A stretch of DNA of 26,728 nucleotides, taken from contig CAMLHL010000042.1 of the NCBI GenBank assembly GCA_946479855.1, positions 1 through 26,728 of the forward strand. Reading direction: 5' to 3'. Below are positions 1 to 26,728 of this stretch, in pieces. The position numbers were made by a program, and so were the translations under genes. The notes under the pieces were generated by a model, which had not been told where the DNA came from, ran no database searches, and worked only from the letters and a program-made list of their open reading frames with translations. Position 1 is the first letter of the stretch; every line of letters begins with the position of its first letter. Origin of the DNA: an uncultured Pseudomonadota bacterium. GTDB taxonomy: Bacteria > Pseudomonadota > Gammaproteobacteria > Burkholderiales > Rhodocyclaceae.

Positions 1-1240
1 AGCGGTTGTCCTGGCAGAAGTCGATGTCGAAGTCGGGCATCGACACCCGTTCCGGGTTCAGGAAGCGCTCGAACAGCAGGGCGTAGGCCAGCGGATCGAG
101 GTCGGTGATGCGCAGACTGTAGGCGACCAGCGAACCGGCGCCGGAACCCCGCCCCGGCCCGACCGGCACGCCGTTGTTCTTGGCCCAGTTGATGAAGTCG
201 GCAACGATCAGGAAGTAGCCGGGGAAGCCCATCTGAACGATGGTGTTGCACTCGAAGACCAGCCGGTCGTCGTACTCCGGCCGCCGCTTCAGACGCTCCT
301 CGGGGTCGGGGTAAAGCTCGGCGAGGCGGACCTCCAGCCCCTTCCTCGCTTCATCGACCAGGTATTCGTCGATCGTCATCCCCGGCGGAATGGGAAAGTC
401 GGGCAGGAAGTTCTTACCCAGCGTCATTTCGATATTGCAGCGCCGGGCAATTTCCAGCGTGTTTTCGAGGGCTTCCGGTAAATCGGCGAACAGCTCGGCC
501 ATCTCTGACTGGCTCTTGAAATACTGCTCTTCGGTGTAGATCTTCGGCCGCCGGCTGTCGCCCAGCACATAGCCCTCGGCAATGCAGACCCGTGCTTCAT
601 GCGCCTGGAAGTCATCGCGATTGAGGAACTGGATCGGATGCGTCGCCACCAGCGGCAGGCCGGCTTCGCCGGCCAGATCAGCGGTCTGCTGGACAATGGC
701 CTCCTGCTGCGGTTGACCGTAGCGCTGCACCTCCAGATAGAAGGCGCCGGGAAAAATCGCCTCCCAGGCTTTCGCCCGCTCGCCGGCCAGATCGAAATTG
801 CCGTTGAGCAGAGCTTCGCCAACGTCGCCGAGATGGGCGCCCGACAGCGCGATCAAGCCATCACAGCCGATTTCTCCAAACCACTCGCGACGAATTTCGG
901 CCCGGTCGCGCCGGCCTTCGAGCAGATAGGCCCGGGTCAGCAACTCGCATAACTGCTGATAGCCCGTCCGGTTACGAACGAGCAGCAACAGCCGGTAGGC
1001 ATCTTCCGGCGCCTCCGGATTGGCAATCCAGACATCCGCCCCGGCGATCGGCTTCACTCCCTTGCCGCGCGCCCCGGTATAGAACTTGACCAGCCCGAAC
1101 AGGTTGCCGAGATCGGTCAGCGCCATCGCCGGCATGCCATCGCCGGCCGCGCGCTTGACGGCATCGCCAATGCGGACGATGCCGTCGGTCACGGAGTACT
1201 CGGAATGGAGGCGGAGGTGGACGTAGCGCGGCGAATTCAT
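1..1240 (-). CDS. dnaE: DNA polymerase III subunit alpha (N-terminal part, runs off the window)
   Basis: Catalytic subunit of the replicative DNA polymerase. I translated the minus frame from the ATG at 1240-1238, which gives 413 residues before the window edge. The protein opens with the PHP-domain signature [10 protein letters not shown] (about residues 11-20). It later has the family motif [10 protein letters not shown] and, close to the edge, [13 protein letters not shown]405 and D407 in that last motif align with the catalytic aspartates D401/D403 of E. coli DnaE. About two thirds of the protein (rest of palm, fingers, HhH, OB fold, tau-binding tail) lies outside the window. No clear Shine-Dalgarno precedes the start. 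A TAAAAT hexamer ends 7 nt before the ATG, so the mRNA may be leaderless. The identity is firm. Confidence 0.97.
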
Positions 1241-1247
1241 GGGCGCA

Positions 1248-1253
1248 ATTTTA
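1248..1253 (-). promoter_or_regulatory. Possible -10 element of dnaE giving a leaderless transcript
   Basis: Reading the minus strand, TAAAAT is followed by 7 nt and then the dnaE ATG at 1240. Transcription would then begin at or next to the start codon. The -35 region is poor: TTGGCG lies 14 nt upstream, which is too close. This is inference from spacing only. Confidence 0.3.
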
Positions 1254-1321
1254 CCGCGACCGACAATCGCCAAGCCCATTACATTTTGCCCCGCCGCCGC
1301 CCGAATAACCGGGGTTGGGTG

Positions 1322-3880
1322 TTACCCGGCCGGCCGCCAGTCAACGTCGGCCAGATCGCGCGCCGGGCGGCCGACGTAGTAACCCTGGGCGCGCTGAACC
1401 TCGAGGCCGACCAGTTCATTCAAGACCTCGGCCGATTCGACATATTCGGCCACCACCGTGATGCCCATGTCCCGGGCCAGCGACCGGATGCTGCTCACGA
1501 AGGTACGATCCTTCTCGCTGTTGAGCATGTTGGCGATGAAATCGCCCTCGATCTTCAGGTAGTCGATCGGGAAGCGACGCAGATAATGGAAGGACGAGAA
1601 TCCGGACCCGAAATCGTCGATGGCCAGCTTGAATCCGTCGCTCTTCAAGTCGTTCAGGAAGCGTTCGAGCAAGGCCAGATTCTTGACGGTATCGCGCTCG
1701 GTAATCTCGAAAACGATGTTCTGCGGCGGAATGCCGCTCTGGGCGACGATACGCCGCAGGTCGCGGGCAAATTCGTTGAAGACGAGCGCCCGCGGCGACA
1801 GGTTGATGAAGACCTCGCCGGCATGGCAGCGAGCCGACAGTATCGCCAGGGCCTGTTCGATGACCAGCATGTCCAGGCGGTGGATGACCCCGATTTTTTC
1901 GGCGATCTCGACGAAATCGTCGGCCCGGATGACCTCGCCGCCGATCTCGATGCGGGAAAGGACTTCGTAGGCGACGATCTGGCGCGAGGCAATATCGAGT
2001 ATGGGCTGAAAGAAGGGCACGACGCGCTTGGCCTCGATCGCCTCGAGCACCATGACGCTTTTCTGGGTGATGTCGCGGAAGACCGAGACCACGTCATCCC
2101 GGGTCGGTACGGCGACTTGTGCCTTGCCGGCGGCCTTGGCCCGATACATCATGTTGTCGGCGAAGAGCAGCAGATCCTTGGCATTGTCAGCATGCTCGGG
2201 GAAGACCGCCAGACCGATCGAGGCCGTCCCGCGCACGCGGACGTCGTGCGGGGTGAGCACCTCCAGGGACTCGATCGCCTGCCGGATTCGCTCGGCCACC
2301 ATGACTACGGCATCGACATCGGCTTCCGGCAGCAGCACGACGAATTCGTCGCCGCCGTAGCGAGCGAGAATGTCGCCGTCGCGCAAGGCATTCTGCATCT
2401 GGCGGGCAAAGCGCTGAAGATAGGTATCGCCGACCGCATGACCGTAGTTATCGTTGATCAGCTTGAAATTATCGAGGTCGATCAGCAACAGACCGAAGCT
2501 GTAACCGTGGCGCTGGGCGCGGCCGACTTCATAGAAGCTCAGCTCCCAGAAGACGCGCTGGTTGAACAGATCGGTCAGCGGATCGCGGGTCGCGTAATAC
2601 TCGAGATCGCGGGTGTATTTGTAGATGGCCTTGACCGAGCCGACGACGTTGAGCAGGGTCGACAGAACGCTTTCCATGACTAGGTGGCGCGTTTCATCGT
2701 CCAGCACGCCGGCATGGACGCCGATGCCGACAATACCGCCGATCTTCGGCTGGGTGACGAAGAAGGATTTGACCCGCAGCGCCACATCGTCTTCCGACAG
2801 ATCGACGGCTTCACCCTGCGGATTGGAAATATGGTGATGGATATTGCAGGTGCCAATGTCCCCGAAACTCGGCAACTCGGCGAGTTCCTGGCGAATATAT
2901 TTTTCCATCATGACGCGGGTGCGCTCGGTGACCGGCCCCCGCCAGAAAATTTCCAGGTCGAACAGCTCGTCGTCGATCTTGAAAATGGAAAACAGCGTAT
3001 GCGCTGGCAGCACGCCGTTGATATCGCACAGCAGTCGGCCCACATACTCGCGCCAGTCGCGGACCACGTCGGAGGTGATGACGAATTTTTCGAGCAGTCC
3101 GATCTCGAAGGTCAGAATTTCCTTGTCGACGGCAATCGTTCGCAACTTGTCCAGCAAACGGCCGAGAGCGGCAAAAACGTGGTTCAGTTCGACAAAGCCG
3201 AGATCGTGCTCGGCAATGGAAATCTTCCGTAAATCGCCGACCGCATTGACCTGCTCGAAATCCGCCAGCAGGCCTTCGAACGACCCCTCGATTCGCCGCC
3301 CGACCCACCATACGGCAGCACCGGCCAGCAAGGCAGCCAGCGGCAGCAGCAGGGCAAAGGCCAGATACAGGTCGCGCCGGGCATCGGCCAGCAGGGTGGC
3401 GTAATCCTGGCGCACTTCGACTGCGCCGAGCACATTGCCCACCTCGGCGTTGCGGTGACAGCGCAGGCACTTGGCCTCGGCAACCAGGGGATAGATATGC
3501 CGCGAGAAATCGGCCGTATCGCGCCGCAAAGGCTTGCCGCTGGCCAGCACGGTTTTCAGGTCGGCATCGAATGGCGGCTGCTCGATTTCATCGTAAAGAT
3601 CGACCACTACCTGACTACGATATATCTGGACCGTCAGACCGTTTTCCTTGCCCGCCGCCGCGATCGCATGCAGGAAAGCATCCGCCTGGTTGCGTCGCCA
3701 GCCCTGGCTCATCAATTGATACATCGAGGCAAAAGTAATCCGCGTCGTCGCTTCCGAGGCGCGCGCCGCATTGCTCCGCACCACATTGTCAAAAATACGA
3801 TCGAGCGACCAATAGGCCCCGCCGAAGAAAAGCGCCGCGACGAGAGCCGAGGCGCCGAAGACAAAATATTTAATTCGCAT
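1322..3880 (-). CDS. Membrane GGDEF-EAL protein with periplasmic c-type heme sensor domain
   Basis: An 852-residue bifunctional c-di-GMP enzyme. TM helix 1 is at about residues 7-25 and TM helix 2 at about 171-193. The periplasmic segment between them contains one CxxCH heme-c motif (C138, C141, H142). A cytoplasmic GAF-like stretch follows at about 250-420. The GGDEF domain (about 430-590) has an intact GGDEF at 509-513 and an RxxD inhibitory site at 500-503. The EAL domain (about 610-845) has EVL at 639-641 in place of EAL, but keeps NLSP, EITERD, DDFGSG, the LKIEGDF lysine and QGYYVGRP. Both activities therefore look possible. The start has a good RBS (GGGAGGG). The single heme suggests redox or gas sensing, with c-di-GMP made or broken inside the cell. 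The periplasmic part resembles DUF3365/Tll0287-type heme domains, but I could not test that by search. The gene stands alone, 81 bases upstream of dnaE on the same strand. Confidence 0.9.
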   Translation of the reverse strand: MRIKYFVFGASALVAALFFGGAYWSLDRIFDNVVRSNAARASEATTRITFASMYQLMSQGWRRNQADAFLHAIAAAGKENGLTVQIYRSQVVVDLYDEIEQPPFDADLKTVLASGKPLRRDTADFSRHIYPLVAEAKCLRCHRNAEVGNVLGAVEVRQDYATLLADARRDLYLAFALLLPLAALLAGAAVWWVGRRIEGSFEGLLADFEQVNAVGDLRKISIAEHDLGFVELNHVFAALGRLLDKLRTIAVDKEILTFEIGLLEKFVITSDVVRDWREYVGRLLCDINGVLPAHTLFSIFKIDDELFDLEIFWRGPVTERTRVMMEKYIRQELAELPSFGDIGTCNIHHHISNPQGEAVDLSEDDVALRVKSFFVTQPKIGGIVGIGVHAGVLDDETRHLVMESVLSTLLNVVGSVKAIYKYTRDLEYYATRDPLTDLFNQRVFWELSFYEVGRAQRHGYSFGLLLIDLDNFKLINDNYGHAVGDTYLQRFARQMQNALRDGDILARYGGDEFVVLLPEADVDAVVMVAERIRQAIESLEVLTPHDVRVRGTASIGLAVFPEHADNAKDLLLFADNMMYRAKAAGKAQVAVPTRDDVVSVFRDITQKSVMVLEAIEAKRVVPFFQPILDIASRQIVAYEVLSRIEIGGEVIRADDFVEIAEKIGVIHRLDMLVIEQALAILSARCHAGEVFINLSPRALVFNEFARDLRRIVAQSGIPPQNIVFEITERDTVKNLALLERFLNDLKSDGFKLAIDDFGSGFSSFHYLRRFPIDYLKIEGDFIANMLNSEKDRTFVSSIRSLARDMGITVVAEYVESAEVLNELVGLEVQRAQGYYVGRPARDLADVDWRPAG

Positions 3881-4176
3881 TATTACCCTCCCAGGTTCGC
3901 GTGATTATCACCGAATTCACCATGAGGAGATATGCTAAAAATGGGGAAATCAGCTATTTTTCATCAGAACACTCAAGACAGCGACAAATCTCTGGAATCC
4001 TTGCCTGGCAAAGCCCTCGCGAAAAGCCGGCAAAAAAAACGCCCGCCCGATATGCCAAATACACCAAGCGCCCGATGCCGCCGGCCTGGATCTGGATGGC
4101 CTCGATTTTCCGCGTCACCGACGCCGCCCTCATCCTCGGCGCCGGGCCCATTTGTTCGGGGTTAGAATCCCGCCCC
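3881..4176. other. Divergent intergenic region between the heme GGDEF-EAL gene and the sialidase-like gene
   Basis: These 296 bases hold no gene I can support. The left part is AT-richer than its surroundings. On the minus strand it carries a GATAAT-like -10 near 3902-3907 for the GGDEF-EAL gene, without a convincing -35. The frame of the downstream sialidase-like gene stays open through most of it, but has no RBS and encodes no signal peptide, so I treat it as non-coding. A 77-codon frame at 3932-4165 begins behind GAGGAG but encodes nothing recognisable. Confidence 0.5.
4163..4168 (+). promoter_or_regulatory. Possible -10 element of the sialidase-like operon (leaderless)
   Basis: TAGAAT is followed by 8 nt and then the ATG at 4177. 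Transcription starting about 7 nt after the hexamer would put the 5' end next to the start codon. No Shine-Dalgarno precedes this ATG and there is no good -35. The arrangement matches that seen upstream of dnaE. Confidence 0.35.
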
Positions 4177-5283
4177 ATGCCGCCCGTCCCCCGCGTCGCC
4201 CTGCTGCTTCTCTTCGCCACGGCGCTGGCCGGCGCCTTCTGGCACGTTCCGACGCCGCCCGCCGCCAGCTTCGAGCCGCCCCCGGCGGCAACGCCATCGC
4301 CATTGCCGCCACTGTTTGCCGCCGAAATGCTGCCCCCGGCGGGCGACCCAGCCAGCGCCCCGACGCTGGCCGAACTGCCCGACGGCCGCCTGGCTGCCGC
4401 CTGGCTGGCCGACACCGACGACGAGCGGCTGATCAAGTTCAGTCTTCGCGACCGCGCCGGCTGGCGCCCGCCGACCACCATCGCCAGCCGCGGCAGCACG
4501 GCCGGCGGCACCTTCGCCTACGTCAGCCAGATGGACCACCCGGTGCTATACACCGAGGGGAGCTGGCTGCATCTGTGGTACGCCAGCTCGGTCATCGATG
4601 TCGTCGCCAGCAGTTCGATCAACCACAGCGTGTCGACCGATGGCGGCCAAAGCTGGGCCAAACCCACACGCCTGCACGCCTCGCCACTGGCCAATCTCGG
4701 CCACGAAGTCCGGAGCCCGCCAGTTGCGCTAGCCGACGGCGGGCTGCTATTGCCGATCAGCCACCACATGATGAGCCGCTATGGCGAGATGCTGAGGCTG
4801 GCGCCGACCGGGGAGATCCTCGCCAAGAACCGGCTGCCGCAGCAGACCACCGGCTGGCAACCGGCCGTGGCGGTAATCGATGCGCAGCGCGCCCTCGCCG
4901 TGCTGCTCGATACCAGCGCAAGCACGGCCCGGGGAGCGGCAACCAGCGATGGCGGACGGCACTGGCAGGCCGGCGAGACACTGGCCATCCCCAACCTCGA
5001 TACGCCGCTCGCCCTGCTCCGCCTGAAGAGCGGCCGCCTGCTGCTCGCCGGCAACGCCGAGCACGGCCGACAGTCCATGCAGCTGTGGCTTTCGGCCGAT
5101 CAGGGTCGCCACTGGCAGGCCAGCCGCAGCGTTGAAGCGGCGGCCGACGGCAGCGCCGAATTCACCGACCCGGCCCTGCTGCTCGGTCGCGACGGCCGCA
5201 TCCATCTCGCCTACGGCTGGCGCCGCCAGGGCATCAGACATGTCAGCTTCAGCGAAGCCTGGCTGGACGGCGAGGAGCCATGA
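4177..5283 (+). CDS. Exo-alpha-sialidase-like BNR-repeat protein, membrane-anchored
   Basis: A 368-residue secreted or anchored beta-propeller protein. I chose the ATG at 4177 because it begins directly with a hydrophobic signal segment (MPPVPRVALLLLFATALAGA), followed by a Pro/Ala-rich linker to about residue 48. The open frame reaches back to 3901, but that extension would bury the signal sequence. Three Asp boxes (SxDxGxxW type) are visible: STDGGQSW at 153-160, TSDGGRHW at 256-263 and SADQGRHW at 306-313. The stretch GHEVRSPPVALADGG is typical of predicted neuraminidases of this group. The sialidase catalytic triad cannot be assigned from the sequence alone, so substrate and even hydrolase activity are open. 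The stop overlaps the next gene by 4 bases (ATGA), which indicates translational coupling. Confidence 0.8.
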   Translation: MPPVPRVALLLLFATALAGAFWHVPTPPAASFEPPPAATPSPLPPLFAAEMLPPAGDPASAPTLAELPDGRLAAAWLADTDDERLIKFSLRDRAGWRPPTTIASRGSTAGGTFAYVSQMDHPVLYTEGSWLHLWYASSVIDVVASSSINHSVSTDGGQSWAKPTRLHASPLANLGHEVRSPPVALADGGLLLPISHHMMSRYGEMLRLAPTGEILAKNRLPQQTTGWQPAVAVIDAQRALAVLLDTSASTARGAATSDGGRHWQAGETLAIPNLDTPLALLRLKSGRLLLAGNAEHGRQSMQLWLSADQGRHWQASRSVEAAADGSAEFTDPALLLGRDGRIHLAYGWRRQGIRHVSFSEAWLDGEEP

Positions 5284-5828
5284 ACGCGCAGGCCGCCTAC
5301 GGTCTACTCGCCCACGGACTGATTTTCGGTGCGCTGGTCGCCCTGCTGCCGCTGGGCGAGCTGCGGTCGCGCGCCGCGCTGGCGGCCACCACCATGGCCT
5401 TGCTGGTCGGCATCGTGCCGGTCATGCACGGCATCTTCGGCCCCCCCTCGCTGACGCTGCTGGCGCTGGCCGTGCTACAGCTGGCCAAGCCGACCTCGTC
5501 GCCGCTGGCCTATCGGCCGGCACTCGGCCTGCTCGCCTTCGCCATTCCTTTCTATGCCGCCGCGCTCGGCGCCGGGGACGTCGACCCCTATGCGCTCGGC
5601 TACCAGCCTTCGGCACTGCTGGCCGGATTGGCGCCGTGCGGCATGGTCTTGTGGTGGAAACGGCAGGATCGCTGGCTGATCATTCTGGCGCTCGATCTCG
5701 CCGCTTACGCCTGCGGCCTGTTCGCCAACCTGTGGGATGCGCTGCTCGATCCTTTGCTGGTCCTGCTCGCGCTGGCGGTGGTCGTCCGCTGCGGGGCGAT
5801 CCGCCTTATCGCGTCAAGGACGCGCTGA
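5280..5828 (+). CDS. Multi-pass inner-membrane protein of unknown function
   Basis: A 182-residue, very hydrophobic protein. I count five to six probable membrane helices: near residues 5-25, 33-52, 54-68, 80-98, 112-128 and 133-170. I see no enzymatic motif and do not recognise a family. It starts inside the stop of the sialidase-like gene (ATGA overlap), so the two are almost certainly co-translated and the protein may act with that secreted partner at the membrane. Its 3' end overlaps the convergent response-regulator gene by 23 bases (5806-5828). Confidence 0.75.
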   Translation: MNAQAAYGLLAHGLIFGALVALLPLGELRSRAALAATTMALLVGIVPVMHGIFGPPSLTLLALAVLQLAKPTSSPLAYRPALGLLAFAIPFYAAALGAGDVDPYALGYQPSALLAGLAPCGMVLWWKRQDRWLIILALDLAAYACGLFANLWDALLDPLLVLLALAVVVRCGAIRLIASRTR

Positions 5829-6606
5829 TCAGCTGACGGATGGTGCCGGCCTCGAAGGGCTTGTCGCAGATCGCCGAAACACCGGCCCGTTCGACGGCGG
5901 CCAGACGGCCCATGTTCTGCTCGCTGGTCACCATCAGTATCGGCACGTCGCTCTGCCAGCTTTGCGTGCGGATATATTCGGTCAGTTCGCGACCATCCAT
6001 TTCCGGCATGTTGTAGTCGGTGATGACCAGATCGACCATGGTCTGCTGCAGCAACGCCATGGCTTCCTTGCCATTGACCGCCTCGATCACCTTGTCGACG
6101 CCGAGGTCGGCGAGCATGCGGCGGAGATGACGGCGCGATGCCAGGCTGTCATCGACGAGCAGGATGCGCAGATTTTCGATTTCCGCCACATCGGCATCGG
6201 CGGGCGGATTGAGGTAGTCCGTCGCGGCATACAGCGCCCGCGACAGCTGCTGCTCGGTAAACGGCTTGCTGACGATGCTGCAGGCGCCGGACTGGCGGAT
6301 CGGCTCCAGCAGCTGCGGTCGCGTTTCGCTGGAAATCAGGATGAAGGGGATCGCTTCGAGGCGCTCGTCCTCGCGCATGGCGGTCACCAGATCGGTGCCC
6401 GCCATGTCGGGCAGGTAAAGGCTGCTGATGACCACCGGCGCTTCGCTGCTCTGGCGCAGCTCGGCCAGTGCCGCCTGGCCGCTCTCCAGCACCCGGACCG
6501 TGCGCACGCCCTGATTGGCCAGCATGCGACTGACCAGATGGGCCTGCATGTGCGATGGCTCGACGAGGAGGACCGAGAGGTCGGCCAGGGAGGTGGTCAG
6601 TGCCAT
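5806..6606 (-). CDS. Double-receiver response regulator with a degenerate first receiver
   Basis: A 266-residue cytoplasmic protein of two CheY-like receivers and no output domain. Receiver 2 (about 145-262) is complete: D152/D153, phospho-acceptor D197 in ITDYNMPEMDG, T227 and K249. Receiver 1 (about 10-128) keeps the fold signature and K114, but the acidic pocket reads E16-P17 and the phospho-acceptor position is S62 (ISSLYLPDMAG). It should therefore not be phosphorylated in the usual way. I chose the ATG at 6606, which has GGAG 7 nt upstream. An in-frame TTG at 6621 is the alternative. A good extended -10 promoter lies just upstream. Stand-alone receivers of this kind act in chemotaxis-like or phosphorelay signalling. 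The partner kinase is not in the window. Confidence 0.88.
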   Translation of the reverse strand: MALTTSLADLSVLLVEPSHMQAHLVSRMLANQGVRTVRVLESGQAALAELRQSSEAPVVISSLYLPDMAGTDLVTAMREDERLEAIPFILISSETRPQLLEPIRQSGACSIVSKPFTEQQLSRALYAATDYLNPPADADVAEIENLRILLVDDSLASRRHLRRMLADLGVDKVIEAVNGKEAMALLQQTMVDLVITDYNMPEMDGRELTEYIRTQSWQSDVPILMVTSEQNMGRLAAVERAGVSAICDKPFEAGTIRQLISASLTR

Positions 6607-6619
6607 GCAAGCGCTCCGC

Positions 6620-6658
6620 AAGGGGGAATGGTCGCACTATAACAGCGCGCTCCCCCTT
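6620..6658. repeat. 8-bp inverted repeat flanking the receiver-gene promoter
   Basis: AAGGGGGA at 6620-6627 and TCCCCCTT at 6651-6658 form a perfect inverted repeat separated by 23 bases that contain the -10 element. It could be two half-sites of an operator or a stem in a read-through transcript from wrbA. No T-run follows, so a terminator is unlikely. Confidence 0.5.
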
Positions 6659-6664
6659 TGGCAG
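6636..6664 (-). promoter_or_regulatory. Sigma-70-type promoter of the double-receiver gene
   Basis: On the minus strand, CTGCCA (6664-6659; 4 of 6 match TTGACA) is followed by 17 nt and TATAGT (6641-6636). TGT directly before the hexamer makes an extended -10. The predicted start near 6629 gives a leader of about 23 nt containing the GGAG ribosome site. This is one of the best-formed promoters in the window. Confidence 0.55.
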
Positions 6665-6666
6665 CG

Positions 6667-7221
6667 TCAGGCGCGCAGGCGGGCGGCGACTTCGGCGACG
6701 CGCTGGCCGTAATGCCGGGCGGTATCCAGATCGCCCTGCGGGATTTCATCGACACCGGCATCCGACGGCGACTGGACGAGCAGGCCGACCGAACCGCCGA
6801 GGTTGTTGATGTCGGTGCGCGCGGCCGCCTTGGTGTTGCTCGGCAGCATCCCGAGGCTGACCCACAGGCCGCCGTGCTGCGAGGCCAGGGTCTGCAGATG
6901 GATCAGCGTCGCCCCCTTGTCGCCGTTCAGGCTGGCGCTGTTGGTGAAACCGCCGAACACCTTGTCCTGCCAGGCGCGGGTAAACCACGCCTTGGACGAG
7001 GCATCGGCGAATTTCTTGAACTGCCAGCTCGGGCCGCCCATGTAGGTCGGCGTGCCGAAGATGATGGCGTCGGCGGCCGCCAGCTTCTCCCAGCCGCCCT
7101 CAGGCAGGTTGCCTTCGGCATCGATGGGCAGCGCCTCGCCGCCGGCGCCTTCGGCGACATGCTGGGCAACGCGCTGGGTATGGCCGTAGCCGGAGTGATA
7201 AACGACAACTGTCTTGCTCAT
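6667..7221 (-). CDS. WrbA-like flavodoxin-family NAD(P)H:quinone oxidoreductase
   Basis: A 184-residue cytoplasmic FMN protein that would reduce quinones by two electrons. The FMN-phosphate loop is SGYGHTQRVA (residues 10-19). GTPTYMGGPS and FTNSAS are the flavin-contact loops typical of the WrbA branch, and the length fits the family (about 190-200). The ATG has AAGGA upstream. The gene lies 28 bases downstream of the pirin gene on the same strand, so the two form an operon facing away from the YhaJ-like regulator. This pairing of flavodoxin and quercetinase-type cupin suggests handling of quinones or polyphenol-derived electrophiles. Orthology to WrbA itself is not certain, because short-chain flavodoxin relatives share these motifs. 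Confidence 0.87.
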   Translation of the reverse strand: MSKTVVVYHSGYGHTQRVAQHVAEGAGGEALPIDAEGNLPEGGWEKLAAADAIIFGTPTYMGGPSWQFKKFADASSKAWFTRAWQDKVFGGFTNSASLNGDKGATLIHLQTLASQHGGLWVSLGMLPSNTKAAARTDINNLGGSVGLLVQSPSDAGVDEIPQGDLDTARHYGQRVAEVAARLRA

Positions 7222-7249
7222 GGTTTTTCCTTGCTGATGAAGAGGTGAT

Positions 7250-7957
7250 TCAGGCTACGGGGGGCAGGTCGAAGAGCAGGAATTCCGTCTCTGCGCCGGC
7301 CACGAAGGTAAGTTGGCTTTCGTCGGCAATTTTGGCGCCGTCGCCGGCCGCCATGGTTTTGCCGTTTAATTCGAGTTGACCGTAGACCACCTGGACATAG
7401 GCCAGCCGGCCCGCCGCCAGACGGTAGTCGAGCGGCTCGCCGGGCGTCAGGATGCTGGCCCACAGCCGCGCATCCTGGCCGATGGTCGTGCTGCCCTGGG
7501 CGCCGTCGGGCGAGGCGACCAGCCGCCAGCGGCCGCGCAGTTCGGCCTCGGGCAGCGCCTGCTGCTCGTAGCTGGCTGCCCCGCCGCGCTGCGCCGGCTC
7601 GATCCAGATCTGCAGCAGGTGCGTCTCCTGGTCGGCCAGCGGATTGGCCTCGCTGTGCAGGATGCCCTGGCCGGCGCTCATCCGCTGCACCTCGCCGCGC
7701 CGGATGACGCCGCCGTGGCCGAGGCTGTCCTGGTGCTCCAGCGCCCCAGACAGGATGTAGGTGACGATTTCCATGTCGCGGTGGCCATGCCGGCCGAAAC
7801 CGGTGCCCGGCGCGACGCGGTCCTCGTTGATGACGCGCAGCACCCCCCAGCCCATTTCGGCGGGGTCGTAATAATCGGCGAACGAGAAGCTGTGGCGGGC
7901 ACGCAGCCAGCCGTGATCGGCGAATCCTCTTGCCTCCGAGGCTCGAAGCTGGATCAT
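7250..7957 (-). CDS. Pirin-family bicupin, quercetin 2,3-dioxygenase-like (YhhW/YhaK type)
   Basis: A 235-residue bicupin. The N-terminal cupin has the complete pirin metal site: H57 and H59 in GRHGHRDMEI, H101 and E103 in GILHSE. These positions match those known for E. coli YhhW. The C-terminal cupin has no metal ligands, as usual. Members bind Fe or another divalent metal and several cleave quercetin. The real substrate here is unknown. The start has AAGGAG 6 nt upstream. The gene heads the operon with the WrbA-like gene and is divergent from a YhaJ-like LysR gene 104 bases away. E. coli likewise has yhaK (a pirin) beside yhaJ. Confidence 0.9.
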   Translation of the reverse strand: MIQLRASEARGFADHGWLRARHSFSFADYYDPAEMGWGVLRVINEDRVAPGTGFGRHGHRDMEIVTYILSGALEHQDSLGHGGVIRRGEVQRMSAGQGILHSEANPLADQETHLLQIWIEPAQRGGAASYEQQALPEAELRGRWRLVASPDGAQGSTTIGQDARLWASILTPGEPLDYRLAAGRLAYVQVVYGQLELNGKTMAAGDGAKIADESQLTFVAGAETEFLLFDLPPVA

Positions 7958-8054
7958 GGCAAACTCCTTGTGAATATTGATACTGCTTGGGCCTGATGTT
8001 AAGCGGCTCGTTCAATCAGCAACAGCGAATTATTCTGGACAAATCGTTTAATAT

Positions 8055-8068
8055 TTTTCACATGAAAA
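8055..8068. promoter_or_regulatory. Palindrome over the start codon of the YhaJ-like gene
   Basis: TTTTCA-CA-TGAAAA is a 6-bp perfect inverted repeat that includes the ATG at 8062. It lies in the AT-rich part of the divergent pirin/LysR region, where LysR proteins usually repress their own gene. A role as operator or as a structure masking initiation is inference. Confidence 0.35.
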
Positions 8069-8973
8069 TTTCCTTTGACCTGCTGCAAATCCTCGACGCC
8101 ATCGAGCGCAGCGGCAGCTTCACCGCCGCCGCCGAGGCGCTGCATCGCGTGCCCTCGGCGCTGTCGCACGCCGTCAGCAAGCTGGAAAGCGATCTCGGCG
8201 TCACCCTGTTTCACCGTACAGGCCGCCGCGCCACGCTCAACGAAGCGGGCCGGGCGCTGCTTGACGACGGCCGCCACCTGCTGCGCGCCGCCGACGAACT
8301 CGAGCGTCGCGTCCAGCGCATCGCCGATGGCTGGGAGGCCGAGCTGCGCATCGCCATCGACGCCATCATCCCGGTCGAACGGCTCTACCCGCTGCTCGAC
8401 GACTTCTACACCGGCGGTTGCGGCACCCAGGTCCGCATCATCAGCGAAGTCCTCGGCGGCACCTGGGATGCGCTGGCTACCGGCCGGGCCGACCTGGTCG
8501 TCGGCGCCCCCGGCGACATGCCGGCCCGCAGCGGCATCGCCACCCGCCTGCTCTGCGACCACACCGCCTTCGTCTTTGCCGTGGCGCCCGGCCACCCGCT
8601 GGCCGCCTGGCCCGGTGCCATTCCGAAAAACGAGCTGCGCCGCCACCGCGCCGTCGTCGTCGCCGACACCTCGCGCGAACTGCTCGCCCGCAGCATCGGC
8701 CTGATCGAAGGGCAGGAAACGCTGCGCGTACCGGACATCCGGAGCAAGGCGAGCGCCCAGGTCGCCGGCCTGGGCATCGGGCATCTGCCGCGCTGGCTGG
8801 CCGAACCGGAAATTGCCGCCGGTCGGCTGATCGAGAAAACCGTCGAGGAAGCCCGCCCCGCCATGCCCCTGCACCTTGCCTGGCGCCCTCGCCAGGTCGG
8901 CCGCGCCCTGCAGTGGTTTCTCGACGAGCTGGCGAAAAACGGGCGAAAAATAGCGTTGACCGCAGGACTCTAG
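8062..8973 (+). CDS. LysR-family transcriptional regulator, YhaJ-like
   Basis: A 303-residue regulator with the N-terminal winged HTH at about residues 4-62 and a periplasmic-binding-like effector domain at about 90-295. RVPSALSHAVSKLE in the recognition helix region and ITEVLxGxW/GRADLV-type motifs in the effector domain resemble E. coli YhaJ, which responds to hydroxylated aromatic or quinone-like compounds. I started at the ATG at 8062. The frame is open to 7987, but the extra N-terminus would precede the normal LysR start and has no RBS. No clear RBS is seen at 8062 either. It is divergent from pirin-wrbA and lies 69 bases before the MDR gene, so both are candidate targets. Confidence 0.88.
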   Translation: MKISFDLLQILDAIERSGSFTAAAEALHRVPSALSHAVSKLESDLGVTLFHRTGRRATLNEAGRALLDDGRHLLRAADELERRVQRIADGWEAELRIAIDAIIPVERLYPLLDDFYTGGCGTQVRIISEVLGGTWDALATGRADLVVGAPGDMPARSGIATRLLCDHTAFVFAVAPGHPLAAWPGAIPKNELRRHRAVVVADTSRELLARSIGLIEGQETLRVPDIRSKASAQVAGLGIGHLPRWLAEPEIAAGRLIEKTVEEARPAMPLHLAWRPRQVGRALQWFLDELAKNGRKIALTAGL

Positions 8974-8981
8974 GCTCGGTG

Positions 8982-9001
8982 CATAATCGCTTGCGCAAGC
9001 G
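8982..9001 (+). promoter_or_regulatory. Candidate -10 and overlapping 14-bp palindromic operator before the MDR gene
   Basis: CATAAT at 8982-8987 is followed at once by the perfect 14-bp palindrome CGCTTGCGCAAGCG (8988-9001). The palindrome centre falls where transcription would start, a classic repressor position. TTGACC at 8956-8961 is 20 bases upstream, too far for a standard -35, so the promoter call is weaker than the palindrome. Confidence 0.45.
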
Positions 9002-9042
9002 CAGCATCAGTCAAAAAAACCCCACCCCAGGAGACTTACCCC

Positions 9043-10059
9043 ATGCAACGTTATGAACTGTACCCAGGCAACCCGGCCAAGCCGCTGCAACTCGCCAGCT
9101 TCGAGCCGGCGCCGCTCGGCGATCACGAAGTTGCCGTCGCCATCAAGGCCGTATCGCTGAACTACCGCGACCTGCTGGCCTTGCGCAACACCTATTTCTC
9201 GCCCATCCCCGATGGCCGCGTGCCCTGTTCCGACGGGGCCGGCGAAGTGGTCGCCGTTGGCAGCAAGGTCAGCCACCTGAAAGTCGGCGACCGCGTCGCC
9301 ACGCTGTTCTTCCCGCACTGGCAAAGCGGCCGCGCCGAAACCTGCAGCATCGCCGGCGCCCGCGGCGCCGAATCCGACGGCGCCCTGGCCGAATGTATAG
9401 TCAGCCACGAAACCGGCCTCATCAAGCTGCCCGACAGCGTCAGCTACCAGGCCGCCGCCACCCTGCCCTGCGCCGCCCTGACCGCCTGGAATTCCCTGTT
9501 CGAAGTCGGCTCGTTGAAACCCGGCCAGACGGTGTTGCTGCTCGGCACCGGCGGCGTCTCGATCTTTGCACTGCAATTCGCCAAGGCGGCGGGCGCCACG
9601 GTGATCATCACCTCCAGCGACGATGCCAAGCTCGAACGCGCCAGGAAGCTCGGCGCCGACCACGGCATCAACTACAAGACCCATCCGGAATGGCAGGAAG
9701 AAGTCCGCCGCCTGACCGGCGGACAGGGCGTCGATGTCGTCCTCGAAGTCGGCGGCCCGGGCACCCTCGAACGCTCGCTGGCCTGCCTCCGCACCAGCGG
9801 CCGCATCGCCTACATCGGCGTGCTCACCGGCCTCGCCGGCCAGGCCAATCCGGTCATGCTGATCCCGACCATGGCCAGCATCGACGGCATCTTCGTCGGC
9901 AGCCGCGCCATGTTCGCCAGCATGCTCGAAGCGATCGCCGCCCACCACATCCAACCGGTCATTGACCGCGTCTTCCCATTCGCCGAGGCTCCCGCCGCCC
10001 TCGCCCATCTGGAGAGCGGCAGCCATTTCGGCAAGATCGTGATTCAGGTCAGCGCCTGA
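9043..10059 (+). CDS. Zinc-free MDR-family NAD(P)H-dependent oxidoreductase
   Basis: A 338-residue medium-chain dehydrogenase/reductase. The N-terminal GroES-like part carries NYRDLLALRNTY and DGAGEVVAVG. The Rossmann nucleotide loop is LLLGTGGVS (about 165-173). The structural-zinc cysteine cluster and the catalytic Cys/His zinc ligands are missing, so it belongs with quinone-oxidoreductase-like MDR enzymes and not with true zinc alcohol dehydrogenases. AGGAG sits 9 nt before the ATG. It follows the YhaJ-like gene with its own promoter/operator region and fits the redox theme of the neighbours. The substrate is unknown. Annotation pipelines often call this group NAD(P)-dependent alcohol dehydrogenase. 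Confidence 0.87.
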   Translation: MQRYELYPGNPAKPLQLASFEPAPLGDHEVAVAIKAVSLNYRDLLALRNTYFSPIPDGRVPCSDGAGEVVAVGSKVSHLKVGDRVATLFFPHWQSGRAETCSIAGARGAESDGALAECIVSHETGLIKLPDSVSYQAAATLPCAALTAWNSLFEVGSLKPGQTVLLLGTGGVSIFALQFAKAAGATVIITSSDDAKLERARKLGADHGINYKTHPEWQEEVRRLTGGQGVDVVLEVGGPGTLERSLACLRTSGRIAYIGVLTGLAGQANPVMLIPTMASIDGIFVGSRAMFASMLEAIAAHHIQPVIDRVFPFAEAPAALAHLESGSHFGKIVIQVSA

Positions 10060-10091
10060 ACCCACCTCGAGGCGGCGCATCCGGCATGACC

Positions 10092-10133
10092 ACGGGGCGG
10101 GCCGCCGGCCGATCGGCCGGCAGTCCGCCCCGT
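10092..10133. terminator. Long GC-rich hairpin between convergent genes
   Basis: ACGGGGCGG (10092-10100) pairs with CCGCCCCGT (10125-10133). Inside lies the perfect 18-bp palindrome GCCGGCCGATCGGCCGGC (10104-10121). The structure fills the gap between the MDR gene and the convergent LysR gene and touches the LysR stop codon. There is no T-run, so it may act as a Rho-dependent or processing end or block read-through both ways. The hairpin is certain. The terminator role is inferred from position. Confidence 0.5.
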
Positions 10134-11089
10134 CAGTCTTCAGGCTGCGCAGCCGACCGGCTCACGCCTGTACGCCCGTCGCTGGCGCCTGCGCTGCCGG
10201 TCAGCGAAACCCGCAGCATCTCGATGAAGGCGCTGGTCCGCGCCGGTATCAAACGCCGGCCGGGGGTGACGCACCAAAGCGTCACGGTGGGCAGCCGCCA
10301 TTCCGGCAAGACGCGCTCGAGCAGCCCTTGCGCCAGCAATCCGGCGGCAAAGCGGTCGTCCAGCGCCACCACCCCCATGCCGTGCGCCGCCAGGTCGCGC
10401 TGGAGGCCAGGCGAATTGGCGGCCAGCGGACCATCCGGCATTCCCTCCCATGTCTCTGTGCCGCGCGTCAGGCGCCAGGGCAAAGGCTCGCCGTTACCGC
10501 CGATCAGCCGCAGGCCGATGTGTTCGAGCAATTCGGGCGGACTGGCCGGAACCCCGTAGCGCTTCAGGTAGGCCGGGCTGGCATAGAGAGCATTCGGCAT
10601 GTCGCAGAGCTTGCGGGCGACCAGCGTGCTGTCGTCGGGCAAGCGGCTGGCGGCGCGCACGGCGAGATCGAAGCGTTCGGCCAGCAGATCGACGCGACGC
10701 GGCGACAGGTCGAGTTCCAGCCGCACCTCGGGATAACTGGCCGCGAACTGGAGAAGCAAGGGCGCCAAGTCCAGCTCGATGAAATCCGGCGGCATGGAAA
10801 CCCGCAGCACGCCACGCGGCGTGCCCTGACGATGCAGCGCCAGGGCCGAGGCGGCCTCGGTTTCTTCGAGCAGGCGCTTGGCGTGATCGAGAATCTGCTC
10901 GCCGAATTCGGTAATGGCGAGGCGCCGGGTGCTGCGAGTCAGCAGGCGCTCACCGAACTTGGCTTCCAGCGCCGTGATCCGCCGCGACAGCGTCGATTTC
11001 GGCAGGCCGGTACGCGCCGCCGCGCGCGAAAAACTGCCCGCCTCCATGATGTGGGCAAAGAGAATCAGATCGTTGGCATCCAGGCTCAT
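10133..11089 (-). CDS. LysR-family transcriptional regulator beside azoR
   Basis: A 318-residue regulator. The HTH (about residues 5-62) reads [20 protein letters not shown], the sub-type with S-T-L-S-R-R in the recognition helix that is frequent in regulators of redox enzymes. The effector domain spans about 88-295, followed by a Gly/Ser-rich tail. I chose the ATG at 11089, preceded by GAGGG 6 nt upstream. The in-frame ATG at 11101 lacks an RBS and overlaps the palindrome. The gene is divergent from azoR, and the 131-base gap contains an inverted repeat at the right distance from an azoR promoter. It most likely controls azoR and pirin. Typical inducers of such regulators are quinones or other electrophiles. 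Confidence 0.88.
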
Positions 11090-11099
11090 GGCCACCCTC

Positions 11100-11121
11100 A
11101 TTGTTCCATTTTCGAAACAAT
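11100..11121. promoter_or_regulatory. LysR-type operator (ATTGTT-N10-AACAAT) in the divergent azoR region
   Basis: ATTGTT (11100-11105) and AACAAT (11116-11121) are perfect inverted arms containing the T-N11-A pattern of LysR boxes, with TTCGAA inside. The centre lies about 65 bases before the predicted azoR start near 11175, the usual position for a LysR recognition site. It also overlaps the leader of the divergent regulator gene, which suggests autoregulation. Confidence 0.6.
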
Positions 11122-11139
11122 AATACCCATTTGAAGGTC

Positions 11140-11168
11140 TTCTGTCGCTCAATCTGGGCCAATAGAAT
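11140..11168 (+). promoter_or_regulatory. Candidate azoR promoter
   Basis: TTCTGT (11140-11145), a 17-base spacer and TAGAAT (11163-11168). The weak -35 with a fair -10 is what an activator-dependent promoter would show, and the LysR-type palindrome lies upstream at about -65. Confidence 0.4.
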
Positions 11169-11220
11169 GGATTCCATGGTGACGGCAGATGCCGCCCCCC
11201 AACAACCCGGAGAAAACATC

Positions 11221-11820
11221 ATGAAAATCCTGCAAATCAACACCAGCGCCCGTTCTGCCGGCGCCAACTCGACCCGCCTGGCGAATGCCATCACGGCCCG
11301 CTTGCTGGCACAAAACCCCGCCGCCGTCGTCGAACTGCGCGACCTGGCCAGCGCCCCTCACCCGGTGCTCGACGAACCGGCACTGACCGCCCTGTTCACC
11401 CCGGCCGAGCAGCGCACGCCGGAGCAGGCCGCTCGCGTCGCCCTCGACGACGCACTGATCGCCCAGCTTCAGGCGGTCGATGCCATCGTGCTCGGGGTGC
11501 CGATGTACAACTTCGGCGTCCCGGTACAACTGAAGACCTGGATCGATGCCATCTCCCGCGCCGGCGTCACCTTCCGCTATACCGCCAACGGTCCGGAAGG
11601 TCTGGTCAAGGGCAAGAAGGTCTATGTCGCGCTGGCCCGCGGCGGGCTCTACCGCGACACCCCGGCTGATTCGCAGACGCCGTACCTGAAAAACGTGCTG
11701 GCCTTCCTCGGCATGACCGACGTCGAGTTCATTTTCGCCGAAGGCCTGGCCATGGGCGCCGCATCGGCCGACAAGGCATTCGCCGAAGCCGCGGCACGCC
11801 TCGAGGAAATATTTGCCTAA
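11221..11820 (+). CDS. azoR: FMN-dependent NADH-azoreductase
   Basis: A 199-residue flavoprotein of the AzoR/AcpD family, which reduces quinones and azo compounds with NADH in a two-electron reaction and so avoids semiquinone formation. SARSAGANS (residues 9-17) is the FMN-phosphate loop. [16 protein letters not shown] is the family hallmark near residues 95-110, and [13 protein letters not shown] and ARGGLY follow. The length matches the family (about 200). The ATG at 11221 has GGAG upstream. An in-frame upstream extension to 11101 has no RBS and would run through the operator. The pirin gene follows after 59 bases with its own RBS and is probably co-transcribed. Confidence 0.94.
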
Positions 11821-11879
11821 ACCCGCAGGGCTAACCGGAGCCGCGATCACCACCGCCGCTCCCCGCAAGGAGACAGACC

Positions 11880-12749
11880 ATGAGCACTCATTCCCTCTTC
11901 CGCAGTGTCGAACGCCTGGTCCAGGGCATGCCGACCTCTGACGGGGCCGGCGTGCGCCTGACCCGCGTGCTGACCCAGCCGCTGCAGCGCCGGCTCGACC
12001 CCTTCCTGATGCTCGACGCCTTCCGCAACGAGAATCCGGACGATTACATCGGCGGCTTCCCCGATCACCCGCATCGCGGCTTCGAGACCATCTCGTACAT
12101 GATCGCCGGCCGCATGCGGCACCACGACAGCGCCGGCAATGCCGGCCTGCTCGGCCCGGGTGGCGTGCAATGGATGACCGCCGGCAGCGGCCTGATCCAT
12201 TCCGAACTCCCCGAGCAGGAGGCCGGGCTGATGGAGGGCTTCCAGCTCTGGCTCAACCTGCCGGCCAAGGACAAGATGATCGCGCCGAACTATCGCGACA
12301 TCCCGCCGGAGAACATCCCGGAATACACCACCGAGGACGGCATCCGCGTCCGCGTCATCGCCGGCGCCAGCGGCGGCCTGGCCGGTGCCGTGCAGCGCCC
12401 GCAGACCGAGCCGCTCTACCTCGACATCCATCTGCCGGCCGGCAGCCGGTTCGTGCAGGCCGTCCCGGCCGGACACAATGCCTTTGCCTACACCTATCGC
12501 GGCAAGGTAAGCATCGGCGGCACCGAGGTCGCGGATCGTCACATGGCCATCCTCGCCAACGACGGCGCCGCAGAAGTCTGTATCGAGGCGACCGAAGCGG
12601 CGCGGCTCCTGCTCATCGCCGGCCGGCCGCTGCAGGAGCCGATTGCCCAGTACGGCCCGTTCGTCATGAACACCGGCGAGCAGCTCCAGCAGGCCCTGCG
12701 CGATTACCAGGAAGGAAAATTCGAAGCGGCCGTCGTGCAGTCGCTGTGA
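11880..12749 (+). CDS. Pirin-family bicupin (second pirin of the window)
   Basis: A 289-residue pirin with the longer architecture of classic pirins. The N-terminal cupin metal site is complete: H63 and H65 in PDHPHRGFETISY, H107 and E109 in GLIHSEL. The C-terminal cupin (pirin_C, about 165-285) follows. The ATG at 11880 has AAGGAG 8 nt upstream. It sits downstream of azoR on the same strand, a flavin reductase plus pirin pairing that repeats the wrbA-pirin pairing at 6667-7957. A quercetinase-like or regulatory role is possible. The substrate cannot be read from the sequence. Confidence 0.91.
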   Translation: MSTHSLFRSVERLVQGMPTSDGAGVRLTRVLTQPLQRRLDPFLMLDAFRNENPDDYIGGFPDHPHRGFETISYMIAGRMRHHDSAGNAGLLGPGGVQWMTAGSGLIHSELPEQEAGLMEGFQLWLNLPAKDKMIAPNYRDIPPENIPEYTTEDGIRVRVIAGASGGLAGAVQRPQTEPLYLDIHLPAGSRFVQAVPAGHNAFAYTYRGKVSIGGTEVADRHMAILANDGAAEVCIEATEAARLLLIAGRPLQEPIAQYGPFVMNTGEQLQQALRDYQEGKFEAAVVQSL

Positions 12750-12819
12750 ACCAAGTCGGCGGACCGGGGTCGTAATCGGGCATCCCCGACCACCGTGCAG
12801 CACAACCGAAGGCAAGCCG

Positions 12820-13746
12820 ATGGACCTCACCCAGATCACCCAGGCTCTCCAGCGCGACGCGCTCTGGGTGGTCTTTCTCAACGTCCTGGCGCAGCAGGCC
12901 GGCCTGCCGGTCCCGGCTGTTCCCACCCTGCTGCTGGCCGGCAGCCTCGCCCTCTCCGCCGGCCAACTGGGCAAGCTGCTGGCTGCGGCCATTGTCGCCT
13001 CGGTCATCGCCGACTGGCTGTGGTACCAGGCCGGGCGGGCCTTCGGCTACCGGGTGCTGGCCGGCCTCTGCCGCCTGTCGATCAATCCCGGCTCCTGCGT
13101 CAGCCAGACCGAAGCCCGCTTTATCCGCTGGGGGCTGGGATCGCTCGTCGTCGCCAAGTTCATCCCCGGCTTTTCCACCGTTGCCCCGCCGATCGCCGGC
13201 GCCCTGCGCATGGCGCTGAGCGGCTTCGTCCTCGCCGCCGCCAGCGGCGCCGCGCTCTGGGCCGGACTCGCCCTCGGCGCCGGCTGGGTGCTGCGCGATG
13301 AAGTCCGGAGCACGATCGCCCTGCTCGATCAGCACGCCGGCAGCGTACTGAGCATGGCCGGCGCCGTGCTCGCCGTCTGGCTGGCCTGGAAGTTCTGGCA
13401 GAAATATCGCTTCCGCCAGCAGTCGACCGTAGCGCACATCACGCCGGGCGAACTCCTGGCCGCCATGACATCGGACAGCCCACTGCTCCTGCTCGACCTG
13501 CGCGGACACAGCATGGTCGCCGAAGCCGGCCCGATCGTCGGCGCCACCATCGCCGAACACGATCGCCTGCTCGACGCCGTCGGCCACTGGCCGAAACACC
13601 AGCCCATCGTCACCCTCTGCGCCTGCCCGGAAGATGCCGGCGCCATCCAGGCCGCCCACCGCCTGCTCAAGGCAGGCTATCTGTCGGTCCGGCCGCTGCG
13701 GGGCGGCTACGCGGCCTGGCTCGCGGCGCAGCCCCCGAGTTCATAA
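12820..13746 (+). CDS. DedA/SNARE-associated membrane protein fused to a rhodanese domain
   Basis: A 308-residue two-domain protein. Residues 1-195 form a DedA-family membrane domain with several helices and the family motif VAKFIPGFSTVAPPIAG (about 111-127). DedA proteins take part in lipid-carrier or phospholipid flipping and membrane homeostasis. Residues about 205-305 form a cytoplasmic rhodanese-like domain with LDLRGHS and the active-site loop TLCACPEDAGA, where C267 or C269 would carry the persulfide. It ends in RPLRGGYAAW, typical of rhodaneses. The RBS is weak (GAAGG). It follows the pirin gene by 70 bases on the same strand and could be its last partner or a separate unit. Confidence 0.9.
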   Translation: MDLTQITQALQRDALWVVFLNVLAQQAGLPVPAVPTLLLAGSLALSAGQLGKLLAAAIVASVIADWLWYQAGRAFGYRVLAGLCRLSINPGSCVSQTEARFIRWGLGSLVVAKFIPGFSTVAPPIAGALRMALSGFVLAAASGAALWAGLALGAGWVLRDEVRSTIALLDQHAGSVLSMAGAVLAVWLAWKFWQKYRFRQQSTVAHITPGELLAAMTSDSPLLLLDLRGHSMVAEAGPIVGATIAEHDRLLDAVGHWPKHQPIVTLCACPEDAGAIQAAHRLLKAGYLSVRPLRGGYAAWLAAQPPSS

Positions 13747-13756
13747 GGCGCGCTGC

Positions 13757-13778
13757 CGGGCGGATTTTTCTTCGCCCG
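13757..13778 (+). terminator. Possible stem-loop after the DedA-rhodanese gene
   Basis: CGGGCG (13757-13762) pairs with CGCCCG (13773-13778) around the loop GATTTTTCTT. The T-run lies in the loop and not after the stem, so this is not a canonical terminator. It starts 11 bases after the stop codon. Confidence 0.25.
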
Positions 13779-13828
13779 ACAAGGTGGCCTGGCCGCCGCT
13801 TCGCCAGGCGATGTGTTTCGAAATGTTA

Positions 13829-13854
13829 GGGAACGAAACCTTGCGGCGCTTCGT
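13829..13854 (+). promoter_or_regulatory. Possible ECF-sigma promoter of the small secreted protein
   Basis: GGGAAC at 13829-13834 and CGT at 13852-13854 are 17 bases apart, a spacing compatible with GGAAC/CGT-type ECF promoters. No housekeeping promoter is obvious upstream of this gene. GGAAC is a short motif, so the call is tentative. Confidence 0.25.
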
Positions 13855-13913
13855 GCGTTCTTATCTACAGGGATTGATCTTTCGGGATTGGTCTGTCGCA
13901 AAGGAGCTTAGCT

Positions 13914-14213
13914 ATGAAAACTCTTCGCATTGCACTGTTTGGCCTGGTGCTCTCGGCCGGACTGGTGCCTGGCGCTTACGCACACGGGCCCCGCATTGGG
14001 TTGAGCGTCAACTTGGGATATCCGGCGTATATAGCGCCGCCCGTCTATTACCCGCCGCCTCCGCCGGTCATTTATGCCCCGCCGCCCCCACTGGCTTACG
14101 TACCGCCGCCCTTCGTCGTGGCTCCCTATGGATACGCCGGCTATGGCTACGGTTACGATTACGGCCCGCGCCGAGGCTGGCGTGGGCACGACCACCGGCA
14201 TTACCGGCATTAA
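13914..14213 (+). CDS. Small secreted Pro/Tyr/Gly-rich protein with a His-rich tail
   Basis: A 99-residue protein with a clear signal peptide (hydrophobic core in residues 5-19) and an AYA-HG cleavage site after residue 23. The mature part is low complexity: Pro/Tyr runs at about 41-70, Gly/Tyr repeats at about 71-88 and a basic His-rich end (HDHRHYRH). I do not recognise a function. Such short periplasmic proteins are often envelope-stress induced or metal-binding, but that is inference from composition. The RBS (AAAGGAG) is strong. The gene is alone, with 167 bases upstream and a strong terminator 81 bases downstream. Confidence 0.78.
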   Translation: MKTLRIALFGLVLSAGLVPGAYAHGPRIGLSVNLGYPAYIAPPVYYPPPPPVIYAPPPPLAYVPPPFVVAPYGYAGYGYGYDYGPRRGWRGHDHRHYRH

Positions 14214-14294
14214 GCGCGAGCAGAAAAGGCTGGCCTCCAGCGGGTAGAAATCGCTCCCGGGGCTCGGGGGCGACTACCCCCGCTCGCGCTTCCG

Positions 14295-14332
14295 AAGAAA
14301 AGCCCTGGCGGCAAGGCTGCGGGGCTTTTCTT
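14295..14332. terminator. Rho-independent terminator, bidirectional
   Basis: AAGAAAAGCCC (14295-14305) pairs perfectly with GGGCTTTTCTT (14322-14332) over 11 bp with a 16-nt loop. The A/T flanks give a T-run on both strands. It separates the small secreted protein gene from the convergent end of the stressosome operon at 14358. Confidence 0.8.
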
Positions 14333-14357
14333 GCTGCGCCTGCCTGTGGCCATTGCT

Positions 14358-16346
14358 CTAGCCGGCGCGCAACATACGTTCGAAATCGCCGGCCATGACC
14401 GGCCGGGAAAACAGATAGCCCTGGTATTCGTGGCAACCGTGTTCGGCGAGAAAATCCAGTTCGCCAGGCGTTTCGACCCCTTCGGCGATGATGCTCAGGT
14501 CGAAGGCATGAGCCAGATGGATGATCTCCTTGATCATCGTTCTTTTCTGCGCATCGCTCTCCATTTGATGGACGAAGGACTGGTCGATCTTCAGCCGGTC
14601 GACGGGCAGGCGCCGCAGATAGGAGAGCGACGAGTAGCCGGTACCGAAATCGTCGAGCGAGATGCTGGCCCCCAGGTCGCGCAACTCGTTGAGTATGCGC
14701 ACCGATGCCTCCATGTCCTCCATCATGCTGCTTTCAGTCACCTCAAGCTCCAGCGATCCCGGCGCCACCTCGTTGGCGGCCAGCAAGTCCTTGAGCACCC
14801 GCAGAATGCCGCCATCACGAAACTGTCGCGTCGACACATTGACGGCCATGCGCAAATCGCGGAAGCCGGCGCCCTGCCAGAGGCGATTCTGGGTATTGGC
14901 GGTACGCAGAACCCACTCGCCGATCGGCCCGATCAGCCCGGTCTCTTCGGCCAGCGGGATAAAGCGCTCCGGATGAACCTGGCCAAACTCCGGACTCTGC
15001 CAGCGGATCAAGGCTTCGGCGCCGACGATGGCACCATCGCTGAGGCGGATCTGCGGCTGGTAGAAGAGGCTGAACTCGCGGTTCTCGAGTCCGCTCCACA
15101 AGGCATTCTCCAGCCGGACCCGCTCGGCGGCAAAGGCGCCCAGATCGCGCGTATAGAACTGCAGGGTACCGCCACCGGCAGCTTTGGCGCGATGCATGGC
15201 CGCATCGGCATGGGCGAGCAGCACTTCGGCATCCTTGCCGTCGTCGGGGTAAAGACTGGCACCAACACTGCACGCCTGATGGATGGAATGGCCATTGACG
15301 AGATAAGGCTGCATGAAGGCGGCGAGCACCTTGCTCGCCCCGTGCAGCGCCTCCTGAGCGCCATTTTTCAGGCCATCCATGACGATGACGAATTCGTCGC
15401 TGCCATGCCGGGCCACGGTGTCCCCGTCACGAACGATCTGCTGCAGGCGTGCCGCGATTTCCCTGATCAGGGCATCGCCGAACGAATGCCCCATGCTGTC
15501 GTTGATGAACTTGAAGCGCTCGATGCCGACGAAGAGCACGGCCAGCCCCTCGTCCCGGTCCCGGCCGAGGTGGGCGATCGCCTGTTCGAGGCGGTCCTTG
15601 AGCAGGTTGCGATTGGCCAGATCGGTCAGGCCATCGTGGGTGGCCAGGTACTCGATTCTCGCCTCGTAGGCCTTGCGTTCGCTGAGATCGTGGATGAAAG
15701 CGGCGAAGAACGGGAAGGCATCGGCCTCGATCAGGGTGACCGCCATTTCGACCGGGAACTCATGGGCATCGGCGCGCAATGCCGTCATTTCCTCGCGCTG
15801 CCCGGATGCCTCGCCATGCCCCTTGCTGCGGCAGATGGCGAGCATCTCGCGGAAGGCTTCGCGGCGGGAGCCGGGCAGGATCAGTTCGACCAGATCCCGA
15901 CCGATGACCTGCTCCCGCCGATAGCCGAACATGCGTTCGGCCGCCGGATTGAACTCGATGATGCGGCCATCTACACCGAAGGTGATGATGCTGTCGAAGG
16001 CGCTGCCGAGGATCGCCGCCTTGCGCCGCTCGCTGTCCCGCAACGAGCGGTTGAGGTCGAGGGTCTGCCGGTGCGTCATTTCGAACAGCGCCATGACCTG
16101 GGTCAGGAAGGCTTCGCTGCGCATGATCGTCTGCCCCTTGGGCAGCCCCGCCTTGAGCTGCGGCTTGATCGTCTGCACCAGACGGTAATGAATGCCGATC
16201 AGCCCGAGTATGGTCTGCTCGCCGGCGATCGCCCGGCGCCCCAATTCGTAGGCACGCTGCAACGCCGTTTCTTCATCCCCTCCGTTCAGGTAGTCGACAA
16301 AGGCCGACTCATAGTCCGCCGCGAATTTCGGTTGCCCGGTGTTCAT
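14358..16346 (-). CDS. RsbU_N-PAS-GGDEF(degenerate)-EAL protein: c-di-GMP phosphodiesterase output of the stressosome
   Basis: A 662-residue soluble protein and last gene of the rsbRSTX operon. Residues about 10-95 match the RsbU N-terminal domain that binds RsbT (helical pattern YxxALxxYL...LQRAYELGRR...ILGLIGIH...FEMTHRQ). A PAS domain follows (about 108-228; IIEFNPAAERMFGY). The GGDEF domain (about 230-400) is degraded: the signature is GSDEF at 315-319, and the first metal-binding Asp-x-Asp reads G-I-E in LFVGIERFKFIND. The RxxD site is kept. The EAL domain (about 408-660) is intact: EALIRW from 444, NVSTRQF, EVTES, DDFGTG, LKIDQSF, AEGVET and QGYLFSRP. The protein should hydrolyse c-di-GMP. 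I chose the ATG at 16346 (GAGG 8 nt upstream, 4-base overlap with rsbX). An ATG at 16352 is possible. Confidence 0.88.
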   Translation of the reverse strand: MNTGQPKFAADYESAFVDYLNGGDEETALQRAYELGRRAIAGEQTILGLIGIHYRLVQTIKPQLKAGLPKGQTIMRSEAFLTQVMALFEMTHRQTLDLNRSLRDSERRKAAILGSAFDSIITFGVDGRIIEFNPAAERMFGYRREQVIGRDLVELILPGSRREAFREMLAICRSKGHGEASGQREEMTALRADAHEFPVEMAVTLIEADAFPFFAAFIHDLSERKAYEARIEYLATHDGLTDLANRNLLKDRLEQAIAHLGRDRDEGLAVLFVGIERFKFINDSMGHSFGDALIREIAARLQQIVRDGDTVARHGSDEFVIVMDGLKNGAQEALHGASKVLAAFMQPYLVNGHSIHQACSVGASLYPDDGKDAEVLLAHADAAMHRAKAAGGGTLQFYTRDLGAFAAERVRLENALWSGLENREFSLFYQPQIRLSDGAIVGAEALIRWQSPEFGQVHPERFIPLAEETGLIGPIGEWVLRTANTQNRLWQGAGFRDLRMAVNVSTRQFRDGGILRVLKDLLAANEVAPGSLELEVTESSMMEDMEASVRILNELRDLGASISLDDFGTGYSSLSYLRRLPVDRLKIDQSFVHQMESDAQKRTMIKEIIHLAHAFDLSIIAEGVETPGELDFLAEHGCHEYQGYLFSRPVMAGDFERMLRAG

Positions 16347-17002
16347 GAGCATCGCCTCGGCAATGGGACATTACCGCCCTCGCCATGCCAGCGCAGGACG
16401 AGGACCAGGGCATCGTCCGTCGCCTTGCCATGGCGCTCGAGAATGGCTCGCGCCACCCGGTCGGCCGGACCCCGCTGAATGTCGCCAGTGGTGAAGCGCT
16501 CATCGATCCCGTCGGTGGCAAAAATCAGCAGATCACCAGGACAAATCGGCAACACGCTAGGCTGGACCGTCGGCAGGCGATAACCCACGACCCCGCTGCG
16601 ATTGGTCAGATACTCTTTGCGGCAGGTCCCGCGCCGGGCTGCCCCGAGCAGAATGCCCTCGACATTGCCGACGCCCGCCCAGGTGAGCGTTGCGCCCGCC
16701 GTTTGCAACGTCGCCAGGGCAAGGGCGGCACCGCGTGTTGTCTGCAGGGCTTCGTGGCAGAGCTTGAACAGGATATCCACCGGCTGGCCGGCCTGTTCGC
16801 GCAAGGTCCTGAGCGCGACCCCGGCGGCGGCGGCGGCTTCATCGCCGTGCCCGAGACCATCGACGACGGCGACCAGAATCCCTTCGCCACCGGGGCAGAC
16901 CAGCGCCGCATCGCCCGACTGCCGCTCGCCACTCATGGCTCGCCCGGCCACCGCATACTCGCAGACCTCAAGCAGATGCCGCTGGAGCGCTACATTTTCC
17001 AT
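16343..17002 (-). CDS. rsbX: RsbX-like PP2C/SpoIIE-family serine phosphatase
   Basis: A 219-residue single-domain phosphatase of the PP2C type. The metal-site aspartates are in place: SGDAAL (D31), VVDGLGHG (D48), FATDGID (D164) and TDDALV near 195-197. WAGVGNVEG at about 108-116 is the conserved GxGN strand. In Bacillus, RsbX removes phosphate from RsbS and RsbR and so resets the stressosome. The same role is inferred here from position directly after rsbT. The start overlaps the end of rsbT by 13 bases, and the ATGA at the other end couples it to the EAL gene. No separate RBS is visible, as expected for translational coupling. Confidence 0.9.
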   Translation of the reverse strand: MENVALQRHLLEVCEYAVAGRAMSGERQSGDAALVCPGGEGILVAVVDGLGHGDEAAAAAGVALRTLREQAGQPVDILFKLCHEALQTTRGAALALATLQTAGATLTWAGVGNVEGILLGAARRGTCRKEYLTNRSGVVGYRLPTVQPSVLPICPGDLLIFATDGIDERFTTGDIQRGPADRVARAILERHGKATDDALVLVLRWHGEGGNVPLPRRCS

Positions 17003-17400
17003 TTGGTCATCGTCACGGTGGTCCCCTTGCCGATCTCCGAGGCCAGATCGAATTCGTCCATCAGTCGTTTCGAGCCCGGCAAACCCAGGCCAAGGCTGCC
17101 GGAGGTGCTGTAGCCGTCCTGCATCGCCGAAAACAGATCGGCAATGCCCGGCCCCCGGTCGCGGGCCACGATCGAAACGCCGAGCTTCTCGCCCTGGCGC
17201 ACCAGGCGCAGGTCGAGTTCGCCCGTCCCGGCATAACTGAGAATATTGCGCGTCACTTCGGAAATGGCGGTAGCGATCAGGGTCAGCTCGCTGGAAGAGA
17301 AATTCAGCGCCGACGCGATCTCCCGCCCACGCAGCCGGGCGGTGACCAGATCGGCCTCGGAGCGGATTGGCACATTCAGTTCATTGAGCACGGCGTTCAC
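16990..17400 (-). CDS. rsbT: RsbT-like serine/threonine kinase (GHKL fold)
   Basis: A 136-residue switch kinase. The N-box is ISEVTRNILSYAG (E48, N52), the G1 box DRGPGI (81-86) and the G2 region DGYSTSGSLGLGLPGSKRL, followed by GTTVTMTKW. These motifs match B. subtilis RsbT closely, including YSTSG and GLPGxKRLMDEF. RsbT phosphorylates RsbS/RsbR, leaves the stressosome and binds the N-terminal domain of RsbU. Here the only protein with such a domain in the window is the EAL protein two genes on. Start codon GTG at 17400 with AAGGTAGG upstream, overlapping rsbS by 20 bases. Confidence 0.93.
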   Translation of the reverse strand: MNAVLNELNVPIRSEADLVTARLRGREIASALNFSSSELTLIATAISEVTRNILSYAGTGELDLRLVRQGEKLGVSIVARDRGPGIADLFSAMQDGYSTSGSLGLGLPGSKRLMDEFDLASEIGKGTTVTMTKWKM

Positions 17401-17761
17401 GGCCTACCTTGATATCGAGCCGGGACAGGGCATCCTCGAGGTCGAGTGCCGTCTCCGTGCCCTCCAGCGTCAGGCCCAACTGGACCATGGCGAAGGCCAC
17501 ATCCGGCTGGATGCCGACGACCACCGTCCGCGCCCCCAGCAATTGGGTCATCTGGGCGATATGGCGAAGCGTGCGGGCGGCAAAGGAATCGAGGACATCG
17601 AGCACGGTGACGTCGATGATGACGCAGGTGGCCCGGTATTTCTTGACCTCGGCGACCAGTTCGTCGCGCAGGCCGACCAGATCGGCGTCCATCAAGACTT
17701 CCTGGACCGACGCGATCAGCGTTTCCCCCAGTTTGAGGATCGGTGCCCGGACACGATTCAT
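17381..17761 (-). CDS. rsbS: RsbS-like STAS-domain stressosome scaffold
   Basis: A 126-residue single STAS domain. Together with RsbR it would build the stressosome core and hold RsbT. The phosphorylated serine of Bacillus RsbS (S59) is conserved at the same number in VLDVLDSFAART, and VVVGIQPDVAFAMVQLGL matches the RsbS signature VTGIQPxVAxxLxELG. The ATG overlaps the rsbR stop by 4 bases (ATGA), with AAGGT about 7 nt upstream. The length is close to the family's usual 120 residues. Confidence 0.93.
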   Translation of the reverse strand: MNRVRAPILKLGETLIASVQEVLMDADLVGLRDELVAEVKKYRATCVIIDVTVLDVLDSFAARTLRHIAQMTQLLGARTVVVGIQPDVAFAMVQLGLTLEGTETALDLEDALSRLDIKVGRERRAQ

Positions 17762-18717
17762 GGCCCGACCTTCGGGTTTGGATCATCGGCACCGTCCCCA
17801 TCTTTGACCACCCGGTAGCCGAGCAGGTGTTCCGCCGCCTCGATCCCCCCCTGCAGATCGCCTACCGTTCTGATCCGCCGCAGATCAATGCCGAGCCTGA
17901 CCATCGTCTGCGCGATCTCGGGAGCGATGCCGCTGACGATCGAAATCGCCCCCATCAAACGCGCCGCCTCGACGGTCTGGACCAGATGGTTGGCCACCTT
18001 GGTGTCGACCGAAGGCACCCCGGTCACGTCGATGACGACCACGGTCGCCCGGTTGGCGCGCACCGAGCGCAGCAACTGCTCGGTCAGCTGGCGGGCGCGC
18101 CGGGTATCGATCAGGCCGATGATCGGCAACAACAACAGGCCGGGCCGCAACAGCAGGACAGGCGTCGACAACTCGCGAATCGCTTCCTGCTGGCCCTGGA
18201 TGGTTTGTTCGCGCGACTCGATGTAGGTATCGATGGCCAGCCCCATGTCGAAAAAGGTCAGTTTCATCAGCGAATTGAAGACCGCAAAGGCCTGCTCCGG
18301 CGTCGCCTCAAACTCATCGCGCAGGCGCTTGAAAACGGCACGCAGATAGAAACAGTACATTCCCAGGTAGGACTTGACCGGCAGGCCGACATGCTCGTGC
18401 ACCTGGCCTATCCTGATCCGGTTGGCGACATATTGCTGATCGTAATGACCCTGGGTCAGCCGCATGAAATACGCCTTCTGCATTTCCTTGACGTGCCTGA
18501 GCAAATTGGGATCGGCAAAGAAGGCCCGGGTTTCCTCGAAAGCCATCAGATGCTCGTAGAAATCCTCGATCATCGAGTCGGCGTATTGCGTGGCGAGATC
18601 GTTGACGCCCTCGAGCACGGCCACGTCCTGCTCGGTAAATTCCAGAAAGGCCTTGCGCCGCTGGACCTCCTCGCTGGAAATCGACGTTTCCGTCGCCAGC
18701 GTTTCATGAATTGCCAT
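17758..18717 (-). CDS. rsbR: RsbR-like stressosome sensor with N-terminal globin (heme) domain
   Basis: A 319-residue sensor and first gene of the operon. Residues about 15-170 form a globin-coupled-sensor/protoglobin domain. RIRIGQVHEHVGLPVKSYLGMY carries the proximal-histidine signature, with H107 the likely heme ligand, as in HemAT-type globins. Residues about 183-300 form the RsbR STAS domain. T205 in GLIDTRRA and T239 in VDTKVANHL align with T171 and T205, the two RsbT-phosphorylated threonines of Bacillus RsbRA, and SGIAPEIAQTMVRLGIDL is characteristic. The start has a strong RBS (GAGGAGG). The domain should bind O2, NO or CO and pass the signal to the stressosome. I see no other RsbR paralogue in the window. 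Confidence 0.93.
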   Translation of the reverse strand: MAIHETLATETSISSEEVQRRKAFLEFTEQDVAVLEGVNDLATQYADSMIEDFYEHLMAFEETRAFFADPNLLRHVKEMQKAYFMRLTQGHYDQQYVANRIRIGQVHEHVGLPVKSYLGMYCFYLRAVFKRLRDEFEATPEQAFAVFNSLMKLTFFDMGLAIDTYIESREQTIQGQQEAIRELSTPVLLLRPGLLLLPIIGLIDTRRARQLTEQLLRSVRANRATVVVIDVTGVPSVDTKVANHLVQTVEAARLMGAISIVSGIAPEIAQTMVRLGIDLRRIRTVGDLQGGIEAAEHLLGYRVVKDGDGADDPNPKVGP

Positions 18718-18989
18718 GGTGCCTCCTCGCTAGAAAGGATGCTGCAACATTTTTCGCCGCGGGTTACGAAGGGCGAGCCAGTTTTCGGCTTATTCGATGA
18801 CGGCACGCCGACTGTTAGAACCACCCGGGTAGCATTGGTTTCAACGACTCGGCGACGTGACCGCGGCGCTTGGCCAGCCGCGGCGCCATCCCGTCGATCA
18901 GCGGCGATGCGGCCAGCCCCCGCGATTCCCGCACGGCAAAAAGCCCCGCACCGTTTCCGGCCGGGGCTTTTGCCTGGGCTGGCGACGAC
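18718..18989. other. Intergenic region upstream of the stressosome operon
   Basis: These 272 bases must hold the operon promoter. On the minus strand TTGAAA (18844-18839) is a fair -35, but the -10 18 bases on (TTCTAA) is poor. No alternative-sigma promoter is convincing. The right end contains the ndh terminator. I see no gene here. Confidence 0.4.
18935..18974 (-). terminator. Rho-independent terminator of ndh
   Basis: GGCAAAAAGCCCCG (18935-18948) pairs with CGGGGCTTTTGCC (18962-18974) with one bulged A. On the minus strand the stem is followed by a T-run. It begins 15 bases after the ndh stop codon. Confidence 0.8.
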
Positions 18990-20369
18990 CTAGTGCAGCT
19001 TGACGTGGGGCTCGGTGCGCCGGGTGATCAGGCGAGCCAGGGTATCGAGGGCAACCTTGGCAAAACCATGCAGCGCCAGTTCGTGCAGCTTGTACAGCGA
19101 GAGGTACATCATCCGGGCGAAATAGCCTTCAACCCACAGGTTGCCACCGACCACGCCGCCCATCAGGTTGCCGACGGTCGAATACTTGCCGAGCGAGACC
19201 AGCGAGCCGAAGTCGCGATAGCGCCAGGGCTTGAGCGGCTTGCCCTCGAGCCGGGCCCGTATCTGCTTGACCATGTGCGAGGCCTGCTGGTGCGCCGCCT
19301 GGGCACGCGGCGGAACGGTGACGCCCTCCTTGCCGATCCAGGCGCAGGCGGCGCAGTCGCCGAGGGCGAAGATGTGGGCGTCGCGCGTCGTCTGCAGCGT
19401 CGGATGGACGACCAGCTGGTTGATGCGGTTCGCCTCCAGGCCGCCGAAATCCTTGAGCATTTCCGGCGCCTTGACGCCGGCCGCCCAAACCACCAGCTCG
19501 GCCGGCATCACCTCGCCGCTGGCGAAGCGGACGCCGTCGGCCAGCACTTCGGCGACGGCGGCGCCGGTGCGCACCTCGACGCCGATTTCGCCGAGCAGGC
19601 GCAGCGCCGCACCCGAGACACGCTCGGGAACGGCGGGCAGGACGCGCGGCGCGGCTTCGATGAGGACGATGCGGATATCCTGGCTCGGGTCGATGCGGTC
19701 GAGGCCATAGGAAACCAGGGTGCGCGTCGTCTTGTGCAGTTCGGCGGCCAGTTCGACCCCGGTGGCGCCGCCACCGATGATGGCGACGGTCAGCTGCCCC
19801 GGCTGCCGCGGCGCGTGCTGGGCATGGGCGCGGATGCAGGCATTAACCATGCGGCGATGGAAGCGGGCGGCCTGGGCCGGTGTTTCCAGGGCGATGGCGT
19901 GCTCCTTGACGCCGGGTGTGCCGAAATCGTTGGTCAGGCTGCCGATGCAGATGACCAGCGTGTCGTAGCGGAAGGCGCGCGGCGCGATGACCTGTTCGCC
20001 GCTTTCGTCGATGTAAGGGGCGGTGATAACCAACTGCCGGTCGCGGTCGATGCCGACCACCTCGCCGTAGCGATAGCGGTAGCCGTGCCAGTAGGACTGG
20101 GCCAGATGGTTGATTTCGTAGGTGCCGAGATCCATGCTGCCGGCGGCAATTTCGTGGAGGTGCGGTTTCCAGAAATGGGTCTGCGACTTTTCGATCAGCG
20201 TGATCGCCGCCTTGCGCTTCTTGCCGAGCTGGTCGCCGAGCGCGGTGGCCAGCTCGAGACCGCCGGCCCCGCCGCCGACGATGACGACCTGGTGCAGGCC
20301 GGCATCCGGCCCCTCGACGTTGAAGGGTTCCCCGCTGACGGGCACGTAGGTGTCCCTGGTTATTGCCAT
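18990..20369 (-). CDS. ndh: Type II NADH dehydrogenase (NDH-2)
   Basis: A 459-residue single-subunit, non-proton-pumping NADH:quinone oxidoreductase on the inner membrane surface. The FAD loop is VVIVGGGAGGLEL (28-40) and the NADH loop VAIIGGGATGVEL (195-207). VVWAAGVKAPE and HIFALGDCAACAW are the conserved FAD-contact segments, followed by VPPRAQAAHQQ near the quinone site and an amphipathic C-terminal membrane-binding region. The length fits NDH-2 (about 430-460). The start at 20369 has CGGAGA upstream. It is monocistronic, with its own terminator at 18935-18974. Confidence 0.94.
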   Translation of the reverse strand: MAITRDTYVPVSGEPFNVEGPDAGLHQVVIVGGGAGGLELATALGDQLGKKRKAAITLIEKSQTHFWKPHLHEIAAGSMDLGTYEINHLAQSYWHGYRYRYGEVVGIDRDRQLVITAPYIDESGEQVIAPRAFRYDTLVICIGSLTNDFGTPGVKEHAIALETPAQAARFHRRMVNACIRAHAQHAPRQPGQLTVAIIGGGATGVELAAELHKTTRTLVSYGLDRIDPSQDIRIVLIEAAPRVLPAVPERVSGAALRLLGEIGVEVRTGAAVAEVLADGVRFASGEVMPAELVVWAAGVKAPEMLKDFGGLEANRINQLVVHPTLQTTRDAHIFALGDCAACAWIGKEGVTVPPRAQAAHQQASHMVKQIRARLEGKPLKPWRYRDFGSLVSLGKYSTVGNLMGGVVGGNLWVEGYFARMMYLSLYKLHELALHGFAKVALDTLARLITRRTEPHVKLH

Positions 20370-20479
20370 GGCTGTCTCCGTTGTTTTTTGTTGATGCCGG
20401 AAGATAACCGATTACGTTTAGGGAAACCAAATTACGGCCGGTTTTGGCCTTTTTCCCCGGTCGACCGTGGGATTCGCGG

Positions 20480-21106
20480 TCAGCCGGCCTCGGCCCAGGC
20501 GATGATGGCCTGCCATTGCTCGATGTCGCGCTCGGCGCGCGCAGGCGGCAGGTCGAACAGGGTCATGCCGGCGGCGGTGGCCTGGACGTAGACCTGGGTG
20601 TCGCGCAGGTAGGCGAGCACCGGCAGGTCGAACGAAGCAAAGAATTTTTCCAGTTCGCCGGCGGCGCGGGTCCGGGCATCAACCCGCATGCCGATCACCG
20701 CGACGTCAGCCTTACCCTTGCGGACGGCCTTCTCGGCGAGCAATTCGGTCAGGAAATGGCGGGTCGCCAGCATGTCGAACAACGACGGCTGGACCGGCAC
20801 GATGACCCGCGTCGACAGCTTGAGCACGCGGTCGAGCATCTTGCCGTGCAGGCCGGCCGGGGTGTCGAGGACGACATGCGTGGTGCCCTTGGGCGGCCGG
20901 GAAATCTTGTCCTCGCCGACCGCCCAGGTCTCGATGGTGGGCAGCGCGAAGGGACGAAGCCCCAGCCATTCGCGCGACGATTGCTGGCGGTCGATATCGC
21001 CGAGCATCACCTCGTGCCCCTGGTTGGCAAAATAGCCGGCCAGGTTGGTGGCCAGCGTGCTCTTGCCGGAACCGCCCTTCGGGTTGGCAACGAGAAAGGC
21101 CTTCAT
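20480..21106 (-). CDS. ParA/MinD-family ATPase without a ParB partner
   Basis: A 208-residue deviant-Walker ATPase. The P-loop is PKGGSGKST (residues 9-17) with the signature lysine K10. Further motifs are GDIDRQQS (36-43, Walker A') and VVLDTPAGL (78-86, Walker B). It lacks the N-terminal DNA-binding extension of plasmid ParA and no parB or par site lies nearby, so it is an orphan ParA that may position a cargo on the nucleoid or at a pole. The ATG lies 4 bases inside the end of the TAXI-type gene, so the two are translationally coupled. Confidence 0.88.
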   Translation of the reverse strand: MKAFLVANPKGGSGKSTLATNLAGYFANQGHEVMLGDIDRQQSSREWLGLRPFALPTIETWAVGEDKISRPPKGTTHVVLDTPAGLHGKMLDRVLKLSTRVIVPVQPSLFDMLATRHFLTELLAEKAVRKGKADVAVIGMRVDARTRAAGELEKFFASFDLPVLAYLRDTQVYVQATAAGMTLFDLPPARAERDIEQWQAIIAWAEAG

Positions 21107-22443
21107 GTCAGGGCTTCTTCCCGCTTGTCGAGAATGTGACGAACCAGATTGACGTGTTCGCGCAGGGTGTAGGTCAGGTCGGTGAAACCGAGCGGCACGT
21201 GCAGCTCGCTGGCCTCCTCGTCGAGGGCGTCGAGGCGGGCACGGTAGTCGCCCAGCCGGGCGGCCTCGAAATGGTTCTTGAGGTCGTCTTCGAGGAATTT
21301 CAGCTCGCCGTAGCAGCGGAAGATCTTGGAACGCACCCGCCAGTTATAGATCGCCGGCGCCACCTTGAGCAGCGGGATGAGCAGGGCGAAGATCGGCACC
21401 AGCATGACGATCAGCCGGTCGACCAGCACCGCCAGCCAGAACGGCAGGTAGCGCTGCAAGAAGGGCGCCCCGGACTTGAAGTAGCGCGCCGCCTCGGGCG
21501 ACAGCGGCAGCATCTGGTCCTTGTAGGAGGGAAATTCGCCGGCATCCTGGAAGAAGCCGGACTTGCCGTGCACTTCGCTGGCCGCCTGCAGCAGCAGGGT
21601 CTTCAGCGCCGGATGCAGGTCCTCGCGGACGATCAGGTTGGCAGTCGGGGCCAGCAGCTTGATGTCGGTCGGCGGGAAATCACGGACCAGGTCGGCGACG
21701 CCCTGCGGGAAGGTCAGCTTGGTCAGGAAGGGAAAACGGCGCTGGTAGGCGCCGGCCTGGGCGAAGCTCATCAGCTTGACGCCGGGCGAGCGGAGCAGCA
21801 CCTGGACGACCGGTGCCGACTCGGCGGCGATGATGAAGGCGGCGTCTATCCTCCCCTGCTGCAACTCTTCGGCAGCGGTCAGGCCGGCCACCGGCAACAG
21901 ATGGTCGCCGGCCGGTATTTCGTTGGCATCGAGTAGTTGCTGCGCCAGCTGACGGACGCCCGAGCCCTCCTGGCCGATGGCGATGCGCTTGCCGCGCAGG
22001 TCGGTCAGCCGCGTCAGTTCCTTGCCGTTGCCCGTATCGCCGCGATAGAAGACCCAGACCGGCTCGTAGAACAAGCTGCCGAGCGAGAGCAGGCCGGAAT
22101 CGTCCTCGGCGTCGGGGTCCTCCTTCGGCGGCACGACGCCGCCCTGGACAAAGGCGACCTGCGCCTCGTCGGCCTTCAGGCGTTCGAGGTTCTGCAAGGC
22201 CCCGGCCGAGGCCCTGACCTCCAGCGTGATGCCGTTGCGGGCCAGGATGGCCGCGTAGCGCTTGGCAAACTGGTAATAGGCCCCGCTCTCGCCGCCGGTG
22301 GTGATGACGATGGTCTTGGGCGGCGCCGGCTTGACGAACTGGTAGGCGACGACGAAGCCGATACCGGCGATCAGGACGATCCACCAGGCGGTGGCGAACA
22401 GATCGCGCAGGGAAAGCAGGCCGGCCTTGATCCTGGCCATCAT
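21103..22443 (-). CDS. TAXI-family (TRAP-type) solute-binding protein with two membrane anchors
   Basis: A 446-residue protein. An N-terminal TM helix (about 18-37) is followed by a TAXI/NMT1-like periplasmic binding domain (about 42-320; TIVITTGGESGAYYQFAK and GKRIAIGQEGSG). A second hydrophobic helix (about 335-360) and a charged, helical C-terminal cytoplasmic region of about 85 residues complete it. Classical TAXI proteins are free in the periplasm and feed a TRAP permease. This one is anchored at both ends and no TRAP permease gene is nearby, so it may be a sensor or scaffold. The ATG at 22443 overlaps the stop of the quinone oxidoreductase gene (ATGA). Confidence 0.85.
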   Translation of the reverse strand: MMARIKAGLLSLRDLFATAWWIVLIAGIGFVVAYQFVKPAPPKTIVITTGGESGAYYQFAKRYAAILARNGITLEVRASAGALQNLERLKADEAQVAFVQGGVVPPKEDPDAEDDSGLLSLGSLFYEPVWVFYRGDTGNGKELTRLTDLRGKRIAIGQEGSGVRQLAQQLLDANEIPAGDHLLPVAGLTAAEELQQGRIDAAFIIAAESAPVVQVLLRSPGVKLMSFAQAGAYQRRFPFLTKLTFPQGVADLVRDFPPTDIKLLAPTANLIVREDLHPALKTLLLQAASEVHGKSGFFQDAGEFPSYKDQMLPLSPEAARYFKSGAPFLQRYLPFWLAVLVDRLIVMLVPIFALLIPLLKVAPAIYNWRVRSKIFRCYGELKFLEDDLKNHFEAARLGDYRARLDALDEEASELHVPLGFTDLTYTLREHVNLVRHILDKREEALT

Positions 22444-23414
22444 GGCAGCAGGATGGTGGAGCCGGTGGTCTGGCGCGCCTCGAGGTCGCGGTGCGCCTGG
22501 GCGGCGTCCTTGAGGGCGTAGGTCTGGTTGACCTCGATCCTGACCTGGCCGCTGCCGACGACATCGAACAGGTCGCTGCCCAGGGCGACGAGATCCTCGC
22601 GCTTGGCGGTGTAGTTCATCAGCGTCGGCCGGGTCACGAACAGCGAGCCCTTCTGCGAGAGCAGCAGCAGGTCGAGCGGCGGCACCGGGCCGGAGGCGTT
22701 GCCGTAGGTGACCATCATGCCCATCGGGCGCAGGCAGTCGAGCGAGCCCATGAAGGTGTCCTTGCCGACGCCGTCATAGACGACCGCAACGCCCTCGCCG
22801 CCGGTCAGTTCGCGGACCCGGGCGGTGAAGTTCTCGGTGCTGTAGTTGATCACGTGGTGGCAGCCGTGCGCCTTGGCCAGCTCGGCCTTGGCCGGGGAGC
22901 CGACGGTGCCGATCACGGTGGCGCCCAGCGCGTTCGCCCACTGGCTGGCGATCAGCCCGACCCCGCCGGCGGCGGCGTGGATCAGCACGGCATCGCCCGG
23001 CTGCACGCGGTAGGTCTTGCGCAGCAGGTAGGCGGCGGTCAGGCCTTGCAGCATCATCGCCGCGCCGGTCTCAAAACTGATGGCCGCCGGCAACTGGAGC
23101 AGGCGATGCGCCGGAATGTTGCGGACCTCGGCATAGGCGCCGACCGGGCCGCCGGCATAGGCGACGCGGTCGCCGACCTTGACCTCGGTGACGCCCGCAC
23201 CAACTGCCTCGACGATGCCCGCCCCTTCCAGGCCGAGGCCGGCGGGCAGCGGCAACGGGTAGAGGCCGCTGCGGTGGTAGGTGTCGATGTAATTGAGGCC
23301 GACCGCCCGATGGCGAACCGTCGCCTCGCCGGGGGCCGGCGCCAGCAGGTCGACTTCTTCCCAGCGCAGCACTTCCGGGCCGCCGGTCTGATGGATACGA
23401 ATGGCGTGGGACAT
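22440..23414 (-). CDS. NADPH:quinone oxidoreductase (zeta-crystallin/QOR type)
   Basis: A 324-residue MDR-superfamily enzyme of the QOR group, reducing quinones with NADPH. NYIDTYHRSGLYP (41-53) and GLEGAGIVEAVGAGV are QOR signatures. AAAGGVG (147-153) is the NADPH-binding loop. There are no zinc ligands. The length equals the family norm (about 325). A strong RBS (GAGGAG) precedes the ATG. It is the first gene of a three-gene operon with the TAXI-type protein and ParA. It is a second zinc-free MDR in the window besides 9043-10059. Confidence 0.92.
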   Translation of the reverse strand: MSHAIRIHQTGGPEVLRWEEVDLLAPAPGEATVRHRAVGLNYIDTYHRSGLYPLPLPAGLGLEGAGIVEAVGAGVTEVKVGDRVAYAGGPVGAYAEVRNIPAHRLLQLPAAISFETGAAMMLQGLTAAYLLRKTYRVQPGDAVLIHAAAGGVGLIASQWANALGATVIGTVGSPAKAELAKAHGCHHVINYSTENFTARVRELTGGEGVAVVYDGVGKDTFMGSLDCLRPMGMMVTYGNASGPVPPLDLLLLSQKGSLFVTRPTLMNYTAKREDLVALGSDLFDVVGSGQVRIEVNQTYALKDAAQAHRDLEARQTTGSTILLP

Positions 23415-23493
23415 GGCGATCTCCTCTTTATCTTGATGTTTTCGCGAGCAAACGAGGTTATCACCGCGCCGATCTTCGATCTAGCGCGGGTTT

Positions 23494-23528
23494 GAAAAAT
23501 GCCCTTTCCAGGCGTCGACCGCAGGGCC
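23494..23528 (-). repeat. Terminator-like repeat, copy 1
   Basis: On the plus strand GAAAAATGCCCT (23494-23505), 8 variable bases, then GTCGACCGCAGG (23514-23525). Copy 2 at 25364-25395 has both blocks identical and equally spaced. Read on the minus strand, GCCCT and AGGGC form a stem followed by ATTTTTC, like a Rho-independent terminator. It lies 32 bases after the stop of the Cache gene. Confidence 0.7.
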
Positions 23529-23559
23529 AGCCGTTGCTGCCATGGTCGCAGGATTACCC

Positions 23560-24453
23560 CTAGCGCGTGTAGTAGCCGACACCGATCAGCTGATCGCCGA
23601 CCTTGCGGAACAGGGTATGCTTGTTCTCGACCTTGCGCGTCACCGGATTGCGCCAGGCGTAGTCGAGTTCGCCGTGATCGCTGTCCTTCAGGGCATCGAG
23701 CATCTGGCGGATGATCGGCCTGCCGTTGGGATCAGTCAGCGCCAGGCCGTCGGTACCGACCAGGCGCGGCGAGACGCCGTGGGCACGAAATTTTCCGTCA
23801 TCGAGGCCGACGACGAAGACGTAGAGATCGTCCTCGATGTAGCCGCCGTTGAGGTCGTTGAACGCCGCCTGCGCCTTGGCCGGATCGGCCTTGACCGCGC
23901 CCACCGCCCGTTCGAGCATGGCCGCCGCCTGCTCCGGCGAGGCCCGCGGGATGTAGTAGCCGACCGCCAGCAGGCGCTCGCCGACTTTCTGGAAATAGGT
24001 GACCTTGCGTTCCGGCTTGTGGTGCAGGCGGTTGAGCCAGCGGTATTCGACGACGCCGGAGTCGCTGGTTTTGGCCTTTTCCAGCATGTCGTAGAAAAAA
24101 GGTGTGCCGAAGGCGTCGCGCATGTTCATCACCTTGCGGCCGATCAGCGCCGCCGAGGAACCGCCGCTGGCCAGCATCACGCCATCGGTGCCGAGCACCC
24201 AGACATAGAGTTCGCCGTCGACGAATTCGCCCGGACCGTTGAAAGCGGCAAAGGCTCCGTCGCCCTGCTGGCGGTAGAAGGCAACCGCCCGGGCGAGCAG
24301 GGACTGGGCGCGCTGCGCATCGCTGACCGCGGCTTCCCTGGCTGCCGCCGGCGCCGGCTCTTCGCCACGGGCGAGCGGCGGCAAGAGGGCAACCGCCGCC
24401 AGGGCGGCAATCTTGACGAAGTTTTTCCAGTTCGGACGAGGCACGGTATTCAT
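23560..24453 (-). CDS. Secreted tandem Cache-domain protein
   Basis: A 297-residue periplasmic protein with a signal peptide (hydrophobic residues 13-27, cleavage near ARG-EE at 30). Two Cache-type sensor folds lie in tandem, about 45-168 and 172-297. The internal duplication is visible: DGELYVWVLGTDG matches EDDLYVFVVGLDDG, and FQKVGERLLAVGYYI matches FRKVGDQLIGVGYYT. Cache domains bind small ligands for chemoreceptors and kinases, but here there is no transmembrane or signalling domain. It may bind a ligand for a partner receptor or act alone. GGGGGA precedes the ATG. It is monocistronic and followed by the repeat/terminator at 23494-23528. Confidence 0.87.
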   Translation of the reverse strand: MNTVPRPNWKNFVKIAALAAVALLPPLARGEEPAPAAAREAAVSDAQRAQSLLARAVAFYRQQGDGAFAAFNGPGEFVDGELYVWVLGTDGVMLASGGSSAALIGRKVMNMRDAFGTPFFYDMLEKAKTSDSGVVEYRWLNRLHHKPERKVTYFQKVGERLLAVGYYIPRASPEQAAAMLERAVGAVKADPAKAQAAFNDLNGGYIEDDLYVFVVGLDDGKFRAHGVSPRLVGTDGLALTDPNGRPIIRQMLDALKDSDHGELDYAWRNPVTRKVENKHTLFRKVGDQLIGVGYYTR

Positions 24454-24531
24454 TTAATTCCCCCAGGCAGATAAGGTGATCGCAAAGATTGTAGCAGGCC
24501 GGAAATGCCGGCAGGCTGGCTAAGCTGAGGC

Positions 24532-25293
24532 CTATACGAGCGCCGTCAGGCGCAGCCAGGCCAGGCCCAGCCACTCGTGCAGCGCGTAATAGGAATTGCG
24601 CAGGGCATAGGCGCTGGGCAGCAGATCGGTCGGGCTGAATCGCCAGGCGCTGCCGGCCTTGATCTGCGTCGGCGCCGGAACCACCTCCAGCCCGGCCGCC
24701 CGGAACAGCTCCGCGGCGCGCGGCATATGGAAGGCCTGGGTGACCAGCACGATGCGGCGAACACCCGCCGCCTTGAGAATTTCGGCCGACCGCGCGGCAT
24801 TTTCGGCGGTATCCCGCGAGCGGGCTTCCTGCCAGCGCACCGGGACGCCGTATTCGTCGGCCAGGATGCCGGCCATCACGTCGGCCTCGGAGCGCGTCGC
24901 GTTATAGGGGCGTCCGCCGCTGACCAGCACCGGCAACCCGAAGCGGCGCGCCAGCCGGGCGCCGTAGCGGGTGCGGAGGAGCGTTCGTTCCGAGGCGGTA
25001 TCGCCGCCATACTCGACGGCATCGACGTCCAGTCCGCTGCCGAGGACGACGATGGCCTGCGCCCCGGCCGGGCTTTCGATGACCGGCCCGGCGCGGCTTT
25101 CCAGCGTCGCCAGCAAGGCGCCGGCCACCGGCGGCAGCGACTGGAGGAACAGCAAGGTCGTGGCAAACGCCGCCAGCCCGAAGGCCCAGCGCCGCCGCCG
25201 GAACAGCCCGGCGACGCCGAGCAGGGCCAAGCCGTTGGCCGGCGGCAGCAAGAGGCCGCCGAGTAAGGTTTTGACGAGCCAGGCAAAGGACAT
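24532..25293 (-). CDS. ElyC/SanA/YdcF family (DUF218) membrane protein
   Basis: A 253-residue protein with two N-terminal hydrophobic helices (about 7-28 and 35-55) and a periplasmic DUF218 domain (about 78-225). Diagnostic segments are IVVLGSGLD, VSGGRPYNATRSEADVMA, RSRDTAENA and VTQAFHMPRAAELF. E. coli ElyC acts in envelope and peptidoglycan precursor homeostasis, and the layout here is the same. I chose the ATG at 25293. A TTG at 25305 with GGGG in front is possible. It lies between the Cache gene and uvrD on the same strand. Confidence 0.88.
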   Translation of the reverse strand: MSFAWLVKTLLGGLLLPPANGLALLGVAGLFRRRRWAFGLAAFATTLLFLQSLPPVAGALLATLESRAGPVIESPAGAQAIVVLGSGLDVDAVEYGGDTASERTLLRTRYGARLARRFGLPVLVSGGRPYNATRSEADVMAGILADEYGVPVRWQEARSRDTAENAARSAEILKAAGVRRIVLVTQAFHMPRAAELFRAAGLEVVPAPTQIKAGSAWRFSPTDLLPSAYALRNSYYALHEWLGLAWLRLTALV

Positions 25294-25363
25294 GGTGACG
25301 ATCAAGGACCCCGCAATGCAGTTATTTCAGTTGGCCGGCCAGGCGCGACGCCGGCGACGTTCC

Positions 25364-25398
25364 GAAAAATGCCCTGGGGGGCCGTCGACCGCAGGACC
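25364..25398 (-). repeat. Terminator-like repeat, copy 2
   Basis: GAAAAATGCCCT (25364-25375), 8 bases, GTCGACCGCAGG (25384-25395). On the minus strand GTCCTG pairs with CAGGGC (one G-U) and is followed by ATTTTTC. It starts 32 bases after the uvrD stop codon, the same distance as copy 1 from its gene. Confidence 0.7.
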
Positions 25399-25430
25399 GG
25401 CAGCCGGTATCCCGGTTAGTGCAGCATTCC

Positions 25431-26728
25431 TCAGACCGGCGTCAGTTTGGCATATTCCAGCGCCAGCCACTTCATGCCGCTGCCGCCGAAATTGACCTGG
25501 ACCCGCGCATCGGCGCCACGACCTTCGGTGGACACGATGACGCCGAGGCCGAACTTGGCGTGCTCGACGGCCTGCCCGATGCGCAGGCCGCCGGCCGCCG
25601 GTTCGGCGTAGCCGCCGCCGAAGGAACCGAAAGCCGGCGCCGCCGGGGCCGCTGCGGCCTTCTTGTTCAGCTTGCGCAGCAGTTGCTCAGGGATTTCGTC
25701 GAGGAAGCTCGAGGGCAGGCAATAGCGCGTCTGGCCGTGCAGCATCCGGGTCTGGGCGCAGGAAACGTACAGGCGCTGACGCGCCCGCGTCACCGCGACG
25801 TACATCAGCCGGCGCTCCTCTTCCAGCCCGTCCTTGCCCTCGTTGACCGAGTTCTCGTGCGGGAACAGCCCCTGCTCCAGGCCGGTGATGAAGACGACGT
25901 CGAACTCCAGGCCCTTGGCGGCATGCACCGACATCAGCTGGACCGCCTCCTGGCCCTCGCCGGCCTGGTGCTCGCCGGCTTCCAGCGAAGCCAGGGTCAG
26001 GAAGGAAACCAGCGCGCCGCCTTCGCCGATGGCCCCCTCGTCGTCGACGAAGGTGGCGGCGGCGTTGATCAGTTCGTCGAGGTTTTCCAGCCGGTCCTGG
26101 CCTTCCTTCTCGGTCCGGTAATGCTGGGCCAGGCCGGATTTCTCGATGACGTGCTCGACCATCTCGGGCAACGGCAGGCCGGCGGTTTCCTGGCGCAGGC
26201 TTTCGACCAGCCGGATGAAGGCGCCGACCGTCTGGCCGGCCTTGCCGGTCAGCGAGGCGGCGGCGTTGTAGAGGCTGCAGTTGCACTGGTGGGCGGTGGC
26301 CTGCAGGTTTTCCAGCGAGCGGGCGCCGATGCCGCGGGTCGGGAAATTGACGACGCGCAGGAAGGCGGTGTCGTCGTCCGGGTTGCCCAACAGGCGCAGG
26401 TAGGCCAGCGCGTGCTTGATTTCCTGCCGCTCGAAGAAGCGCAGGCCGCCATAGACCTTGTAGGGCACGCCCTTGGTGAACAGCTCGTTTTCGAGCACCC
26501 GCGACTGGGCGTTGGACCGGTAGAGCAGCGCGATCTGGGTCGGCGAGACGCCGTCGCGGACCAGTTCGCGGATTTCCTCGACGACGAAGCGCGCCTCGTC
26601 GAGGTCGGAATAGGCCTCGAAGGCGCGGATCGGCTCGCCCTCGCCGGCGTCGGTCCACAGGTTCTTGCCGAGCCGCTCGCGGTTGTTCTTGATGATGGCG
26701 TTGGCGGCGGCCAGGATGTTGCCGTGCG
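25431..26728 (-). CDS. uvrD: DNA helicase II (C-terminal part, runs off the window)
   Basis: Superfamily 1A helicase for nucleotide excision and mismatch repair. The frame stays open to the window edge, so about 432 C-terminal residues are present. It enters with HGNILAAANAIIKNNRERLG, and IALLYRSNAQSRVLE is motif IV. LMSVHAAKGLEFDVVFITGL is motif V and VAVTRARQRLYV motif VI. A variable Ala/Pro linker follows, then the UvrD/PcrA Tudor-like end (IGQAVEHAKFGLGVI...VNFGGSGMKWLALEYAKL), which binds RNA polymerase. A GTG at 26498 could be mistaken for a start, but the homologous sequence continues beyond it. Rep is excluded because this C-terminal domain is of UvrD type. Confidence 0.95.
   Translation of the reverse strand, partial: HGNILAAANAIIKNNRERLGKNLWTDAGEGEPIRAFEAYSDLDEARFVVEEIRELVRDGVSPTQIALLYRSNAQSRVLENELFTKGVPYKVYGGLRFFERQEIKHALAYLRLLGNPDDDTAFLRVVNFPTRGIGARSLENLQATAHQCNCSLYNAAASLTGKAGQTVGAFIRLVESLRQETAGLPLPEMVEHVIEKSGLAQHYRTEKEGQDRLENLDELINAAATFVDDEGAIGEGGALVSFLTLASLEAGEHQAGEGQEAVQLMSVHAAKGLEFDVVFITGLEQGLFPHENSVNEGKDGLEEERRLMYVAVTRARQRLYVSCAQTRMLHGQTRYCLPSSFLDEIPEQLLRKLNKKAAAAPAAPAFGSFGGGYAEPAAGGLRIGQAVEHAKFGLGVIVSTEGRGADARVQVNFGGSGMKWLALEYAKLTPV

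Follow-up and report, generated by a model that had tools for sequence, protein, structure and literature searches.

Cyclic di-GMP (c-di-GMP) is a biofilm messenger, and in Bacillus the docking of RsbT turns on the general stress response. PMC12143880 describes how Bacillus RsbT activates the phosphatase RsbU by binding to it and ordering the RsbU linker, and also places the RsbU_N domain on histidine kinases of Proteobacterial RSTX modules. In Moorella thermoacetica, RsbT is described as binding and attenuating an RsbU_N-type diguanylate cyclase, MtG (Quin 2012, as recounted in PMC7647112 and PMC12143880), whereas according to PMC4976288 the RsbT homologue phosphorylates this cyclase; the secondary accounts thus disagree on whether RsbT phosphorylates or binds its target. 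PMC9237108 catalogues globin-RSTX modules that neighbour c-di-GMP genes in Vibrio, Chromobacterium, Herbaspirillum and others, with eleven types of downstream protein, for which the legend lists PAS, GGDEF and EAL domains, some with RsbU_N. For targets lacking RsbU_N it proposes phosphorylation, and it reports no detected RsbT interaction for the RsbU_N-less downstream protein of V. vulnificus. In V. brasiliensis, RsbT is controlled by O2, according to PMC4976288. Our search through the running text of mostly open-access papers returned no description of an RsbU_N-EAL protein that had been assayed for control by RsbT. Here we describe, within a 26,728-nucleotide stretch of DNA (the window), a five-gene operon in which the RsbT docking domain probably couples a c-di-GMP-destroying enzyme to a heme-based gas sensor.

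The cassette and its predicted stressosome core

The cassette comprises five overlapping genes, with overlaps of 4 bases between rsbR and rsbS, 20 between rsbS and rsbT, 13 between rsbT and rsbX, and 10 between rsbX and the EAL gene. Coordinates and Pfam matches agree with the preliminary description, which had read the minus-strand series as globin-RsbR, RsbS, RsbT, RsbX and an RsbU_N-PAS-GGDEF-EAL protein.

Table 1. Features of the cassette, whose five genes run from 18717 down to 14358 on the minus strand (ORF list), and of its flanks.
Feature	Position	Strand	Evidence
rsbR: protoglobin + STAS, 319 aa	17758..18717	-	Pfam; alignment to 7o0i_B
rsbS: STAS scaffold, 126 aa	17381..17761	-	Pfam; PDB sequence match
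rsbT: HATPase switch kinase, 136 aa	16990..17400	-	Pfam; relatives
rsbX: feedback phosphatase consisting of one SpoIIE-type PP2C domain, 219 aa	16343..17002	-	Pfam; PDB match
RsbU_N-PAS-GGDEF-EAL protein, 664 aa	14358..16352	-	Pfam; residue alignment
RsbU_N domain (EAL-protein residues 13-92)	16077..16316	-	Pfam
Terminator-like hairpin following the EAL gene on its 3' side	14295..14332	-	Pattern scan (inner part 14301-14318) + folding
Stretch that separates rsbR from the upstream Pyr_redox_2 gene and contains a terminator-like hairpin	18931..18990	-	Folding, -32.4 kcal/mol

RsbR matches Protoglobin (123.7 bits) and STAS (50.1 bits) in Pfam, and a sequence search against the PDB returned as its best solved relative 7o0i_B (169.3 bits), which we take to come from the Vibrio vulnificus stressosome. 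Tyr54, His107, Thr185 and Thr239 are identical in all seven aligned sequences, and the first two align with the same residues of 7o0i_B. By analogy, we take His107 to be the putative proximal heme ligand, Tyr54 to be the putative distal Tyr, and Thr185 (ELSTPV) and Thr239 (VDTKVA) to be putative phosphothreonines; the N-terminal protoglobin is likewise a putative heme gas sensor. RsbS matches STAS (39.8 bits), with 6qcm as its best solved relative, and carries a DSFAAR motif beginning at residue 58, in which Ser59 is presumably the phosphorylated serine. RsbT matches HATPase_c_2 (42.8 bits), and in the PDB all that it significantly resembles are chains of anti-sigma F (SpoIIAB); among its close relatives, several are named 'serine/threonine-protein kinase RsbT' at JGI and some 'anti-sigma regulatory factor' at NCBI. 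Its Arg22 and Arg26 are identical in 121 of 121 sequences, namely the window protein and the 120 listed of 6167 matches. RsbX matches the SpoIIE-type PP2C family (55.5 bits), and the solved chains closest to it are 3zt9 (70.4 bits), which we assume to be Moorella MtX, followed by a chain named RsbX, 3w40 (32.8 bits). The code 3zt9 is assigned to MtG in PMC7647112. Collectively, the locus has the features of a globin-type stressosome: a protoglobin-STAS RsbR, conserved His and Tyr residues and the gene order R-S-T-X.

The hairpin 3' of the EAL gene has an 11-pair stem, and the 68 bases around it fold at -24.3 kcal/mol; the pattern scan returned four such sites, against a mean of 3.7 in shuffles. 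The hairpin upstream of rsbR was seen by folding and is absent from the pattern-scan output. Given its position between the Pyr_redox_2 gene and rsbR, the five genes look, from the sequence, like one separate transcription unit. A sigma-70 promoter scan of 13700-19100 returned no sites (1.2 in shuffles). An ECF-like upstream pattern is kept in relatives; genome-wide it was no commoner than its reversed control in three genomes (3 vs 2, 2 vs 12 and 2 vs 9), and we therefore claim no regulon.

The predicted output enzyme and its putative docking domain

The fifth gene product matches EAL (246.1 bits), GGDEF (146.5 bits) and PAS_9 (51.5 bits). Nine EAL positions that we take to be catalytic or metal-binding (Glu446, Asn505, Glu537, Glu540, Asp567, Asp568, Lys588, Glu624 and Gln644) are invariant in all 24 aligned members. 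In the GGDEF domain, Gly276 replaces, again in 24 of 24 members, an Asp that we presume to bind metal and that is found at the equivalent position in five displayed solved chains, two of which are forms of one protein. The GG(D/E)EF motif itself varies among the 24 (SGDEF in 10, GSDEF in 7, SSDEF in 3, ESDEF in 2 and GSDQF in 2). Because the EAL positions are invariant and the metal-site Asp is lost, the output looks like a pure c-di-GMP phosphodiesterase, and a bifunctional cyclase/phosphodiesterase was rejected on account of the same universal loss. The loss had gone unmentioned in the preliminary description, and it supports a phosphodiesterase output. A full-length structure model of the protein was too weak to inform mechanism.

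At the N-terminus, where RsbU_N had been proposed, PF08673 matches residues 13-92 at 35.5 bits against a Pfam cut-off of 25.5 (E 1.1e-8). The domain is thus fused to an EAL domain with intact site residues, directly downstream of R-S-T-X, as had been described. Precomputed annotation places RsbU_N in 21 of 23 EAL relatives (all except P0020 and P0021), and the N-terminal region is modelled with four helices, the last spanning residues 72-112. Residues Tyr14, Tyr21, Leu37-Gly38-Arg39, Glu91, Met92, His94 and Arg95 are kept irrespective of effector (40 of 40). Searching the PDB by sequence with residues 1-110 returned no RsbU at E <= 10, and the profile of the whole protein gave none among the 60 matches listed of 84; by contrast, RsbU is matched in the PDB by the RsbU_N domain of L047, a related histidine kinase. 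KaiA and RsbU domains form one superfamily in SCOP.

Placed by eye, RsbT Arg22 and Arg26 fall at B. subtilis Arg19 and Arg23, which are kept, whereas Asn24 becomes Glu27. On the effector side, Glu28 is kept in 22 of 23 EAL relatives and in 16 of 16 other relatives, and aligns by eye with B. subtilis RsbU Glu24, an RsbT-contact residue according to PMC12143880. One of the four contact positions placed by eye is identical to B. subtilis RsbU (Glu24/Glu28), and the other three differ.

Distribution and the sigma-B pathway

The gene order R-S-T-X-EAL is kept in all six genomes found with the EAL protein (L001-L005 and G344), which argues that the cassette is not a chance arrangement. Of 76 congeners, five carry RsbU_N, and exactly these five also carry RsbT. 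In the class sample, 8 of 369 genomes carry RsbU_N, namely the centre genome and seven with histidine kinases, and RsbT lies within the sampled stretch upstream of the RsbU_N gene in six of the eight, the centre included. Among the seven histidine-kinase loci, RsbT and RsbX lie upstream in five, RsbX alone was seen in one, and a contig end intervenes in one; a second RsbT-like gene is found in L007, L047, L048, L051 and L054. The cassette is real and patchily distributed.

The preliminary description had stated that no RsbU phosphatase and no sigma-B gene is present, which held in the 20 window ORFs and six relatives from which we judged both absences. No RsbU (RsbU_N plus PP2C) was found in either set, and the EAL protein is the sole RsbU_N match in each of the six relatives (five at E <= 1). 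No SigB/F/G sigma factor (TIGR02980) exceeded the cut-off in any of the six, the best reaching about 125 of 234 bits; the matches below the cut-off presumably represent other members of the sigma family. Leaving aside rsbR, rsbS and rsbT, no RsbV or RsbW turned up among the 20 window ORFs. With neither a second RsbU_N nor a SigB/F/G sigma factor over the cut-off in the six relatives, an output through a sigma-B pathway was rejected as far as these searches extend.

Proposed mechanism and comparison with known systems

We favor a globin stressosome whose switch kinase acts directly, and as an activator, on c-di-GMP turnover, with a probability of roughly 0.6. We infer the following course of events. 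RsbR, as the gas sensor, and RsbS would assemble into a megadalton core that retains RsbT; upon a change in heme state (loss of O2 in the Vibrio precedent), RsbT would phosphorylate the STAS proteins and leave the core. Free RsbT would then dock on RsbU_N and the next helix of the EAL protein and order the helical linker leading into PAS, and this ordering would stimulate the predicted activity of the C-terminal phosphodiesterase, lowering c-di-GMP. RsbX would dephosphorylate RsbR and RsbS and so reset the core, and the GGDEF domain, without cyclase chemistry, would be regulatory at most. A narrower version, in which loss of O2 is the trigger and released RsbT clamps the RsbU_N domains of a dimeric EAL protein and so starts the breakdown of c-di-GMP without an intervening phosphatase, anti-sigma factor or two-component step, is more tentative, with slightly less than an even chance of being right.

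Two signs are live, since RsbT is an activator of Bacillus RsbU and an attenuator of the Moorella cyclase: activation would lower c-di-GMP, and inhibition, as in the only tested c-di-GMP precedent, would raise it. The latter, in which free RsbT docks in the same way and holds the phosphodiesterase inactive so that the trigger raises c-di-GMP, is less likely than activation. All co-occurrence data fit it equally well, and MtG, the only RsbU_N-linked c-di-GMP enzyme with a test found, is bound and attenuated (PMC7647112). Against this, the phosphatase that bears RsbU_N in Bacillus is activated (PMC12143880), and the Moorella logic, in which less cyclase yields less c-di-GMP, would be mirrored by activation of a hydrolase rather than by its inhibition. 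Improbable, in our estimate, is that RsbU_N serves dimerisation only, with PAS or GTP bound to the dead GGDEF domain controlling the phosphodiesterase and RsbT finding its target elsewhere; the three differing contact positions and the V. vulnificus protein (PMC9237108) would suit such a role, but the shared occurrence of RsbT and RsbU_N in the same five of 76 congeners, their adjacency in most histidine-kinase loci too and the lack of another RsbU_N match in six relatives argue against it. That RsbT phosphorylates the EAL protein rather than docking alone is very improbable: phosphorylation is asserted for the Moorella cyclase (PMC4976288) and proposed for targets without RsbU_N (PMC9237108), yet the same Moorella case is also described as binding with attenuation (PMC7647112), and Bacillus RsbU as activated by binding and linker ordering (PMC12143880).

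If the activating reading is true, RsbU_N would be a plug-in RsbT socket on a fourth type of effector (phosphatase, histidine kinase, cyclase and hydrolase), and the cassette a self-contained gas-to-c-di-GMP module. It would offer a minimal system for how one released kinase controls unrelated enzyme chemistries via one docking domain, in which the question of sign, RsbT activating a phosphatase and attenuating a cyclase, could be tested directly on a hydrolase; bacteria of the source genus would be able to couple biofilm formation and motility to the amount of oxygen or NO.

The preliminary description had allowed that the class may not be new, which is consistent with the modules catalogued in PMC9237108. 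It had located the novelty in the exchange of domains in the protein that RsbT targets; this is preceded by the RsbU_N-cyclase of Moorella (PMC12143880, PMC7647112) and RsbU_N-histidine kinases (PMC12143880), and further undercut by EAL-containing downstream proteins, some with RsbU_N, in the legend of PMC9237108. The general concept is thus already in the literature, and a phosphodiesterase output appears to be without a published test.

The locus shares with the RsbRST-RsbU-sigma B system of Bacillus subtilis the sensor core and the RsbT-RsbU_N docking logic, and differs in that the six relatives have neither an RsbU_N phosphatase nor a SigB/F/G sigma factor over the cut-off. The RsbU_N-histidine kinase modules have the same docking domain and, in five of seven sampled, RsbT and RsbX upstream, whereas their effector is a histidine kinase and five loci hold a second RsbT-like gene. 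The modules of PMC9237108 are alike in their protoglobin-STAS RsbR, the order R-S-T-X and a signalling gene a few bases downstream, with some downstream proteins bearing RsbU_N and some predicted to act on c-di-GMP; Dechloromonas is unnamed in the text of that paper. In Moorella MtR-MtS-MtT-MtX plus MtG, an RsbT-type kinase acts on an RsbU_N-bearing c-di-GMP enzyme, as is predicted for the present locus, and the RsbX described here is closest to 3zt9 among solved chains. The Moorella output is a cyclase, RsbU_N-GAF-GGDEF (PMC12143880), whereas the present locus combines a predicted phosphodiesterase, a metal-site-defective GGDEF domain and a PAS domain with a protoglobin on RsbR.

Predicted activity of the EAL protein

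We aligned the EAL protein of the window with 23 relatives (24 sequences). The nine EAL positions that we take to be catalytic or metal-binding were invariant in 24/24 sequences, and the position of what is presumably the first metal-binding Asp of the GGDEF domain was Gly (Gly276) in all 24, the five displayed solved chains carrying Asp there. The GGDEF signature drifts (SGDEF in 10, GSDEF in 7, SSDEF in 3, ESDEF in 2 and GSDQF in 2 of the 24), and the RxxD inhibitory-site motif is retained in 19/24 (RDGD 17, REGD 1, RDID 1). Given the invariant EAL sites and the lost GGDEF metal-binding Asp, the sequences predict a protein that breaks c-di-GMP down and does not make it. At its N terminus, residues 13-92 matched RsbU_N, the RsbT-docking domain of Bacillus RsbU, in Pfam (35.5 bits, cut-off 25.5, E 1.1e-8). 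Separately, a profile search matched the PAS domain (window 15678-16016) to FixL heme-PAS chains, such as 8js5 (73 bits, profile positions 97-235); if this domain bound heme, the same pathway would contain a second gas-sensing domain, which would be notable.

Cassette genes and probable transcription unit

Genes of the cassette in the window
Gene	Position	Strand	Basis
rsbR	17758-18717	minus	ORF list; Protoglobin and STAS by Pfam
rsbS	17381-17761	minus	ORF list; STAS by Pfam
rsbT	16990-17400	minus	ORF list; HATPase_c_2 by Pfam
rsbX	16343-17002	minus	ORF list; SpoIIE-type PP2C by Pfam
EAL protein gene (664 aa)	14358-16352	minus	ORF list; RsbU_N, PAS, GGDEF and EAL by Pfam

In sequence searches, the closest solved chain to RsbR was 7o0i_B (169.3 bits), which we take to belong to the V. 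vulnificus stressosome; RsbS was closest to 6qcm (92.3 bits), and RsbX to 3zt9 (70.4 bits) followed by the RsbX chain 3w40 (32.8 bits). The significant PDB matches of RsbT were anti-sigma F chains, and among its close relatives several are called RsbT by JGI and some 'anti-sigma regulatory factor' by NCBI. Tyr54, His107, Thr185 and Thr239 of RsbR were identical in all seven aligned sequences (the window and the related loci L001-L005 and L045), Tyr54 and His107 aligned with the same residues of 7o0i_B, and RsbS contains the DSFAAR motif; the heme-ligand and phosphosite roles of these residues are putative, assigned by analogy.

Successive cassette genes overlap by 4, 20, 13 and 10 bases. Terminator-like hairpins lie 3' of the upstream Pyr_redox_2 gene and 3' of the EAL gene, which suggests that all five genes form a single transcription unit. 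A pattern scan picks up only the EAL-gene hairpin, and in that region such sites are no commoner than in shuffles. By eye, an ECF-promoter-like pair (RAACY, 15-16 bases, GTTCYAA) occurs upstream of rsbR (window 18717-18990); it is exact in the window, L001, L005 and L045, has one mismatch in its first half in L002 and L004, and is missing from L003. In three relatives, the pair was no commoner genome-wide than a reversed control. A plus-strand ORF of 99 aa (13914-14213), located between DedA and the terminator of the EAL gene, begins, again as judged by eye, like a signal peptide and continues with a body rich in P, Y and G.

Distribution and the RsbU_N-RsbT association

The R-S-T-X-EAL order was kept in 6/6 genomes with the EAL protein (those of L001-L005, and G344). 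A SigB/F/G sigma factor scored over cut-off in none of these six; further SpoIIE-type PP2C genes occurred in all of them, and RsbU_N searches of the six detected the domain on none of these other PP2C proteins. The EAL protein was the single RsbU_N match in each of five relatives (E <= 1), and G344 likewise gave a single match (E <= 0.001).

Among the 76 congeners, RsbU_N was found in five and RsbT, searched independently at E <= 1e-5, in the same five. By arithmetic, the chance of such an overlap is 1 in 18,474,840, a figure in which genome completeness is not factored and for which the five co-occurrences are not independent events, because the cassette is passed on as one block. When residues 1-110 were used as the query of a protein search, there were 39 matches among 231 candidates: 23 are GGDEF-EAL proteins, 15 contain the ATPase domain of a histidine kinase, and the remaining one, P0030, has no domains besides PAS. 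RsbU_N occurred in 8/369 genomes of a class sample (by Pfam, seven RsbU_N-histidine kinases in addition to the centre genome), in 2/399 of an order sample (the centre genome and L054, by eye a histidine kinase adjoining S-T-X) and in 1/297 of a family sample (the centre genome itself); these samples may overlap. Within the stretch examined, RsbT lay upstream in six of the eight class-sample loci, including the centre; RsbX alone was seen upstream at L052, and the contig ends upstream at L050. Collectively, these neighborhoods indicate that in these bacteria RsbU_N mostly keeps its RsbT neighbor while the effector behind it changes. The RsbU_N-histidine-kinase modules L007 (6101-6912), L047, L048, L051 and L054 have a second RsbT-like gene, pairing two putative switch kinases with a single docking domain, versus one RsbT gene in the EAL-type module of the window.

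The cassette itself is patchy (5/76 congeners). In the window it lies between Pyr_redox_2 and DedA-like genes (region 12820-20369), and in the closest relative (L001, 5070-8586) on the far side of the DedA-rhodanese gene, opposite to the window. We examined 30 congener DedA loci (34 genomes had a match), and only L062, that of G001 itself, had the cassette; the other 29 had none in the flanks examined, which extended at most some 1.5 kb to either side (less at L070, L072, L074 and L088). The opposite sides of DedA and the cassette-free DedA loci are a sign of mobility or rearrangement, and patchiness together with differing position is consistent with the cassette having been gained by transfer or lost repeatedly. 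Upstream of Pyr_redox_2, a minus-strand block of ParA-like, NMT1-like and zinc-binding-dehydrogenase-like genes with head-to-tail overlaps (20480-23414) is kept in L001.

Proposed mechanism and known systems

In our model, the gas-sensing core would release RsbT, which would dock on RsbU_N and its helix in the EAL protein; docking would order the linker to the PAS domain, the ordered linker would stimulate the EAL domain, and RsbX would reset the core. For V. brasiliensis, PMC4976288 reports RsbT phosphorylation as fastest with unliganded Fe(II) RsbR, intermediate with the NO and CO forms and basal with the O2 and Fe(III) forms. According to PMC12143880, it is through ordering of the RsbU linkers that RsbT activates RsbU, and the same architecture is proposed for cyclases and kinases.

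The sign of the RsbT effect is the weakest step. We put activation of the EAL hydrolase at a probability of roughly 0.6, the outcome expected if what is conserved is a fall in c-di-GMP as the output of the pathway. Inhibition upon docking, which we consider unlikely, would be expected if instead the local docking effect is conserved, since Moorella RsbT is reported to bind the diguanylate cyclase MtG and attenuate it (PMC7647112).

A literature search covering listings and text passages found neither an output protein that is solely a hydrolase and has a dead cyclase domain nor a test of one. Section 10 of PMC9237108 describes globin-RSTX modules whose downstream proteins fall into eleven types, and for some of these a role in setting c-di-GMP levels is predicted (Vibrio, Chromobacterium, Herbaspirillum); RsbU_N is noted there in some alpha-, beta- and gammaproteobacterial downstream proteins, with EAL listed in a figure legend, and the RsbU_N-PAS-GGDEF-EAL architecture may already be drawn in its Figure 3. 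In the Moorella cyclase, as in the EAL protein, an RsbT-docking domain is joined to an enzyme of c-di-GMP turnover, and given this cyclase the concept is already known.
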